Of a DNA stretch of 64,000 bases, positions 1 through 64,000 are shown piece after piece (within the stretch, counting starts at the first letter, position 1; each line of letters opens with the position of its first letter). The stretch is taken from the NCBI RefSeq assembly GCF_011043775.1, contig NZ_JAAKXY010000005.1:372001-436000 (forward strand). Direction: 5' to 3'. The position numbers and the translations under genes were made by a program. Below the pieces are notes generated by a model. The model was not told the origin of the DNA. It was given only the letters and a program-made list of their open reading frames with translations, and did not search any database. The DNA comes from Natronolimnobius sp. AArcel1 (lineage in GTDB: Archaea; Halobacteriota; Halobacteria; Halobacteriales; Natrialbaceae).

Positions 1-681
1 GTCGCACATCCCGACGACGCCGATATCTTCTGTGGTGGAACGTTAGCAAAGCATGCGGACCGCGGCGACGACGTCCAGATCGTCCACATGACCAGCGGCG
101 AATACGGTGGTATCGACACAACAGAAGACGAACTCGTCTCAGTTCGGCAAGAGGAGGCGCGAAACTCCGCGGCCGAACTGGGCTGTGGCTGTGACTTCCT
201 CGAGTTCAACGATGGTCGTATCGAGCAATCGCTCGAGAACCGACTTGTGATCGTCGACGTTATTCGAAACCACCAGCCTGACGTGATTCTGACGCACTTC
301 AACGATGATATGCACCCGGATCACCGCGCGACCTCGCGGTTAGTGTCGAATGCGTACTACATGGCATCGCTCCCCCTGGTCGAAACCGAGTACGATCCCC
401 ACGATCCAGATAACGTCTACTACTTCGGCAAGCCGACCTCGGCGTTCGACCCGAGCGTCTACATCGATATCTCTGACTATCAAGCACGCAAAGAACGCGC
501 AATCGACCATCACGACTCCCAGGTCGAGTTCCTCGAGAATCACGGTGGCATCGACGCGGAATTTGACAATCTCATCGACGGTGTCCGTGCCGAAGCACGC
601 GTCCTCGGTAAGCGAACGGGCGTTGAGTATGCCGAAGGGTTCGCACCGCTACACGACGTGACGACCGACTATCTCGAGTGA
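1..681 (+). CDS. PIG-L/LmbE-family deacetylase, 5' end missing
   Basis: Zinc-dependent N-acetyl-sugar deacetylase family (PIG-L/LmbE). The reading frame is open from base 1, and its first residues VAHPDDADIFCGGTLAKHAD contain the family's AHPDD metal-binding motif, so only a few N-terminal residues lie outside the window. A second ligand motif, HPDHRA, follows at about residue 105 of the visible part, in the context DVILTHFNDDMHPDHRA. Family members remove acetyl groups from GlcNAc-type or related small substrates; the substrate here cannot be told. The protein is acidic and has no signal peptide in the visible part, so it is probably cytoplasmic. The next gene on the same strand is an NAD-binding epimerase-like protein, which would fit carbohydrate metabolism, but the 116-base gap contains its own TATA-like element. 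Confidence 0.9.
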   Translation, partial: VAHPDDADIFCGGTLAKHADRGDDVQIVHMTSGEYGGIDTTEDELVSVRQEEARNSAAELGCGCDFLEFNDGRIEQSLENRLVIVDVIRNHQPDVILTHFNDDMHPDHRATSRLVSNAYYMASLPLVETEYDPHDPDNVYYFGKPTSAFDPSVYIDISDYQARKERAIDHHDSQVEFLENHGGIDAEFDNLIDGVRAEARVLGKRTGVEYAEGFAPLHDVTTDYLE

Positions 682-797
682 GTCGATTGCCAGCCCACAT
701 GCAAATCAACGGTGGTATACGCCCAATGCCCCACGTTGACACACCGGTAGCTTTATGCTACGACACACGTTCGTTCGAACCACGCCCGTGATGAGCC

Positions 798-1844
798 ATG
801 AGTAAGGACGACACGATACCTGCGACGATTTCCGACGAAGAACACCTCGAGGACCTCCTCTCGGAACCGTACCCCGAAGACGTCGAGTTTGCCAGCGAAC
901 TCGAGGGCGATATTCTCGTCCTCGGGGCTGGCGGCAAGATGGGCCCGACGCTAATCAGACGCATTCTCCGAGCGAACGATGAAGCCGACGCCGACACGAC
1001 GGTGTATGCGGCTTCTCGCTACTCCGATCCCAGTGTCAAGGAGAAACTCCAATCCTGGGGTGCTGAAACAATCGAAGCGGATCTGCTCGATGATGATGCC
1101 CTCGAGTCGCTGCCAGACTGTCGAAACGTCATTTATCTCGTTGGTATGAAGTTCGGCACGACTGGCCAGGAGCCGATGACGTGGGCGATCAACTCCTATC
1201 TTCCTGGGCGCGTGGCGCGCCGGTTCGAAGAGTCACGGATTACTGCCCTCTCGACCGGGAACGTCTATCCGCCGGTCCCCGTTGACTCCGGTGGTTCCGT
1301 CGAGACAGACGAAACGGGTCCCGTCGGTGAGTACGCCCAGTCCTGTTTGGGACGTGAGCGGGTCTTCCAGTACTTCTCCGAGGCGAACGACACCCCTACG
1401 TGTCTCCTACGCCTGAATTACGCCGTCGAACTACGCTACGGCGTCTTGCTCGACCTTGCAAAGCGCGTCTACGCCGAGGAACCGGTCCCCCTCGAGATGG
1501 GACACGTCAACGTCATCTGGCAGGGAGACGCCAACTCCGCGTGCTTCCGGTCGCTCGAGTTGGCGGAGACACCGGCTGACATTCTGAACGTTACCGGGCC
1601 GAACGTGCTTTCGGTTCGCGACCTTGCTACCCAATTCGCCGACGAATTTGGCTGTGACGTGACCTTCCAGGGTGAAGAGAAAGAGACAGCGTTGCTCAAC
1701 GATGCGAGCCGTAGCCATGACCTGTTTGGCGAACCGAAGATGGATATCGACGCGCTCGTCGAACACGTCGCGTCGTGGGTCGAACGAGATGGGACAATGC
1801 ACGGGAAACCAACGAAGTTCCACGTTCGCGACGGCGAATTTTAA
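798..1844 (+). CDS. NAD(P)-dependent epimerase/dehydratase-like protein (atypical SDR)
   Basis: Extended SDR-type protein of 348 residues. After an acidic N-terminal tail of about 35 residues there is a Rossmann fold opening (DILVLGAGGKMGPTLIRRIL) with a glycine-rich nucleotide loop. The usual YxxxK active-site pair is not intact: the tyrosine segment reads GEYAQSCLGRERVF, so the lysine position is cysteine. The C-terminal half still has the nucleotide-sugar-epimerase pattern (NVTGPNVLSVRDLATQFADEFG). Known relatives reduce, oxidise or epimerise sugars or related metabolites. The changed catalytic pair makes a classical dehydrogenase reaction uncertain. A TATA-like TTTATGC lies 46 bases before the ATG. 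The function is inferred from the fold only; the substrate is unknown. Confidence 0.85.
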   Translation: MSKDDTIPATISDEEHLEDLLSEPYPEDVEFASELEGDILVLGAGGKMGPTLIRRILRANDEADADTTVYAASRYSDPSVKEKLQSWGAETIEADLLDDDALESLPDCRNVIYLVGMKFGTTGQEPMTWAINSYLPGRVARRFEESRITALSTGNVYPPVPVDSGGSVETDETGPVGEYAQSCLGRERVFQYFSEANDTPTCLLRLNYAVELRYGVLLDLAKRVYAEEPVPLEMGHVNVIWQGDANSACFRSLELAETPADILNVTGPNVLSVRDLATQFADEFGCDVTFQGEEKETALLNDASRSHDLFGEPKMDIDALVEHVASWVERDGTMHGKPTKFHVRDGEF

Positions 1845-1990
1845 GCCGAGTCACGCTTTTCACCGTCAGTCAGCGCACGATTCGTCGCGTTTGCCTTCTT
1901 GTCCAAGTCGCCGTCGGTTTGACTATTGTATCCTGTGTATCGACCCGGAGAAACCTCAACCGCTAACTCACTCGAGCGCGATGTGTACAT

Positions 1991-2512
1991 ATGCCCGGAC
2001 CGATCTATCTTCAAGGAGACCGCTTGTCGCTTCGCGCCGTCGAACCCGATGACCACGCGTTTATCCGGCGCTACTGGAACAATCCTGATCTTCGCCACTG
2101 GTTTCCAATCGCGAGACCGTTGCAGGGTGCATACCTGGCGGACTTTCTCGAGTCATCCGACGAAAACGTCCCGTTTCTCCCCTGTCGAGACGGCGACCCG
2201 GTTGGGTTCCTCTGGCTGTTCGACATCGACGAGGTCGCTGGTCGGTGCGAAATCGGCTACTGGATTCGCCCCGAGGAACGCCAACAGGGATACGCGACCG
2301 AAGCCGCGGCACTTGCAGTCCGCTACGCAGTCGATGAACGACGACTCCACAAGATCATGGCGCGTGTCTTCGACGGCAATACGCCCTCGAGGCGAGTCCT
2401 CGAGACTGTCGGATTCACGCACGAAGGACACCTTCGTGATCACTACTATATCGATGGCGAATACGTCGATGCTTCCCTGTTCGGGCTGCTGGCTGATGAG
2501 CATATCTCGTGA
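1991..2512 (+). CDS. GNAT-family N-acetyltransferase (RimJ/RimL-like)
   Basis: 173-residue acetyltransferase of the RimJ/RimL type. It opens with GDRLSLRAVEPDDHAFIRRY, has the central strand GRCEIGYWIRPEERQQGYAT (the acetyl-CoA pyrophosphate loop RxxGYAT/E), and ends with the family pattern NTPSRRVLETVGFTHEGHLRDHYYIDGEYVD. The full length fits a single-domain GNAT. It would transfer acetyl from acetyl-CoA to an amine, either a ribosomal protein N-terminus or a small molecule; which one is not visible. The gene stands alone between the epimerase-like gene and a convergent FAH gene. Confidence 0.9.
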   Translation: MPGPIYLQGDRLSLRAVEPDDHAFIRRYWNNPDLRHWFPIARPLQGAYLADFLESSDENVPFLPCRDGDPVGFLWLFDIDEVAGRCEIGYWIRPEERQQGYATEAAALAVRYAVDERRLHKIMARVFDGNTPSRRVLETVGFTHEGHLRDHYYIDGEYVDASLFGLLADEHIS

Positions 2513-2659
2513 CCCACCACGGAAGCGAGTTGCTCGAACGTCCTCAATCCGCACATGTACGGAACGCAGAGATTATTCGACGCCTCGAGCGAATCGCGGT
2601 ATTGGTCTTTCCAATACGAAGACATTAGTTGAAAACGGACTTGCAACGTCGTCCCTAGT

Positions 2660-3397
2660 TCACTGCGGTGCGATAACGTCGTTTCGAAGCGTCCCCACGC
2701 CCTCAAAGTGCACTTCGACGGTATCACCAGGAGCCAACGTATCCGGTCCGTAGGGCGTCCCCGTTGCAATGATGTCGCCAGGCTCGAGCGTGATCAGTTC
2801 GGTAACGTCCGCGACCAGTTCAGGGACGGAGAAGATCATGTGTTCTCTTGTCGTCTCCTGTTTTTGTTCGCCGTTCAGTTCCAGGGTTAACGTCGCATCC
2901 TCGGGGACTTCGTCCGGCGACGCGACGACAGGGCCAACCGGCAACGAACTGTCGAACGCTTTCCCGCGGACCCAGTTTCGCTCGTCCTGTTGATCGTCGC
3001 GGTTCGAGATATCGTTCACGCAGGTGAATCCGGCGACGACGTCCATCGCGTCCTCTTCGGCGACGTTTCGACACTGTTCGTCGATAACGATCCCGAACTC
3101 GGCTTCGAATTCCACTTCCTCGCGTCCCGGCGGCAGTTCAATATCGTGTTCATGCCCGACGACACAGTTTGGCGTTTTGAGGAACAGTTCAGGGCGGTCC
3201 GGTACGTCGTCGAATCCCGACTCTTGTCGGTGGTCGACGTATCCACCCGCTTGACAGACAATTTTCGTTGGCTCGGTCGGCGGCAGAATCGTTACATCAT
3301 CGAGTTTATAACTTCGACCGGCCGTCTCAATTTCGTCGCCAGTTAGCGTTCCTGTCCGTACGTAGCCACTCGAGTCGCTGAATCGAATTTGCTTCAT
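2660..3397 (-). CDS. Fumarylacetoacetate hydrolase-family protein
   Basis: FAH-superfamily enzyme, 245 residues from the ATG at 3397 (MKQIRFSDSSG). An in-frame GTG at 3415 would add six residues; the ATG matches the usual start of short FAH proteins. The metal site is intact: EVEFEAEFGIVIDE supplies the paired glutamates and VNDISNRDDQ the aspartate. The C-terminus has the standard GDIIATGTPYGPDTLAPGD and EGVGTLRN motifs. Family members hydrolyse or decarboxylate beta-diketo acids or isomerise catechol-pathway products using Mg or Mn. It lies just downstream of an Nramp-like transporter on the same strand (about 120 bases apart). A second FAH protein of the window (28956-29843) is only distantly similar. 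Substrate unknown. Confidence 0.9.
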   Translation of the reverse strand: MKQIRFSDSSGYVRTGTLTGDEIETAGRSYKLDDVTILPPTEPTKIVCQAGGYVDHRQESGFDDVPDRPELFLKTPNCVVGHEHDIELPPGREEVEFEAEFGIVIDEQCRNVAEEDAMDVVAGFTCVNDISNRDDQQDERNWVRGKAFDSSLPVGPVVASPDEVPEDATLTLELNGEQKQETTREHMIFSVPELVADVTELITLEPGDIIATGTPYGPDTLAPGDTVEVHFEGVGTLRNDVIAPQ

Positions 3398-3513
3398 CGA
3401 CGAGTGTACCCTCACGCCGATATGCTAACACTCTTTCGGGTGATGACAGCGGATACACAAGCGACACAGTACACCGTCCAAATTTGTACCCAATAGTTGG
3501 CTCTTCCGGTCGT

Positions 3514-4764
3514 CTACATGAGAAACTCACGGATTTCGTACAGATAGTTCAATACGAACCCAATGACGGCGAGATAGCCAATGATGCCGATCACCTTCAG
3601 AACCAGTCCATTGGCGTGCGGTCCCATCAGGTCTGAATCACTGGACAGCCGAAGAACCAGGAACGCCAACAGTGGGAACGCGATGATTGCGAGTGCCTGT
3701 GCGATCATGAGAATCTCCATTGGGTCCTCCTGAAAGAGTAAGACCGGAATCAAACCGAGGAGCATCGCGATGCTGGCCCATACTTTAACTGGTCGGTCGT
3801 CCATGGATGGACTCTTGGCGCTGCCGTCAACCAACAGTGTCGCACCGATGAGTGCGTTCACAACGAGTGATGATAGCGCGGCAAAAAAGAAGCCAATGGT
3901 GAACAGATAGAACGCACCATCACCGGCGATTGGCTCGAGTTGGAGAGCCATCTCATGGGCCGAAAACGCTGGGTCACCCTCGCCGGCGTAAATGACGCTT
4001 GCGCTGGTGAGCATGACCACGATGACGATCAATCCGAGTACGCCGATGCCGATGAGTGTATCAGCGGTACCGTCTGCAAGCTCCTCCGTACCCCACCCCT
4101 TTTCTTGCATAAGATGTGACTGATAGACGGCTGCAGCAATTGAGAACGTCGTTGCCGCGATTCCGAGCGACAGAAGCAGCGAATTAAACTCGGGGATTGA
4201 TGGAACGAGTCCTGCGCCGGCTGCAGGGAGGTCGATCCCAACGAGTGCAAGTGTGCCGACGAACGCCACAAGCATGATACCGACGACAATGCGGACGAGC
4301 CATTCAATCTTGTCGTATAGGTTCGGAGTCCAGACGAAGCCAATCGCTGCAAGCGTGAACAACGTGGCCCAGAGTCGCATGTCATAGCCAAACAGCGCAT
4401 TGGATGCGAAGCCAATTCCGGCATTGTTTCCGACCTGGAACGCAAGGATAGTGAGAAAACCGGAAATACCGCCGATAACTGCGACTGTTTGGTTGTACGT
4501 TATTCGTGTTGCTCCGAACAGCGTTTCTCCTGTAACGAGGCCAATTCGTGCAGCCATCAATGCGTATGCGACCATAAAAATCGTCGCAAGGATCGGAACC
4601 CACAGGAGTGCATAGCCATACGTACTGCCAGCAATCGTGCTGAGGGCGATACTCCCTGGACCGACGACAACTGCTGACAAAAAGAGTGCTGGGCCGATTG
4701 CACGAATATACTGTTGTATGCTACGCCCAGATTCCGTCGCTACATCTGTTGATTGCGCACCCAT
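3514..4764 (-). CDS. Nramp-like membrane transporter without canonical metal-binding motifs
   Basis: Membrane protein of about 416 residues with about eleven hydrophobic segments and an Nramp-type layout. I start it at the ATG at 4764 (MGAQSTDV); a GTG at 4773 adds three residues. Helix 1 aligns as IGPALFLSAVVVGPGSIALS against the Nramp pattern with DPGN, so the metal-ligating Asp and Asn are replaced by Gly and Ser. Helix 6 has IAAAVYQSHLMQ in place of the MPH motif. It is therefore a distant Nramp-superfamily member that probably does not carry Mn or Fe in the usual way; an organic or other cation substrate is possible. A FAH-family hydrolase follows on the same strand, which could mean a joint uptake and degradation pair (inference). 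Confidence 0.85.
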   Translation of the reverse strand: MGAQSTDVATESGRSIQQYIRAIGPALFLSAVVVGPGSIALSTIAGSTYGYALLWVPILATIFMVAYALMAARIGLVTGETLFGATRITYNQTVAVIGGISGFLTILAFQVGNNAGIGFASNALFGYDMRLWATLFTLAAIGFVWTPNLYDKIEWLVRIVVGIMLVAFVGTLALVGIDLPAAGAGLVPSIPEFNSLLLSLGIAATTFSIAAAVYQSHLMQEKGWGTEELADGTADTLIGIGVLGLIVIVVMLTSASVIYAGEGDPAFSAHEMALQLEPIAGDGAFYLFTIGFFFAALSSLVVNALIGATLLVDGSAKSPSMDDRPVKVWASIAMLLGLIPVLLFQEDPMEILMIAQALAIIAFPLLAFLVLRLSSDSDLMGPHANGLVLKVIGIIGYLAVIGFVLNYLYEIREFLM

Positions 4765-5542
4765 GTTAGACACAGTCTATTAATAATTATTTAACTCTAT
4801 TTACTTGTACACATCTGAACTAGGTTTAGCTAATTCTGAATGGCAATAAAACATGTGTGGGATAAAATATTAAAAGAGGAAATTACAGCGAGAGATAGTT
4901 GTGTAACCGTGGCAAATCAATCCGTATCGGTTTGTACGATAACCGTGCGGTCAGTCTGCAACTAGTCGTATGGGTAACAATACCATCGGGAGAGCCCAGA
5001 TCAAATCATACCGTCCTACATGATGGCGAAGGGTGGCGACCGACTATGAATAGAGTGTGTGTCATTTGGACATACTAGTTTGTTGTTACATATGTTGGAT
5101 AGGGGTCATATCGGGACCAAATACGTGGATAGAATGTCTGAACAACAACTTTCTCCCTGCATAGTAGCCATTGAACGTCAGTACACACCTAATCGAACGG
5201 TACTACAGCCGGATACACTGAATCTGTTAGTAACTAGTGTTCCGATCGATACGGCGGTTGCTGGCTAAACCCTATCAGCCACCATTAATTGCATGTACAG
5301 CGCAACGTAGACTGCAACGACCAATGGCCCAAATATAAATTCCTTGCCACATGTGTGGAGGTTACATACACATCAGAAAATATTTGGTACAGAATACCTA
5401 TATGTATTTCGACACTAGTGGCTGTGGTACTATATTGATAGCAAAACGCAACCGTTAGCTTTCGAAATCCGAGCGCATTCGGGACGGTATAAAACTGGGA
5501 TGCGAAATCTTTTGCCATCACACCACTGATACTCGCAGCGGT
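4765..5542. other. Intergenic, AT-rich, no convincing gene
   Basis: About 780 bases between the divergent Nramp-like and restriction-endonuclease genes. It is clearly richer in A and T than its surroundings. The end near 4773-4800 contains TTAATAATTATTTAAC, a likely promoter for the minus-strand transporter. A 69-codon open frame at 5059-5268 lacks acidic composition and recognisable domains and is probably not a gene. Confidence 0.6.
5488..5494 (+). promoter_or_regulatory. Probable TATA box of the Mrr-type endonuclease gene
   Basis: TATAAAA in the context GACGGTATAAAACTGG, 55 bases before the ATG at 5543. That would place transcription start roughly 25 bases downstream and leave a leader of about 27 bases. 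Confidence 0.5.
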
Positions 5543-6538
5543 ATGGATACGGGAGTTACGAAATCAACTATTCTTCACTACCTGCAACAGATAGACGGCC
5601 ACGAGTTCGAGCATTTCATTGCTGACCTCTGGTCTCGTCGCGGGTGGGACACTAATGTAACATCCCAATCAGGTGATAAAGGAATTGATGTCGTCGCTAC
5701 CAAAACGTTCCCGTACCCGAAAAAGACCCTCATCCAGACGAAACGATATCGAGATTCGAACTCCGTTTCCGGACCCGAACTCCAGAAATACGCCTCACTA
5801 AAGCAACGAGAGAATGTCGACGAGGTCGTTATTATCACGACCAGTGGGTTCACCGACCAGGCCGAAGATATTGCTGATGACTTTAATATAAAATTGATCT
5901 CTGGGGAGACACTCCAACGATTGGTTAGAGAGATGGCCGCCGAGGACCTGGTCGCAACCTATGCAGACGGAGCCGAAATACCTGATCAACCATACACTGA
6001 AACGATCAGTGATTTTGAGCCAGCAAGACCACCAACTATCGTCGCCGAATGCGACCTTTTTAGAGCATCACTTGTCGGATATGAATGGGTAACGTCATCT
6101 GATCCGGCCGTAGAAACACCGGCCGAATTCGACGGCCCGTTCTTCGCGTTCGAACTCACAAATCTCGTCGATCACGATCTTCGCTTACACCCATGGGAGG
6201 ATTTTACCGTCTACGACGATCGTGGCCAAAAATACACGCAAGGAATGCGGTTCTCGAAAAACCGCTATTTTCCAGGTGACTGGCAAGTCAAACAGCCACG
6301 AATTCCTGCTGGCGGTACGGCCAAATTTGCGTTCTACGTCGGTGGTGTTAGTGGTTCGGTCTCGAGAATCCGGTTTCAAAACAACACCCATCTGCTACTC
6401 GAGGAGTACGATCGAGAATCGGATGGGCTCTCTCGGGCGGACTTGCTGCAGAAGGTGTCGTGGATGATGTACCTTTCAGCGGAAGAAAAAGAGGCACTCC
6501 CAGGTCTTCCGTCTGAACTGGCAGCCGCTGTCAATTGA
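5543..6538 (+). CDS. Mrr-type restriction endonuclease with a C-terminal DUF4352-like domain
   Basis: 331 residues. The N-terminal 130 residues form an Mrr_cat (PD-(D/E)xK) nuclease: helix with HEFEHFIADLWSRRGW (about residues 20-35), then SGDKGIDVVAT (catalytic Asp about 49) and LIQTKRYR (QxK at 65-67). After a linker, residues of about 175-290 form a beta-rich region (FFAFELTNLVDHDLRLHPWE, RIPAGGTAKFAFYVGG) resembling DUF4352-type immunoglobulin-like domains. Mrr proteins cleave modified DNA (type IV restriction). There is no methylase or specificity subunit nearby, which fits a solitary type IV enzyme. The C-terminal domain may be a sensor or recognition module; that is inference. Confidence 0.85.
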   Translation: MDTGVTKSTILHYLQQIDGHEFEHFIADLWSRRGWDTNVTSQSGDKGIDVVATKTFPYPKKTLIQTKRYRDSNSVSGPELQKYASLKQRENVDEVVIITTSGFTDQAEDIADDFNIKLISGETLQRLVREMAAEDLVATYADGAEIPDQPYTETISDFEPARPPTIVAECDLFRASLVGYEWVTSSDPAVETPAEFDGPFFAFELTNLVDHDLRLHPWEDFTVYDDRGQKYTQGMRFSKNRYFPGDWQVKQPRIPAGGTAKFAFYVGGVSGSVSRIRFQNNTHLLLEEYDRESDGLSRADLLQKVSWMMYLSAEEKEALPGLPSELAAAVN

Positions 6539-6564
6539 TTGAGTATACTCAACGTCGCTGTGGA

Positions 6565-8865
6565 TCAGGGTTGCTCGAACTGGACTGTTTCTTCGTCAGG
6601 GTCTGTCGTCTCGAATCGATCGAGTGCACTCGAGAGTTTGTTCGCGCGATCTGCCAGTTGAGCCATCGACCCAGTGACCTCGTTGAGCGCGCTTGTTTGC
6701 TCTTCGGTGGCAGCTGCGACGGTGTCTGCGCCCGTCGCGGTCTCTTGGCTGATCGTTGCGATATCGCTGACCTCAGAAACGACCTCATGAGTCGACTCGA
6801 GTTGCTGTTCGGTTGCCGTCGAAATCTCTTCGACACCCGATTTCGTCTCTGCAGCATACGCCGCAATGTCCTCGAGTGCAGCCGCCGCTTTCATAACGCG
6901 TCGCGCAGTGGCATTGACTTCGTAACTGGTTCGCTCGACGGCAGTCGCTGATTCTTCGGTCTGTTCACGGATGCGCTCAAGACAGCGTTCGACTTCTTCG
7001 GCAGCTTCTTTCGTGTTCCCTGAGAGCTCTTTGACCTGTTCGGCAACGGCTGCGAAGTCATCACTGCTGCCACTTGAGGTGCGTGCGGCCTCGAGATTGG
7101 TGTTGAGTGCGAGCATGTTCGTTCGGTCAGCGACGACCTGAATTTGCTCGATCAGGCGGTCAATTTCTGCAACTTCACCCTCGAGATGACCGATTTCGTC
7201 GACGGCATCCTCGGATTCGCGTTCGATCGCTTCGACGCCAGAAATCGCTTCTTTGGCGGCGTCGCGACCGTCGGTGCTGGTAGCGGCCGTCTGGGTTGCA
7301 ATTTCGGTGACTTCACTCGAGGCGTCTGCAATCTCTCGAGTCGTCTGGGAGAGGCCGGACAGTTCGCTCGTCACGTCCTGCAAGGAGTCGTTCTGGCGGG
7401 CTGCCCCATCGGAAATCGACTGGACGGAGTCAGCAACGTTCTCCGATGCGGTTCGGACCGTCTCGCTCGAACTCGAGACCTGCTCGCTCGCCTCAGCAAC
7501 TTCGCCTGCGAAGTACGTGAGTCGGGCAATCGTCTTCTCGAGTTGCTCGAGCATGCCGTTGAACTCGGCTGCAACGTCTTCCATCGCCTCAGTGTCGGTC
7601 GCATCGGGATCCATCCGAACTGTAAGGTCGCCCTCAGCTGCGGTTTGCATGACTGCTGCGTACTGGTTCGCGGCCGTAGTGAGGTCTTCGTTCAACTGCG
7701 TCGTATGCCGGCGCTCGGCCTCTGCGTCTGCTCGTGCGCGGCGCGCCTCGTCTATCTGTGTTCGCAACGAGAGGCGCATTGTGTCGAACGCAAGATACAA
7801 TTGGCCGATTTCGTCCACTCGGTCTGTCTCGAGGTCGACATCGAGATTTCCGGCTTCCATTTCGGCGGCCTGTTCTCGAAGTCTGTTTATCGATCGGGCC
7901 GTGTTTCGCCCGATAACGGCACCAAGCGCCGTGACCAGCACCATCAGCCCTGCCGTCGCAGCAAAGCCGAGGCGCTGTACCGTTGTGACGAACCCGTACG
8001 CGTCTGCCGTTGGCTCGTGGATGAGCACGGTCCAATCGGTTCCCGCAACTGGCGCGGAGCCGACGACGTACTCCTCGTCAGGGAAGCCGTACGCAGAGAG
8101 CAACGTCGGCATGGCGTGAGAGCCAACAGTCTGTGAAGTAGCACGTTGACCATCGATGAGACCCTCGTTGCCATCGCCATACGATTCACCGAAATACTCG
8201 TCCTCATCACCGTACCCGTCGTCACCGAACGCGAGGGTTCCGTCTCCGTCGATCACCATTGTTGTCGATCGGTTATCCTCATAGGTTCCGAACTGCGTGC
8301 CGTACTGCTCGAGTTCAACTGTGTAGACGACACCGATTGCCCCATCGCCGGTCGTCTGTGCGTACGTAACCGCAGGGGTTCCATCCTCGTCATCGAGTTG
8401 GTACGGGCTCGTGCGATAGACCGAAAACGGCTCAATGTCATCGAGCAGCCTGCTGGCGTCTGGAACCGAAAGCTCAGTGGCAGACTGCCCGTCAAGGCCT
8501 TGGTCTGTACTGGCAATTATCTCCGCATCAGCCGTATCGATGATATGGATTGCGTTCGCTCGCGCTGGATGTTGTGTATACTGGCGAAGTTCTGTTGTCG
8601 AGAGGCTCCGGAGGTCTGGGCTCCGTACAAGTGTCTCCACTCGTTGCTCGTTGCTCTCAGACCACGCCTGGAGGCTTCGGGCTTCCTGCTGAGCGAGCGT
8701 GGTAAACTCCTCGTCAGCTTCGCCCTGGACGTGCGCTCGGATCTCTTCAGTGGCAACGAAACCAATCATGCCCACAGAGGCGCCGATCAGCAGCAGTACG
8801 ATGCCAAATTTCAGCGCGTAGCTCCGACGGATTGACGCCGGAAGTTTCGAGCGAAGGCGTTTCAT
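6565..8865 (-). CDS. Methyl-accepting chemotaxis transducer (Htr) with extracellular dCache-type domain
   Basis: 766-residue chemoreceptor. Order: TM1 (about 16-38), extracellular Cache-like region (about 40-295), TM2 (about 298-320), HAMP (about 320-375, NTARSINRLREQAAEMEAGN), then a second HAMP-like stretch and the coiled-coil signalling domain (about 440-740). The signalling tip reads ADRTNMLALNTNLEAARTSS then DDFAAVAEQVKELS, which departs from the usual GFAVVA version. Its ATG overlaps the stop of the upstream binding-protein gene by four bases, so the two are translated together. By analogy with BasB-BasT and CosB-CosT of Halobacterium, the lipoprotein presents ligand to this receptor, which signals through CheW and CheA. 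Expected ligand: the sugar handled by the paralogous ABC importer at 14-19 kb (inference). Confidence 0.93.
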   Translation of the reverse strand: MKRLRSKLPASIRRSYALKFGIVLLLIGASVGMIGFVATEEIRAHVQGEADEEFTTLAQQEARSLQAWSESNEQRVETLVRSPDLRSLSTTELRQYTQHPARANAIHIIDTADAEIIASTDQGLDGQSATELSVPDASRLLDDIEPFSVYRTSPYQLDDEDGTPAVTYAQTTGDGAIGVVYTVELEQYGTQFGTYEDNRSTTMVIDGDGTLAFGDDGYGDEDEYFGESYGDGNEGLIDGQRATSQTVGSHAMPTLLSAYGFPDEEYVVGSAPVAGTDWTVLIHEPTADAYGFVTTVQRLGFAATAGLMVLVTALGAVIGRNTARSINRLREQAAEMEAGNLDVDLETDRVDEIGQLYLAFDTMRLSLRTQIDEARRARADAEAERRHTTQLNEDLTTAANQYAAVMQTAAEGDLTVRMDPDATDTEAMEDVAAEFNGMLEQLEKTIARLTYFAGEVAEASEQVSSSSETVRTASENVADSVQSISDGAARQNDSLQDVTSELSGLSQTTREIADASSEVTEIATQTAATSTDGRDAAKEAISGVEAIERESEDAVDEIGHLEGEVAEIDRLIEQIQVVADRTNMLALNTNLEAARTSSGSSDDFAAVAEQVKELSGNTKEAAEEVERCLERIREQTEESATAVERTSYEVNATARRVMKAAAALEDIAAYAAETKSGVEEISTATEQQLESTHEVVSEVSDIATISQETATGADTVAAATEEQTSALNEVTGSMAQLADRANKLSSALDRFETTDPDEETVQFEQP

Positions 8866-10184
8866 TGGAGTGTTTCAATGATTCTATCGGTTGTTTCGTC
8901 AACATCCCATGACTCGAGGAAGCTCATAAAGACCTCCTCGAGTTCGTTCTTCCTCGACGGTTCGATCCCTGAACCATGCGCAATCGTCGGAGGTTGTGCG
9001 ATTGACGCCTCGAAATCGTGCATCTGGTCTTCGAGAAACGGTGGAAACGCATCAGTAGAGACGTCTGTGCGTGGCGGAATCGCTCCCTTGGGTGGGTTAA
9101 ATCGCTCCTGTGCGTCTGCACTTCCACAATAGCGAAGAAACGCCATGGTCATCTCTGGTGTTGGATTCGGCTCTGGCATGACGAACGCATCAGGGACCAT
9201 GGTATAGACGTCTTCAGTCCCCGGAAATGCGACGTGTCCCCAGTCCGTTTCGTACTCGAGATCGACCGCACTATACTGGCCAGCAGCCCAATCACCCTGA
9301 TGGGTAAACGCTGCCTCACCGTCGATAACCTGTCCGTTTGCCTCTTCCCAGCTTATGGTGCTCGTGTCTGAGCTAAAGTGCTCGCTGTAGCGCTCGAGCA
9401 ACGAGAGCGTATCGGCAATCGCAAACTCGAGTTCGTCAACGTCGCCCTCAAGGAGTGACTGGAACTCGGTTGCGCCAGTTTCTCCGATAAAGAGCGTTTC
9501 CCATAACTGCACCGTTGGCCACGATTCCTGTGTCTGGTGTGCAAAAGGCGTATAACCTGCATCTGCAACAGTCTCGAAGGCCTCAAGCAGTTCCGCTGGG
9601 TCCGCAATCGAATCGGGGTCGACACCGCTGTCCTCGACGACATCGACGTTGTAAAACAGGTTGTTCAACCGGTGGATATTGATCGGTACCGCCACGTAGG
9701 TGCCGTCATCGCGAGCAAGGTCCTGAACGCTCTCGATGTAGGCTGACTCCATATTTCCGGACCAGATCTCGTCGAGATCAGCAAAGACATCAGAGTCAAG
9801 AAATGGCCGAAGCGACTCGCCAGGCCAGATCTGGAACGTACTTGGTGGGTCGTCATCCACTAATCGCGACTGCACTGCCGCGTTCAGTGCTGATCCGGCT
9901 CCACCAGGTGCGGGGTTTTCGGTAATCAGTGACTGCTCGTACGATGTCGACTCGACGAACCCCTCGAGTAAGGCTTGTAGTGCGTCTTCTTCTCCACCTG
10001 CAGTCCACCAGTGGATGAGCTCGAACGGCTCTTCAGTGGATTCCTCTGGCGGCGTCTCTTCGTTGGCCGCATCACGGTCGTTCGTACACCCCGCGAGGCC
10101 AACTGTTGCAAGCCCAGTTGTGGCACCAGCTCGGAGGGCTGTCCGTCGGAAGAACGATAGCTCGGCTGCATTCCCCTTCCCCAT
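8862..10184 (-). CDS. Chemoreceptor-associated sugar-binding lipoprotein (ABC-type solute-binding protein)
   Basis: Extracellular solute-binding protein, family 1, about 440 residues. The N-terminus has a twin arginine (FFRRTALRAG) and a lipobox (VGLAGC), so it should be Tat-exported and lipid-anchored; the ATG at 10184 is preferred over an upstream GTG at 10205. Conserved blocks such as HWWTAGGEE, NPAPGGAG, TFQIWPGE, INIHRLNN and RFNPPKGAIPPRTD are shared along the whole length with the importer-linked protein at 14281-15594, so the two are paralogues. This copy lies in a two-gene operon with a chemoreceptor (ATGA overlap) and has no permease or ATPase beside it, which argues for a role in sensing rather than transport. 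Confidence 0.9.
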   Translation of the reverse strand: MGKGNAAELSFFRRTALRAGATTGLATVGLAGCTNDRDAANEETPPEESTEEPFELIHWWTAGGEEDALQALLEGFVESTSYEQSLITENPAPGGAGSALNAAVQSRLVDDDPPSTFQIWPGESLRPFLDSDVFADLDEIWSGNMESAYIESVQDLARDDGTYVAVPINIHRLNNLFYNVDVVEDSGVDPDSIADPAELLEAFETVADAGYTPFAHQTQESWPTVQLWETLFIGETGATEFQSLLEGDVDELEFAIADTLSLLERYSEHFSSDTSTISWEEANGQVIDGEAAFTHQGDWAAGQYSAVDLEYETDWGHVAFPGTEDVYTMVPDAFVMPEPNPTPEMTMAFLRYCGSADAQERFNPPKGAIPPRTDVSTDAFPPFLEDQMHDFEASIAQPPTIAHGSGIEPSRKNELEEVFMSFLESWDVDETTDRIIETLQ

Positions 10185-10673
10185 AGCTTCAGATATGGAT
10201 AACACGCAGAACTCGCCCGTTCTTCAGTCTTTCTACTCTCGAGTTGATGGGATTCGAGGAGAAGATGTGTTTTATGAAACTAATATATAATTTATAATCC
10301 CATACTAGTCAAGTTAGAGATCTGCAATGAACGTAGATTAGTGGCAGCAATTTTGGTGTAGAAATGTTGCATCTTGATTATTGTGTAGAATATCGACTTT
10401 TATGTGACTTTTAATGTAATTTTCCACATAGCATTTCAAAATATGGGCCAAAGAAGAATTATTAGATTGGGGTAGAACTATACGAAATATACTCTTATTA
10501 GCTTACAATTAAATTTGCTATAGTTTATTTCGTTATCGAGTACTATTTCGGTACGGTTGCCGTTGGAGACAAAGGTTTATACGCAAACCAAAGAGTAAGA
10601 CAACTCATGAACGTATTACCACCAGATGACAGCTGGCCACGACAACAGCACCGACATACTCGAGGATACGACC
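10185..10673. promoter_or_regulatory. AT-rich divergent promoter region
   Basis: About 490 bases between the minus-strand binding-protein/transducer operon and a plus-strand small gene. It includes AACTAATATATAATTTATAA (10279-10298), a likely TATA region for the minus-strand operon, and TTTATACG near 10577, a likely TATA box for the plus-strand gene. The composition is far more AT-rich than the coding sequence. Confidence 0.5.
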
Positions 10674-11039
10674 ATGTCTGAGGAACCACCAAGCGACGAC
10701 ACGGCACAAGACGAGACCGAACACATTGAAAACGTCCTTGAGAACGCCCGTCACGACGACGCCGACACTGACATCTCGTATGACCTCGACGATCTGGGCA
10801 ACGTGAAAGAAGATTGGGAAGGGATGACGATTTACCTTCCAGAAGACCTGCACAACGCACTCAATTTAGCCTATCGCGAGTTAAGCCTTGAAACGGCTCG
10901 AACGACCGAGTACGATCTCCAGAAACTCCAAGATTTCTACCCACTACTCGTCGCCGTTGGCCTCAATAATCTCGATCAGTCCGATACCGACGATTTGCTC
11001 TCAATGCTCGAGTATCTGCAGGCGGAATACGGCGAGTGA
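10674..11039 (+). CDS. Small acidic haloarchaeal protein of unknown function
   Basis: 121 residues from the ATG at 10674 (MSEEPPSDDTAQDE); an ATG at 10626 would add sixteen residues. The N-terminal half is a very acidic disordered tail. The C-terminal half is folded and helical: WEGMTIYLPEDLHNALNLAY looks like the beta strand plus helix opening of a ribbon-helix-helix protein, followed by ELSLETARTTEYDLQKLQDF and DTDDLLSMLEYLQAEYGE. Similar small proteins accompany ParA-type genes in haloarchaea, as far as I recall, but no partition gene is present here. It could be a DNA-binding or adaptor protein; I do not assign a function. A dyad repeat lies in the non-coding stretch just downstream. Confidence 0.7.
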   Translation: MSEEPPSDDTAQDETEHIENVLENARHDDADTDISYDLDDLGNVKEDWEGMTIYLPEDLHNALNLAYRELSLETARTTEYDLQKLQDFYPLLVAVGLNNLDQSDTDDLLSMLEYLQAEYGE

Positions 11040-11156
11040 TTGACACCGTTCGTACTCACAAGTATATTAGTAGAATATAATTTTGGTCCGGCCCTGTCCC
11101 AGCATGCTCTTTCTACTGGCATAGCAGAGGGAGAACTCCGCCGAGACCCCAGATTG

Positions 11157-11172
11157 GCATTACGAGTATTAC
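11157..11172 (+). repeat. Dyad repeat copy 1 (GTAnTACnnGTAnTAC type)
   Basis: GCATTACGAGTATTAC. Differs from the perfect dyad consensus at one position (C for T at base 2). Candidate operator, about 520 bases before the transducer gene. Confidence 0.6.
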
Positions 11173-11428
11173 CTCTCAAAATTAGGGTCAGAGCTGTATT
11201 CTTGCCTCACACGCGGTTTATTCGCCCTACACACCGAAAGTAGCACAGCTCGGATTAGTGCGACTCGAGACCAATGGTCGTGAGAAAGTGACTACTGTAC
11301 TGGCACTGTCGATTACAGGCATACCAGTGTAAATTCTGGCCGATCAACTTGCCGATCAGCCACCACACCGATGCTATTCGGCCGCCTCAGCGGGTAGGAA
11401 GAAGAATTTTCCGGAAAACGATTGTGTA

Positions 11429-11444
11429 GTATTACTCGTAATGC
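11429..11444 (-). repeat. Dyad repeat copy 2 (inverted)
   Basis: GTATTACTCGTAATGC on the plus strand; its reverse complement is GCATTACGAGTAATAC, nearly the same as copy 1. The centre lies 34 bases from that of copy 3. Confidence 0.6.
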
Positions 11445-11462
11445 TTATTTTCTCCCAAAGTG

Positions 11463-11478
11463 GTATTACGAGTATTAC
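11463..11478 (+). repeat. Dyad repeat copy 3
   Basis: GTATTACGAGTATTAC. Matches GTAnTACnnGTAnTAC exactly: both halves are themselves GTAnTAC, so the whole site has twofold symmetry with two free central bases, as expected for a dimeric repressor or activator. Confidence 0.6.
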
Positions 11479-11689
11479 TACCCGTGTAAGGCTGGTCGAT
11501 GGATCAGCCCCTGGCTACATTTTATCGAATCTAAAAACCAGGAAATAATACTGTAATATTGTTTCAGGGCCTGACGAGAGCGTATAGTAGCTTATAGAAT
11601 CTTTCAGAAGAGTAGCTGGTGGCAATTCCGAGAGTGGAAGTGACATACCGGCCACAATCTCTTTCAGCACGTACACATATCACTCGCTA

Positions 11690-14146
11690 ATGTCGTTGTT
11701 TGTGACGCGACTCGTTCCACAGGTTATCCGCCGGAGCTACGTCGCCAAGGTGGGTGTCATTATTGGTATCGTCTTACTCCTGACCGTCAGTGCGGCCGGT
11801 TTCTTCTACCTCGATATCACGGGAGAAATCAACGCAGACGCACGTGGGGATATGGAAGCAATGGCTGGCTACGAGGCAACTATTCTCACAGACTGGCTTG
11901 AGGCGAACGAACGCGCCGTCGAACGACTCGCCGAAAGCGATGCACTGACCGACTCTTCCGACTGGGTCATACAGGCAGCGTTGCTCAACGAATACGATCG
12001 AAGCGCCGACGCTGAGCGCCCGCTCGAGGACGTCCACTACGTCGACCTCGAGACGAACGAAATCGAACACAGTACGTCCGATGCGGAAATCGGGACAGAC
12101 GTCTCGGCGCTTGATCTCGAGTTTTATGTCGAAGACGAGCGTATCAATTACGACGAACTGGGGGACAGTGATGTCGATGCGGCCCACACGCGTACGTTCG
12201 AATGGGATGAAACGGACGTAATCGGATTCGGCAGTCACGTTGATGATGGCGATGATGGGGCGTTCGTCTTCCTGACTGTGCGTGCAACCGATGTTGCAGC
12301 GGCTTTTGACGAACCGATTGCGGGGACGGAAACGATGGTCATAGACGGAACTGACCAGACAGTGATGGCTGCTGAGGAATCGACAGCCGTCGGGACTGAG
12401 TACCGCTCAGCTATTGACTCCTCGCTCCTCGAGCAAGCAAGTACGGACCCACAGACAATTGATGCAGATGAGACGGACGAACTAGTTGCGTACACGCAGC
12501 TGACGGAGTCGGACTGGGCGCTAGTGTCTCATGCCCCACAATCGACCGCGTACGCATTGACGGAGCAAGTTGCACTTTCACTGATCGCACTGATTGTAAT
12601 TCCACTTGCTGGCTTTCTGGTGATTGGTGCCACAGTTGGGCGAGGCACTGCCACCGCACTCGAGCAACTGGCAACTGACGCGAGAGCACTTTCGGCTGGC
12701 GACCTATCAATTAGCGCCACTGACCGCGATCGAATTGACGAAGTCGGCGAGGTACAGGACTCGTTCGATGCGATCCGACAGTATCTCGAGACGGCCGCTG
12801 CACAGGCGACCGCAATTGCGCGTCAGGACTTCGACGCCCCAGTTCTCGAGGAACAGGTACCAGGGACGCTTGGACACTCACTCGAGACGCTGCAGACCGA
12901 TCTCGAGACATCGATTACTGAGTTAGAGTCCTCAAAAGAAGCAGTCGAACGCTCGCGAGAGGAGGCAACGGCGGCGAAAGATGCCGCAGAACAACAGGCT
13001 GAACAGTTACAGCAACAGGCCGGTGTGTTCGCAGACACGTTAGAGCGAGCGGCAAACGGCGACCTAACTCAACGCTTGAATGAAGATGTTGAACAGCCGG
13101 CGATGGTCGAAATTGCGACCGCCTGTAATCAGCTGCTTACGCAACTCGAGTCGACGGTCAATGACGTGACGCGGCTCGCTGAATCGGTCGACCACGTGAG
13201 TGCTGACGTCCGCGCACGTGTCGAACGAATTGAATCAAGTAGCGCGGATGTCGAGCACTCAACCGATGAGATCGCGTCGGTTGCGGCCTCTCAGACCGAC
13301 CTGTTCCAGTCAGTCCATAGCGAAATGAGTGATCTGTCGGCAACGATCGAAGAAATCGCATCAACGACTGACGCGGTTGCAGAGACCTCTACTCAGACCG
13401 CACAGCGTGCTGATGTTGCGAAGACTGCCTCGAACGAAATCCTTGAGGAAATGCAACAACTGGCGACGCAGGTTGATGCGGTGGCAGACGAAATCGAGCA
13501 GCTTGATGACGAGGTGGATCGGATCGACGAGGTAATCGACCTGATCGACGATATCGCTACGCAGACGAACCTGCTTGCGTTGAACGCCTCGATCGAAGCG
13601 GCAGCGGCGGGTGAGGAAGGAGACGGGTTCGCGGTTGTCGCACAGGAGGTAAAAGCCCTCGCCGAAGAGACCGGTGATGCAACCGACGATGTCGAGGCCT
13701 TGCTTGGAACCGTTCGTCGGCGAACGGACGACGTTGTCGCGGATATCTCGAAGATGCAAACGCAGGTTGATCATGGCGTAGACGCGGTCACAGACGGTCT
13801 CGAGGCTGTCGATGATATCGCTGATCGCGTCGCTGATGCAAACGAGAGTGTCCAGTCAATTGATGACGCAACCGATGAGCAAGCCAGAGCAACCCAACGC
13901 GTCGTGACGATGGTTGATGAAGCGACGACGAAAAGTGAGCGGACCGCAGCGGAAACCGAACGTGTCGCGGCCACTGTCACGGAGCAGTCGCAGTCGATTG
14001 TTGAAGTCTCGAGACACGTAGATTCGCTCTCGACAGCGGCCGGTGATCTTCGGGAGTCACTCGAGGCGTTTGAGGGTGGTGTGAGTGATGACGATGCAGC
14101 GAAGACGACCACACTCGAGTTCGTCGGTACTGACGATCAACCGTAA
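11690..14146 (+). CDS. Methyl-accepting chemotaxis transducer (Htr), importer-linked
   Basis: 818-residue chemoreceptor. TM1 at about 20-42, an acidic extracellular Cache-like domain (about 45-285), TM2 (about 295-318), HAMP (about 318-372), a second HAMP-like unit, then a long coiled coil. The hairpin tip is canonical: [20 protein letters not shown] followed by [18 protein letters not shown]. It differs in sequence from the transducer at 6565-8865 but shares the architecture. The binding protein, permeases and ATPase of a sugar importer follow on the same strand, although a strong TATA element at 14239 shows that the importer has its own promoter. The receptor probably reports on the same sugar, through either binding protein (inference). 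Confidence 0.93.
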
Positions 14147-14238
14147 CGGAACGAGATGTTCAGCGCATTCGCCGTTATCGCCATCGAAATCGAGTAACAC
14201 CACCGCCTGGCGACATGACTTCTGAGAAAATACATACT

Positions 14239-14248
14239 CTTATATAAT
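14239..14248 (+). promoter_or_regulatory. TATA box of the sugar importer operon
   Basis: CTTATATAAT, 33-42 bases before the ATG of the binding protein at 14281, giving a predicted leader of about 10 bases. Good match to the haloarchaeal TTTATATA consensus. Confidence 0.65.
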
Positions 14249-14280
14249 GGGAGTTTCATAGTAGCAGGTGTTGCGAAGCC

Positions 14281-15594
14281 ATGACAAAAGAGAGTTTACT
14301 ATCCAGACGGCGGTATATCCAGGTCGCTGGTGCAACTGGTGCAGTGGCACTTGCGGGCTGTGCTGAGGATGAAGATCCCGAAGACATGGACGACGATTCG
14401 GGTGCCGACGATACCGGTGGCTCCGATGATGTCGAGGAAGAACTCGAGATCGTTCACTGGTGGACGGCCGGGAGCGAAGAGGAGGCCTTCAATGCGCTCG
14501 TCGAAGGCTTCGAAGCGGAATACGACGAATACGGCGTCGAGGACAATCCCGCTCCCGGTGGTGCAGGAGCAGCAATTGACGCCGAGATTCAAACCCGCGT
14601 GCTCGACGAAGACCCACCAGGAACGTTCCAGATTTGGCCCGGTGAGGCACTGCGTGACTATCTCGACGCAGACGCACTCGAGCCAGTCGACGACTACTGG
14701 GATGACGAGGACGCCTACGTCGACGGTGTGCTCGATGCCGCTGCACCCGATGGAGACCTCGTTATCGCACCGATCAACATTCACCGCCTGAACAACGTCT
14801 TCTACAACACCGAGGTCTTAGACGACGCGGGTGTCGACCCTGATGACCTCGAGAGCCCAGACGACTTGCTCGATGCACTCGAGGCCGTTGACGACGCAGG
14901 CTACGTTGGCCTGGCACAACAGACCCAGGAGCCGTGGGGCGCCCTGCAGTTCTGGGAGATGGTCTTTATCGGCCAGCACGGTGTCGACGCCTACGAGCAA
15001 TTCCTCGAGGGCGAGGCAGCTGATCTCGAGTCCGAGATTGAACAATCGCTGGAACTCGTTGCAGACGTAAGCGAGTATCACAACGAGGACGCGGGGACAG
15101 TTGCATGGGACGAAGCGAACAACGATGTCATCACTGGCGACGCCGCATTCCACCACAACGGCGACTGGGCCGCCGGCGAGTACGAGGGAGCCGACGACTT
15201 CGAGTACGGCGATGACTGGGATCTCATGGTCTTCCCGGGAACCGAGGACGTCTTCACGATGGTTATCGACGGCTTCGTGTACCCAGCGAACAACCCATCG
15301 CCGGAAGCGACGGAGGCGTTCATCAACTACTGTACGACGACCGACGCTCAGGAGCGGTTCAACCCACACAAAGGATCGATCCCGCCACGAACTGATGCGT
15401 CGATGGATGACTTCCCAGCGTTCCTGCAGGATCAGATGGACGATTTCGAATCGTCCGACCAGCAGACGGTCTCAATTTCCCACGGCAGTGGACTGAACCC
15501 TGCCCAAGCCAGCGAAGTCGAGGAGGCGTTCGCTGTCTTTACGGATAACTGGGACGTCGACGAGACCACTCAGGAACTGATCAACGTCTTCTAA
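14281..15594 (+). CDS. Sugar ABC importer solute-binding lipoprotein
   Basis: 437-residue family-1 solute-binding protein. Tat signal with SRRRYIQVAG and lipobox LAGC (Cys about 27), then a Asp/Glu/Gly-rich linker to about residue 58 that tethers the domain to the membrane. Conserved blocks HWWTAGSEEEA, NPAPGGAGAA, TFQIWPGEALRDYL, PINIHRLNNVFYN and RFNPHKGSIPPRTD. Genes for two permeases and an ATPase follow within 2.1 kb, all on the same strand and closely spaced, so this is the importer's binding protein. The closest comparison in the window is the transducer-linked paralogue at 8862-10184. The substrate is probably a sugar such as glucose, as for haloarchaeal TsgA/GlcS-type systems; the exact sugar is not determined. 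Confidence 0.94.
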   Translation: MTKESLLSRRRYIQVAGATGAVALAGCAEDEDPEDMDDDSGADDTGGSDDVEEELEIVHWWTAGSEEEAFNALVEGFEAEYDEYGVEDNPAPGGAGAAIDAEIQTRVLDEDPPGTFQIWPGEALRDYLDADALEPVDDYWDDEDAYVDGVLDAAAPDGDLVIAPINIHRLNNVFYNTEVLDDAGVDPDDLESPDDLLDALEAVDDAGYVGLAQQTQEPWGALQFWEMVFIGQHGVDAYEQFLEGEAADLESEIEQSLELVADVSEYHNEDAGTVAWDEANNDVITGDAAFHHNGDWAAGEYEGADDFEYGDDWDLMVFPGTEDVFTMVIDGFVYPANNPSPEATEAFINYCTTTDAQERFNPHKGSIPPRTDASMDDFPAFLQDQMDDFESSDQQTVSISHGSGLNPAQASEVEEAFAVFTDNWDVDETTQELINVF

Positions 15595-15608
15595 CCCAGT
15601 ACAGTTCC

Positions 15609-16613
15609 ATGGGTTTTGATATTGATCGACTTCGTTCTTGCCTCAGTCGCTCCGACTCCGATAGCGGAGCAGACGGCGACATTCGGACCGACGGTGGGAG
15701 CGAAGCACCGACTGGCGGCGGGACGTTCGCACGATTAAAACACAGCGATGCAGTCCAGGCGCTTCCGTTCTGGCTCCCACCAGCGCTGTTGATGGGCCTG
15801 TTCGTCTACGGTGCGGTCGGGTGGAACCTGCTTATCTCTTTCACTGACTGGAGCGGCCTTCAGCAACCAGAGTATACGGATCTCAACCTCGAGATGTATA
15901 CGCAGATGGTGAGTGATGCATCGTTTATTGCTGCCTTCAGAAATACGATTGTCTTGTTGGTTGTGTTTACGGTCATTTCGCTTGCAGCTGGACTCGTCCT
16001 CGCGATTCTTGTCGATCAAAACATTCGATTCGAGAATACGTTCCGGACGATCTATCTGCTGCCGATGGCCCTCTCGTTCGTCGTGACGGCGATTTTCTGG
16101 TCGTGGATGTACAATCCATCGACCGGGACAATCAACGTCGTGTTGAGCACAATCGGGCTTGACGCCCTCACGATGAACTGGCTCGGTGATACACGAACGA
16201 GGTTAGCCGCGATTATATTCGCGCTCACCTGGCAGTTCAGCGGGTATGCGATGGTTGTCTATCTTGCGGGCCTGCGCGCCATTCCGGACTCACACTACGA
16301 AGCCGCGAAAGTCGACGGTGCGAGTTCGTTCAAAATGTACTGGCGAGTGATCGTCCCCCAACTCAGTGCGGCGACGACATCGGCTGCTGTCGTCCTGATG
16401 GTGTTCGGGCTGAAAGCGTTCGACTTCATCTATGTGATGTTCGGCGACAACCCAGGTCGTTCTGCCGACATCCTCGCTGTGATGATGTTCCGTGTTGCCT
16501 TCTCCCGGTCACAGTGGGCGTACGGCGCTGCCGTCGCAACTGTCCTCTTCCTGATGGCGCTTGCGGTTGTCGCACCGTATCTCTACATGCAGTACAAACG
16601 AGGTGATCTCTGA
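15609..16613 (+). CDS. Sugar ABC importer permease, MalF/UgpA type
   Basis: 334 residues, starting 14 bases after the binding-protein stop. An N-terminal acidic cytoplasmic tail of about 50 residues is followed by six membrane segments. The ATPase-coupling EAA loop is visible as HYEAAKVDGASSFKMYWRVI with the following VPQLSAA. The stop codon overlaps the ATG of a 27-residue ORF (TGATG). It forms the transmembrane channel with the permease at 16697-17599. Confidence 0.94.
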   Translation: MGFDIDRLRSCLSRSDSDSGADGDIRTDGGSEAPTGGGTFARLKHSDAVQALPFWLPPALLMGLFVYGAVGWNLLISFTDWSGLQQPEYTDLNLEMYTQMVSDASFIAAFRNTIVLLVVFTVISLAAGLVLAILVDQNIRFENTFRTIYLLPMALSFVVTAIFWSWMYNPSTGTINVVLSTIGLDALTMNWLGDTRTRLAAIIFALTWQFSGYAMVVYLAGLRAIPDSHYEAAKVDGASSFKMYWRVIVPQLSAATTSAAVVLMVFGLKAFDFIYVMFGDNPGRSADILAVMMFRVAFSRSQWAYGAAVATVLFLMALAVVAPYLYMQYKRGDL

Positions 16614-16696
16614 TGACGGACTCGACGACTATTCCATCTACGGACTCGAGACGAATCGGCCACCCACACCATCGAGAATTAGGAGGTGAACAATAG
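16613..16696 (+). CDS. Tiny coupling ORF, 27 residues
   Basis: The ATG overlaps the stop of the first permease (TGATG) and the TAG stop is directly followed by the ATG of the second permease at 16697. It encodes a short hydrophilic peptide beginning MTDSTTIPSTDSRRIGH with no domain. A Shine-Dalgarno sequence for the next gene lies inside its last codons. The placement suggests that ribosomes are carried across the gap between the permease genes; the peptide itself need not be functional. A similar ORF sits before the ATPase gene. Confidence 0.4.
   Translation: MTDSTTIPSTDSRRIGHPHHRELGGEQ
16681..16689 (+). promoter_or_regulatory. Perfect Shine-Dalgarno site before the second permease
   Basis: AGGAGGTGA, full complement to the archaeal 16S rRNA 3' end, with seven bases between it and the ATG at 16697. 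It is unusually strong for a haloarchaeal gene and fixes the start of the second permease. Confidence 0.7.
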
Positions 16697-17599
16697 ATGG
16701 CAACAGCAGACGACACGGATCAAAGCAGTCTCGCTGCCCATCGAGAAGGGGTAGACGGCCAGCGTGTCGCACTGTATGCTGTCCTCGGCGGCTTGATCCT
16801 GTTCTACCTCTCGCCGCTATGGGCTGGGCTGACGACGGCGTTCAAGACCCAAGCCGGGTTTGTGAGCACATCGCCGATTGTCCCACCAACGCCCGAGTGG
16901 TTCACCGTCGAGGCGTGGGAAATTGCGTTTGCGACGATGCAAGGTGGACTTATCAACAGCGTCATGTTCGTCGTCCCAGCAACGGTACTATCTGCCGTCT
17001 TGGGCAGTCTCGCGGCCTACGGGCTCACGAAGCTCTCCTGGCGCGGCCAGGTCGGGATCCTCGTGATCTTCCTCGCGGCTGTGTTCTTGCCGTACCAATC
17101 CGTGCTGGTCCCGCTTCGGCAGTTCTGGTCGGCCGTCGACCTGGCGGGCTTGCTCGCGTTCGCGCCGTTCCTCGCAGAGCGGGCGGACCTACTCGAGTTG
17201 ACGATCACGCACACGGCCTACGGGATTCCGATCTGTACAATCCTGTTCCGGTCGTACTACAAGACGATGGATGACGACATGATCGAAGCCGCAAAGATCG
17301 ACGGTGCGAGCGCGCTTCGGATCTACCGGCGGATCGTCTTCCCACTGTCGCTGCCGATGTTCGCGGTCGCGTTGATCTACCAGTTCACGCAGGTCTGGAA
17401 CGACCTGCTGTTCGCGCTGGTGTTGATCACATCGCGCTCGAACTACGTCGTCACCCAATCGCTGAACGAATTACAGGGAGCCATGGCCCAAGATTACAAT
17501 CTCCAGATGGCCGGCGCGTTCATCGCTGCGCTCCCAACGATCATCATCTACGTCGTCTTCGGACGGCAGTTCGCGAAAGGTATCACAGGTGCATCATGA
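16697..17599 (+). CDS. Sugar ABC importer permease, MalG type
   Basis: 300 residues with six membrane helices after a 25-residue cytoplasmic tail. The EAA loop is MIEAAKIDGASALRIYRRIV followed by FPLSLPMF, the site that contacts the ATPase. Typical length for MalG-type permeases. The start is fixed by the Shine-Dalgarno site at 16681. The stop (CATCATGA) overlaps the ATG of a 20-residue ORF. It pairs with the permease at 15609. Confidence 0.94.
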   Translation: MATADDTDQSSLAAHREGVDGQRVALYAVLGGLILFYLSPLWAGLTTAFKTQAGFVSTSPIVPPTPEWFTVEAWEIAFATMQGGLINSVMFVVPATVLSAVLGSLAAYGLTKLSWRGQVGILVIFLAAVFLPYQSVLVPLRQFWSAVDLAGLLAFAPFLAERADLLELTITHTAYGIPICTILFRSYYKTMDDDMIEAAKIDGASALRIYRRIVFPLSLPMFAVALIYQFTQVWNDLLFALVLITSRSNYVVTQSLNELQGAMAQDYNLQMAGAFIAALPTIIIYVVFGRQFAKGITGAS

Positions 17600-17658
17600 G
17601 CCAAATCCAACTGACTCATCGACACGAACTCACTCACAGAGGGTATACACATGGCTGA
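17596..17658 (+). CDS. Tiny coupling ORF, 20 residues
   Basis: Starts inside the stop of the second permease (ATGA) and ends in TGA at 17656-17658, overlapping the first codons of the ATPase gene (ATG at 17651) in another frame. The peptide [20 protein letters not shown] has no recognisable domain. As with the ORF at 16613, its only obvious property is that it links the stop of one importer gene to the start of the next. Confidence 0.35.
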
Positions 17659-18829
17659 ACTTACACTCGACAACGTAACGAAGAACTTCGACGACGGCGG
17701 TGACGTCATCACGGCCGTCGACAACGTCTCGGTCGAAATCGAGGACGGTGAATTCCTCGTGCTCGTCGGCCCATCGGGCTGCGGGAAGTCGACGACGCTG
17801 CGAATGATCGCCGGCCTCGAGACGATTTCGGACGGACAGATCGCTATTGGAAACACTGTCGTCAACGACGCACCAGCCCAGCAACGGGACATCGCGATGG
17901 TGTTCCAGAGCTACGCGCTGTACCCGCACATGACCGTCCGGGAGAACATGCGCTTTGGCCTCGAGGAATCGACCTCGATGTCGAAAGACGAGATGAACGC
18001 CCGCGTCGACGAGGCAGCCGAAACACTCGAGATTTCCGAACTGCTCGACCGGAAACCCGGTGAGCTCTCGGGTGGCCAGCAACAACGAGTTGCACTCGGT
18101 CGAGCAATCGTTCGAGATCCGTCGGTGTTCCTCATGGACGAGCCGTTGTCGAATCTCGATGCGAAGCTTCGCTCGGGGATGCGCATGGAACTCCAGCGCC
18201 TGCAAGAAGACCTCGACGTTACGACCGTCTACGTGACACACGATCAGACCGAAGCGATGACCATGGGCGACCGAATCGCGATTCTGAACAACGGCACGCT
18301 CCAACAGGTCGCGACGCCGCTCGAGTGCTATCACCGTCCACGGAATCTGTTCGTCGCTGGGTTCATCGGCGAACCCTCGATGAACTTCTTCGATGTGACA
18401 CTCGAGGGAGATCGCCTCGTTGGCGACAACTTCGACTTCGAGTATCCGCTCTCGCAGTCGATTCAAGACGACCTCGACGGGACGAAAGAGCTAGTGCTTG
18501 GAATCCGTCCAGAAGATATTGAGCTCGTCGAGACGGAGACTGGCGACCACGTGTTCCCGGCAGTCGTCGACGTCGTCGAGCCGATGGGGAACGAGAACAA
18601 CCTGCTCGTTCGGTTCCCGAACTCGCCAGCAGACGACGACGATGCGTCGGACGGGACGTCAATTACGTTCAACGCTATCGTCGACGGCATGCGCCACATC
18701 GAGGAAGACACGGACTACCGTGTCGAGTTCCCTGAATCCGCGATTCACCTCTTCGATCGAGCATCAGGAACGGCGATTCACAATCGAACGATCGAGCAGG
18801 AAACAGAACTGCTCGGCACTCGAATCTGA
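17651..18829 (+). CDS. Sugar ABC importer ATPase (MalK/UgpC family)
   Basis: 392 residues. Walker A is [10 protein letters not shown] (about 38-47), the Q loop [14 protein letters not shown], the signature [15 protein letters not shown], Walker [14 protein letters not shown] and the switch His in [12 protein letters not shown]. The C-terminal 150 residues form the MalK-type OB/TOBE regulatory domain ([18 protein letters not shown]). It powers uptake through the two permeases encoded just upstream. The carbohydrate-type C-terminal domain supports a sugar substrate. The last gene of the importer operon. Confidence 0.95.
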
Positions 18830-18911
18830 ACCGCGCTGCAAACACCCGGGCGACAACCACTTTGGCGAGACATCACACAGTCTTAAGACACCGGGGTTAC
18901 AACGAACGGCT

Positions 18912-19544
18912 ATGTGGGAAGCACTCAGGTATCCGTTCCGGGGAGACCACGCTGAGAAGGCACTTCTCGCCGCGTGGCTCTGTGTCTTCGTGCATACGAT
19001 TGCACTCCCCGTGATTGCATTACTCCCGCTGTTTGGCTACGCGACTCGAGTGCTTGCTCGCGGTGATACCTCATCACCACCACCATTTCTCGAGCGTACG
19101 GTGCTTAGCCAGAGCCTTGGCGCAGTGGTCGTACTTATTGCCTATGCGGTGATTCCAGTCGCAACCACGATTGCAACGATCTATCTCTTCGTTGGGAACG
19201 GTGAACCACCGGCAGAAGCCGACGCCATCTTCTTTCTCTTTGGCTCGACAGCAACGCTGATCGTCCTCGCGATTTTCGCGTACTTCCTGCCGATCGGACT
19301 CGGAAACTACGGACGCAATCATACGCTTCGAGCCAGCGTGACGAATCTAACGACGGTCGCTGGAAACGCCATCTACTTCGTCGGGTGGGCATCCGGAACG
19401 ATGCTCTTTCTCGTCGGCATTGCCATCTCGAGTGCATTAGTTGACGCTGGCGGCTTCTTCACCGTATTGGGGTCGTTCGCCGGAGCCTACACTGTCATCG
19501 TTGCGAGCCGCCGTATCGGTCGGAGTTACGCCGATTCGGTGTAG
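18912..19544 (+). CDS. DUF4013 membrane protein
   Basis: 210 residues from the ATG at 18912 (MWEALRYPFRGDHAEKALLA). Four to five hydrophobic segments and the pattern of DUF4013 proteins: an N-terminal YPFRGDH-type amphipathic stretch, a YxTRVLxRG-like loop (GYATRVLARGDTSSPPPF) and a final YTVIVASRRIGRSYADSV. The function of the family is unknown; members are common in haloarchaea. A possible TATA-like CTTAAG lies about 30 bases upstream, so it is probably transcribed separately from the importer. Confidence 0.85.
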   Translation: MWEALRYPFRGDHAEKALLAAWLCVFVHTIALPVIALLPLFGYATRVLARGDTSSPPPFLERTVLSQSLGAVVVLIAYAVIPVATTIATIYLFVGNGEPPAEADAIFFLFGSTATLIVLAIFAYFLPIGLGNYGRNHTLRASVTNLTTVAGNAIYFVGWASGTMLFLVGIAISSALVDAGGFFTVLGSFAGAYTVIVASRRIGRSYADSV

Positions 19545-20054
19545 GGAGGATTGTGACTTAAATAGTGTCTTCTGACAATATATTTAACTCGACAATAAGG
19601 AGAGCGATGCGACGTTAGAATTGTGCAGATGGGTGATTCTCGCCATCGACTACCACATATAGAAAATTCCCAATTATGAGCCCTAGTTTTGCCATAGTAT
19701 GAGGTAGTGCACTGATTTAAAGAAAGTTTTGGTCCCCAAAGCGTCTAATGGAGTGGAGGTATGAAGTACACTTGATGACTTATCAGGGATGATGAGAAAG
19801 GAGAATACCGGTGAAAATGAGGCACATAGCTGCTTTATTGACTACCACAAGTTGGGGCAGAGGCAGCAATAGTGTTCCAATTGTTCAATATAAATCGAGT
19901 CTCAAAACCCTATTGAGTAGAAATATTTCTGATATATTAGATAAAATACCAGTTCCAGAATGAGTTTAGGGACAGATCATCACTGACGGCAAAAATACGG
20001 TCGTTATCGAAAACACATCAAAACGGCTCTGTTCAACCCCGCCCACGGTGTTGA
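19545..20054. other. Gene-free AT-rich stretch
   Basis: About 510 bases without a plausible gene on either strand and more AT-rich than the neighbours. It leads into a group of tandem hairpins (20055-20135). Possibly remnant mobile-element or foreign DNA. Confidence 0.5.
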
Positions 20055-20135
20055 CGCAAATCGTTGATTTGCGAAAGCCGAAAACCTGCGGTTTTCGGAA
20101 GGGCAGGGAATCCGCCTCGGTTCTCATATCGAGGC
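20055..20135. repeat. Three tandem hairpins (possible IS200/IS605-derived or PATE-like element)
   Basis: Three inverted repeats within 81 bases: CGCAAATC-GTT-GATTTGCG (20055-20073, perfect 8-base stem), CCGAAAACC-TGC-GGTTTTCGG (20078-20098, perfect 9-base stem) and GCCTCG-(10 bases)-CGAGGC (20114-20135). Consecutive perfect stems with three-base loops are typical of single-strand-DNA transposon ends and of structured RNAs. There is no transposase gene nearby. Confidence 0.6.
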
Positions 20136-20336
20136 TTAATAATCAGCTTGATCAGCCAGTATAAACCAGGCTGCCAAACCAATGAAGATGCCTATAGTGG
20201 GTCCCATCGCCATAATAAACCCATTACTGTAGATTGCTCCGATGAAAAACCCAAGCATCATTCCAATAACAATACCGAAGGCTATGCAATAGGCGAGTAA
20301 TTCATTGTTGTCTACTCCTTCGGTAAATTTGATCAT
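20136..20336 (-). CDS. Small two-helix membrane protein, hypothetical
   Basis: 66 residues from the ATG at 20336 (MIKFTEGVDNNELLAY). Two strong hydrophobic segments with glycine zippers (GIVIGMMLGFFIGAIY and MGPTIGIFIGLAAWFIL). The codon usage is AT-rich compared with neighbours and the stop abuts the hairpin cluster. No family recognised. It may be a cargo gene of a small mobile element or a chance frame; the membrane pattern favours a real gene weakly. Confidence 0.45.
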   Translation of the reverse strand: MIKFTEGVDNNELLAYCIAFGIVIGMMLGFFIGAIYSNGFIMAMGPTIGIFIGLAAWFILADQADY

Positions 20337-20524
20337 GCCTCCGAATGGGAAACAAGCAACATATCTCTTCCTGTGAGTGGACCCAGTTGAACCCTTCTTC
20401 ACCTATAGAGATTAGTTTCTGATGCATTGGTAGTGAGTGGCTATGAGAAAATCTCTATTAAATATCAAAGTCGAAGGATTTCAACAAGGCCATCAAAACA
20501 GGTTCAACCTGCAGAATCAGCCCC

Positions 20525-21883
20525 CTACTCGAGGTCCAGCCCAGCCTCATCGACGAGGCGCTTGCCGGACGCAACAAAGCGGTCGAACTCTTCGCTGGCA
20601 GCATTGCTCAGCAATTCGCCATCGCGTTTGACAGGTTCGCCGTCGACCAGCACGGTATCGATGTGCGAGGAATCAGACTGGAAGACAACGGTCTGGATTG
20701 GCGAGTGACACGGCGCAGTCATGAAATCATCAGTCCGGATCGTGATGATGTCTGCTCGCTTGCCAGGCGTAAGCGTCCCGATTTCGTCCTCGAGATTCAG
20801 CGCCTTTGCACCCTCGATTGTCGCCATCTCGAGCGTGTCGCGGGCTGTCGTCTGGACGCCAGTGACCTCTTCGTCGTTCTCAAGGACTGCCTGATTCTCG
20901 AACATCCGCTGAACTTGCAGTCCGATTCGCATTTGCGTGGTCATGTCGCCGCTGATGTTCGAACAGACGTCAACACCCCAGGCAGGGCGGCCACCGGCCT
21001 CGAGTACCTTTCCGGTGACGGGGATGCCGTGGCCCATCTGCATCTCGACTTCTGGTGTCGCGGAGAAGGAAACGCCCTGTTCGACGGCGTGGTTGATGTC
21101 TTCCTGGGAGAAGTGGTTCCCGTGGGCGATGTTGACATCCGGGCCGAGCATGTCGTGAAGACAGCCAAAGCCTTGGTAGTCGTCACCATAGACCGAGGAG
21201 GGCCACAACGTCGCCCCCATATGGACGGTCGCGAGCGCACCGAGGTCTCTCGCCATGTCCAGGTCACTGCAGGCGGCCTCATCGGTACAGAAATCCGGCC
21301 CCCGAAGCCCGATACCCAGGGTAAGCAGGTCGTCGTCACGGATCCGTTCGTTGTACAGTTCACGAATGTCCTGTTCGGGGAGACAGACGTCGCTGTTGTA
21401 CCACCACTTTGCAGAGTCGTCACCCCCCGGACCGTAGGTGTACACCGCTCGGATTCCAGTTTCCTCCAGCGCGTCGACGGCCCGTTCGGCGTGCTCGAGC
21501 GTATTGGGGTACGACCAATCCAAGACGGTGGTCGTTCCCGTATGGAGTTTCTCCAGCGCGCCGAAGAGGCCGCCAAGATACATGTCTTCGGGCTGGTAGA
21601 GTCCGGTGATGTTGCCAAGCATGTGCTCGAAGTATTCTCCCATGAGCGACCAGTCTCCGGCAATCCCCCGTACCTGGGTCTGTGCAAGGTGAATGTGCGA
21701 GTCAACGAATCCAGGCAGCACGATCTGCCCTTCTGCGTCAATCTCTTCAGCATCCGACGCACTCAGCCCCTGTCCGATGTCGACGATTTCACCGTCCTCG
21801 ATCAGGATATCGCCCTCGTCCAACTGGCCAATATCCGGGTCGAGTGAGACGATCGTTCCATTCCGTATGATCGTTCGTGTCAT
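20525..21883 (-). CDS. Amidohydrolase-family protein (SsnA/TrzN/cytosine-deaminase-like)
   Basis: About 452 residues from the ATG at 21883 (MTRTIIRNG); a GTG at 21889 is also possible. It has a TIM-barrel amidohydrolase layout: N-terminal beta sandwich, HxH metal site in FVDSHIHLAQTQVRG, a further histidine in TVHMGATLW, another in IAHGNHFSQEDI, and the aspartate in GVDVCSN. Relatives hydrolyse the amino or chloro groups of cyclic nitrogen compounds (guanine, cytosine, 8-oxoguanine, triazines). A divergent TetR gene and a symmetrical operator overlapping its promoter lie directly upstream, and a sodium:solute symporter gene is close by, so it probably degrades an imported heterocycle (inference). 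Confidence 0.9.
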   Translation of the reverse strand: MTRTIIRNGTIVSLDPDIGQLDEGDILIEDGEIVDIGQGLSASDAEEIDAEGQIVLPGFVDSHIHLAQTQVRGIAGDWSLMGEYFEHMLGNITGLYQPEDMYLGGLFGALEKLHTGTTTVLDWSYPNTLEHAERAVDALEETGIRAVYTYGPGGDDSAKWWYNSDVCLPEQDIRELYNERIRDDDLLTLGIGLRGPDFCTDEAACSDLDMARDLGALATVHMGATLWPSSVYGDDYQGFGCLHDMLGPDVNIAHGNHFSQEDINHAVEQGVSFSATPEVEMQMGHGIPVTGKVLEAGGRPAWGVDVCSNISGDMTTQMRIGLQVQRMFENQAVLENDEEVTGVQTTARDTLEMATIEGAKALNLEDEIGTLTPGKRADIITIRTDDFMTAPCHSPIQTVVFQSDSSHIDTVLVDGEPVKRDGELLSNAASEEFDRFVASGKRLVDEAGLDLE

Positions 21884-21914
21884 GTCCACTGCTACAGTCT
21901 GACTATGAGAATAA

Positions 21915-21936
21915 AAATTTACCGCTTGGTAAATTT
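21915..21936. promoter_or_regulatory. TetR operator between amidohydrolase and regulator genes
   Basis: Perfect inverted repeat: AAATTTACC, four-base spacer GCTT, GGTAAATTT. It overlaps the TATA-like TTTTTAT (plus-strand 21911-21917) about 30 bases before the amidohydrolase start, and lies 58 bases before the TetR ATG. TetR dimers commonly bind such sites. Confidence 0.8.
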
Positions 21937-21967
21937 CTCCAATCGCATTCTCTCAGAACAATCGAAC

Positions 21968-21973
21968 TATATA
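21968..21973 (+). promoter_or_regulatory. TATA box of the TetR gene
   Basis: TATATA, 22-27 bases before the ATG at 21995, which implies a leaderless transcript and supports that start over the upstream in-frame ATG at 21905. Confidence 0.6.
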
Positions 21974-21994
21974 GCGTTGGACCGGAATGAGGGT

Positions 21995-22603
21995 ATGAGC
22001 GATTCCGATGACCGGGCTGCCTCGCGGGACACACGTGAGGCGATCATGGAGGCGACGTTTCGTGCGCTGAGAACGCACGGATATACGGATCTCCGGATGC
22101 GCGACATCGGCGAAGAGATGGACCTGACCAGACAAGTCATCCACTACCACTTCGACGGGAAGTACGATCTCATGTCCTCGTTTCTCGAGTACATTATCGA
22201 GCAGTACGAGGGGAGCGTCGAGATAGACCCAGATACAGATCCGAAGACGGAACTCGATGCCCGAATTAACCAGTGTCTGTTCGGTCCCAAATTCACCGAA
22301 TTCACACACTGGGACCGCATGAAGGTGTACCACGAACTGTATACGTACGCCCAGAACGACGGCCAGCACCGAGAAATATTCAACGCACACTACGATCGAA
22401 TTCGGGGCAGCATCGTTGACGTTGTCGAAGATGGAATCGAACAGGGCGTGTTCCGTGACGTCGACGCCGAACGAATGGGTCAACTAATCACGGACGTGAT
22501 CCACGCTGCACGTGGCCGACGGATTTCGCTCGGCCACGAAGACGCCCCAGACGAGGCGCGCCAAGCGATCGACGAGTTCATCCTCGAGTCGCTATACGCG
22601 TAG
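21995..22603 (+). CDS. TetR/AcrR-family transcriptional regulator
   Basis: 202 residues from the ATG at 21995. The N-terminal helix-turn-helix covers about residues 12-58: TREAIMEATFRALRTHGYTD, then MRDIGEEMDLTRQVIHYHFDGKYDL, a standard TetR recognition pattern. The rest is the helical ligand-binding and dimerisation domain (YIIEQYEGSVEID, QCLFGPKFTEFTHW). It is divergent from the amidohydrolase, and the perfect operator between them suggests repression of that gene, relieved by the substrate. Nothing identifies the ligand itself. Confidence 0.92.
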   Translation: MSDSDDRAASRDTREAIMEATFRALRTHGYTDLRMRDIGEEMDLTRQVIHYHFDGKYDLMSSFLEYIIEQYEGSVEIDPDTDPKTELDARINQCLFGPKFTEFTHWDRMKVYHELYTYAQNDGQHREIFNAHYDRIRGSIVDVVEDGIEQGVFRDVDAERMGQLITDVIHAARGRRISLGHEDAPDEARQAIDEFILESLYA

Positions 22604-22671
22604 ACCGATCCAGAGAGTATGGACACGCGGTGTCCGCTCGTGATCGACGATCTGTACGCCACTGAAGCCGC

Positions 22672-23241
22672 CTATGTGTCAGCAGCCGTTACCGCGTCAC
22701 TGGCACGCTCGAGGACAGCCGCTCCAGTATCAGTTATTTCGACACGCCGACGCCAGAGTCCGGAACTCTCACAGTATCCCTCACGCACGAGATGGTTGAT
22801 GACCGGAATCAGTTTGATCGGTGCAATGTCCACTGAGAGTGTCTCGAGGATGGGTTGAACCGTACAGGGGCCGATATCGGCAACGATCTCGAGCACTTCG
22901 TAATCGAGTGTCGTTAGGTTGTACTCGGCGAGGGCTGCATCCTGTTCAGAGATGTCGGGGAGCTTTGACTCTCCCTGGGCAGTGATTCGGATGGTATAGA
23001 GTTTCGAGCCGGTGTAGCCCGCCCTGGTCAGGTCGCCGTGTTTCTCAGCCTCTTGGATCAGGTACTCGGTTTCAACGCCGCTGAGTCCGAGGCCATCCGC
23101 GAGTTCATCCGTGCGAGTACGGCCACTTTGAAGGAACGTCAACAGCTCCTCGTATTTCGATTCAACTGTTTCGTCGTCCTCGAGTTCGAAGCGGTCGTGG
23201 ACAGACGAGAGGTCGGGTGCAATAGTGTGTTGGTCACTCAT
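22672..23241 (-). CDS. Winged-helix (MarR/ArsR-like) regulator
   Basis: 189 residues, starting at the ATG at 23241 (MSDQHTIAPDL) and overlapping the end of the symporter gene by eight bases. Two winged-helix-like regions: ESKYEELLTFLQSGRTRTDE with LADGLGLSGVETEYLIQEAE (about 28-70), and LTTLDYEVLEIVADIGPCTV with PIKLIPVINHLVREGYCESS (about 105-165). Position directly after the symporter suggests that it regulates or accompanies transport. No effector domain is visible. Confidence 0.8.
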   Translation of the reverse strand: MSDQHTIAPDLSSVHDRFELEDDETVESKYEELLTFLQSGRTRTDELADGLGLSGVETEYLIQEAEKHGDLTRAGYTGSKLYTIRITAQGESKLPDISEQDAALAEYNLTTLDYEVLEIVADIGPCTVQPILETLSVDIAPIKLIPVINHLVREGYCESSGLWRRRVEITDTGAAVLERASDAVTAADT

Positions 23242-24907
23242 TGTGATCAGCCTCTGGGCTCGAGTCTGCGTCGTAGCGAAGCAAGGTTGGGAGCAGTCCA
23301 CCTTTCGTTCGGCCGCGGTTTTCGACGAACGAGTTCCATCGCTTGCTCGGCGTCCACGGCTTTGAGAGTTCAACAGCGATTCCCTGCAGGTCGGGTTGAC
23401 GGTGGCCGTCGCTCGCACCCGACGGCTTTGTGTCTGGTTTCGAGTTCGTCTCCCAGTCATCTGCCCCGTAGTACGGCGGTTCAGTGACAAACGACAGGGC
23501 GATGGCAACGATCGCGGGGACAAAGATTCCGATCCACGTCTCGTGGGCGTACACACCGAGATTCCAGGGACCGTACTGCCAGATGAGCACGCTGATAATA
23601 CCGAGTGTGATACCGTAGAACGCTCCGGACGATGTCAATCGCGGCCACAGTAGGCCAAGAAGCACGACTGACACTAACGGAGCAATGAACGACCACCCCA
23701 GCGCGAGCATCAACGCTGCCGTCTCTTGCCACATCACAGCCCAGACCCATGCCGCAACGCCAATCAAGACGGTAAAGAGTCGACTCGGGCCCATGAGATC
23801 ATCAGAGGTCGTTGCCTGCCCCATCAATGGCTCCCAGACGTCACGGATAAGAATCGAAACGATGCCGATGATGGCCGTCGATGCTGTACTCATCAGCGCC
23901 GAAATTAATGCGATCAGAACGAAGGCATCGAGCAAAGGCGGCATCTCGAGTAATAAGACGCCGAAGACGCCACCTGAGTGATAGCCAGCGTCTGCGGGTA
24001 AGCCGTATGCAGCGACGACGTACGCTCCGGGGAGTGCGAGTAACAGTGAGAAGAAGACTGCCGTCAGGACGCCGCCGAGTATGGTCCCTTTCTTCGCATC
24101 AGCTTCACTGCGTGCACTGACGAGTCGAATCCAGTAGTACTGGTTGCCAATGATCAGGGCCCCCCAGCCGATAAACCACGTGAGTGGGCTATTGAACGTG
24201 AGGGCAATGGGTTCCATCGCGCCGGTCCCAGAGAGCGAGGCCATCTCAGGAGCGTTAGCGGCTAACCAGGCCGGTGATCCGAAGGTGATGAACAGCCAGG
24301 CTGCGACGACGAGCATCGCAACGGCGCCGATGACGACCTGAATAACGTCGTTGACCGTCACCGCCCAGAGACCGCCGAGGTACATATAAATCAGCGTGAT
24401 CAGGAGAATTGCAAACGAAACATACAGATAAGAAACGTCAGTCAGTTCGGTGATGATGAGCCCCAGCCCGACGAACTGTGCAGCAACCACACCAATAATC
24501 CCGAGTGCGCTCCCAATCGCGGCGACAATTCGTGTTCGTCGGTCAAATCGTTGCTCCATCCACTCTGATGTCGTGTACACGCCTGATCGTCTGATGTAGG
24601 GCGCGATTTTCCAGCCGAAGATGACCAGAAAGACACACCACGTGAGCATATACAACGACGCCGGGAGCAATCCAAGATTGACCGCAAATTCGGGGAGTGA
24701 TGATGCCTGTGAACCTGCTAACCCGATTGCAGCGAACCCAGCCCCAATAACGAGATAGTTGATTTCTCGACCAGAGACAATGAAGTCTGATGACGACTCA
24801 ATCCACTGTTCCGTCCGATACCCAACATACAACATTAGCAAGAAAAAGACTATCACGCCTATCAGGAGCGATGCAACTTTTGCAGTATCCGGTGTGGCTT
24901 CCACCAT
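23234..24907 (-). CDS. Sodium:solute symporter (SSS family)
   Basis: 557 residues with thirteen or so membrane segments. The SSS layout is clear: FIVSGREINYLVIGAGFAAI near residue 45 (family G-R motif), QASSLPEFAVNLGL, and a WMEQRFDRRTRIVAAIGSAL loop. A soluble acidic tail of about 70 residues ends the protein. Uses the sodium gradient to import a small solute. The tail overlaps the start of the winged-helix gene, so the two are cotranscribed. The neighbouring amidohydrolase suggests a nucleobase-like or other nitrogen heterocycle substrate, but the sequence alone does not show it. Confidence 0.93.
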   Translation of the reverse strand: MVEATPDTAKVASLLIGVIVFFLLMLYVGYRTEQWIESSSDFIVSGREINYLVIGAGFAAIGLAGSQASSLPEFAVNLGLLPASLYMLTWCVFLVIFGWKIAPYIRRSGVYTTSEWMEQRFDRRTRIVAAIGSALGIIGVVAAQFVGLGLIITELTDVSYLYVSFAILLITLIYMYLGGLWAVTVNDVIQVVIGAVAMLVVAAWLFITFGSPAWLAANAPEMASLSGTGAMEPIALTFNSPLTWFIGWGALIIGNQYYWIRLVSARSEADAKKGTILGGVLTAVFFSLLLALPGAYVVAAYGLPADAGYHSGGVFGVLLLEMPPLLDAFVLIALISALMSTASTAIIGIVSILIRDVWEPLMGQATTSDDLMGPSRLFTVLIGVAAWVWAVMWQETAALMLALGWSFIAPLVSVVLLGLLWPRLTSSGAFYGITLGIISVLIWQYGPWNLGVYAHETWIGIFVPAIVAIALSFVTEPPYYGADDWETNSKPDTKPSGASDGHRQPDLQGIAVELSKPWTPSKRWNSFVENRGRTKGGLLPTLLRYDADSSPEADHNE

Positions 24908-25034
24908 GCGTGTGTTCCTCTACCGTGGACAACCTTAATTATTATGGATAATAGATAGCCAGAGGACAGATGGGACGATGATGACCAACTCGAGAGCACA
25001 CGCTACGGACGGTGAAAACGCAAAATTCCGTGGA

Positions 25035-25427
25035 TTACCTGTCTTTGTGGGCTTCAGTTAGGAGAACAATAGCCCCACCAATGAGCGCCAAATTCTTACA
25101 AAAGTTAATTTTGTTGTCGTTTCTGTCTTTGCCCTCCATGTTCCAGAAGTCGTGAATTTGCGGTGTTGTCCCGAGGAAGAACACAATGAGCCCAACGGCT
25201 GAGGCACGCGGATACTTCCACAGCAAGATTCCTATATTCGCGACGAGCAAGAGGGCAGTCGCTGCAGGAACCATAATTTCCGGGAGTGGGACTCCCTTCG
25301 AGTCGGCGATCTCGACGCGCTTTTCGTTGCTTTTGAACCCATCAACCGCCATATACGCCAACACGCCGCTGTAGAGCGCTCGCCCAAGCAACGACGGAGG
25401 CTCAGCAGACGTCGTCCGATCAGTCAT
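25035..25427 (-). CDS. DoxX-like small membrane protein
   Basis: 130 residues with four hydrophobic segments: LLGRALYSGVLAYMAVDGFK, PEIMVPAATALLLVANIGIL, ASAVGLIVFFLGTTPQIHDF, and FCKNLALIGGAIVLL. The KNLALIGGAI ending and the IHDFWNM loop are typical of the DoxX family. These proteins are associated with oxidative-stress or quinone functions in some organisms; the role here is unknown. Single gene with its own promoter region. Confidence 0.8.
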   Translation of the reverse strand: MTDRTTSAEPPSLLGRALYSGVLAYMAVDGFKSNEKRVEIADSKGVPLPEIMVPAATALLLVANIGILLWKYPRASAVGLIVFFLGTTPQIHDFWNMEGKDRNDNKINFCKNLALIGGAIVLLTEAHKDR

Positions 25428-25721
25428 TCGTGATCACACGCTCGAGGGCGTTGTGAGTGTGGCTTGGTACCATTGTCCGGCTATAAATTCAGGCTGGTTG
25501 CATAAATGTGTATCGGGGACAGGGGTGTCAACGCCTCCCTGCTGCGATTTGGCAGAGTTAGTGCGTGACCCTAAAATGGAGACGTCGATTCTAGTAGCCA
25601 ATAGTAGTACGCTTTCGTTACTCAAATCGTCCAACAAAACATAAGTACTGGAACGGGCAGATGTATGGCTCGGATGGCGTGTCACAACATCTATGTGGAC
25701 GGAGGAAGAAGGTAGTGTAAG

Positions 25722-26030
25722 ATGGCCACAAATAACGACAAAATCCAGTTCCGGGGAAAAACCGAGAAAGAGGCCTCGCAGATCGTTGACCAGATGCGTC
25801 TCGGAGGAATCAACATCAGCGAGCTTGCCCGACAAGGTCTTCAGGAGAAACTCCGTGAAACGCTTTCGGACGAGGAGAAGATAGAGATTTACCAACGGTA
25901 CGAGCAGGGAGAAATTCCTGATGAGGTAGCAGAGATGCTAATCGGAGACGGCGTAGAAGAGATACAGCGTGAGAAAGAAGCCTTTGAGGAGGCGATGAAA
26001 CTCGACACGAGCGGAGTCTACCAAGAATAA
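25722..26030 (+). CDS. Antitoxin-like protein of a PIN toxin pair
   Basis: 102 residues. The N-terminal RGKTEKEASQIVDQMRLGGI plus NISELARQGLQEKLRETLSD looks like a ribbon-helix-helix or short DNA-binding antitoxin segment. The C-terminal acidic helix (EVAEMLIGDGVEEIQREKEAFEEAM) could wrap the toxin. The next gene, a PIN-like nuclease, begins two bases after this stop, the usual antitoxin-toxin order. Base composition is more AT-rich than in the neighbours, which suggests horizontal acquisition. Confidence 0.75.
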   Translation: MATNNDKIQFRGKTEKEASQIVDQMRLGGINISELARQGLQEKLRETLSDEEKIEIYQRYEQGEIPDEVAEMLIGDGVEEIQREKEAFEEAMKLDTSGVYQE

Positions 26031-26032
26031 GG

Positions 26033-26644
26033 ATGGTAGGAGACGAGAAACGCCATCCAATTATTGTTGACACAGATGCGTTGATCGCAGTAGCGGACAC
26101 CGATCTTTGGGAGAGGATTGTAGAAACCCTCCAAATCACGACCACAAACGTCTGTTATCAAGAACTGTCTCGTCATGTTCGAGAAAACTCAGAGTACGCT
26201 CCTGAAGGAACAAGGGAGCGAAGGCTACACCATGGAAGCAAAACTGCCCTCAAGCCGTTCAACGATGATGGGAATAAGTCGTTCACAGTGGTTACGTGCG
26301 TTCCACGCCCACATGGAAAAGATGCTGGAGAAAAGTCATTACAGACCGATATTGAACAGAATATAGATCAATATCACTTTGCGATTCTAATGGACAAACA
26401 CGGGCGACGATCCATCAACCGAGTATTTGATGACGCCAATACAGCAACAGGACGAGCAGTCGCCCCTCCATTTCTCCTATACCTTTTGTTAAAGAAGGAT
26501 GAGTGTACCGTAGAGGAGTTCTGCAAGGCATGTGGTGAAATGCTCCGAGGAGAAGGCTGGACAGGGTATCAAGCGATTCAGGCAGCATGGGAAGCAATTC
26601 CGGTCGATTGCTCGCAGTATCTCCCAACCGATCTACTTCCATGA
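26033..26644 (+). CDS. PIN-like nuclease, probable toxin
   Basis: 203 residues. The opening PIIVDTDALIAVADTDLW supplies the first PIN aspartates (about 13 and 15) and YQELSRHVREN a glutamate (about 44); AILMDKHGRRSINRVFDDAN may carry the downstream acidic residues. PIN toxins cut RNA such as tRNA. It is longer than VapC (about 130 residues), with an extra C-terminal helical part (LLKKDECTVEEFCKACGEML). Two-base spacing from the antitoxin-like gene supports a toxin-antitoxin operon. The assignment to the PIN family is by motif only. Confidence 0.75.
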   Translation: MVGDEKRHPIIVDTDALIAVADTDLWERIVETLQITTTNVCYQELSRHVRENSEYAPEGTRERRLHHGSKTALKPFNDDGNKSFTVVTCVPRPHGKDAGEKSLQTDIEQNIDQYHFAILMDKHGRRSINRVFDDANTATGRAVAPPFLLYLLLKKDECTVEEFCKACGEMLRGEGWTGYQAIQAAWEAIPVDCSQYLPTDLLP

Positions 26645-26681
26645 CGCTTTCTGAATAAAGAAGTCGTATTACCAACTACTG

Positions 26682-27725
26682 CTAGACAACGGCAATGCGG
26701 CTGACGTTGGCGTCAATGCGACCGACGGTCTCGTACTCGCCGTCGCGGCGTCGCATGAGTCGACCCGTAACATCGTCGCGCTGGTCCGGGACGTCAAAGA
26801 GACCTGAGCCACAGAGCAGGTCGCCATCGTGGACCGCCCACGTCTCGATCACTTCGTGTGGTTCGCCGGGGAACGCCACTCGTTCGAAGTCCCGTCCGAA
26901 GTTAGTCGATTCGAACAGCGCCGTCTCATGTTCGTCGTTGACCCACGCAGGCGGTGCCTCCTCGCCACCACAGAAAAAGACGGTCCCGTCGTGGACGAAC
27001 ACCCGCCGGATGTACGAGAAGTCGTTCCCGGTATCGATTCGCGTCCACGACTCACCGGCGTCGGTCGTCCGGTACAGCCCTCCCTCACCGACGGCATGTC
27101 CGAGACCGAGATTCTCGAGGTTGTGGTCGAGATAGCCCGTTGTTGCGAGCCAGACGTCTTCCGAGATCGGCAGAACCTGATGAATGTCGTCAATGATCGT
27201 GTCGCGGCGATCGATCCAGGTCTGTCCGCCGTCGTTGCTGAGATGAATCCCGCCCGCTTCGACCCCGGCGATGAGTCGCTCCGGTCGTCCTGGCACGGCC
27301 TCGAGCGCACGCAATCGTGCGTAGTGGGGGTCGATTGGCGACTCCCAGTGGCCTCTCGAGGGCAACTCTCGAAAGCCCTTGAGTTCGCTCCACGTCTCGC
27401 CGTCGTCGACCGAGCGGTAGATGTAGGGGTCGTTCGTCCCGGCATACAACACGCCGTCTGCTGTTGCGAGGATCGACCAAACTTCACTCTCGCCGGCGTG
27501 CCAGAACCGATCTCCAAGTGGGACACCGAGGTCGTCCCAGCTCAGGCCGCCATCCGTCGACCGATACGCACCACTCGAGGAGGCGATGAATACGCCATCC
27601 GTGTGGTCGAACGTCCTGGCCGCCGTGACAACGCCACAATCGAGGACCTGTTCTGGTTCGTCGTCTTCGAACGGAACGTCTTCAACGCGATACAGCCCGT
27701 CATCTGTGCCGATGAGTACTGCCAT
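26682..27725 (-). CDS. Asp-box (BNR repeat) beta-propeller protein
   Basis: 347 residues from the ATG at 27725 (MAVLIGTDDGLYRVED). It contains at least four Asp-box motifs: YRSTDGGLSWDDL, YRSVDDGETWSEL, HLSNDGGQTWIDR and YRTTDAGESWTRI, plus a degenerate one (FESTNFGRDFERV). Such repeats form sialidase-like propellers. There is no signal peptide and no clear sialidase catalytic set (Arg triad, FRIP), so this is probably a propeller of unknown role, sometimes annotated as glycosyl hydrolase or photosystem-assembly-like. Located at the edge of a catabolic gene cluster, which may provide its context. Confidence 0.85.
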   Translation of the reverse strand: MAVLIGTDDGLYRVEDVPFEDDEPEQVLDCGVVTAARTFDHTDGVFIASSSGAYRSTDGGLSWDDLGVPLGDRFWHAGESEVWSILATADGVLYAGTNDPYIYRSVDDGETWSELKGFRELPSRGHWESPIDPHYARLRALEAVPGRPERLIAGVEAGGIHLSNDGGQTWIDRRDTIIDDIHQVLPISEDVWLATTGYLDHNLENLGLGHAVGEGGLYRTTDAGESWTRIDTGNDFSYIRRVFVHDGTVFFCGGEEAPPAWVNDEHETALFESTNFGRDFERVAFPGEPHEVIETWAVHDGDLLCGSGLFDVPDQRDDVTGRLMRRRDGEYETVGRIDANVSRIAVV

Positions 27726-27934
27726 AGCTGGTATGTGATCACGACTCACAATAAACGTTCGTGATGATTCGAGCCGTCATCGTCAGCAGTGAGGTGGGTA
27801 CTCGTCGGATCGAACCGACTGGACAGCCACCCAATCGCAGCCAAACGTGCGACGGATCGGCAAACTGCTAAGTGCATGTCGCCCAAACACCACGCCTGAA
27901 GACTCGAGACAGGCCACACCGGCCACACCCACAC

Positions 27935-28936
27935 ATGGATTCGACACACCCAACGAAACGGCCGACCGATGCAGCGTACGTCGACGACGACTTCGAACCA
28001 CCAACGGAACTTCTCAATCTCCCCTGGATCGACATCCATAACCACGCACACACACTCTCCTGGGAGGACCGCGAGCGCTACGCCCTCTCAGGCTGTGAGG
28101 GCATGGTCATGGTCTCATCGGGCTATCACTGGACGCCGTACAAGCCCGTCCGGGCCGACGACGTTCGATTGCTGTGGGACGATGCCATCAACCGCCGCAG
28201 TGCAATCGAACGCAATCACTTCTTCGAGGCGAAACTCGGGCTTGGGATCCACACGGGCGTTCGCATCGAGGACCCGGACGAACTCCTCGAGGCCATGGCT
28301 GACTACTGTGCGCTCGAGGATGTCGTCGCCATCGGCGAGACTGGCGTCACTCCGTCTCAACACGTCGAACGGTGGAGCCTCGACGAACAGCGCGCCATCG
28401 TCGAAGCCCAGATGGAACTCGCGGACGCCCACGACCTGCCTGTTCTCTTGCACACGCCGAATCAGTCAGTCGACGCCAAACGGTCGTACCGGCCAGAAGT
28501 CCATACGCCGGGGTACGAGAAGAACGCAGGACTGGGGCAGGAGCCAGTGATCGACAGCGACAATCCCGAACTTGAGGCAGTGAAAATCGACGTCGAAGCC
28601 GCTCGCGATGCAGGACTGGACGAGAAGCAGGTTGTTGCCTCCCACGCCGATCCGAACAACACCGCGTATCTAATGGACGAAACTGAGTGCTATCTGAGCT
28701 TTACCATCGGACACTCGTGGCTGGTCGGCGTCACCGCCGCAGATGTCGCCAATGCCATCGACGAGTACGGGCCGGAACGGATCATGATCGACACCGACTG
28801 TGCGAACGTTCTTCGAACAGACCCGTTCGCGCTCAAGCGAGCCATTTTCGAACTCTATCGCTACGGGATCGATACCGACGCGATCCGCCAGGTTGTCGTC
28901 GAAAATCCCCGCGACGTCTTCGGGTTCGCCGAGTAG
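27935..28936 (+). CDS. TatD-family metal-dependent hydrolase
   Basis: 333 residues from the ATG at 27935. TIM-barrel hydrolase with an N-terminal metal motif WIDIHNHAHTLSWED, then LGIHTGVRIEDP, VAIGETGVTPSQHV (Glu), PVLLHTPNQ (His), VVASHADPNN (His) and MIDTDCANVL (Asp). These are the TatD-type ligand positions in order. TatD members act as deoxyribonucleases or as small-molecule hydrolases; this haloarchaeal type is closer to metabolic hydrolases in length and spacing. Divergent from the Asp-box gene and convergent with a FAH gene of the catabolic cluster. Confidence 0.88.
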   Translation: MDSTHPTKRPTDAAYVDDDFEPPTELLNLPWIDIHNHAHTLSWEDRERYALSGCEGMVMVSSGYHWTPYKPVRADDVRLLWDDAINRRSAIERNHFFEAKLGLGIHTGVRIEDPDELLEAMADYCALEDVVAIGETGVTPSQHVERWSLDEQRAIVEAQMELADAHDLPVLLHTPNQSVDAKRSYRPEVHTPGYEKNAGLGQEPVIDSDNPELEAVKIDVEAARDAGLDEKQVVASHADPNNTAYLMDETECYLSFTIGHSWLVGVTAADVANAIDEYGPERIMIDTDCANVLRTDPFALKRAIFELYRYGIDTDAIRQVVVENPRDVFGFAE

Positions 28937-28955
28937 TCGGCGATACCCAAATCGC

Positions 28956-29843
28956 TCACTCGAACGCGCAGTCGTTCGTCAGTTCTCCCAGTTCTTCGAT
29001 ACCGATCGTCACACTGTCGCCGTCCTCGAGCAAGACCGGCGGCTCGCGGTAGACGCCGACACCCGGCGGCGTTCCCGTGAAGATGAGGTCGCCCGGCTCG
29101 AGCGTGAACGCCTGGCTACAGAACGAAACCAGTTCGTCAATGCCGAAGATGAAATTCGATGTCGAGGAGTCTTGCAGTCGCTCTCCGTTGACTTCGGCCC
29201 AGATTTCGAGGTCGTGTGGATCCGAGACCTCGTCGGTTGTGACGAGTTCGGGGCCGATTGGTGCAAAGCCGTCGAGGCTCTTTCCACGGACCCACTGCCC
29301 GTCGCCGTGCTGGAGGTCACGCGCCGACACGTCGTTGCCAACGAGATAGCCCGCGACGTGATCAAAGGCATCTTCTTCGTCGACGCGGCGGGCCTCCTCA
29401 CCGATGACGATGACGAGTTCAGCTTCGTAATCGACTTTTTCAGTCAGATCGGGGTCCCACGAAATCGTCCCGTCTGGATCGTTCACCGTCGTTGGGAACT
29501 TCGAGAAGAGGACGGGTTCGTCGGGGATCGGATTGTCACCCTCCTCGGCGTGATCCTCATAATTGAGGCCAACACAGACGACCTTTCCCGGATCGTCGAT
29601 CGGTGCATGGCGGGTAACCTCGTCGGCGTCGTAGACGCCAACCCCGGTTTCGTCGGCGTACTCGAGGGCCAGTTCGGCCTTGCGCTGCCAGTTCCACGTC
29701 GCGATGAACTCGCTGCTCGAGCGTGGAATCTCGAGGCCGGCCTCGCGACCGGCTTCCGCGAGATTGATGATGGAGCCGTCGTCGGTTGGGACGCCACACC
29801 AGTGCTGTGCTGCTTCCGTCGTACTGTATTGTCCAAGTCGCAT
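28956..29843 (-). CDS. Fumarylacetoacetate hydrolase-family protein
   Basis: 295 residues, full-length FAH-superfamily enzyme with an N-terminal extension (MRLGQYSTTEAAQHWCGVPT) typical of homologues of 2-hydroxyhepta-2,4-diene-1,7-dioate isomerase or ketopantoate-type hydrolases. Metal motifs: VDYEAELVIVIGEEAR (Glu) and VGNDVSARDLQ (Asp), and the C-terminal GDLIFTGTPPGVGVYREPP. Cotranscription with the DUF35, thiolase-like and CoA-transferase genes is likely, although a gap of about 100 bases separates it from DUF35. It may process a dicarboxylic or aromatic-derived keto acid (inference). Confidence 0.9.
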   Translation of the reverse strand: MRLGQYSTTEAAQHWCGVPTDDGSIINLAEAGREAGLEIPRSSSEFIATWNWQRKAELALEYADETGVGVYDADEVTRHAPIDDPGKVVCVGLNYEDHAEEGDNPIPDEPVLFSKFPTTVNDPDGTISWDPDLTEKVDYEAELVIVIGEEARRVDEEDAFDHVAGYLVGNDVSARDLQHGDGQWVRGKSLDGFAPIGPELVTTDEVSDPHDLEIWAEVNGERLQDSSTSNFIFGIDELVSFCSQAFTLEPGDLIFTGTPPGVGVYREPPVLLEDGDSVTIGIEELGELTNDCAFE

Positions 29844-29948
29844 TGTAGAGTGGTTCTCGTTGGGACTGTTTCTCTATGTAGGTAAAAATGTACTGTTCAC
29901 ACTGGCAAACGGAAGTCAGCGATCGTCGAATCGTTCTGTCTGGCAGGA

Positions 29949-30326
29949 TCACTCCACGGGACGAAGTCGTGGTGCATCTGCACGACCGCCATCACGGAGG
30001 CGATACGAGCCTGCAAACGTGACCCTGTCGCCGATTTCCATCGGGTCGTCGGTCGCCTGAGCCAGTAGTTGAACACCATCGTCGAAGCGGACGAGTGCGA
30101 TCCGATTTGGACTGCGAACGTCGTTCGGTGTTACGGCGACATCCGTCCACGCGAGGAGTTCCCCCGCCTCGAGTTCGTACGTTGACCACTCGCAGGCGCC
30201 ACAGGACGGACAGTGCTGTCGGGTGTAGTACCAGCGTCGGTCACACGCATCACAGACGAAGGCGTGATCGACGGGAAGTGGGTCAGGTACCGGAGACGAG
30301 GTGCTGTGTGAATGTAATTCAGTCAT
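29949..30326 (-). CDS. DUF35 zinc-ribbon/OB-fold protein, partner of the thiolase-like protein
   Basis: 125 residues. The rubredoxin-like ribbon has cysteines at about 25, 28, 39, 42 (and 45) in FVCDACDRRWYY and CPSCGACEW; the rest is an OB fold (GELLAWTDVAVTP, IGDRVTFAGSYRLRDGG). DUF35 proteins bind thiolase-like or aldolase enzymes and help present acyl-CoA. The ATG overlaps the stop of the thiolase-like gene (four bases), so the two form a pair like ChsH2 DUF35 with Ltp2-type proteins, or the archaeal HMG-CoA synthase complexes. Confidence 0.9.
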   Translation of the reverse strand: MTELHSHSTSSPVPDPLPVDHAFVCDACDRRWYYTRQHCPSCGACEWSTYELEAGELLAWTDVAVTPNDVRSPNRIALVRFDDGVQLLAQATDDPMEIGDRVTFAGSYRLRDGGRADAPRLRPVE

Positions 30327-31465
30327 TGTTCAAGGAGTGTACACACGCTGTTGTTGCCAAAGCCGGCGACGTTGATTGCGAAGCCGATTTCGGGGTCGGT
30401 GACGCGTCGGTCGTCCGGGAGGTCACCACGGAGTTGCCACGTCAGTTCGATCAGTTGCGAGATTCCAGTCGCGCCGAGTGGGTGTCCTCGCGCTTTCAGT
30501 CCACCACCGGGGTTGACGGGCAACTCGCCATCGCGTTGGGTCTTTCCCTCGAGAGTAGCCTCCCACGCAGTCCCTCGGTCGTAAAAGCCCAGTTCCTCGA
30601 GTTCCAGCAACTCGAGGATGGTAAAGGCGTCGTGGATACACGCGACATCGACAGCTGCTGGCTCTAGCCCGGCCGCCTCAAACGTTCGCTCGCCGGCGTG
30701 GCGGACACTTGCAATTTCGATTGGGTCGGATCGGTCAGCAATGGCGTGCGTTCCTGTTGCACTGCCGACGCTTGCAATATGCACACTGTCGGCTGTTGGT
30801 TCGGCGCTCAGTACGAGCGCTGCCGCGCCATCGCTCATCGGACAGCAATCGTACAATCGCAACGGATCAGCAACAAGTGGTGAGTCACGAACGCCCTCGA
30901 CGGTGATCTCCCGTTGTAACTGTGCGACGGGATTGGACGCTGCATTGGCGTGATTCTTCACTGCAACCGCAGACAGTGCCTCGCGTGGCGCGTCGTAGCG
31001 CTCGAGGTACTGTCCTGCGGCGAGTCCGGCGAATGACGGGAGCGTCAGCCCCTGGTCGTACTCTCGCTCGTGGACCAGTCGGCTCATGGCCTCAGTCACA
31101 TCAGCGGTTTCGCCGAGTGACATCTTTTCGACGCCGACAACAAGCGCCGTCTGGGAGGAGTCACTTGCGACCGCGTCGACGGCTCGATGGACAGCGCTGG
31201 CTCCACTCGCACTGGTGTTTTCGACGCGGTCGGCTCGCACGCCCTCGAGACCAAGACTGGCTGTGACCGCGTTTGCGATGCCACCTTGCGTCTCGAGTGC
31301 TTCAGGAAGCGCCGCCCCAACGTGGAGCGAGGTTGCCTCTGAGGGCTCGAGACTGGCATCTTCGAGCGCCGCCACTGCCGCATCCGTCGTGAGTTCAACG
31401 ACCGACCGATCTGCGCTCGCAGTGAACGGTGTCATCCCGACACCAGTGATGGAAACGCCAGTCAT
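30323..31465 (-). CDS. Thiolase-like protein (SCP2/Ltp2-type), nucleophilic Cys replaced by Ser
   Basis: 380 residues with the thiolase fold. The nucleophile region reads VENTSASGASAVHRAV, so Ser85 occupies the place where thiolases have the acyl-accepting cysteine (VENACASG pattern). The catalytic histidine is kept in LKARGHPLGATG (His about 328), and an IHDAFTILEL motif resembles SCP2-type proteins. With the DUF35 partner encoded next to it, this pattern fits a retro-aldolase of the Ltp2/DUF35 kind or another non-thiolytic acyl-CoA lyase rather than a beta-ketothiolase. The stop overlaps the DUF35 start, and its own start is five bases from the CoA-transferase stop. Confidence 0.9.
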   Translation of the reverse strand: MTGVSITGVGMTPFTASADRSVVELTTDAAVAALEDASLEPSEATSLHVGAALPEALETQGGIANAVTASLGLEGVRADRVENTSASGASAVHRAVDAVASDSSQTALVVGVEKMSLGETADVTEAMSRLVHEREYDQGLTLPSFAGLAAGQYLERYDAPREALSAVAVKNHANAASNPVAQLQREITVEGVRDSPLVADPLRLYDCCPMSDGAAALVLSAEPTADSVHIASVGSATGTHAIADRSDPIEIASVRHAGERTFEAAGLEPAAVDVACIHDAFTILELLELEELGFYDRGTAWEATLEGKTQRDGELPVNPGGGLKARGHPLGATGISQLIELTWQLRGDLPDDRRVTDPEIGFAINVAGFGNNSVCTLLEQ

Positions 31466-31470
31466 CGATC

Positions 31471-32691
31471 TTACGTCTCGTCCTCGTTCGTTGAGCCGAA
31501 GACGCCTGCAGCTTCTAACTCATCAAGTTCTGCCTCTGAGTAGCCGCGGTCACGAAACACCGCGCGGTTGTGCTCGCCGAGCAACGGCGGTGCCGACTCG
31601 AAGCCGCTCTCGACCCCATCGAACTTCAGCGGATGTTCGATCACCGGAACCGTACCGAGTTCAGGATGTTCGATTTCGGTGACGGCCTCTCGGGCTTCGA
31701 TCTGTGGGTTCGTCAGCGCCTCATCAACGCTGTAAACAGGGCCAGCCGGTACGCCACCCTCTTCAGCGATAATCTCGATCCACTCATCCGTTGTTCGATC
31801 AGCCAGCGTCGCTTCGATTTCTGCTTCGAGTTCCTCGAGATGGTCGACGCGGTCAGCGTTCGTCTCAAAACGCTTATCAGCGGGCAGATCCGGTCGCTCG
31901 AGTACTTCACACAGTTCCATCCAGAGCTTTTCGTTCAGAATGCAGATGTTGATGTAGCTGTCTTTGGTCTCGAACGTCTGGTACGGTGCAAGCACGGGAT
32001 CTTTGGTTCCCATACGCGTTGGCTCCCTATCAGCGAAGACCTGTCCCGCCTGTTTCGTCAGCCACGGGAGTGTGGACTCGAGCATGCCGAGGTCGATGTA
32101 CTCTCCCTCGCCTGTTTGTTCGCGACGATAGAGCGCGCTCATCGCACCGAACCCGGCCCACATCGACGTAATGAGGTCCGTGATCGGCAGACCAACTTTG
32201 ACGGGTTGTCGATCAGCCTCGCCTGTAACACTCATGATCCCGCTCATTCCCTGAATAAGAAGGTCGTAGCCAGATCGCTCTCGCCACGGACCAGTTTGCC
32301 CGAACGCCGAGATGGCGAGGTAGATGATGTCCTCGTTGTGCGACGTGATCGTCTCGTAATCAATATCCAGGCGTTCGGCTGTTCCCGGTCGGTAGTTCTG
32401 AATGAAGACATCTGCATCTGCAGCAAGGTCGTACAGCGCGTCCTTTGCGTGTGGATTCTTTAGATCGAGTTCGATGCTTTGCTTGCCGTAGTTGACCGTC
32501 CAGTAGTACGGCGATTCACCGTTGATAAACGGCGGGCCGGAATGACGAATTGCGTCTCCGTATCCCGGTTGTTCGACTTTGATAACCTCTGCACCCTGAT
32601 TCGCGAGCATCGCGGAACAGAACCCCCCAGTCACGAACGTTGAGAGGTCAAGCACCGTTACGCCATCGAGTATTTTGTCTGTGTCTGTCAT
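31471..32691 (-). CDS. CaiB/BaiF-family CoA transferase
   Basis: 406 residues from the ATG at 32691 (MTDTDKILDGVTVLDLSTFV). Family III CoA-transferase: the N-terminal VLDLSTFVTGGFCSAMLANQ and VIKVEQPGYGDAIRHSG, then SGIMSVTGEADRQPVKVGLP, and the Asp-bearing active-site segment GEYIDLGMLESTLPW. These enzymes move CoA between carboxylic acids such as formyl/oxalyl, carnitine or bile acid derivatives. First gene of an apparent operon (CoA transferase, thiolase-like, DUF35, then FAH), facing a large intergenic region and an IclR regulator. The substrate is unknown. Confidence 0.92.
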   Translation of the reverse strand: MTDTDKILDGVTVLDLSTFVTGGFCSAMLANQGAEVIKVEQPGYGDAIRHSGPPFINGESPYYWTVNYGKQSIELDLKNPHAKDALYDLAADADVFIQNYRPGTAERLDIDYETITSHNEDIIYLAISAFGQTGPWRERSGYDLLIQGMSGIMSVTGEADRQPVKVGLPITDLITSMWAGFGAMSALYRREQTGEGEYIDLGMLESTLPWLTKQAGQVFADREPTRMGTKDPVLAPYQTFETKDSYINICILNEKLWMELCEVLERPDLPADKRFETNADRVDHLEELEAEIEATLADRTTDEWIEIIAEEGGVPAGPVYSVDEALTNPQIEAREAVTEIEHPELGTVPVIEHPLKFDGVESGFESAPPLLGEHNRAVFRDRGYSEAELDELEAAGVFGSTNEDET

Positions 32692-33648
32692 ACGTGTGCG
32701 TCGATTCCCAGTGGTTGTTGTTTCACGCTCGTGGGCCGAGCGGATGATCGGTGCCAGTCCCACCCTGGCAACTGCCTCGACCCTGTTTTCCGTACGCTCA
32801 TATATCGCCTCGAGACGCCCGATTGCGCTGGTCTGGAACGAGACGTGGGTCGGCTGGTGTCAGACTGAGTGATCGGAGTTGACCACTGCGACCAGTTACT
32901 GGTGGACTGCTTCGTGTGAAATGATCGGTTCCTCACGATGTAAACCTATCGCCAAGCACAGGAACGGTCCTGCAATCTCACTGTCGACGGAACAGCGACG
33001 ACATACAGAATCCCATATTTTGAAATCGCGTGGTACTGTACACAGAGCGTCTAAGACAATGCATTAAGTGGTAGTTGCGATTCTTCTATCGAAAATTCAC
33101 TCCCAGTATGTAGGAGGAAGGAATTACAATCATACTTTCGTAAAATATAGCTAATAGAGGCTATAATTCCTGTAATACCCGATCACACCACAGCCCTCAA
33201 TCCCATTTTACGGGAGTATTGATTTACAGTGGTACCCTGGTAACGCAGTAGTCAGGAGAGACTAACACTGCACTAGATTAAGTACTGTTGAATATGTAAA
33301 TATGGTGTCGATTGTGGTACTGTGCATGTTGGTGGTACGGACTAACAGCGCAAATACGTCTGTTCATTCGCGCAATTCGTGACTACTGCTAGTGTCCTTG
33401 ATCATAGCTACTGGGCAGCAGTACTGCTGTAATAAGCGATTGACTTGTATAATACTTGCTTGAGTTGCTACGTCGAATCTGCAGTCACTGTCGTGACTAT
33501 CGCCAACCTACGTGCTCGGAGTTACTTTCTGATTTTCGATAATTGACGGCCCAATTAGATTGATCACCAGTTCAATCCATGCACGAGTACGACACTCACA
33601 ACAACTATTTGACTGATTCAGCAGCAGAACAAATCCGAATATATGGGA
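32692..33648. promoter_or_regulatory. Large divergent regulatory region between CoA-transferase and IclR genes
   Basis: Nearly one kilobase without a convincing gene, between the CaiB-type operon (minus) and the IclR regulator (plus). It becomes AT-rich after about 33050. One inverted repeat, TATAGC-8 bases-GCTATA (33146-33165), is a candidate operator, though short. The size and composition may also hold degraded genes or an unrecognised small RNA. Confidence 0.4.
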
Positions 33649-33655
33649 TTTATTA
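33649..33655 (+). promoter_or_regulatory. TATA box of the IclR gene
   Basis: TTTATTA, 23-29 bases before the ATG at 33678. That would put the transcription start at the ATG itself (leaderless) and supports this start codon. Confidence 0.5.
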
Positions 33656-33677
33656 TCTGTGAGTGCTATATAGGCCC

Positions 33678-34445
33678 ATGGTAAACAAAATCGACTCAAC
33701 GGTCAAAACGACGGAAACGTCGTTTCTGCTCGTCAGGACCATCCGTAATCGTGGGGGTGCAACAATTGAGGAACTCTCGAGAGAACTTGGGCTCTCCGAG
33801 AGTACGGTCCATCGCCATCTTGTTACCCTCCGAAATCACGACTACGTCGTTCAGGAGGGAGAACAGTACCAGATCGGTCTTGGGTTCCTCACGATGGGAG
33901 GCTATGCTCAACGGCGAGTGACAGCATATCCAAAAATCAAAGCAAAGGTCGACGAACTCGCAGCGAACACCGGCGAGCGAGCCCAATTCATCGTCGAAGA
34001 GCACGGCCAGCGAGTCTATCTGTATACCGAAGTTGGCGAGAGCGCAGTCCAAACCGGCGCACACGTCGGCAAGCGTGGCGCAATCTACACCAGCGCAGCG
34101 GGGAAAGCAATTCTTGCGAACCTACCAGATCAGCGTATCGAGGCGATCATCGAGGAACACGGCCTCGCGGAGGGAACCAGCGACAGTATCTCAACCAAGG
34201 CCGACCTCTACGACGAGTTGGCCACAATCCGCGAACAGGGCTATGCGTTCAATCAACAGGAAACGACCGAAGGCGTCAACGCCGTCGGTGCAGCTGTTCT
34301 CGACTCCGATGGCTCAGTCGTCGGTTCCCTGAGCGTCTCTGGCCCGGCAAACCGAATTAAAGACGACTGGCTTACCGAGGATTTGCTCGAGCAGGTCCTC
34401 GGCGCGGTGAACGAGCTGGAACTGGATATCAAACACTCTGTCTGA
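33678..34445 (+). CDS. IclR-family transcriptional regulator
   Basis: 255 residues from the ATG at 33678 (MVNKIDSTVKTTETSFLLV). The N-terminal winged helix (about 10-70) contains ATIEELSRELGLSESTVHRH and YQIGLGFLTMGG. The C-terminal ligand domain has GKRGAIYTSAAGKAILANLP and the typical cysteine-free end AVLDSDGSVVGSLSVSGP. Divergent from the CoA-transferase operon, so it probably controls that catabolic cluster in response to one of its substrates (inference). Confidence 0.93.
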   Translation: MVNKIDSTVKTTETSFLLVRTIRNRGGATIEELSRELGLSESTVHRHLVTLRNHDYVVQEGEQYQIGLGFLTMGGYAQRRVTAYPKIKAKVDELAANTGERAQFIVEEHGQRVYLYTEVGESAVQTGAHVGKRGAIYTSAAGKAILANLPDQRIEAIIEEHGLAEGTSDSISTKADLYDELATIREQGYAFNQQETTEGVNAVGAAVLDSDGSVVGSLSVSGPANRIKDDWLTEDLLEQVLGAVNELELDIKHSV

Positions 34446-34472
34446 GTTCTGCATCCTGTACCAACCCAGCTG

Positions 34473-34916
34473 TCACTCGGGAACGCTCTTTCGGCCTGTA
34501 ACCCGATCTGGGTCGAGTCGGAAGTCATGAAACTCAACCTCATCGCGCGGGCGGTCGAAAATTTCGACAGTTGGGATGTCGATCGCCCACATTCCCTGCA
34601 CGGCAACCGACTCAGGATGGGCTGTTGCTAACTCCTCGAGCGTTCCTGTCGCGACGACGCTTCGCCAGCCATCGGCCGTGTCACGGTAGGTGACAAAGGA
34701 GACAGGATTGTCGAGAAACTCTCGTTTTGATGTGCCAGGTGGGAACGAGAGCCGAAAGTAAAACGTCTCATCACTGTCGTAAAAGCCATACGACACTGGA
34801 AGTGAGGCAGGTGGCTCCCCCGAATCGGTCGCAAACGAGAGCACGCCGGTGCCGCCAGTATCCAGAAAGTCTATTCGCTCCTCACGGGGCAGGCTGGTCC
34901 AACGGAGTCCCTCCAT
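34473..34916 (-). CDS. Pyridoxamine 5'-phosphate oxidase-like (flavin/F420-binding split barrel) protein
   Basis: 147 residues from the ATG at 34916 (MEGLRWTSLPREERIDFLDT); a TTG seven codons upstream is less likely. The core is a split beta-barrel: GTGVLSFATDSGEPPASLPV, ETFYFRLSFPPGTSKREFL, SFVTYRDTADGWRSVVATGT. Such proteins bind FMN or F420. It has the same layout as the protein at 40313-40735. Convergent with the IclR gene (28 bases between the stops). Function in redox or stress response is possible; substrate unknown. Confidence 0.87.
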   Translation of the reverse strand: MEGLRWTSLPREERIDFLDTGGTGVLSFATDSGEPPASLPVSYGFYDSDETFYFRLSFPPGTSKREFLDNPVSFVTYRDTADGWRSVVATGTLEELATAHPESVAVQGMWAIDIPTVEIFDRPRDEVEFHDFRLDPDRVTGRKSVPE

Positions 34917-35128
34917 CCCGATAGCATACACCTGCAAAGATCAAAAACAATGGGGGTGGTTATGAGTAAACAGAGTGCTTGCACAGCGAACAGGCAAACC
35001 ACGGGACAAGACACTCGGAATGAGACAGCACAGTAGCTCCCCTTCGCCGAATACGATAGTCGTTGGATATACCGACTGTCACGCCATCGTGTGATGCGAT
35101 TATACACTCTCACGGGATACAACCAGCT

Positions 35129-35593
35129 ATGGCGTCACTTCTCAGACAACTGCTCGTCGTGGTCGGCGGTTCGCTCGTGGCGGGGACCGTCATGACAATC
35201 CTGCTTGCACCACCGAATCAGACGGCAGCCGCGCTCACGTTCGGGGTCGTGTTCGTGGCAGCAGTCGTCCTCGCGTACGGAATTGGTAACCTCGGCCTCT
35301 CCTGGGCCGATACTGCGTACCCAATGCCGGAGCCAACGAGCAATCCCTCCGAGGCATCGACGGATACCTCGCAAGCCGACCTCGAGGATTTCAAGTGGAC
35401 CATACGTGAGGGGATTGGCGTCGCGATTGCGTCGTTGTTCGGGCTGATCCTGCTCGTGTTATTCTTGCTCGAAGAGACTGCACTCGCGAGATCGCAAGAG
35501 CTCACGGTCGGTACGATCGGTGGGATGGCGCTGTTGGTCGTGCTTACGCTGACGCTTGTGGTGGTCGGTCTCTGGAGTTGGCGCGGTCGATAA
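35129..35593 (+). CDS. Four-helix membrane protein, hypothetical
   Basis: 154 residues from the ATG at 35129 (MASLLRQLLVVVGGSLVAGT). Two hydrophobic segments, an acidic loop (PEPTSNPSEASTDTSQADLE), then two more (GIGVAIASLFGLILLVLFLL and MALLVVLTLTLVVVGLW). The layout is common in haloarchaea. No known domain or ligand motif. It stands alone, between the divergent flavin-barrel gene and the glycosyltransferase gene. Confidence 0.75.
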   Translation: MASLLRQLLVVVGGSLVAGTVMTILLAPPNQTAAALTFGVVFVAAVVLAYGIGNLGLSWADTAYPMPEPTSNPSEASTDTSQADLEDFKWTIREGIGVAIASLFGLILLVLFLLEETALARSQELTVGTIGGMALLVVLTLTLVVVGLWSWRGR

Positions 35594-35672
35594 CGTACAT
35601 TGAGAGCAGCGTGAGGTACTCTCCAAGAGAAATATCAATATTGCAATACGGCGAGCAACACAGTAACTCACC

Positions 35673-36830
35673 TCAGAAATGACTGTGTACTGATGTCGAA
35701 TCGTGTCGAGCCGTGTCGGTCACTTGCTTGTGATACAGCGCGCGAAGGTGTTCAAGAGAGTGCTCAACGGACACCATTTCGCGACGGCGGAGACAGAGAT
35801 TTCGCAATCGCTGTTGCTCGGACTGGACTCGCTCGAGTGCGTCACACAGCGCATCGATATTTCCAGGTGGGTAATGATAGCCGGTTTCACCCTCTAGAAC
35901 GGTGTGTGATAGTGCACCGGCATCAACAGCGACGACTGGCGTTCCGCAGGCGTTTGCCTCGAGGGCAACGAGTCCCTGTGTCTCGATTCTCCCTGGAAAG
36001 ACGAACACGTCGAGTGTAGAATAAAGCGCCGGCAGCAGTTCTCTGTCGAGAAAGCCGGGAAAAATCACGTCACACTCGAGGCGCTGTGCACGTTCTTCGA
36101 GTTCGGGACGTGATGGGCCGTCGCCGGCGATAATGGCTGTGAGGTCCATCGCTGCCGCAGCATCGACGAGTTCATCGAGGTGTTTTTCCGGACTATGGCG
36201 TCCAGAATAGCCAATTACTGTGGTCTCCTCGTTGATTCCGTACTCGGCTCGAAACAGTGCCGGGTCGATCGGACGAAACAACGCCGTATCGATGCCGTTC
36301 GAAACGATTTCGATTGGCGGGCTGGGATCAATTTCAGACCTGAGGCGGCGTCGGGCATCCACAGAAGGGACCGTAATCAGATCGACGGTATCGTAAAATC
36401 GACGCTCATAACGGCGACACGCATCTTCAGCCCACGCAGTAAACGGTGAGTGTGGAACGTACTGCTCGAGTCGGTCGGCAAGCACAGTATGGTAGGAGGC
36501 AACGACTGGGACCGAACACTGTCTGGCAAACCGAACGCCGGCCATCCCGAGCGTGAACGGTGTGTGAACGTGAACGATCTCGGGATCTGAGACGCTGTTG
36601 GGAACCACCGGCGCGCCGAGGCGTTGGCTCCGCTCGGTTGGAATCGGCACACTCGGAATCGGCAGTTCACCGTCTCGAGGCTGGTGAGTTGGCGAGCGAG
36701 GATAAACGACATCCATTCGGCCGTAGCGGTCGGTCCAACGTGAGCGCCAGAGGTCAATCGTGTACGTAACGCCGTTGATGGCGGGAAAGTACGTGTCCGT
36801 GAATGCCGTGACGTGGTCGATCACTGCCAC
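35673..36830 (-). CDS. Glycosyltransferase family 4 protein
   Basis: 385 residues; starts with GTG at 36830 (VAVIDHVTAFTDTYFPAING, with the acceptor-side GG/NG loop). Two Rossmann-like domains: N-terminal part with VHVHTPFTLGMAGVRFARQC, C-terminal part with VIGYSGRHSPEKHLDELVDA and the donor-binding EX7E region VFPGRIETQGLVALEANACGTPVVAVD (key Glu in ETQG and LEA). GT4 enzymes move sugars from nucleotide sugars to lipids or other sugars. Possible targets are membrane glycolipids or cell-surface glycans. No other glycan genes are adjacent; the next upstream gene is a hypothetical protein. Confidence 0.92.
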   Translation of the reverse strand: MAVIDHVTAFTDTYFPAINGVTYTIDLWRSRWTDRYGRMDVVYPRSPTHQPRDGELPIPSVPIPTERSQRLGAPVVPNSVSDPEIVHVHTPFTLGMAGVRFARQCSVPVVASYHTVLADRLEQYVPHSPFTAWAEDACRRYERRFYDTVDLITVPSVDARRRLRSEIDPSPPIEIVSNGIDTALFRPIDPALFRAEYGINEETTVIGYSGRHSPEKHLDELVDAAAAMDLTAIIAGDGPSRPELEERAQRLECDVIFPGFLDRELLPALYSTLDVFVFPGRIETQGLVALEANACGTPVVAVDAGALSHTVLEGETGYHYPPGNIDALCDALERVQSEQQRLRNLCLRRREMVSVEHSLEHLRALYHKQVTDTARHDSTSVHSHF

Positions 36831-36853
36831 GGCCTACCACGTCAGACAGTAAA

Positions 36854-37330
36854 TCAGTATGGCGCCGCATCACGAAATGAGATATCGTGTGCCTGCAGGA
36901 TCGAACGCATCGTGGTGACGCCTCGAGTAGTATTCCATCCCTTTGCTCGGTAATGTTTGATCGGGTGGCGAATCCAGGAGTGTTCCCAGTGGGCGTATGC
37001 CTCAACAGCGCTGTCGCTGGCGCGGAACACTGTCACGTGGAGTTGCTTGGGTGCAAGTGGTGACCGCCGGTGAACCCAACTGCCTGCTGACTGACGGCCA
37101 TCACGATGGCATTTGAGCGCAGCAACTGGTTCCGGGCTGAACCCCATCGATCGAAGATCAGAGCGAAACCGAATGAGTGATCGATCGACAGTGCCGACGT
37201 ACTCCGAGGGATGCATCGTACACTGGACGTAGCCACCGAACTGTGTCGCAACGTTGTGGAGGGGTGGACAGACGCGTCGGCGAAGGGCCGTTATTCGATC
37301 GATTGCAGCGGCGTTTCCTGAGTCGGTCAT
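36854..37330 (-). CDS. Hypothetical protein (158 residues)
   Basis: Starts at the ATG at 37330 (MTDSGNAAAIDRITALRRRV). It is basic and His/Arg-rich compared with neighbours, with no membrane segment. Motif-like parts include RRRVCPPLHNVATQFGGYVQ, LKCHRDGRQSAGSWVHRRSP, LAPKQLHVTVF and EAYAHWEHSWIRHPIKHY. No family recognised. The stop lies 23 bases from the glycosyltransferase start, so it may be cotranscribed with it. Confidence 0.7.
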   Translation of the reverse strand: MTDSGNAAAIDRITALRRRVCPPLHNVATQFGGYVQCTMHPSEYVGTVDRSLIRFRSDLRSMGFSPEPVAALKCHRDGRQSAGSWVHRRSPLAPKQLHVTVFRASDSAVEAYAHWEHSWIRHPIKHYRAKGWNTTRGVTTMRSILQAHDISFRDAAPY

Positions 37331-37552
37331 AGACGATAGCACTTCTAGTGCGTCACTCTACAATATAATATCGAAAATCGCTGAGCCGCGTTGAAAGCCG
37401 TTTAGGTGGTGGGGTGTAGCTGGTGGCGGCTTCCAAATAAGGGCGGACACATACCCGCGTCTTCACCGTCGTTATCTGGTCATATTTCAAGAAAGTCGGC
37501 GGCATGAGAAGAGGTCACGGTTTTATTCTATCGCGTCGTGGAGTGGAAGGTG
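37331..37552. promoter_or_regulatory. Divergent promoter region
   Basis: About 220 bases between the hypothetical gene (minus) and the universal stress protein (plus). TTTTATTC at 37520-37527, about 30 bases before the ATG at 37553, is a likely TATA box, and GGAAGGTG precedes the ATG. Confidence 0.45.
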
Positions 37553-38002
37553 ATGTCCAAACACATTCTCGTCCCCGTCGATGGGTCACCGCTCTCGAGA
37601 CAGGCACTCGAGATTGCCTGCGAAGAGTACGATGATGGGAAAATTACTGCGCTGCACGTGATCGATCCAACTGAACCCGGATACAGCGTCTACGGTGTGG
37701 ATCAAGAGCCCACCACCACACCCCGACAAGGATCTGATAGCTGGTACGAAAACGCACATGCTTACGCAGCGGAGCTATTCGAGGAGTTGTCGGCTGTCGC
37801 AGCAACCGCTGGTGTGTCGCTCGAGACAGTCACGACAGTCGGGCGGCCAGATCGGGACATACTCACGTACACGGCTGACAACGACGTTGACCAGATCATG
37901 CTGGGCAGCCACAGCCGCGATGAGGAGTCCCCGCTCCTACTCGGGACGATCACAGAAGCGGTTGTGTTTCGATCACCAGTTCGGGTATCCGTCATTCGGT
38001 AG
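37553..38002 (+). CDS. Universal stress protein (UspA family)
   Basis: 149 residues from the ATG at 37553 (MSKHILVPVDGSPLSRQALE). Alpha/beta Usp fold with a nucleotide-binding loop near the end, QIMLGSHSRDEESPLLLGTI followed by TEAVVFRSPVRVSVIR. The GSxxR and G spacing resembles the ATP-binding Usp motif but is less canonical than in the two copies at 38.9-39.8 kb. Usp proteins help cells survive stress; specific partner unknown. Confidence 0.92.
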   Translation: MSKHILVPVDGSPLSRQALEIACEEYDDGKITALHVIDPTEPGYSVYGVDQEPTTTPRQGSDSWYENAHAYAAELFEELSAVAATAGVSLETVTTVGRPDRDILTYTADNDVDQIMLGSHSRDEESPLLLGTITEAVVFRSPVRVSVIR

Positions 38003-38106
38003 CTATCGAGATGTAGCGACGAGTGGGTTCGATCAGTAGTGAATCGACGAAAACGCGCACATGGAAGGTGTCTGTTTAGGGAGGTCTCTAACAGACAGGA
38101 ATAGCA

Positions 38107-38586
38107 ATGAACGCTGTGCATGGATTATCTCGTCGGCAGATGCTCAATCTTGGGAAAGGTGTAGTACTGCTGACGCTCGTTGCGGGCTGTGCAGATGAAG
38201 GCCCGGCAGAGCAAGATGATGGAGAAGAGACGGACGACACCGAACCAGATGGTGCACTCGAGCCCGATACACGAATCCTCTTTGACGCACAGACACCGGG
38301 CTGGGTCGGCATCGAACCCGACACAATCGCTGACGAAGAAAATCCCACAATCACGCTGCAAGCAGGTGAACAGTACGAAATCGGCTGGTTCGAAGGTGAT
38401 GGCGCAACGCACAATATCGAACTCGTCGACGAAGACGACGAGGTTGTCGACGACTACCAGACCGACGATGCGGAAGAAGGTGGAGACGACCAACTCATCC
38501 ACTTCGACGCGACCGACGAAATCGCCCAGTACGTCTGTCGCCCACACGAGACCACGATGCGCGGCGATATCCAACTCGAGGATTGA
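38107..38586 (+). CDS. Halocyanin-like cupredoxin lipoprotein
   Basis: 159 residues. Tat signal (LSRRQMLNLG) and lipobox VAGC with Cys28, then an acidic linker (about 30-55), then one plastocyanin-type domain. The copper ligands are present: His102 (ATHNIEL), Cys144, His147 and Met151 (YVCRPHETTMRG), in the usual type 1 spacing. The protein is thus a membrane-anchored blue copper electron carrier facing outward. It may pass electrons to or from the cytochrome c pathway encoded at 43.7-54 kb (inference). A stem-loop lies just after the stop. Confidence 0.92.
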   Translation: MNAVHGLSRRQMLNLGKGVVLLTLVAGCADEGPAEQDDGEETDDTEPDGALEPDTRILFDAQTPGWVGIEPDTIADEENPTITLQAGEQYEIGWFEGDGATHNIELVDEDDEVVDDYQTDDAEEGGDDQLIHFDATDEIAQYVCRPHETTMRGDIQLED

Positions 38587-38592
38587 CAAACT

Positions 38593-38612
38593 CCACATGA
38601 CTAAAGTCGTGG
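38593..38612 (+). repeat. Stem-loop after halocyanin, resembles an IS200/IS605-type end or terminator
   Basis: CCAC-AT-GAC TAAA GTC-GTGG with a two-base bulge, followed by GGCTTTCTCC and an AT-rich stretch. The stem-plus-CTTTCTCC arrangement is familiar from IS200/IS605-type right ends, but it could simply end the halocyanin transcript. Confidence 0.4.
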
Positions 38613-38686
38613 GCTTTCTCCTCAATATTCTGTAAGCCTAAGAGTCGAATATGCAGCGATGCGCGCTCGTCAGAACTGCCGCCCGG

Positions 38687-38830
38687 TCACTGGTTGCCCC
38701 CTGTAGAGACGATTTCGACAAACTGCGTGTTCTCACAGACAGCACACTCAGCTGGTGTTTGGTATCGTGCATACACCAGATCGCAGGCGCTGCAGGCATA
38801 CAACGGTCGTTGTTCGCGCTCACCCGACAT
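38687..38830 (-). CDS. 47-residue zinc-ribbon protein
   Basis: ATG at 38830, TGA at 38687-38689. The peptide MSGEREQRPLYACSACDLVY continues with two CxxC knuckles in all: Cys13-x2-Cys16 and Cys29-x2-Cys32 (ECAVCENTQFVEIV). This is a rubredoxin-like or zinc-finger micro-protein, a type common in haloarchaea. Its frame is supported by the regular cysteine spacing; overlapping frames on both strands show no such pattern. Function unknown; zinc binding is expected. Confidence 0.75.
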   Translation of the reverse strand: MSGEREQRPLYACSACDLVYARYQTPAECAVCENTQFVEIVSTGGNQ

Positions 38831-38918
38831 GCTGTCGCCTATGAATCGCGCGCAGAAAGCACCTTTCCCGGCAACCTCCGATAAACTTGCCGATGCCCCG
38901 TTCGACTGTCAAACCGGG

Positions 38919-39344
38919 CTAGCGGACGACAACGACCGGCACAGGGGCACGTCGAACGACAGCTTCAGCAATGCTTCCAAGAAGAATTCGAGAAATTCCG
39001 TCTCGACCGTGGCTACCCATGACAATCGTATCGTACGCTCCCTCGTCGGCGTAGGCAATGATCTCGTTGTGGGCTTCGCCGATGACAAGGTCTGTCTCGA
39101 GGTCGTGGTCTACGGCCTCAGCGAGTGCCAATGCATCCTCGAGAATCGTTTCGCCGTTTTCCGTGGCTCTTCCGATTGCTGGCGTGATCGTCTCGTCACT
39201 CCCAAATGCGGCCCAGTATCCCTCAGGAACTGTAACGACGTACAGTGCCGTCACTGTCGCCGAGGGAAACGTTTCGAAACTGTACTCGAGTGCCTCTTGC
39301 GCTTGTGGTGAGCCGTCGAACGGCACAAGAATCTGGTTGGCCAT
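38919..39344 (-). CDS. Universal stress protein (UspA family)
   Basis: 141 residues. Canonical ending IVMGSHGRDGISRILLGSIA plus EAVVRRAPVPVVVVR, with the ATP-binding GxxGx9GS pattern. Very similar to the next Usp (39400-39825): both begin MAxxxLVP(F/Y)D and share the C-terminal 25 residues almost exactly, so they arose by tandem duplication. The gap between them is 55 bases, and both read leftward. Confidence 0.95.
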   Translation of the reverse strand: MANQILVPFDGSPQAQEALEYSFETFPSATVTALYVVTVPEGYWAAFGSDETITPAIGRATENGETILEDALALAEAVDHDLETDLVIGEAHNEIIAYADEGAYDTIVMGSHGRDGISRILLGSIAEAVVRRAPVPVVVVR

Positions 39345-39399
39345 ATTGTGTCATATGATGTCAGGAGACATAATGGTATCTCGGCAGACACCGTATCCG

Positions 39400-39825
39400 T
39401 CATCGAACGACAACGACTGGCACAGGGGCACGGCGAACAACAGCTTCAGCAACACTCCCGAGAACGACTCGAGAGAGTCCTGTCCGCCCGTGGCTCCCGA
39501 GAACGATCACGTCATACGGTTTGTCCGTTGCCAGCGCCACGATACGGCGATCTGGTTTTCCAGTTTCGATCTGTGTCTCGACCTTCCGGCCGTAGGCCCC
39601 AGCCACATCGGTTGCGTCCTCAAGGATATCTGCTGCGTACGAACGCGCTCGATCCGTGATCGGAAGTTGAAGTTCCGGCCCCGCAAGCAGCGTCAGATGT
39701 CGCTCCGGAATCTCAATTACGTAGAGCGCCGTAATCGATGCGTCTGGAAACCGCTCGAGAGCGAACTCGAGAGCGTCGTCTGCAAGCGGCGAGCTATCGT
39801 ATGGAACGAGGACACGGTCGGCCAT
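39400..39825 (-). CDS. Universal stress protein (UspA family)
   Basis: 141 residues, paralogue of the neighbouring Usp. The C-terminus IVLGSHGRTGLSRVVLGSVA with EAVVRRAPVPVVVVR gives the ATP-binding motif. It starts MADRVLVPYDSSPLADDALE. Likely the first gene of a two-gene unit with the Usp at 38919-39344. Confidence 0.95.
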   Translation of the reverse strand: MADRVLVPYDSSPLADDALEFALERFPDASITALYVIEIPERHLTLLAGPELQLPITDRARSYAADILEDATDVAGAYGRKVETQIETGKPDRRIVALATDKPYDVIVLGSHGRTGLSRVVLGSVAEAVVRRAPVPVVVVR

Positions 39826-40312
39826 ATCGGTACTACAACGAAATGGCAGATAATGGTTGTAACCGAACGCACTGACGTACTGTTTGTACGGACAATCGAC
39901 TACTAAATCGGTATATAGATGATGTATCTTTTGAATGATATAGAAAGGAAGACTACCTTTATTCGATCACTGTCGGGTATCGAAGAGACAGCACGATCTG
40001 GGATCTGTTCAACATAATTGCGAGAGTTTGTTTTCGACCGCGATTTAGAGCGTTAATGTGCATATTTTAATTCTCTATAGAAACATTTTCGACTTTATTG
40101 TTTCAATTTTATTCAGAGCCGGTTACTAGGTAGTATCCATATTCCGATCCGTAAGTAACACTCGGTCCTGAGTTCAAACGGCTATGCGCGTTGATTTCGG
40201 TTGTACAGGTACCGCTGATGGGCTGTGTGAATCGGTTGCTGAATGAGACAAAATCAACCCATGTTTATGCGAGCTATCCGACTATAGCCACAGTATAACA
40301 GATTCCGAACAC
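39826..40312. other. Intergenic, no gene seen
   Basis: About 490 bases, AT-rich in the middle (40040-40120). It holds the promoter of the Usp pair at its left end. No long frame with haloarchaeal composition is present. Confidence 0.5.
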
Positions 40313-40735
40313 CTACACATGACCAAATCGCTGTCCGGTGATCTCTACTGGCTCGAGTCGATAGAATTCCATCGACAACTCCCGAAGCGGTTTTTCCGGG
40401 TGGATATCGAATGTTGGCATCGTTGCATTTTCAGCAACCGCTTTTGCCGCATGTGGGTGTTTGTCGGGTGGGACCTCTTCAAGAGGGCCACGGGCAACGA
40501 CGCTTTCTGATGGGGTTTCGGTAAACACTGTGACGGTAGCGATTTCAGTTGTATCGATGAATCGCATTTTCTTACTATCGTCAGCAGCGACAAACTGGAA
40601 GTAGAGATAGTCACCGTCATAGCCCACTGAGTGTGGAAGCGCGTATGTTTCTGTTCCGTTCGTCAACGACAAGATACCAGTTCCGGTGTCTGATAGAATA
40701 GTGTCTATTGTAGTCCGACTCAGTCGCTCAACCAT
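40313..40735 (-). CDS. Pyridoxamine 5'-phosphate oxidase-like split-barrel protein
   Basis: 140 residues (MVERLSRTTIDTILSDTGTG). Split-barrel pattern: GTGILSLTNGTETYALPHSV, YLYFQFVAADDSKKMRFIDT, TVFTETPSESVVARGPLEEV. Shares layout with 34473-34916, including the ending where a short acidic helix is followed by LExVxIxGQ-type residues. FMN or F420 binding is expected. Its start faces the 84-base element at 40861. Confidence 0.87.
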   Translation of the reverse strand: MVERLSRTTIDTILSDTGTGILSLTNGTETYALPHSVGYDGDYLYFQFVAADDSKKMRFIDTTEIATVTVFTETPSESVVARGPLEEVPPDKHPHAAKAVAENATMPTFDIHPEKPLRELSMEFYRLEPVEITGQRFGHV

Positions 40736-40860
40736 ACCCGCTGATTTATATTGCGGGTGTATATATGTGTGGAGAATACGTATTGGAACGCTTGAGACTC
40801 GAATTTAGATCGTTCTAAATCGAAACATACACCAGAGTCACCAAATCGTCCCATACAAAA

Positions 40861-40944
40861 TATAGTAACAACTGAAACTGTTTACACACCAATCGCATGA
40901 CGGCTATGCGATTGGGTGTGCACTGACTGTCAATGGCTACTATA
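40861..40944 (-). repeat. 84-base palindromic element, copy A (inverted, loop flipped)
   Basis: Begins TATAGTAACAACTGAAAC and ends GTCAATGGCTACTATA. The centre is a hairpin with arms CCAATCGCAT and ATGCGATTGG around the seven-base loop GACGGCT. Flanks match the reverse complement of copy B almost base for base, whereas the loop reads in the same direction as in copy B. The element lies about 100 bases upstream of a membrane-protein gene. Confidence 0.85.
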
Positions 40945-41047
40945 GATGATGGCCTCATCCGTGTATGCGGCGTCCGTGGTTACCTACCGCTCACAAATTG
41001 AACCGGTCAATCGAGACATACATTGTCGTGGACGTGAAAACTAACCT

Positions 41048-41473
41048 ATGGTCGTCTCCCAGCAGTTGCTCGTTCGAACAATTCATGTGCTGGCTGCGGC
41101 CGGATTGTTCGGTGGCTCGAGTGCTCTCTGGGCCGTGTTCTGGGCACAACACGGAGCCACTGTTCGACTGCTAATCCGATTCGAAGTTGCGTTCTGGATT
41201 CTGCTGTCAGGACTCGTCTTCACGGGGCTTGGAAACCTGGGTTGGTTTGGAGTTCCACACGCAGAAACAACAGCTGGGACACTCCTAGTGGCCAAGTTTC
41301 TCATCGTGCTCTGTCTGGTGTTTGGCTCCATTGTTCGCTCGTTCTGTGTCGTTCGACTCTCGAGGGCAACTGTGACGGAAACGAATGCGTCGGTTCTGCG
41401 GTGGTGCTATGCACTAACAGGAATCACAGCAGGCGTACTAATCGTTCTTGCGGGGGTGCTTGTCCATGGATAA
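41048..41473 (+). CDS. Four-helix membrane protein, hypothetical
   Basis: 141 residues (MVVSQQLLVRTIHVLAAAGL). Four hydrophobic segments: about 8-30, 42-62 (VAFWILLSGLVFTGLGNLGW), 76-97 and 115-138. It has some CopD-like layout with an N-terminal H (TIHVLAAAG), but no certain copper or heme ligands. The stop overlaps the start of the next gene by eight bases, so they form an operon. The gene follows copy A of the 84-base element. Confidence 0.75.
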   Translation: MVVSQQLLVRTIHVLAAAGLFGGSSALWAVFWAQHGATVRLLIRFEVAFWILLSGLVFTGLGNLGWFGVPHAETTAGTLLVAKFLIVLCLVFGSIVRSFCVVRLSRATVTETNASVLRWCYALTGITAGVLIVLAGVLVHG

Positions 41474-41921
41474 GCTTCTGGAGGTGCTTACCGTCGCGAC
41501 GAGTTCCCTATTGATTGCCGTCCTCGCAGTCGTTCTCGTCGCACCGTTCAACCCCGAAATTGCGATAGCGATCAGTGGGCTCGAGACATCGATTGCGCTG
41601 ATTTGCTATGGCTATCTCTGGCTTTTAACACTTGTCGCTGCGAGTCAGGGAACGCTACTTGATGTCCCGAACGGACAGTACCGACAACTGGTCACCGATT
41701 CAGCGGTAGTCGGGGCCGGTGTTACCATCGTCTTCGTAACTGTTCTCTTGATCGTCGAATTTGTGGTCCCAGATCCCATACTGTTTGATCCGGCGTCAAT
41801 CTCCGTGCTGTGGCTTGTCACTGTGAGTACTATCGCTGGAGGGATTGCTGGGATCGGATTCGGAACGCTGTATCTCTGCTGTGATCGACTTGCAGCGAGT
41901 CTCGTTCCACGCGTTGACTGA
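41466..41921 (+). CDS. Four-helix membrane protein, hypothetical
   Basis: 151 residues from the ATG at 41466 (MDKLLEVLTVATSSLLIAVL). Four membrane segments (about 10-30, 38-60, 75-100 and 112-137). Overlaps the previous gene. No recognisable family motif. The two proteins may form a membrane complex; no direct evidence. Confidence 0.75.
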   Translation: MDKLLEVLTVATSSLLIAVLAVVLVAPFNPEIAIAISGLETSIALICYGYLWLLTLVAASQGTLLDVPNGQYRQLVTDSAVVGAGVTIVFVTVLLIVEFVVPDPILFDPASISVLWLVTVSTIAGGIAGIGFGTLYLCCDRLAASLVPRVD

Positions 41922-42113
41922 GAGGCGAACGCAGAGCGCTCAACGAGGCTACTCCAGCAGTCAAACACTCGAGGAGACATAGACTACGTCAGTCGGCACC
42001 GAAGCGTTCAGACACCGTCCGTCGGGTGCCGGAAACTCGATACAATAAACAGTATCACTACCTGTTGAGAATTGCCCCCGATACTTTTGAGCAGGGCCTC
42101 GAAGAAGCTAGGT

Positions 42114-42719
42114 ATGGATCGACGTTCTATAACTGGGAGACGTCAGTTTCTGGCAGCGACAAGCGTTGGCGCTGCTGGGCTTGCTGGCTGTGCCGACCTG
42201 GGTGGGTCGAGCGACGACTCAGAAAACCCGCTTGCGGATTCACAATCACCAGAGCCAACTGGAGAGGGTGTACGGACGGTCTCGATAATCGTACAGCCGA
42301 ACCCGACTGCGCTTCAAGAGGCCCAAACTGAGGTCGTCTCGAGGCTCGAGGATGGCGACCTCGACCAAGAAGAGGCAGAAGCAGAACTTGCAGACCAAGA
42401 ACAGGAGTTGATCGAGGCGGCAATTGCGGATGCTATCGCCAGAGTTGATGAAGTCGGCGCCGTCCATACTGATACCGTCGATGTCGAAGGAACGTTGCTC
42501 GTCGAGGGCGAAGCCGATGATTTGCTGGATTTGCTCGGGCAGCCCTCGATCAGTGCAATCCTCTCAGAAGAGCGCTTCGAGCAGGCCCAACAGCGCGCTG
42601 GTGCTGAAGCAGATGCCGATAGTGGTGCGCTTCCAGAACAGGAAGAGCCTACAGACGGAAACGAATCAACCGTACCGGCACCGAACGAAAGCAACACTTC
42701 CAGTACCGACGCAGAGTAA
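42114..42719 (+). CDS. Tat lipoprotein, haloarchaeal, unknown function
   Basis: 201 residues from the ATG at 42114. Tat signal TGRRQFLAAT and lipobox LAGC (Cys about 26), Ser/Asp-rich linker, then a helical core (ALQEAQTEVVSRLEDGDLDQ, EEAEAELADQEQELIEAAIA) and a beta-containing part (VGAVHTDTVDVEGTLLVEGE, DLLDLLGQPSISAILSEERF). It ends in a polar, acidic tail. It resembles haloarchaeal lipoproteins of unknown role. Confidence 0.75.
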   Translation: MDRRSITGRRQFLAATSVGAAGLAGCADLGGSSDDSENPLADSQSPEPTGEGVRTVSIIVQPNPTALQEAQTEVVSRLEDGDLDQEEAEAELADQEQELIEAAIADAIARVDEVGAVHTDTVDVEGTLLVEGEADDLLDLLGQPSISAILSEERFEQAQQRAGAEADADSGALPEQEEPTDGNESTVPAPNESNTSSTDAE

Positions 42720-42772
42720 CGGTTTGTATTGGGTGCAAGAATAAAACCTCGCCTTTCAGAGCGGGAAGGCTG

Positions 42773-43531
42773 TCACCCTTCGAGGGCGGCTTCAGCTGCA
42801 TCCGGAGCGGAAATGGATGGAGTGTCGTCGAACGCTCCAAATATTGTTTGTGTTGTCACGAGCGCTGAGCCATCTCCCTGTGTGACTTCCATTCGAAGGT
42901 CAGTACCACGTAATTCGTCCCTTTCGGTGTCGATATACACGTAGTAGACTAACTGTTCAACACCAGTCTGGACGTGTTGTTGCTCTTGGCTCTCGAGTCC
43001 AGCAAGCGTCGCGTACTGATCGTCGCTCACATTTACTTCGTACATTGTCGTTTCGGTTCCATCGATCGATTCCGTTCTGATTTGTTCGAGATCAGCATCC
43101 TCGAGAGTGCCAACAGCAGTCTCGAGTTGATCGAGTTGTTCCCAGTCGCTCTCGTTGTCGAACGATGTTGTGTCCCAGTTGTCGTCTTCGTTTGTATACT
43201 GTACTCCATCATCGATGTACTGTTCTGTGGTCTCAGTCTGTGGACCGTCTCCAACGTCTGTTTCAGTTGTACTGAGCAGCTGGGCCGAATGGGAGGTTCG
43301 ATCGACTGTTGCCTCGAGAGTTGTGTTCTCAGTGACTGTTGGTGCCTGTAGTGTTCGTGTTGTTTCCATCGTATAGGAGTCAACGTCGTCTGCGTGCGAT
43401 ATCAGGGCATCCTGTTCAATGTCGCTTTCTGTGTCCTCGAAACCAGGGACAAGACCGGAACAGCCGGCAACGAGTGTGACGAGTGTGATGAGGATACTGA
43501 GGGCGAGTACCTGTCGAGTCGGGCGAGACAC
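42773..43531 (-). CDS. Haloarchaeal lipoprotein with LolA-like fold (DUF7537-type)
   Basis: About 252 residues from a GTG at 43531 (VSRPTRQVLALSILITLVTL), with lipobox VAGC about 24 residues in. Upstream in-frame ATG at 43648 would add a non-signal 39-residue stretch; a TATA-like TTTAAC near 43560 favours the GTG. The mature part has repeated pattern strands (SYTMETTRTLQAPTVTENTT, YIDDGVQYTNEDDNWDTTSF, TTMYEVNVSDDQYATLAGLE) seen in LolA/LppX-like lipoproteins. Family number recalled, not checked. Confidence 0.8.
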   Translation of the reverse strand: MSRPTRQVLALSILITLVTLVAGCSGLVPGFEDTESDIEQDALISHADDVDSYTMETTRTLQAPTVTENTTLEATVDRTSHSAQLLSTTETDVGDGPQTETTEQYIDDGVQYTNEDDNWDTTSFDNESDWEQLDQLETAVGTLEDADLEQIRTESIDGTETTMYEVNVSDDQYATLAGLESQEQQHVQTGVEQLVYYVYIDTERDELRGTDLRMEVTQGDGSALVTTQTIFGAFDDTPSISAPDAAEAALEG

Positions 43532-43689
43532 GGATGTGAGATAGTTCGAGAGGGAGCCTGTTAAAGTGTTGCTGTCGTTCCCACCGAGGAGAATGAATAT
43601 GTATCCGTGTTTTATTATTTGGACTGGATAATGCTTCACAGCCTTCAATAGTACAGGTTTTGATCCTAAGTGTGTACGATTACCCCAAC

Positions 43690-43697
43690 GTTTATAC
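43690..43697 (+). promoter_or_regulatory. TATA box of the di-heme peroxidase gene
   Basis: GTTTATAC-type box in CCAACGTTTATACCCTGAAC, about 30 bases before the ATG at 43723; consistent with a leaderless or near-leaderless transcript. Confidence 0.6.
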
Positions 43698-43722
43698 CCT
43701 GAACGGAGGAAGCGCTGAGTGT

Positions 43723-45012
43723 ATGGGTAGAAGACGACACTGGATACTGCTGACCGTACTTATCAGTGTCCTGTTACTCATTGGTGTGGGTGCTGTGAAT
43801 GCCCAAGATGCCAACGAGACGGATGAGTTGCCGGTCGAGCCACCGACCGACGAGTCCCATCCGGGATACGAGTACATCCAGCAGGAAGACGATACGGAAG
43901 AGAAGATAGCGCTTGGTGAACAACTGTATTTTGACCCACGAATTTCGGAGACAGGGACAATTTCGTGTAACACCTGCCACAACGTGATGGAGGGTGGCGA
44001 TGACAGTCGCCCTGTTGCGATGGGTGTCCACGGTGAGACTGGACCGGTTTCCTCACCAACTGTCTGGAACTCCGGATTCCACCACACGCAATTCTGGGAT
44101 GGTCGTGCCGACACGTTAGCCGAACAGGCTGAAGGGCCGATCGTTGCAGATGTTGAAATGGGGATGCCTGATCACGAGGCTGCACTTGATCGGGTCCGCG
44201 CCGTTGATGACTACGTCGAACAGTACGACGACGTCTACGGGGACGATGTCGACGTTGACGACCCCGAAGAACTCGTCAACCTAGAACACACGACCGATGC
44301 AATCGCGGCCTACGAGCGAACGCTCGTCACGCCGAACAGTTCCTACGACCAGTACGTCGAAGGGGATGCTGATGCACTCGACGACCAACAACTGGCTGGT
44401 ATGGAGTCGTTCCAAGAACTCGGCTGTCAGAGCTGTCACTCTGGACCGATGTTCAGCGGTCAGTGGGATGAACCAGAATCGGGAGAGGGCGTCTACCAGG
44501 CACACCCTGTCCACGAGGACAACGCTGAGTGTGAGCAGTACATCGACGAGTACGACTTGATGGACCACCCGGGTCGCATGGACGTCACTGACGACGAAGC
44601 TGATGAGTTCATGTATAAGGTGCCAACGCTCCGTAACGTCGAGCATACGGCACCGTACATGCACACCGGACAGGTTCCTGACCTCGAGGAATCCATCCGT
44701 GTGATGTCGGCATGTAACCTCGATGAGGATCCATCGGATGAAGAAGTTGAGGACATCGCTGCGTTCCTCACCAGCCTGACCGGCGAGTACCCCGACCAGG
44801 AGATGCCACGACTGCCGAACCCAAGTGGCGAGTCGATGGTCCCAATGGATGCTGACACCGAGTTCGAAGACATCGAAGAAGAGCGAGACGACGGCACTGA
44901 CGAGGAAGGAGACGACGACATTCCCGGACTGACGCTTGGAACCGCAGTGATTGCCTTTGCAATCGCCACAGCAGCAGTCCTGATCGGATACAGTCGCAGA
45001 CTCAACGAGTAA
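43723..45012 (+). CDS. Di-heme cytochrome c peroxidase/MauG-family protein, membrane anchored
   Basis: 429 residues from the ATG at 43723. N-terminal signal or anchor (WILLTVLISVLLLIGVGAVN), then a di-heme domain with two CxxCH sites: SCNTCHNVMEGG (Cys82, Cys85, His86) and GCQSCHSGPM. The family linker FHHTQFWDGRADTLAEQA is present, as is the distal MHTGQVPDLEESIRVM. The C-terminus adds an acidic linker and a membrane helix (LGTAVIAFAIATAAVLIGYS), so the domain is held outside the membrane at both ends. It opens a block of cytochrome c maturation genes that would be needed to attach its hemes. Likely reaction: peroxide reduction, or oxidation of another protein. Confidence 0.94.
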   Translation: MGRRRHWILLTVLISVLLLIGVGAVNAQDANETDELPVEPPTDESHPGYEYIQQEDDTEEKIALGEQLYFDPRISETGTISCNTCHNVMEGGDDSRPVAMGVHGETGPVSSPTVWNSGFHHTQFWDGRADTLAEQAEGPIVADVEMGMPDHEAALDRVRAVDDYVEQYDDVYGDDVDVDDPEELVNLEHTTDAIAAYERTLVTPNSSYDQYVEGDADALDDQQLAGMESFQELGCQSCHSGPMFSGQWDEPESGEGVYQAHPVHEDNAECEQYIDEYDLMDHPGRMDVTDDEADEFMYKVPTLRNVEHTAPYMHTGQVPDLEESIRVMSACNLDEDPSDEEVEDIAAFLTSLTGEYPDQEMPRLPNPSGESMVPMDADTEFEDIEEERDDGTDEEGDDDIPGLTLGTAVIAFAIATAAVLIGYSRRLNE

Positions 45013-45105
45013 CGAATCGGTCTCAGACAACGCCACGGGGACTGCCCCCGTTTTCCGAACGACAATGCTTTCAGCAGGCGCTCGAAATTACGACGTACGT
45101 CACAA

Positions 45106-45567
45106 ATGACCCCACGGAAACTTCTAACGATAGTTGTACTTATCGCTGTACTGGGGTTCGGCTACTACTCGATGAATACCGCTCCCGTCTTGAGCGATCA
45201 CGACTACACCTACCAGGGCGGCCTCGAGTGGCATGAAGACCCGGATGAGGCACTGGCACTCGCACAGCAAGAGGATAAACCCGTGCTCGTCTACTACTGG
45301 ACGACCTGGTGTACGTACTGCCAGAACTACGAGGACGAACACTATCAGGACGAGGATGTCAGAGATGTCCTCGATGAGTATGTCCTTCTCGCGATCAATC
45401 TCGATGACCCGGGCCCCGGAATGAGTCTTGCAGCCGAACACGAAGCGAACTATCCCCCACAACACGTACTGATGACCGCTGATGAACAAGAAATCTCTCG
45501 GCTCGGCGGCTATACTGAGCAGGACCAGTTCCTGTCGGAACTCGAGAGCGGAGTCGATGACCAATGA
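45106..45567 (+). CDS. Membrane-anchored thioredoxin, probable CcmG-like apocytochrome reductant
   Basis: 153 residues. N-terminal membrane helix (LLTIVVLIAVLGFGYYS), then a thioredoxin fold of the DsbD-gamma/thioredoxin_7 type with WCTYC (Cys69, Cys72) and the cis-Pro loop YPPQHVLMTAD. The domain faces out of the cell. The stop overlaps the ccmF start (ATGA), a strong sign that it acts in cytochrome c maturation, reducing the heme-binding cysteines; CcdA at 49378 could supply its electrons. Confidence 0.9.
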   Translation: MTPRKLLTIVVLIAVLGFGYYSMNTAPVLSDHDYTYQGGLEWHEDPDEALALAQQEDKPVLVYYWTTWCTYCQNYEDEHYQDEDVRDVLDEYVLLAINLDDPGPGMSLAAEHEANYPPQHVLMTADEQEISRLGGYTEQDQFLSELESGVDDQ

Positions 45568-47903
45568 GTCCAGAATCACTGACAATCGGGACGCTATTAA
45601 TTGCACTCGCAGCGTTTGCCAGCTCCGTCGCGGCAGTGCTGTTGCTGTATCGGTATCTTACCAATAGTGATGATTTTCAACGGCTCACACGTGCTGCAGC
45701 AGGAATCTCGACACTGTCGCTCGTCGTTGCCCACGGCTATCTGACGTATCTATTTGTTGTTGGGGACTACACGTATGCGTACGTCTGGCAGAATACGGCA
45801 GACTATCTCTCACTCCTGTACCGTATCACGGGCGTCTATGCAAACCACGAGGGCTCGATCCTGTTCTGGGCAACGCTGACAGCTGTTGTCGCGACCTGGA
45901 CTGTCTACTCGAGTCGGTTTCGAGGACGTGGTTCTCGACTCGTGCAGTCGATCTCACTTGGTATTGTAGCCATCTTTTCAATCATGCTCGTCTCGCAGAG
46001 TCCGTTTACCCCGATCGAGACCGCGTTCCCCGATACGCCGTCGGGGTTCGTCCCACCCGATGGTGACGGATTAAATCCGCTGCTCGTCGATCCGTGGATG
46101 GCTATTCATCCACCGATTACGTTTGCTGCCTATGCGCTGTTGATCGTCCCGTTCGCACTCGGTATTACACACTTCGTCTCGCTGTTTCGCGGCGAAGAAA
46201 GCGTGTTCGACCAGTGGATACACAGCATGATCCAGTGGCTTCGGATCTCCTGGCTACTGCTTACCGCGTCTATCGTCTTTGGAGGCATCTGGGCCTACGG
46301 CGTTCTCGGCTGGGGTGGGTTCTGGTCGTGGGACCCAGTTGAAACGGCTGTGTTGATTCCGTGGCTCGCGCTCACAGCGTCGCTGCATGCAATCAACCGC
46401 TACGAGAAAACCGGTGAGTACGCAATCTTTGCGCCCGCCTCCGCAGCGTTAATCTTCCCACTCGTCATCTTTGCAACGACGGTTGTCCGCAGCGGCGTCT
46501 TTCGGAGCGTTCACTCCTTTGCAGCCGGCGGTATCGGAACGGGCATCCTGTTTTTGCTCGCTGTCACAGGAACCTTAGCGCTTGCCCTTCCGTTAGCGTA
46601 CTGGCTGTTCAAGAGTGAAGATGAAACTCGTCGCCCAGCAACGGAGACATGGCTGAGCCACCGGACCGTCTATCACGGAGCCGTGCTCTCGTTTGCCGTC
46701 CTTGCGTTTATCTCTATCTGGGGGCTGTCGTTTCCGGTGCTTCGTCACGCCGCGACAGGTGTCGAAGTCAGCGTCGGTCAGGATCACTATAACCTCTGGA
46801 GCTACCCCGTCGTTGTCTTTGGCTTACTTGCTGGTGGACTGTATGCATTGCTCGATCTTCGTCGACGACGCCTTGCAATCGCCGCAACGGCTGCCGTCGC
46901 CATCGTGACACTGCTTGCTGCGTTCATCACACCGTCTGCAAATTGGTACCTGGCCAGCCCAAACCCTCACGATCCGCTTGTCTATCGGCTCGTCGGGAAC
47001 GCAAGCGTTCTCTCTATCGTGCCCCCAGCTGCGTTTTTCGCTGGCTCGTGGACCGTCCGATACGTCTCTCGCATCCGAGGCGTCCCCTCTCGAGCGTTCA
47101 AACTGCGAGAGACCGGTATCGTGCTCTTACACGTCGGCGCTGCAATCATGATCGTCGCCGTCTCGTTTGTCTACCTGTTTACGACGAGTGCGTCCGTTGC
47201 CGTCGTCGGCGTCGGCGAGACGGCAAACGGCGGCGAACCCATCGTTGAGGACGTCCCAGATTCGGAGTACACTATCGAGGTGTCGAACTACGAGTCAGTC
47301 GAGGAGCCATCAATCGAGGATGCCGCTCGATCACCTGCAGCAGTACTCGAGGTGAGTGAGGACGTCTCACTTGTCAGGGGAGAGATCACCGATACGGAAA
47401 CAATCGAGAATACGGCTGTTGCTCAACTCGATGAAAGCGATGTCTGGCTCGCCAGTTCCGATGGATCGGCATCGTTTGATATCGGCACCGAGGTAATCGC
47501 ACGTGGAACCGTTTTCTCGGGTGATTCCTTGGATAGTGAGGCAGCCGCATACGTGTATACTGACAGCCAGAACATGGGGTCACTCGAGGACCCACCGACA
47601 GATGTCCACGAGCCACGGATGGTTTCGCACGAAATTGATGTCACCGTCTACGAAGGAGACACGCAAGTTGCACAGGGGTCGATGGCAGAACAAGAGTATC
47701 TCCGCGCAGAAATGAACACCAACGACGCGCTCATTGAGCGAGGGATCACTGGCGATACGTACGTCGTTGGGCAGGTTGACGAAGGTGGTGCATCGATCTC
47801 TATCGAGACGTATCCACTGGCCAATCAGATCTGGACCGGTGTGACGTTGATGCTGCTCGGAATCACCGCTCTCACTGTTGCGGACCATCGAAGAAAGTCG
47901 TAA
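45564..47903 (+). CDS. ccmF: CcmF/CycK-type heme lyase
   Basis: 779 residues with about fourteen membrane segments. The heme-handling WWD motif is GWGGFWSWDPVETAVLIPWL; conserved histidine sites include YANHEGSILFW, WMAIHPPITFAA and LHAINRYE. The C-terminal region after about residue 560 is a large outward soluble domain (SVAVVGVGETANGGEPIVED onward). CcmF ligates heme from CcmE to apocytochrome c. It is translationally coupled to the thioredoxin gene. Partner CcmH is not visible anywhere in this cluster. Confidence 0.96.
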   Translation: MSPESLTIGTLLIALAAFASSVAAVLLLYRYLTNSDDFQRLTRAAAGISTLSLVVAHGYLTYLFVVGDYTYAYVWQNTADYLSLLYRITGVYANHEGSILFWATLTAVVATWTVYSSRFRGRGSRLVQSISLGIVAIFSIMLVSQSPFTPIETAFPDTPSGFVPPDGDGLNPLLVDPWMAIHPPITFAAYALLIVPFALGITHFVSLFRGEESVFDQWIHSMIQWLRISWLLLTASIVFGGIWAYGVLGWGGFWSWDPVETAVLIPWLALTASLHAINRYEKTGEYAIFAPASAALIFPLVIFATTVVRSGVFRSVHSFAAGGIGTGILFLLAVTGTLALALPLAYWLFKSEDETRRPATETWLSHRTVYHGAVLSFAVLAFISIWGLSFPVLRHAATGVEVSVGQDHYNLWSYPVVVFGLLAGGLYALLDLRRRRLAIAATAAVAIVTLLAAFITPSANWYLASPNPHDPLVYRLVGNASVLSIVPPAAFFAGSWTVRYVSRIRGVPSRAFKLRETGIVLLHVGAAIMIVAVSFVYLFTTSASVAVVGVGETANGGEPIVEDVPDSEYTIEVSNYESVEEPSIEDAARSPAAVLEVSEDVSLVRGEITDTETIENTAVAQLDESDVWLASSDGSASFDIGTEVIARGTVFSGDSLDSEAAAYVYTDSQNMGSLEDPPTDVHEPRMVSHEIDVTVYEGDTQVAQGSMAEQEYLRAEMNTNDALIERGITGDTYVVGQVDEGGASISIETYPLANQIWTGVTLMLLGITALTVADHRRKS

Positions 47904-47921
47904 CCGCGACGGCGTCGTTGC

Positions 47922-48599
47922 TTACCCTTCTACGATATACTCGAACGTCATCCAGCCAGCAACTACCACGAGCGCGTCGTAAACGACCAAGACTCGGAAC
48001 CAGGCCCGCGCCATCTCGTTTGGGAGCGACGGTTGTGTGAGCTCTGTGCCGGCCAGAATAATCGGGATGACGAGCGGAACGAGCAATACTGGGAGCAACG
48101 ATTCCTGTAGCTGAGAGTGAAGCATAAGAATCGAGAGTAAGACGCCGACAGCACTGAACCCAATCGCTGCGAGCACAATGGTTCCAAGCAGCGCTGGCAG
48201 CGCGTCGAGTGCGAACGTATAATCGAGAAACACCACGACAAACGCCAGACTCAGCGTTCCAATCGCAACAATGAGAACCGCAGTGCTCACCACTTTTCCA
48301 AGATAGATCGCCGACCGATCAACAGGAGCCAACAACAACCCACTGATCGCCTCGTTTTTTCCCTCAAGTGCCACAGCATGGCTCATCCCAACTGCGCCAC
48401 CAAAAACGACGGCCAACCAGAGCGCGCCACGAGCAAGGACCTCTCGAGAGCCAACGGCTTCGCCGAAGACAAACGAGAAGACAACGATGATTAACAGTGA
48501 AAACACGAACGCTGCGTTCAGCGTCTGTTTGCTCCGTGATTCGACAAGGAGATCCTTTCGTGCAACTTCATAGACGACGCGAAAGTAGTGCCGGGTCAT
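47922..48599 (-). CDS. ccmB: CcmB heme exporter subunit
   Basis: 225 residues with six membrane segments, starting MTRHYFRVVYEVARKDLLVE, with the CcmB pattern VVFGGAVGMSHAVALEGKNE and GLLLAPVDRSAIYLGKVVST. It forms the transmembrane part of the CcmAB ABC unit, which uses ATP to release holo-CcmE. Its ATG overlaps the ccmA stop by four bases. Confidence 0.94.
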   Translation of the reverse strand: MTRHYFRVVYEVARKDLLVESRSKQTLNAAFVFSLLIIVVFSFVFGEAVGSREVLARGALWLAVVFGGAVGMSHAVALEGKNEAISGLLLAPVDRSAIYLGKVVSTAVLIVAIGTLSLAFVVVFLDYTFALDALPALLGTIVLAAIGFSAVGVLLSILMLHSQLQESLLPVLLVPLVIPIILAGTELTQPSLPNEMARAWFRVLVVYDALVVVAGWMTFEYIVEG

Positions 48600-49330
48600 T
48601 GGGAGACACCGGGGTGTCCCTGTCGGCCCATGGAAACGGTCTCGCGACAGTACTCGTCGTACCGTTCGATGAGCGCCTCACTCGAGGCAAGTTCACTAGC
48701 TCTGCTGTCACCGACGAGTCGACCGTTTCGTAAGAAGAGAACGCGATCAGCAAGCCGATAGCCACGCTCGAGGTCGTGCGTCGAGACGATCACTGCTCTG
48801 TCCTCGAGTGACTCGAGGACACCTGCAATCCGTTGGAGGGATGCCTGATCGAGTCCGGTGTACGGTTCATCAAACAACAGCAGATCCGGATCATGGATGA
48901 GCGCTCGAGCCAGCGAGACGCGTTTGCTCATTCCATGCGAGAAGCCGGCGACACGTTCGCCGCCGCGGTCGGCTAACCCGACAGTCTCGAGGAGGTCATC
49001 ACAGCGTGTGGTGTCGACCCCATGGAGCCGAGCGTGAAGACGGAGGTTCTCACGAGCGGTGAGTTCCTCATAGAGCATCGTCTCGTGGGTTACAACGCCG
49101 ATCCGAGCGCGGACAGCCGCACTGCCAATGAGTGGATCACCAGCAATTGTGATCTCACCCTCGGTTGGCCGCGATAATGACGCAAGCATCCGCAGGAGCG
49201 TTGTTTTCCCGGCACCGTTCGCTCCAAACAGCACGGCCGTCTCGCCTGCCTCGAGTTCGAAAGAGACGTCATCGACGCCGATATGCGCACCGAAGTGCTT
49301 CGATACGCCGCTCACAGAGAGGAAGACCAT
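48596..49330 (-). CDS. ccmA: CcmA heme exporter ATPase
   Basis: 244 residues from the ATG at 49330 (MVFLSVSGVSKHFGAHIGVD). Walker A LFGANGAGKTTLLRMLAS, signature FSHGMSKRVSLARALIHDPD, Walker B DLLLFDEPYTGLD, switch VIVSTHDLERG. The signature has SHGM in place of LSGGQ, as in other CcmA proteins. Upstream of ccmB and coupled to it. The short 47-base gap to the divergent ccdA gene must hold both promoters. Confidence 0.94.
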   Translation of the reverse strand: MVFLSVSGVSKHFGAHIGVDDVSFELEAGETAVLFGANGAGKTTLLRMLASLSRPTEGEITIAGDPLIGSAAVRARIGVVTHETMLYEELTARENLRLHARLHGVDTTRCDDLLETVGLADRGGERVAGFSHGMSKRVSLARALIHDPDLLLFDEPYTGLDQASLQRIAGVLESLEDRAVIVSTHDLERGYRLADRVLFLRNGRLVGDSRASELASSEALIERYDEYCRETVSMGRQGHPGVSQ

Positions 49331-49377
49331 TGACTGAAAGTTAGCGGACGCATGACTTAAGCATTGTAATTCCCAAC

Positions 49378-50064
49378 ATGCAATTGATGGAGGTTCCGAC
49401 GCTGACTGTCGTCCTGCTTGCAGGCGTCGCCACGATACTGACACCGTGCTGTCTCCCGCTGTTACCGCCGTTGCTCTCCGGAAGCGTTGGCCACCGTGCA
49501 CGACCAGTTGCGATCGTTGCCGGGAGTCTTCTGTCGTTTACGGCGATCGGCGTCGCCGTTGGCTCACTTGGTGCGATCTCACCGGAGACGTTACGAGTCC
49601 CTGCGTTTCTCACGATTATCGCGTTTGGGGCAGTGATGATCGACGAAGACTTGCACCGAACGTACTCGAACTACGCTTCAAAGCTCGCAGGCGTCGCTTC
49701 ACAGCAGGCATCGGTGTTTGACGAGCAAACACATCCACTCGCATCTGCGTTCTCACTCGGGCTCTTACTCGGCGTTATCTGGCTCCCATGTGTTGGCCCC
49801 GTCCTCGGCGCAGTGCTCGCTTACGGGGCTGTGACGGGTGCTGCACTCGAGAGTGGGCTGTTACTGTTCGTCTACGGCATCGGCTTTTCGCTGCCACTGT
49901 TGGCCGTTGCCTACGGAAGCAAACTTGGTGGTCGGTCAATCGCTGCTCGGATCGGGGTCCTCGAACGGCCCGATATCCTCCGCCGAGTTGTCGGTGTCGT
50001 GTTGGTGGCCAGCGGACTTGCATTACTATTCGAACTCGATCGGATTATGCTGTCTGCGCTGTGA
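49378..50064 (+). CDS. ccdA: CcdA-type thiol electron transporter
   Basis: 228 residues, six membrane helices. Two redox cysteine sites face each other in the membrane: TPCCLPLLPPLL (Cys24, Cys25) and WLPCVGPVLGAV (Cys138). CcdA carries electrons from cytoplasmic thioredoxin to outward thioredoxins such as the one at 45106. The extra cysteine next to Cys24 is unusual. Divergent from ccmA. Confidence 0.93.
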   Translation: MQLMEVPTLTVVLLAGVATILTPCCLPLLPPLLSGSVGHRARPVAIVAGSLLSFTAIGVAVGSLGAISPETLRVPAFLTIIAFGAVMIDEDLHRTYSNYASKLAGVASQQASVFDEQTHPLASAFSLGLLLGVIWLPCVGPVLGAVLAYGAVTGAALESGLLLFVYGIGFSLPLLAVAYGSKLGGRSIAARIGVLERPDILRRVVGVVLVASGLALLFELDRIMLSAL

Positions 50065-50095
50065 GCACGACCACATCGTTTGAGACGATACTGGC

Positions 50096-50611
50096 CTAGA
50101 GCGTCATATACGCTTCAGTAGTCCCATCCCCATCGAACGTATAGATGTCCAGAGGGTCCGCTGTCGGCTCACCCATCCCTGGGGCATGCTGTGGCATCCC
50201 TGGAATTGAAATGCCAAGAACAGACGGTTCGTCATCAAAGAGTGCCTCAACTGCCTCGAGTGGAACGTGACCCTCAACGAGATACTCACCGACAACGGTC
50301 GTATGACAACTTCTCACCTCGTTCGGAATTTCGAGATCGGTCTTGACTGCAGCAATGTCGTCGACGAGGTCGACACTAACATCGAACCCGTGGGCCTCGA
50401 GATAGGCAACGTAGTCATCACAACACCCACAGTCTGCGTCATGGTACTGCTGGAGAGACGAGACGGGAAGCGAGCCTGTCCATGTCCAGCCATCAGTATC
50501 GGTCACTGAATCGTCGGGTGTCGACTCGCGAATACCACCGAGACAGCCACTGACAAGGGCACTGCCGACCACGGCGCTCGAGACACATAGCTGACGACGG
50601 GTGCGTTGCAT
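50096..50611 (-). CDS. DUF411 metal-binding lipoprotein
   Basis: 171 residues. Tat-like signal (RTRRQLCVSSAVVGSALVSG) with lipobox VSGC, then the DUF411 domain: YHDADCGCCDDYVAYLEAHG with its CGCC cysteines, RSCHTTVVGEYLVEGHVPLE and ISIPGMPQHAPGMG, whose Met and His residues can bind copper. Members are linked to copper handling. Between ccdA and ccmE, so it may deliver or sense copper for the electron-transport proteins (inference). Confidence 0.92.
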   Translation of the reverse strand: MQRTRRQLCVSSAVVGSALVSGCLGGIRESTPDDSVTDTDGWTWTGSLPVSSLQQYHDADCGCCDDYVAYLEAHGFDVSVDLVDDIAAVKTDLEIPNEVRSCHTTVVGEYLVEGHVPLEAVEALFDDEPSVLGISIPGMPQHAPGMGEPTADPLDIYTFDGDGTTEAYMTL

Positions 50612-50714
50612 ATCGGGAGACTGGGCTGGCGGCTACTTATATGACTAACTCACTACCAGACGGTGGGAACAAGGACAATGATTTGATGCTGGGACTCGAA
50701 AGGTGGAATACGTA

Positions 50715-51185
50715 ATGGACCGGAAGGTGAAACTACTCGTTGGTGGCGTGGGTATCCTCGTCTTGCTGTCGATCCTAGTGATGACGACGATGAGTTCGTC
50801 GGCGGAGTTCGTCACGCCGACGGAGCTATCGGAATCAGATGACTACGACGAAGAGTTGGTCAAACTCGAGGGCCGTGCTGTTTCGCTCGAGGACGACGAG
50901 GTGCTCACATTTGACGTCATCGATGAGAACCACACGACGGCGGCGAGCTACGACGGCGAGATGCCAGAAACAATGTCCGATGGACGAATTGTCGTTGCTG
51001 AAGGCCACTATGACGGGAATGAACTGGAAGCATCTGACCTTACGGTGCGCGCCCACGAAGGGGAACATCCGGACGGGAACGAGTCCAACCACAGTGCGCA
51101 CCCAGATGTGGACGGCTTCGAGGGTGACACCCTGTACGAAACGAACGAATCGGAGACAGAGTATGACGAGAATTCATCAGGCTGA
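50715..51185 (+). CDS. ccmE: CcmE heme chaperone with an HxxxH heme site
   Basis: 156 residues from the ATG at 50715 (MDRKVKLLVGGVGILVLLSI). N-terminal membrane anchor, then an OB fold (ESDDYDEELVKLEGRAVSLE, GRIVVAEGHYDGNELEASDL). The heme-binding position is VRAHEGEHPDG: the covalently binding His is kept while the usual Tyr four residues later is His. The Cys seen in many archaeal CcmE proteins is absent. The C-terminus is long, His and acid-rich. Carries heme from CcmC to CcmF. Confidence 0.9.
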   Translation: MDRKVKLLVGGVGILVLLSILVMTTMSSSAEFVTPTELSESDDYDEELVKLEGRAVSLEDDEVLTFDVIDENHTTAASYDGEMPETMSDGRIVVAEGHYDGNELEASDLTVRAHEGEHPDGNESNHSAHPDVDGFEGDTLYETNESETEYDENSSG

Positions 51186-51339
51186 ATCAGCACTGATGGT
51201 CGTTCCCAGTCGCGGATAACGAGTCGGGTGTTTAACTTCGCTGGCGCCTGAGTAGTGGTATGGGAGAGTGCTACGAGGACGACAGAGACGAGCTGTTGTT
51301 ACTCGAGACCGGAGTCTATCTTATAGAGGTGAGCCACGT

Positions 51340-52833
51340 ATGATCGCGAGACAACGACTACTCATCGCTGGATTGATCGCCAGTGGCGTCTCAGCTGTTG
51401 CAACGTCGTTTGCCATCTACGCGACGGGCCAGCAGTTTCTCGTTTCGTCGTTCAACCAACTTCTCTTGGAGTATCTTCCGGGCCAGTTCGTCGCCGCGGT
51501 CATCCAACAATTCGGTGACCAGGCGCTTGGACTGAGCCTCGTGTTCTCCGGCGGTGTCCTATCGATTATCTTGGGAGGTGCCGCGGTCGCTGGGTACCTC
51601 ATCGGGCAGCGAGTGGCACCCGCGTATCAGTGGCTTGTTGGAACCGTAGGCGCGATGGCTGCAGTCTTCGTTCCGGCATTTCTCATCGTTGGCGAAGCCA
51701 GTCCAGTCCTCGGGTCTGTCGTCATCGGTGGCGTGATTGCAGCAGGATTCCTGCATATTCCCGAGACGAACACTGGATTCAGTACCGAACGACGAACGGT
51801 CGTGACTGCACTTGGGGGCGTTGTGGCGTTCAACGTAGCTGCTCACGCAATTGGGCTCGTCCGTAGAGAGCAGACCCAACGCGCCGAAAGTCAACTCCAG
51901 GAACAGGCCGAACGAGCAGGAGCAGAGGTCCTCCTGTCGACGGCCGACGACGCAGCACTCGAGGCAGATGGGCTCAAGCCACTCATTTCCGAGATCGGTG
52001 CGTTCTACACCGTCGACATTAATCCAAGCCCACCAACAATTGCTACTGACTCCTGGTCGCTGTCCATCACAGGGTTAGTCGAAACAGAAACCGAACTCAC
52101 CTATGACGAAATTCGTGAAGAGGAGACCGTCCACGAGTACAAGGCAATCCGCTGTCTGAGCGACGATATCGATGGCGAACAACTCGATACTGCCGTCTGG
52201 ACCGGTGTCAAGCTTGGAGATGTGCTCGAGCACGCTGGCCCTGAAGGTGAGTATGCGTTGCTAACTGGGGCTGATGAGTACTTTTACTCGATTCCGCTCT
52301 CGGATCTCGAAGAGTCCACGCTGGCCTACGGGATGAACGGCCGTGAATTGCCTGTTGAACACGGCTATCCGGTTCGCATGCTCGTACCGGATCGGTGGGG
52401 CAAACTCCACGTCAAGTGGCTCACGGATATTGAAATTATTGACGACGAAGAAGGCGGTTACTGGGAAGAGCGTGGATGGAGTGGAATGGGGTCAGTAAAC
52501 GCCGTCACGAAAATCGATCAGATTAACCGCCCAGACGGGCAGATTCAGGTGACCGGCCACGCCTACGCTGGCGCTCGCGGCGTCGACAGCGTTGAGGTGT
52601 CGCTTGACGGAGGCGACACGTGGGAGGGCGCAACGCTCAGCGAGGAGTTACCAGACCCAGATACGACGAGACAATGGATGTTCGAATTCGATCCGAACGA
52701 TTACGACGGCGATGAGTTCGATATGTACGCTCGAACCATCGATGGCGAGGGAACGGAACAGCCTGCTGAACGCAGTGATCCATTCCCCGATGGGGCCACT
52801 GGCTGGGCGCATCGGACACTCAACGCCAACTAG
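51340..52833 (+). CDS. Membrane-fused sulfite oxidase-family molybdopterin protein
   Basis: 497 residues from the ATG at 51340 (MIARQRLLIAGLIASGVSAV). About five N-terminal membrane helices (to residue 175) are followed by an outward Moco domain: YTVDINPSPPTIATDSWSLS, EYKAIRCLSDDIDGE with the Mo-ligating Cys272, then YPVRMLVPDRWGKLHVKWLT and a C-terminal dimerisation domain (GVDSVEVSLDGGDTWEGATL). Family members oxidise sulfite or reduce sulfoxides; electrons could go to a c-type cytochrome matured by the neighbouring genes. No Tat signal is obvious; membrane helices replace it. Confidence 0.9.
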   Translation: MIARQRLLIAGLIASGVSAVATSFAIYATGQQFLVSSFNQLLLEYLPGQFVAAVIQQFGDQALGLSLVFSGGVLSIILGGAAVAGYLIGQRVAPAYQWLVGTVGAMAAVFVPAFLIVGEASPVLGSVVIGGVIAAGFLHIPETNTGFSTERRTVVTALGGVVAFNVAAHAIGLVRREQTQRAESQLQEQAERAGAEVLLSTADDAALEADGLKPLISEIGAFYTVDINPSPPTIATDSWSLSITGLVETETELTYDEIREEETVHEYKAIRCLSDDIDGEQLDTAVWTGVKLGDVLEHAGPEGEYALLTGADEYFYSIPLSDLEESTLAYGMNGRELPVEHGYPVRMLVPDRWGKLHVKWLTDIEIIDDEEGGYWEERGWSGMGSVNAVTKIDQINRPDGQIQVTGHAYAGARGVDSVEVSLDGGDTWEGATLSEELPDPDTTRQWMFEFDPNDYDGDEFDMYARTIDGEGTEQPAERSDPFPDGATGWAHRTLNAN

Positions 52834-52918
52834 CCACTAACAAGGCTGTGTTCGTCAGCGACGGCGCGCCCATATGACAGGACGCCACTGTTTGAGAACG
52901 AGTTTCTTGGAGTGCGTT

Positions 52919-53071
52919 TCAGTCGTCTCCCTCGAGGGAGTCGATATCGGACTCACGGACGACGTCTTCGAATCGTTGCTCGAGTTCGGTAAGCTGGCTT
53001 CGAAGGTGAAAGACGTACACAACGAGTGCGATGAATATCGCACCGTAGCCGGCAAGCAGTAGATATTCCAT
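52919..53071 (-). CDS. ccmD: CcmD-like heme exporter micro-protein (50 residues)
   Basis: ATG at 53071, TGA at 52919-52921. MEYLLLAGYGAIFIALVVYV is one membrane helix, followed by a charged amphipathic helix (FHLRSQLTELEQRFEDVVRE) and acidic tail, the classical CcmD layout. It begins five bases after the ccmC stop, the usual ccmC-ccmD order. CcmD helps holo-CcmE leave the CcmABC complex. Identified by position and layout, since CcmD is too short for clear sequence motifs. Confidence 0.85.
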   Translation of the reverse strand: MEYLLLAGYGAIFIALVVYVFHLRSQLTELEQRFEDVVRESDIDSLEGDD

Positions 53072-53076
53072 AGTAC

Positions 53077-53823
53077 TCAGTCACCCCCCGAGGTGTTGTA
53101 GGTTTCTCTCCGCATCCGCGTCTTCGCTGCGTTGACGCGAGCTGATAGCTCTCGCATTCGGATCCGACTCCCGAGGAAGTAGATGTACAGGAACAACAGT
53201 GCAAGCAGTGAGACAACCAGAACCTCTGCTGAAATCGCAGCCTCGGCGTCGGGATTTCCAATTGAAGGGGCATGAAGCCGTGCTGTCCAAAGCCGGGTTG
53301 AGGCATACGATATTGGGACCGTAATGAAGCCAACAACACCATACACCGACGCAAGCCGGGAGACCTTCGCCGTTCCGCCGGCACTCGAGTAAATGATCAG
53401 GTAGCCTGCGTAGATAAACCACACGAACAGGAAGGTGACGAGCCGGATATCAGACCAGTCCCACCAGGTATTCCAGATTACGCGTCCCCATGCACTGCCA
53501 GTCACGAGGGTCAGTGTCGCAAAAATGAACCCGAGTTCAGCGGAGCCGTGAGCCAGACGCTCCCAGAATCTGGTGCCAGTCACGAGATAGAGAACGCACC
53601 CAAGGAACGTGACGGTAAGGGCCAGCCCACCGACAAGTGCAAGCGGGATGTGCCAGTATGCAATGAGGTTAATACCATGGTCAACACCGTACATCGAATC
53701 TGAGGCGTAGCCAAAGATGAGTCCTAACGATACAAGTCCAAAGGCAAGTGTCCCAACCGCTGGAATCCGGCTTTGGAACACCCGCCTGAGGGCTGTAATT
53801 GGAACTCGTTCATACGAGCGCAT
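53077..53823 (-). CDS. ccmC: CcmC heme transporter/handling protein
   Basis: 248 residues from the ATG at 53823 (MRSYERVPITALRRVFQSRI). Six membrane helices with the WWD motif GSAWGRVIWNTWWDWSDIRLV and outward histidines in IAYWHIPLALVG and RLHAPSIGNPD. It loads heme onto CcmE. A TATA-like sequence lies about 28-30 bases before the ATG. First gene of the ccmCD unit, divergent from the HemQ-ABM gene. Confidence 0.94.
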   Translation of the reverse strand: MRSYERVPITALRRVFQSRIPAVGTLAFGLVSLGLIFGYASDSMYGVDHGINLIAYWHIPLALVGGLALTVTFLGCVLYLVTGTRFWERLAHGSAELGFIFATLTLVTGSAWGRVIWNTWWDWSDIRLVTFLFVWFIYAGYLIIYSSAGGTAKVSRLASVYGVVGFITVPISYASTRLWTARLHAPSIGNPDAEAAISAEVLVVSLLALLFLYIYFLGSRIRMRELSARVNAAKTRMRRETYNTSGGD

Positions 53824-54112
53824 AGCTGACGATACAGACCCAGTCGGTAAAACATATACGGTGACTTCCACGCGATAGGAGCGTATGGTCAAACAGCCAA
53901 TATTATTCAGTATGCATGTTTATATTGGCACGCAGAAATTCATTTACGGGCATACCTATGTAATCCCCTATATGACGGGTTTTTATATGTCGACCTACCT
54001 ATTCTCGTCACCGACTCGAGAGAGTCTGCTCTAGGGGTGGATGGAGACAGGCTGTCCCGTGACGGTGGGAATCACCACAACATCGAAGTACCGAATATCC
54101 TACAGTCGAAAT

Positions 54113-55618
54113 ATGAGCCACGACAACGAACGAATGGTAACGCCACCTGAAACGGACGAAGGGTGGTACGTGCTCCACGATTTCCGGACGATCGAGTGGG
54201 ACGCGTGGCAAACAGCGACCGCCCATGAACGCACGCATGCACTCGAGTCCGGCATCTCCTTTCTCGAGTCCTGTGAAGCTGTTGACGATGCCCCAGATGG
54301 GGAGTCAGCTGTATTTACAGTACTCGGACATGAGGCCGATTTGCTGGTCATGCACCTCCGGCCGACACTAGATGAGCTCTCTGCACTCGAGCGCCAGTTC
54401 GAGCGAACGGGGCTTGGACAGTACACAAGTCGAAGCGCCTCATACGTCGCGATGACGGAAGTGTCGGGCTACGTGTCCGATGACTATTTTGCCGATGAGG
54501 AAGTCAGCCCTGGACTGCAACAGTACATCGATCGGAAGCTTAAGCCGTCGATCCCAGCCGACGAGTACATGTGTTTCTACCCGATGAACAAGCGTCGCGG
54601 GGAGCACGAAAACTGGTATACATTGCCCTTTGAAGAGCGAGCCGAGTTGATGGAGAGTCACGGTGCAATCGGGAAACAATACGCTGGTGAGGTGTCACAG
54701 GTCGTCTCTAACTCTGTCGGGTTAGATAGCCACGAATGGGGAATCACGCTGTTTGCGGACGATCCAGTTTCGCTCAAGGACATCGTCTACGAGATGCGAT
54801 TTGACGAAGCTTCGGCGAAGTACGGGGACTTTCCGTATTTTTATTCCGGTCGTCGATTCCCACCAGCCGACCTGGCAGCGTTCTTTGCGGGACAGACAGT
54901 TCCGACCGACGATGAGCAAGCAGACTCGGAGCGCTCACAACACGGTGCCAACAGCGACGCAATCGGTGGCCAGAGCGACGAATCAGACAGACACACAGGT
55001 CATCCCAGCGAGACGATAAAAACGGAGGGAGCCGACGCTGATGCTGCCTTGATCCGTGACGAACTGGCAGCACAGAATATTTACGCAGGTCAGCCCCACG
55101 GCGAAGACGTACACGCAACAGTGATCTACAGCACGGCGTCGCCAGAGACGCTGTTCGACGAAATCGAGGCCCTTCGACCAAACTTCGAGCACTACGAAAC
55201 CCACGTCAAAACCGCCGTCTATGAGGGAGATACGCAATCGGCTGTTGTCTCACTTTGGGAGACCGCTTCCGCGGCAGAAACGGCAGCCGGCTTCCTCTCA
55301 GAACTGCCAGCTGTTGTTGAGCGCGAACGCGAGTCCGGTTTCGGAACGATGGGACTATTCTATACCGTCGTCCCCGAGCATCGAGACGATTTCGTCGGTA
55401 CATTCGAAGATGTCGGTTCCCAACTCGAGGAGATGGACGGTCATCACGATTCAACACTGCTCGTCAACGTCGAAGACGAACAGGATATGTTCATCTCAAG
55501 CCAGTGGGACTCGAAAGCGGATGCAATGACGTTCTTCGGCTCAGATGCCTTCGCTGAAACTGTCGATTACGGGCGTGATATCTTAGCGGATCGGCCACGA
55601 CACGTCTTTCTCGAGTAA
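54113..55618 (+). CDS. HemQ (chlorite dismutase family)-ABM fusion, PitA-like
   Basis: 501 residues from the ATG at 54113. Residues of about 12-275 form a HemQ/chlorite-dismutase domain: CFYPMNKRRGEHENWYTLPF, HGAIGKQYAGEVSQVVSNSV (axial His183) and WGITLFADDPVSLKDIVYEM. An acidic linker (280-310) follows, then an antibiotic-biosynthesis-monooxygenase (ABM) ferredoxin-like domain (HATVIYSTASPETLFDEIEA; ISSQWDSKADAMTFFGSDAF). Haloferax PitA has this same fusion. HemQ decarboxylates coproheme to heme b, so the gene can feed heme to the ccm genes beside it. Confidence 0.92.
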   Translation: MSHDNERMVTPPETDEGWYVLHDFRTIEWDAWQTATAHERTHALESGISFLESCEAVDDAPDGESAVFTVLGHEADLLVMHLRPTLDELSALERQFERTGLGQYTSRSASYVAMTEVSGYVSDDYFADEEVSPGLQQYIDRKLKPSIPADEYMCFYPMNKRRGEHENWYTLPFEERAELMESHGAIGKQYAGEVSQVVSNSVGLDSHEWGITLFADDPVSLKDIVYEMRFDEASAKYGDFPYFYSGRRFPPADLAAFFAGQTVPTDDEQADSERSQHGANSDAIGGQSDESDRHTGHPSETIKTEGADADAALIRDELAAQNIYAGQPHGEDVHATVIYSTASPETLFDEIEALRPNFEHYETHVKTAVYEGDTQSAVVSLWETASAAETAAGFLSELPAVVERERESGFGTMGLFYTVVPEHRDDFVGTFEDVGSQLEEMDGHHDSTLLVNVEDEQDMFISSQWDSKADAMTFFGSDAFAETVDYGRDILADRPRHVFLE

Positions 55619-56515
55619 GGCGATTTCCTCTCTCGAGTTCACAGACGAGTCGTGAGCTGTCCTTTGGTGGGCGGATACCACTCGACCGTCTGTCCGGCCC
55701 ATCCCTTTGGTCGGAGAAGCCTCACAACGCTCCAGTCTCGAGATGATGGCACTCACACACTGAATTGGTCGCCTCCAGAGTCGTTGAGTCTATGTAAACG
55801 CAATGATTTGAGCCACTGCTCAGCAGTTGTGGCGTAAACGGTGCAGACATAGTTTGAAAGCGAGGAAGTACGCCATAGTATCGGTACAGAGACATGATCT
55901 GGGCCTTTGCGAAATTCCGTGTCGTTTGTCTCTGAACTTGAGCCACTGTTTCTCACAAGTGCCGTTTAGCGAGTGATCGCCGTCGAGGGAAAATACGTCG
56001 CAAAGAGATCGTGTTCCGCTAGAAGTTTGAGAAGATAAGAAGTCATTATAATAGTGGTCCCTACTGATTCAAGCGATATATCAAACAACCTGTTTGGTTT
56101 AGGGACACAGCGGACAGCCAGTACTACTCATCAATGAGCGAGATCAGCGTTCATCAACCCACCATGGGCCAGGCAGTGGCGAGCCCTTGGCTGTAGAGTG
56201 GCTCGGTGGACCCACCTTGCAATAGTCAACTACCCTCACATAGTACGAACGTCTCGAGAGGCAGAACAGTATTCGATAGCGAGAGATCGGCAGAAAGTTG
56301 GAGGCTACGGTTCATCAACAGTTGCAGGTTGCCGTATGCTCCACAGAATTCAAATCAATCTGACTGGTGACAACATGACAACTGAAACGAGTGGCGCATT
56401 GATCATCATCCGCCTGGCGATCAGGTGACCACTGATTTGCAGTAACTACGAGAGGTCTGAGATGGACATATTCTGGCATGAGCCACGAGAAAACGACACG
56501 TTTCAGTCCATCAGC
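55619..56515. other. Gene-poor stretch with possible degenerate remnants
   Basis: About 900 bases with no frame that has haloarchaeal composition. Around 55720-55960 (minus strand) several overlapping short frames resemble broken coding sequence (for example the stretch MAQVQRQTTRNFAKAQIMSL), possibly a mobile-element relic. The rest looks non-coding. An 84-base element follows. Confidence 0.45.
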
Positions 56516-56599
56516 TATAGTAGCCACTGACAGTCAGTGCACACCCAATCGCATGACGGCTATGCGATTGGTGTGTAAACAGTTTCAGTTGTTACTATA
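56516..56599 (+). repeat. 84-base palindromic element, copy B
   Basis: TATAGTAGCCACTGACAG at the left, CAGTTTCAGTTGTTACTATA at the right; central hairpin arms CCAATCGCAT and ATGCGATTGG around loop GACGGCT. Same length as copies A and C. It is 190 bases upstream of an HTH_10 gene. Confidence 0.85.
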
Positions 56600-56789
56600 G
56601 ATACGAACACCGCTCGCCGATTCTGTGTCTGTATATAAACACCTGTAATATGTAGCGTCAGGTGTATCTGATTCCACACCAACATTCTGATATGAGCCGT
56701 GCATTTCAGCCATCTAGATGCGATTGGCCGCGGCACGCGGCGTTCGAACAACGGTCACATCCGACTCCAACACGCTGGAGGGTCCACCA

Positions 56790-57200
56790 ATGAGTACTGA
56801 CGACACCGACACCAACCCTGAATCCGTTATTGAAGGCACATCGGTCGACTCTGTGAAAGTATCGATGGTCGTCTCAGAGATCGATACTGCCCAGGAGTTC
56901 GTTCGCTGTCTGGAACAACACGATGCAACGGTTCACCCCGAAAGCCTTCGTATCTCACCCCCAACAGCAGACACTGTTACAATCGACACTGACGCCATTA
57001 CGGTCAAACAATGGGAAGCACTCGAGTTGGCACAGGAGCTAGGCTACTACGAAAGCCCGCGAGAAGCCAATCTCGAGGATATTGCAAACGAACTCTCGGT
57101 CTCACGTTCGGCAGTTTCACAGCGACTCCGAGGGGCTGAGTCAACGTTAATTGGGCGTATCGCGACCGAACTTCGGGCGGAACTCACTGAGTCAAGCTAG
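56790..57200 (+). CDS. HTH_10 (Bat-type) regulator, short
   Basis: 136 residues from the ATG at 56790 (MSTDDTDTNPESVIEGTSVD), with GGAGGG-like purines upstream. Beta-rich N-terminal part, then the HTH_10 domain: ITVKQWEALELAQELGYYES plus LEDIANELSVSRSAVSQRLR. It lacks GAF/PAS sensor domains. The stop overlaps that of the convergent HTH_10 gene by 17 bases. The DNA-binding helix is nearly the same as in its two neighbours. Confidence 0.88.
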   Translation: MSTDDTDTNPESVIEGTSVDSVKVSMVVSEIDTAQEFVRCLEQHDATVHPESLRISPPTADTVTIDTDAITVKQWEALELAQELGYYESPREANLEDIANELSVSRSAVSQRLRGAESTLIGRIATELRAELTESS

Positions 57201-57843
57201 CCGAGTCAGGGTCGGCACGATCGACAAGTGACACAATGAGTTTTGATTCGACTGCATTCAGTCGCTGTGAAACAGCAGATTCGGTAATCTCGAGGCGATC
57301 GGCTAAGTCAGTCAGTGTGATTTCTCGAGGCTGATCGTAGTAGCCGAGTTCGACAGCGAGTTCGATGGCGGTCCATTGCTTGGACGTGATCACAGAGGTG
57401 TCGAGTTCAGTTGTTTCCGTGCCCTCATCACTGAACCGAGTGAGGTGGCGAAGCGTGACCGATGCACCACTGTCTGTAACCGCCTCAATGAGGTCCGAAA
57501 GCAGTGCTCGCTCTGTGATTGTGACCGTGATGATGAGTGCTCCGTTCTCAACAGCGTCGATACTGTAGACACACTCAAATGCGTCCAAAACTGCACAAAT
57601 ACAGGTTTCCGGTGTTTCCTGTGTGACGTACAGTGATTCACGGTCACCGTCCTCACAGACAGTCGCTGTTCCACGACACGTACCATCGGGTGCGCGATTC
57701 TGTGACACAGCTACGGCATGGTGGGTTTGTGAGAGAAGGGCACAGCCTACCGTTGGTCCTGGCTCGACCGCAATCGTCGCCTGCAGTGGCGTCGCTGTCG
57801 CTGAAGATGATGAAGACGGAGACTGACGCTGATCAGACACCAT
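57184..57843 (-). CDS. HTH_10 (Bat-type) regulator, medium length
   Basis: 219 residues from the ATG at 57843 (MVSDQRQSPSSSSSATATPL). N-terminal 130 residues are beta-rich (ATIAVEPGPTVGCALLSQTH, VTITERALLSDLIEAVTDSG), a Bat-associated sensor-like domain; the C-terminus is HTH_10 (ITSKQWTAIELAVELGYYDQ, LTDLADRLEITESAVSQRLN). Its start faces copy C of the 84-base element. Likely ligand or partner unknown. Confidence 0.88.
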   Translation of the reverse strand: MVSDQRQSPSSSSSATATPLQATIAVEPGPTVGCALLSQTHHAVAVSQNRAPDGTCRGTATVCEDGDRESLYVTQETPETCICAVLDAFECVYSIDAVENGALIITVTITERALLSDLIEAVTDSGASVTLRHLTRFSDEGTETTELDTSVITSKQWTAIELAVELGYYDQPREITLTDLADRLEITESAVSQRLNAVESKLIVSLVDRADPDSASLTQ

Positions 57844-57913
57844 ACGTTCGCTACGAGCACCGAAATTGTATACCAACAGGGTTCTTCCAGACCGATGGGA
57901 ACACCGATCGTAA

Positions 57914-57997
57914 TATAGTAGCCACTGCAAGTCACTGCACACCTGATCGCACGACGACTGTGCGATCAGTGTGTAACTAGTTGCAGTTGTTACTATA
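57914..57997 (+). repeat. 84-base palindromic element, copy C
   Basis: TATAGTAGCCACTGCAAG at the left and AGTTGCAGTTGTTACTATA at the right; hairpin arms CTGATCGCAC and GTGCGATCAG around loop GACGACT. Arms differ from copies A and B by matched changes on both sides, so pairing is kept. It lies between two divergent HTH_10 regulator genes, about 70-80 bases from each start. Confidence 0.85.
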
Positions 57998-58077
57998 GAG
58001 GACACATCAAGAGTGCCTGGCCCGACTAGAAAGGGAAACCCACTAACCTATTCCGTAGTGCACTCCAACGCAGTGGT

Positions 58078-60597
58078 ATGGATGGCACTGACGGATCGAA
58101 CACGCGCGAAAACCCAGCGCAGTTGGATCAGGGGAGCCAGTTATTCTACGATATCAGCCAGGCGATTGCAGCCGCTGAAACCGTCTCAGATGGACTGCAG
58201 GCTGTACTCTCTGAAGTCTGTGCACTCACAGAGTGGGCCTACGGCGAAGTGTGGGTCCCAAACGAGGATCGAACGAGGTTACGTCATGACTCATCGTATA
58301 CATTCAAGGAAGGCTTCGATGAGTTCAAACAGATCTCACGCGAGACAACGTTTGCGCGCGACGAGGGACTCCCAGGACGAGTATGGGAGAGCCTGCATAC
58401 CGAATGGATCGACGACGTCGCAGCCTTGCCACCAGAACAGTACCTCCGAACTGACGCTGCCGAGCAGGCAGATCTCAACGCAGCCTACGGGGTTCCGATC
58501 ATCGCCGAAGATCGACTCGAGGCCGTCCTCGTGTTCTATCTTACCGAAACGCGACCCGTTGATGACCGGCTGAGCCGGATCGTCGAAACGGTTGCCGAAA
58601 ATCTTGGCTCGTTTGTCGAGCGGAAACGAACCGAACAGAGACTGCGGGCAGAACGCTCGATTCTCGGCCAGCTGTTCGAGTCGGCCCCCGTCGGAATCGT
58701 CGTCGTCGACCCGGACGGTACTGTCGTTCGCACGAACGCGCGTGCAGCAGAGATGCTCGAAACAGCAGAGCAAGAACTACTCTCGTCGGTCTACACGGAG
58801 TTCGATATGACAGTCCTGGATCGCACTGGGTCTGTGCTTGCACCGGACCAGCGGCCAATCAGTCGCGTCCTCGAAACTGAATCACCGATCAACGAACTGG
58901 AACTCGGACTCGAGCAACAGGACGGATCCAGACTGTGGGTCTCGGTCGATGCAGCACCGCTTTTCGATACCGACGGGCAACTCGAGCGAGCCATCGTCGT
59001 CCTCAAAGACGTCACGAACCGCTCAACGCGAGAACGTGAGCTACAGACGTTCAAAGAAGGTTTCGAACAGGCAGGTGCCGCACTATACACACTGACAACA
59101 GCGGGTGATATCGAGTACGTCAACGACCAGTTCGAAGTGGCGACCGGCTACGACCGCGACACCGCAATCGGAGCCACGCTCGAGTCGCTCCTGTCAAACG
59201 ATGACGAGACACTCGATGCACTGTGGTCGACTGTCCGTGACGGAACCATCTGGTCCGGTGAGAGTACCAACCAACGGGCAAACGGCGAATCCTATCCGGT
59301 GGCCCGAACAGTAGCCCCGGTAACGACTGCAGCAGGCGAGCGTGCCCGATTCATCGGCATCGATGTCGATATCTCCGAACAGATCGATCGTGAGACGACA
59401 CTCCGACATCACCGAAACTCGCTGGATCGAACCCGTCGCCTTCTCGAGACTAGTACCGATGCTCACGGCGCAGTTCTTGCAGCCTCGAGCGCGCAAGCAA
59501 TTCGAAGCGCCGTCTGTGAGTCCCTCGCTGACTCCCCGATGTACTCGTCGGCGTGGGTAGGACAAAAACAGTCAGATGGGACCGTATCCATTCGTAGCGC
59601 TGCTGGCGTCAATGAGCAAACACTCGAGGAGTCACTCACTACTGATGGCGTCCCCGACGTGTTCGAGCGCGCATACGAGACACGAACCGTTCAGTCACGA
59701 CCCCACCCAACTGTTGACGACGATGAAACGGCGGACGATACCACTGATGGTCGGTTTACCGTACACGGGACCCATGCAGTTTGTGCCGTTCCGATCGCAG
59801 ACGGAACGACAATGGATAGCGTCCTCTGTCTGAGCTCGACCCGTACGACCGCATTCGAGGAACTGGAGCAGCAACTCCTCACCACACTTGGAACACGCAT
59901 TGCGCTAGATATTGCAGCAGTCACCACTCGTGACGTGCTACAGTCGGACGACAGACTCGAGCTCGAGTTCGAAGTTGGACCGGTAGATCCGCTCGCTGCG
60001 TGTACTGATGGCCACGAGTGTCGTCTCGAGTCTGTTCGGATCGTTCCAAGTGACGACAGCCTGGTCCAGTATCTCGCCATCGAGGGTGAACCGATCGACG
60101 CAGTCCAGCAGCGATTGGCAGCCTCGCCTGCAGTGACTGGGCTAAGCCGCCACCAAAGCGCTGGTGAGACGGTCCTTCGCTGTCACACAACAACTGCCAC
60201 GCTGAATGCGACACTCGAGCGTGGTGGCGCAGCGGTGCGTTCAGCAACGTTCGCTGACGGTACTGGACGTGTCATTGTTGAGGTGTCTGCAAAAGACGAC
60301 CCACAACAACTGCTCGAGGACAGTCGCGACCGGTTTCCGGACGTCGAACTGGTGACAAAGCGAATTAGTACTACTGAAACCCACGCCGTGCCCACCAGTG
60401 ACGCATTTGATGCGCTTACCGACAAACAAGCAGATGTACTCGAGCTCGCTTATCGGTCGGGATACTTCGAGACACCACGACAGACCGATGGAAACGAACT
60501 TGCAGCCGACCTCGGTGTGTCGCCAGCGACTGTGTACCAACACCTGCGACGTGCACAACAGACCATACTCGAGTTACTCCTCGACGACGGGGGCTAG
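58078..60597 (+). CDS. Multi-domain Bat-like regulator (GAF-PAS-PAS-GAF-HTH_10)
   Basis: 839 residues (MDGTDGSNTRENPAQLDQGS). Order: GAF (about 20-185, with TEWAYGEVWVPNEDRTRLRH and GLPGRVWESLHTEWIDDVAA), PAS (about 195-320, SAPVGIVVVDPDGTVVRTNA), PAS (about 330-450, AGAALYTLTTAGDIEYVNDQ), GAF-like (about 470-640), Bat-associated domain (about 645-780), HTH_10 (about 785-835: FDALTDKQADVLELAYRSGY, ELAADLGVSPATVYQHLRRA). Such proteins sense light, redox or metabolites and regulate transcription, as bacterio-opsin activator does. Divergent from the short HTH_10 gene with copy C of the 84-base element between. Confidence 0.94.
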   Translation: MDGTDGSNTRENPAQLDQGSQLFYDISQAIAAAETVSDGLQAVLSEVCALTEWAYGEVWVPNEDRTRLRHDSSYTFKEGFDEFKQISRETTFARDEGLPGRVWESLHTEWIDDVAALPPEQYLRTDAAEQADLNAAYGVPIIAEDRLEAVLVFYLTETRPVDDRLSRIVETVAENLGSFVERKRTEQRLRAERSILGQLFESAPVGIVVVDPDGTVVRTNARAAEMLETAEQELLSSVYTEFDMTVLDRTGSVLAPDQRPISRVLETESPINELELGLEQQDGSRLWVSVDAAPLFDTDGQLERAIVVLKDVTNRSTRERELQTFKEGFEQAGAALYTLTTAGDIEYVNDQFEVATGYDRDTAIGATLESLLSNDDETLDALWSTVRDGTIWSGESTNQRANGESYPVARTVAPVTTAAGERARFIGIDVDISEQIDRETTLRHHRNSLDRTRRLLETSTDAHGAVLAASSAQAIRSAVCESLADSPMYSSAWVGQKQSDGTVSIRSAAGVNEQTLEESLTTDGVPDVFERAYETRTVQSRPHPTVDDDETADDTTDGRFTVHGTHAVCAVPIADGTTMDSVLCLSSTRTTAFEELEQQLLTTLGTRIALDIAAVTTRDVLQSDDRLELEFEVGPVDPLAACTDGHECRLESVRIVPSDDSLVQYLAIEGEPIDAVQQRLAASPAVTGLSRHQSAGETVLRCHTTTATLNATLERGGAAVRSATFADGTGRVIVEVSAKDDPQQLLEDSRDRFPDVELVTKRISTTETHAVPTSDAFDALTDKQADVLELAYRSGYFETPRQTDGNELAADLGVSPATVYQHLRRAQQTILELLLDDGG

Positions 60598-61005
60598 ATT
60601 ATAGGTGTGGATTTCCGTATCGTTTTGAACAGGCTAGTCTATAGGTGTGTAAATTCATATAGTAGCATATATTCTGCAGAGTCGGTGTTGGATATAACCA
60701 CGATTCTGCCAACTACGCATGAGCAAATTCACAATCCAAAATGGAATTACAGTAGTACATATGTAATTATCTGAGGAGGACAATGGACGCCATTGCAGAG
60801 ACTATCGGTGGCACCAAATTCCATCAGCAACACACTTCACGCCCATACTACCAAATCACGTCAAATATTCATTATATGTCAGTTCTCGACTTGCTTCGTA
60901 GTCAACTGACATTCCTAACTGAATACCAAACAAATCATCGACTGAATCGTCACGTCTCTGTCAATCGGCAAGAACGGTTATCTGGGTCCGGTTGAAGATG
61001 GGTGT
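60598..61005. other. Intergenic, AT-rich, no convincing gene
   Basis: Contains two copies of TATAGGTGTG (60601-60610 and 60640-60649) followed by similar sequence. A 70-codon frame at 60783-60995 lacks acidic bias and is not annotated. Confidence 0.5.
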
Positions 61006-61446
61006 ATGTGCGCTCGAGTCTCCGAGATTATGTCGCGCGATGTCGTAACTGCAGCACATACGACATCACTTGAGGCCGTCGCAAACCAACAGCTCCAACA
61101 TGGTGTTGGAAGCGTCATTATCACCAACGACGGCGCTCCCTACGGAATTGTCACGGAAACGGACATTGTGCATGCAGCCTACCGGAGTGGCAAGCCCCTG
61201 GAGCAGATTCCAACCCGTCGCGTCGCGAGTCATCCGTTGCAGACCATCGATCCAGATCGTCCCGTCAGGTTGGCGATTAAGCGAATGCAAGACGAGGGCA
61301 TCAAGAAAATCGTCGCAGTTGATAGCCTTGAGGTCGTCGGAATCATGACGACACAAGATTTGATCGACCACTTTGGAGCACTGACGAGCGACCTCAAAGA
61401 CATTACGCGGGATCGACGAGAGCGTCGAAAGTTCGTTAGAAAGTAA
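61006..61446 (+). CDS. CBS-domain protein (two CBS motifs)
   Basis: 146 residues (MCARVSEIMSRDVVTAAHTT). Two CBS motifs: 9-65 with VGSVIITNDGAPYGIVTETD, and 75-130 with IKKIVAVDSLEVVGIMTTQD. The tandem pair binds adenine nucleotides in other proteins and senses energy or redox state. The C-terminal tail is basic (RDRRERRKFVRK), which could contact nucleic acids. Single gene. Confidence 0.93.
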   Translation: MCARVSEIMSRDVVTAAHTTSLEAVANQQLQHGVGSVIITNDGAPYGIVTETDIVHAAYRSGKPLEQIPTRRVASHPLQTIDPDRPVRLAIKRMQDEGIKKIVAVDSLEVVGIMTTQDLIDHFGALTSDLKDITRDRRERRKFVRK

Positions 61447-61566
61447 GTACTTTTAAATGAAATTTTTCTGGTGTTTTTGGAGATACCTAAGAGATCTGGT
61501 TTAATTTTCCCGCTGTAAAGAAACATGCCAACACATACGTATTGGTGGTCGTAACCTCCGTCCACA

Positions 61567-62391
61567 ATGAGCGACACCGGTGAGTTCGATATTAGCGGTA
61601 AGGTTTGTATCATAACAGGTGGATCGGGTGTACTCGGCTCAGAAATGGCGACTGCGATTGGTGAGCGCGGGGCAACAGTCGTACTCCTCGCTCGCGGTGA
61701 GGAAAAACTCGAGGCAGCAAGCGATAGCCTCGAGGAGCAGGATATTGAGCATATGACGATCCCAGCGTCAGTACTCGACCGTGCAGAACTAGAGGCAGCA
61801 GCTGAGACGGTCGTCGACGAGTACGGTCGTATTGATGTACTAATCAACGGTGCCGGGGGCAATCACCCGGATGCGACGACGGGCGAGGAAACGTCCTTCT
61901 TCGACCTTCCGAAAGACGGCCTCGAGCAGGTAATGAACGTCAATTTCGTTGGGACGGTGCTCGCCTCACAGGCGTTCGGCGAGTACATGGTCGAGCAGGG
62001 TGAGGGGTGTATCCTGAATATCTCCTCGATGACCGCTGTCACGCCGCTGACCAAGATACCGGGCTACTCCGGTGCGAAGGCGGCAGTGTCGAATTTCACT
62101 GAATGGCTGGCAGTTCATATGGCCCAGGAGTATTCACCAGACATCCGCGTCAACGCAATCGCCCCTGGCTTTTTCCTCACCGAACAGAACCGCTATCTGT
62201 TGATCAATGAGGACACTGGCGAGTACACCGACCGCGGACAGTCGATTATCGACCACACACCACAGAACCGCTTTGGTGACCCGGAAGACCTCTCAACAAC
62301 TGTTTGCTGGTTGCTCGCCCCCGGCTCCGCGTTCGTCACTGGAACCGTCATTCCAGTTGATGGTGGATTTTCGGCGTTCAGCGGCGTGTAA
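61567..62391 (+). CDS. SDR-family oxidoreductase, possibly mannonate/fructuronate-type
   Basis: 274 residues. Nucleotide loop TGGSGVLGSEMA, NAG site INGAGGNHPDATTGEE, catalytic Ser plus YxxxK in SSMTAVTPLTKIPGYSGAKA, and C-terminal FVTGTVIPVDGGFSAFSG. The GGNHPxATT segment with FFDLPKDGLEQVMNVNFVGT is typical of SDR-type D-mannonate/fructuronate oxidoreductases, suggesting a uronate-related ketose substrate, though assignment is by pattern only. It has no sugar-catabolic neighbour. Confidence 0.9.
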   Translation: MSDTGEFDISGKVCIITGGSGVLGSEMATAIGERGATVVLLARGEEKLEAASDSLEEQDIEHMTIPASVLDRAELEAAAETVVDEYGRIDVLINGAGGNHPDATTGEETSFFDLPKDGLEQVMNVNFVGTVLASQAFGEYMVEQGEGCILNISSMTAVTPLTKIPGYSGAKAAVSNFTEWLAVHMAQEYSPDIRVNAIAPGFFLTEQNRYLLINEDTGEYTDRGQSIIDHTPQNRFGDPEDLSTTVCWLLAPGSAFVTGTVIPVDGGFSAFSGV

Positions 62392-62892
62392 TTGTATTGG
62401 AGCCATCAAAATTCAGCGCTGCTCTGGCGTTCGGTCCACGGTGACTCCGGCCACTCGAGTCCCCCTATTGACTTGCGATCACGAGCGGCCGGATCGCCAG
62501 CAGGTGCCAGTGACCGACGGGCCAGTGAGTGGAGCCCAACGCGGGAGCACTGGCCCAGCCGGATGGCACCTATCTGGGTGAACGGTTGCCGGATCTGGTG
62601 TGTGCCTCTGACGATGTGGTGATCCGGCATCAGACCATTCGAGTCAGCAGGCCTAACTGTGGGGGGTGACTAGTCAGCCTCGGGTGCACCGTCCATTGAA
62701 TGCGGACACACAAATCTACTAGCTCTGTCAGCGACTATGAAGTAAAACACAATCAAGAACCCTTCGCTGGCTGAAATAGGTACCCATTACATCTATTGTG
62801 GGAATTATATCTGTTTCAGCTATTATAGAATTTTATCACTATGTAGCTATTGCTAGGTGGCGAGGAGGTCCCAATACTTCGCCAAGAGACGC
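62392..62892. other. Intergenic, no gene seen
   Basis: Convergent gap of 500 bases between the SDR and thioredoxin reductase genes. GC-rich then AT-rich. TGTTTCAGCTATTATAG (62809-62825) is weakly like the right end of the 84-base element but lacks the rest. Confidence 0.5.
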
Positions 62893-63930
62893 CTAGTCGT
62901 CGAGTTTGACTTCGACAACTGGCTGTAAATCTCGGGTGGTGCCCCGAGTATCGAGCCACGCTTCAGCGTCGAGTGCGGCCATGCTCCCAGTTCCAGCGGC
63001 CGTAATCGCCTGGCGATAGTCTGGGTCCATCACATCACCTGCACCAAAGACACCCTCGACGGCAGTCTCGGTCGTCATCCCAGGTTCGGTTCGAAGGTAG
63101 CCGTCCTCCTCGAGTTCGACGGGCGTCTCCGCAAGGAACTCCGTGTTCGGGACGTGGCCGACACCATAGAAGATGCCGCCAACGTCGACGGTTTCGCGCT
63201 CGACTGCGAGACCTGACTCGAGTTTGTCCGTTGGATGGCCATCGGGGTGGTGGACCAGCGTTGCACCGGTAACGCCGTGTTCCTGAGAGCCCTGTATCTC
63301 GAGTAGTTCAGTGTTCCAGCGGAACTCGATCGCATCGTGGTCGCGGGCCCGTTGAGCCATGATGTCCGACGCACGGAGTTCGTCGCGGCGGTGGACAACC
63401 GTCACGCTGTCGGCGAACTTCGCGAGGAAGAGCGCTTCCTCCATCGCCGAGTCGCCACCGCCGATGACGAGGACATCGTCACCACGGTGGAACGCACCGT
63501 CACAGGTGGCACACGTCGACAGGCCATAGCCCATCAGATCATCTTCGCCGTCAGCGCCAACCCAGCGCGCGCTTGCACCGGTCGCGACGATCAGGGCACG
63601 CGTTCGCAGCGTCTCACCGGTTGCCAACTCGAGTTCGAACGGGTGCTCCTCGAGGCTGGCAGTCTCGACAGTTCCGTGGGCGAACTCGGCTCCGAAACGC
63701 GACGCTTGCTCCTTGCCATTCTGGATGAGTTCCATCCCGCCGACCCCCTCTGGGAAGCCGAGATAGTTCTCGACGTCGGTCGTCAGCGTGAGCTGGCCGC
63801 CGGGCTCGGGCCCCTCGAGGACGAGTGGCTTGAGATCTGCACGAGCGGTGTAGACGGCAGCCGAGAGACCGGCAACGCCGGAGCCGACAATGACGACATC
63901 TCGAACGTCCGGTGTCGTGTCCGTACTCAT
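62893..63930 (-). CDS. trxB: Thioredoxin reductase
   Basis: 345 residues. FAD loop VVIVGSGVAGLSAAVYTARA, redox pair in LSTCATCDGAFHRG (Cys140, Cys143), NADPH loop VLVIGGGDSAMEEALFLAKF and the C-terminal FGAGDVMDPDYRQAITAAGT. Uses NAD(P)H to reduce thioredoxin. The ATG overlaps the stop of the upstream gene (ATGA), whose visible end looks like thioredoxin. Slightly longer than bacterial TrxB because of a C-terminal extension. Confidence 0.96.
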   Translation of the reverse strand: MSTDTTPDVRDVVIVGSGVAGLSAAVYTARADLKPLVLEGPEPGGQLTLTTDVENYLGFPEGVGGMELIQNGKEQASRFGAEFAHGTVETASLEEHPFELELATGETLRTRALIVATGASARWVGADGEDDLMGYGLSTCATCDGAFHRGDDVLVIGGGDSAMEEALFLAKFADSVTVVHRRDELRASDIMAQRARDHDAIEFRWNTELLEIQGSQEHGVTGATLVHHPDGHPTDKLESGLAVERETVDVGGIFYGVGHVPNTEFLAETPVELEEDGYLRTEPGMTTETAVEGVFGAGDVMDPDYRQAITAAGTGSMAALDAEAWLDTRGTTRDLQPVVEVKLDD

Positions 63931-64000
63931 TCGCTGTGGGTTTCGATGAGCGTCTGCAGTCGGTCAGCCGGCAACGCACCGGTGTGTTGTTCGACCTGTT
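63927..64000 (-). CDS. C-terminal end of a gene coupled to trxB, possibly thioredoxin
   Basis: Only the last 23 codons are in the window (QVEQHTGALPADRLQTLIET, then HSE). The TGA overlaps the trxB ATG by four bases. The ending with a G-A-L/V turn and a helix to LIExH is typical for the last helix of thioredoxin, and trxA-trxB operons are known, but this is inference from 23 residues. Confidence 0.5.
   Translation of the reverse strand, partial: QVEQHTGALPADRLQTLIETHSE

Follow-up and report, generated by a model that had tools for sequence, protein, structure and literature searches.

The window, by which we mean the whole stretch of 64,000 nucleotides from Natronolimnobius sp. AArcel1 analysed here, contains three palindromic elements of exactly 84 bp, as already claimed with these coordinates in a preliminary description of the same DNA. 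Their features are listed below, the copy at 56516 serving as reference.

40861..40944, minus strand: putative copy of a miniature transposable element (MITE), 84 bp, 93% to the reference; core of 80 bp (40863-40942) with the presumed TA duplication on each side; between the divergent ORFs 40313-40735(-) and 41048-41473(+)
56516..56599, plus strand: putative MITE copy, 84 bp, reference copy
56516..56524, plus strand: terminal inverted repeat, GCC-type end TATAGTAGC, matching the right end TATAGTAG of an IS630 relative
56540..56575, plus strand: central hairpin CACACC-CAATCGCAT-loop-ATGCGATTG-GTGTG; the stem covaries family-wide and the loop is the site of expansions
56591..56599, minus strand: terminal inverted repeat, AAC-type end TATAGTAAC, matching the left end TATAGTAAC of the IS630 relative
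57914..57997, plus strand: putative MITE copy, 84 bp, TGATCGCA subfamily, 85% to the reference; between the divergent HTH_10 genes 57184-57843(-) and 58078-60597(+)

The elements are non-coding and contain no transposase gene. Set to one orientation, the three copies have a mean column identity of about 92%. The copy at 40861, which lies in reverse orientation, has its centre loop inverted relative to its own arms. For the copy at 56516, 98-99% identical copies exist elsewhere in the same genome and a 100% identical one in the sister species (G001); downstream of this copy, at about 56632-56640, there is a separate TATATAAA sequence. As single strands the three copies fold with -21.3, -15.7 and -24.8 kcal/mol (z = -5.0, -4.2 and -6.2, respectively) and none of their shuffled versions folds as well, which bears out the strong central hairpin noted before; the ends are indeed imperfect inverted repeats (TATAGTARC…GYTACTATA).

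The distances to gene starts had been given as about 100-190 bases. The proximity stands, and the measured range is 70-125 bp: 103 bp from the 40861 copy to the ORF at 41048 and 125 bp to 40735(-), 118 bp from the 56516 copy to 56718(+), and 70 bp to 57843(-) and 80 bp to 58078(+) for the 57914 copy. The neighbours of the latter two copies encode HTH_10 proteins, as had been claimed. These gene-start and HTH_10 positions are not representative of the family, and the link to HTH_10 genes is local to the window. In the same region a single ORF (54041-55618) fuses a chlorite dismutase-like and an ABM (monooxygenase) domain.

Structure and distribution of the element family

A sequence search of the own genome yielded 47 matches, far more than chance would give; E-values reach 1e-36 even with the query itself excluded, and about 40 of the matches are near-full-length copies. 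Many of these copies are 94-100% identical, which suggests a recent amplification, and near-identical copies sit at unrelated loci. The preliminary description had proposed to look for the 84-base sequence in haloarchaeal genomes, and there it was found in 42 out of 100 relatives, mostly from the host's own family but also in genomes of two other families of the order. Furthermore, 41 haloarchaeal plasmids carry the element in a plasmid search, their hosts being Natrinema, Natronorubrum, Natrialba, Haloarcula, Halomicrobium, Halostella and others. Among the matches listed in a scan of a wider collection, loci come from Natrialbaceae-type genera and Halostella. Neither the phage records searched nor Rfam gave a match. 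Two Haloarcula plasmids with nine copies each apparently correspond one-to-one by spacing, and no strain-level polymorphism was seen between them.

The length of the element is fixed: 187 of the 208 collected copies have exactly 84 bp. Positions 1-7 pair with 78-84 in 89-98% of the 170 unique copies, the ends being TATAGTAGCCACTG and TATAGTAACAACTG. Two mismatches are conserved (G-T at pair 8/77 and C-T at pair 10/75), which makes the repeat imperfect and allows the two ends of the element to be told apart. Within the stem, several pairs change on both sides: 31/55 (TA, CG), 32/54 (GC, AT), 38/48 (AT, CG) and 15/70 (AT, CG). In total 242 double-change cells were counted, against a shuffle mean of 82 and a maximum of 104; because these counts ignore the relatedness of the copies, they show that pairing is kept and not how many independent events occurred. 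Compensatory changes keep the hairpin stem paired. In five of the 170 unique 84-bp copies, including the one at 40861-40944 and L020 from the own genome, the loop is inverted relative to the arms, which suggests flips between inverted arms.

A few loci deserve separate mention. At L133 (3094-3377) two copies lie in opposite orientation about 118 bp apart, and the stretch beside the first copy matches a repeat of many haloarchaeal genomes that begins exactly at the element's end. In N. magadii, L126 (1436) and L125 (G026:C1:1193932) are single ends without the 84-bp body, which could be truncated copies or the ends of another element.

Insertion sites and the IS630-type relative

Sites with and without the element were compared, as had been proposed, by joining the flanks and searching them against related DNA. 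Five empty sites were obtained, whose junctions align without a gap if a single dinucleotide is retained:

Natronorubrum thiooxidans L202 versus N. sulfidifaciens L195: 302 bp without gaps at 90% identity
L076 (G001) versus L143 (own genome), the latter reading GGGG-TA-GTACCG
L021 versus L299
G001:C1:668375 versus L142
a paralogue inside L134

Each insertion thus adds a net 82 bp, which corresponds to the 80-bp core and a second copy of the target dinucleotide. Only one of the five sites reads TA at the retained dinucleotide, the others TG, TC, TC and CG; since the sites are 76-90% identical, drift is likely behind the non-TA cases. Consequently, the case for a TA duplication by the MITE itself is drawn mostly from the flanks and from the insertion sequence described below; at the empty sites it is the weakest step in the argument for mobility. 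Flank comparisons at L005, L065 and L071 gave ambiguous junctions. The flanks of the 208 copies have C at -1 in 69% of cases and G at +1 in 73%, and the two together in 50%, at a base frequency of about 0.31 each, so the preferred target is CTAG-like.

A full-length relative with the same ends and a transposase, which the preliminary description had suggested looking for, was found by a search for the DDE_3 family followed by inspection of the element ends. It is a 1059-bp insertion sequence (IS) of the IS630 family with the terminal inverted repeats TATAGTARNCGTTAGAA, bounded like the MITE by TATAGTA...TACTATA. Its two overlapping ORFs both match the NCBIfam IS630 transposase NF033545 and contain the Pfam domains HTH_33, HTH_32, HTH_29 and DDE_3 (PF13358). 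The terminal TATAGTA(A/G) is common to the MITE and these 1059-bp relatives, and in both the asymmetry at position 8 (A/G) tells the left end (TATAGTAACCGTTAGAA in the IS) from the right one (TATAGTAGNCGTTAGAA). The match between the inverted repeats of MITE and IS comprises only the 8-9 terminal bases, reaching 13-14 out of 17 in the best cases, and the ACTG block of the MITE is absent from every IS found. Most of the 21 IS matches listed are flanked by C...G, i.e. they have the same CTAG target as the MITE. In Natrialba magadii such an IS is even inserted into the internal CTAG of a MITE copy (L148; GTAAC-TA-GTTGC) with duplication of the TA, and L136 and L140 are intact siblings of this interrupted copy.

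Element ends 1-3 kb apart that enclose a transposase together with the ACTG block were not present among the matches listed for the own genome (G000), G001 and G026. Most of the unpaired ends examined are diverged 84-bp copies; one or two lead into loop-expanded forms and two are short solo ends. The DDE_3 search detected no such IS in the own genome. Six contigs of this assembly end 125-127 bp inside two identical IS end sequences:

C1: 1-127
C6: 484666 to the end
C7: 141375 to the end
C9: 104778-104904
C11: start
C16: 3459-3585

This implies at least three identical IS copies which were collapsed in the assembly, an artefact. Across the 100 genomes MITE and IS are found together more often than expected (26/16/12/46; Fisher p = 5e-5, and p = 0.008 if only the family is considered, at a limited search depth per genome). 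Some genomes have only one of the two, and in 14 genomes of the family the MITE is found without an IS detectable at the search depth used.

Taken together, the mobility of the element is well supported, and the earlier reading as a miniature transposable element is confirmed by the empty sites and by the transposase-bearing relative with the same ends. We define here a new and widespread IS630-type MITE family of haloarchaea. Very probably it belongs to the IS630/Tc1-mariner group, as an 80-bp non-coding element that is flanked by a presumably duplicated TA and probably moved in trans. We infer that an IS630 transposase is the mover: the enzyme of the resident 1059-bp IS would recognise the terminal TATAGTA(A/G), cut out the element and paste it into a TA, preferably within CTAG, whereby the target TA would be duplicated.

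Beside these complete elements, the window contains at 11583-11599 the sequence TATAGTAGCTTATAGAA, with one mismatch to a relaxed IS630-end pattern. It lies alone in AT-rich DNA and is possibly a remnant.

Genomic context, competing explanations and known systems

Genes around the copies were called with a simple codon-usage gene finder, which gave 664 genes and 84% coding in an 800-kb control. Out of 143 classifiable insertions 16 are intragenic and 127 intergenic. Of the intergenic copies 44 lie between convergent genes (35%, versus 16% of the intergenic bases; binomial p = 3e-7), 60 between co-directional genes and 23 between divergent genes, the last without enrichment. With two exceptions, the best matches in the annotated plasmid records fall outside the annotated genes. 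Selection against harmful insertions would leave such a bias, which argues against a promoter role, although single copies may still have an effect. The delivery of promoters or operators suggested in the preliminary description is thus not supported, and the element appears to have no conserved regulatory role. That the copies are conserved, non-mobile cis-regulatory sequences (operators or promoters) of regulator genes is what the window taken by itself might suggest, with its three copies 70-125 bp from gene starts, two of them beside HTH_10 genes, and with TATA-like ends. However, relatives have empty sites, which largely refute this explanation, near-identical copies occur at unrelated loci, and the enrichment is between convergent and not divergent genes, which makes it highly improbable.

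Two further explanations concern mobile elements of other kinds. Short mobile repeats (SMRs) of Haloquadratum walsbyi are reported to have no transposon-like ends, to cause no target duplication and to prefer PATE/IS605 palindromes (PMC3119063). Like our element they are haloarchaeal, present in many copies, 80-110 bp long, equipped with prominent terminal inverted repeats and associated with other mobile elements (PMC3119063), and one copy of the own genome (G000:C5:473205) directly adjoins a TnpB/IS605-type element at its 3' end. But the ends and the target of the MITE match IS630, whereas SMRs are described as having inverted repeats unrelated to transposons, and most MITE copies lie in ordinary intergenic DNA. 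We therefore regard an SMR as very unlikely. Less likely still, and hardly credible, is an element of the PATE or REP-like kind that an IS200/IS605 Y1 transposase would move as a single-stranded DNA hairpin. The strong hairpins, a GTAG-like motif near one end and the abundance of IS605-type genes in the host genomes would fit, but PATEs, with their near-terminal palindromes and IS605 relation, have no terminal inverted repeats (PMC3119063), and they lack both the symmetric ends of the element and its TA/CTAG target.

The sequence that borders on the copy just mentioned (L002, own genome, C5:473205-473288) carries the annotation TnpB (IS605-type) in related plasmids, and the position of this copy at its end recalls the habit of SMRs to sit at IS605 ends.

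The closest analogue is RUP of Streptococcus pneumoniae with IS630-Spn1 (PMC2229807), a repeat of about 100 bp in about 100 copies, which likewise has inverted repeats resembling a resident IS630, a TA target, mostly intergenic positions and a proposed movement in trans. In contrast to this bacterial repeat, the haloarchaeal element measures 80 bp, its internal sequence is unrelated, its central hairpin covaries and its loop can be expanded, and it is found on plasmids, too. IS630/Tc1-mariner elements such as ISY100 and IS630 insert at TA with duplication (PMC2170065), and for IS630 a preference for TA in CTAG is reported (Tenzen and Ohtsubo 1991, as cited in PMC2170065). The haloarchaeal IS conforms to this group in its TA duplication and its two-ORF HTH and DDE_3 genes, whereas the 84-bp element lacks a transposase and has only the terminal 8-9 bases in common.

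The preliminary description knew of no account of this element, and in the open-licence literature, including a search for the end sequences, we also found none. What emerges is a clearly delimited MITE family with a likely autonomous partner across many haloarchaeal genera. Such a partnered example is useful because a haloarchaeal class of similar size, the SMRs, has been described with an enigmatic movement. The family explains many unannotated intergenic palindromes and may serve as a genetic marker and possibly as a transposition tool for haloarchaea. It also calls for caution, as the apparent link to regulator genes is incidental and fragmented assemblies can render the IS partner invisible.

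Loop expansions

Some copies are 125-408 bp long because their hairpin loop contains palindromic modules. Examples are L122 and L123 (N. magadii), L129, L130, L335 and L353 (G001) and L069 and L333 (own genome). The modules include GCGGTTCTCACTCACTTCGTTC, a tandem palindromic repeat in units of about 56 bp at the hairpin apex. A comparable organisation is known from Correia/NEMIS and other bacterial MITEs, which have a terminal TA, form hairpins, are reported to show inversion and fall into size classes by an internal insert, namely 107 and 155 bp (PMC2229807, PMC10969869). These differ from the present family in sequence and hosts, and in the haloarchaeal element the insert at the tip of the hairpin is made up of tandem repeats.

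The loops may have arisen by repeated insertion at the apex or by exchange of loops between copies, both of which are possible. We tentatively raise the idea, which we consider rather doubtful, that the apex acts as a docking site, at which foreign palindromic modules would lodge again and again and grow into tandem arrays, and at which the loop would be able to flip. If so, this would be a two-part hairpin element with arms moved by IS630 and a loop evolving by hairpin- or cruciform-driven events. When distinct genomic GCGGTTCTCACTCACTTCGTTC clusters from three genomes were tested, at least 14 out of 19 were flanked by MITE arms, either on both sides or on the one side that could be read, and loops bearing this module occur within several arm subfamilies and two genera.
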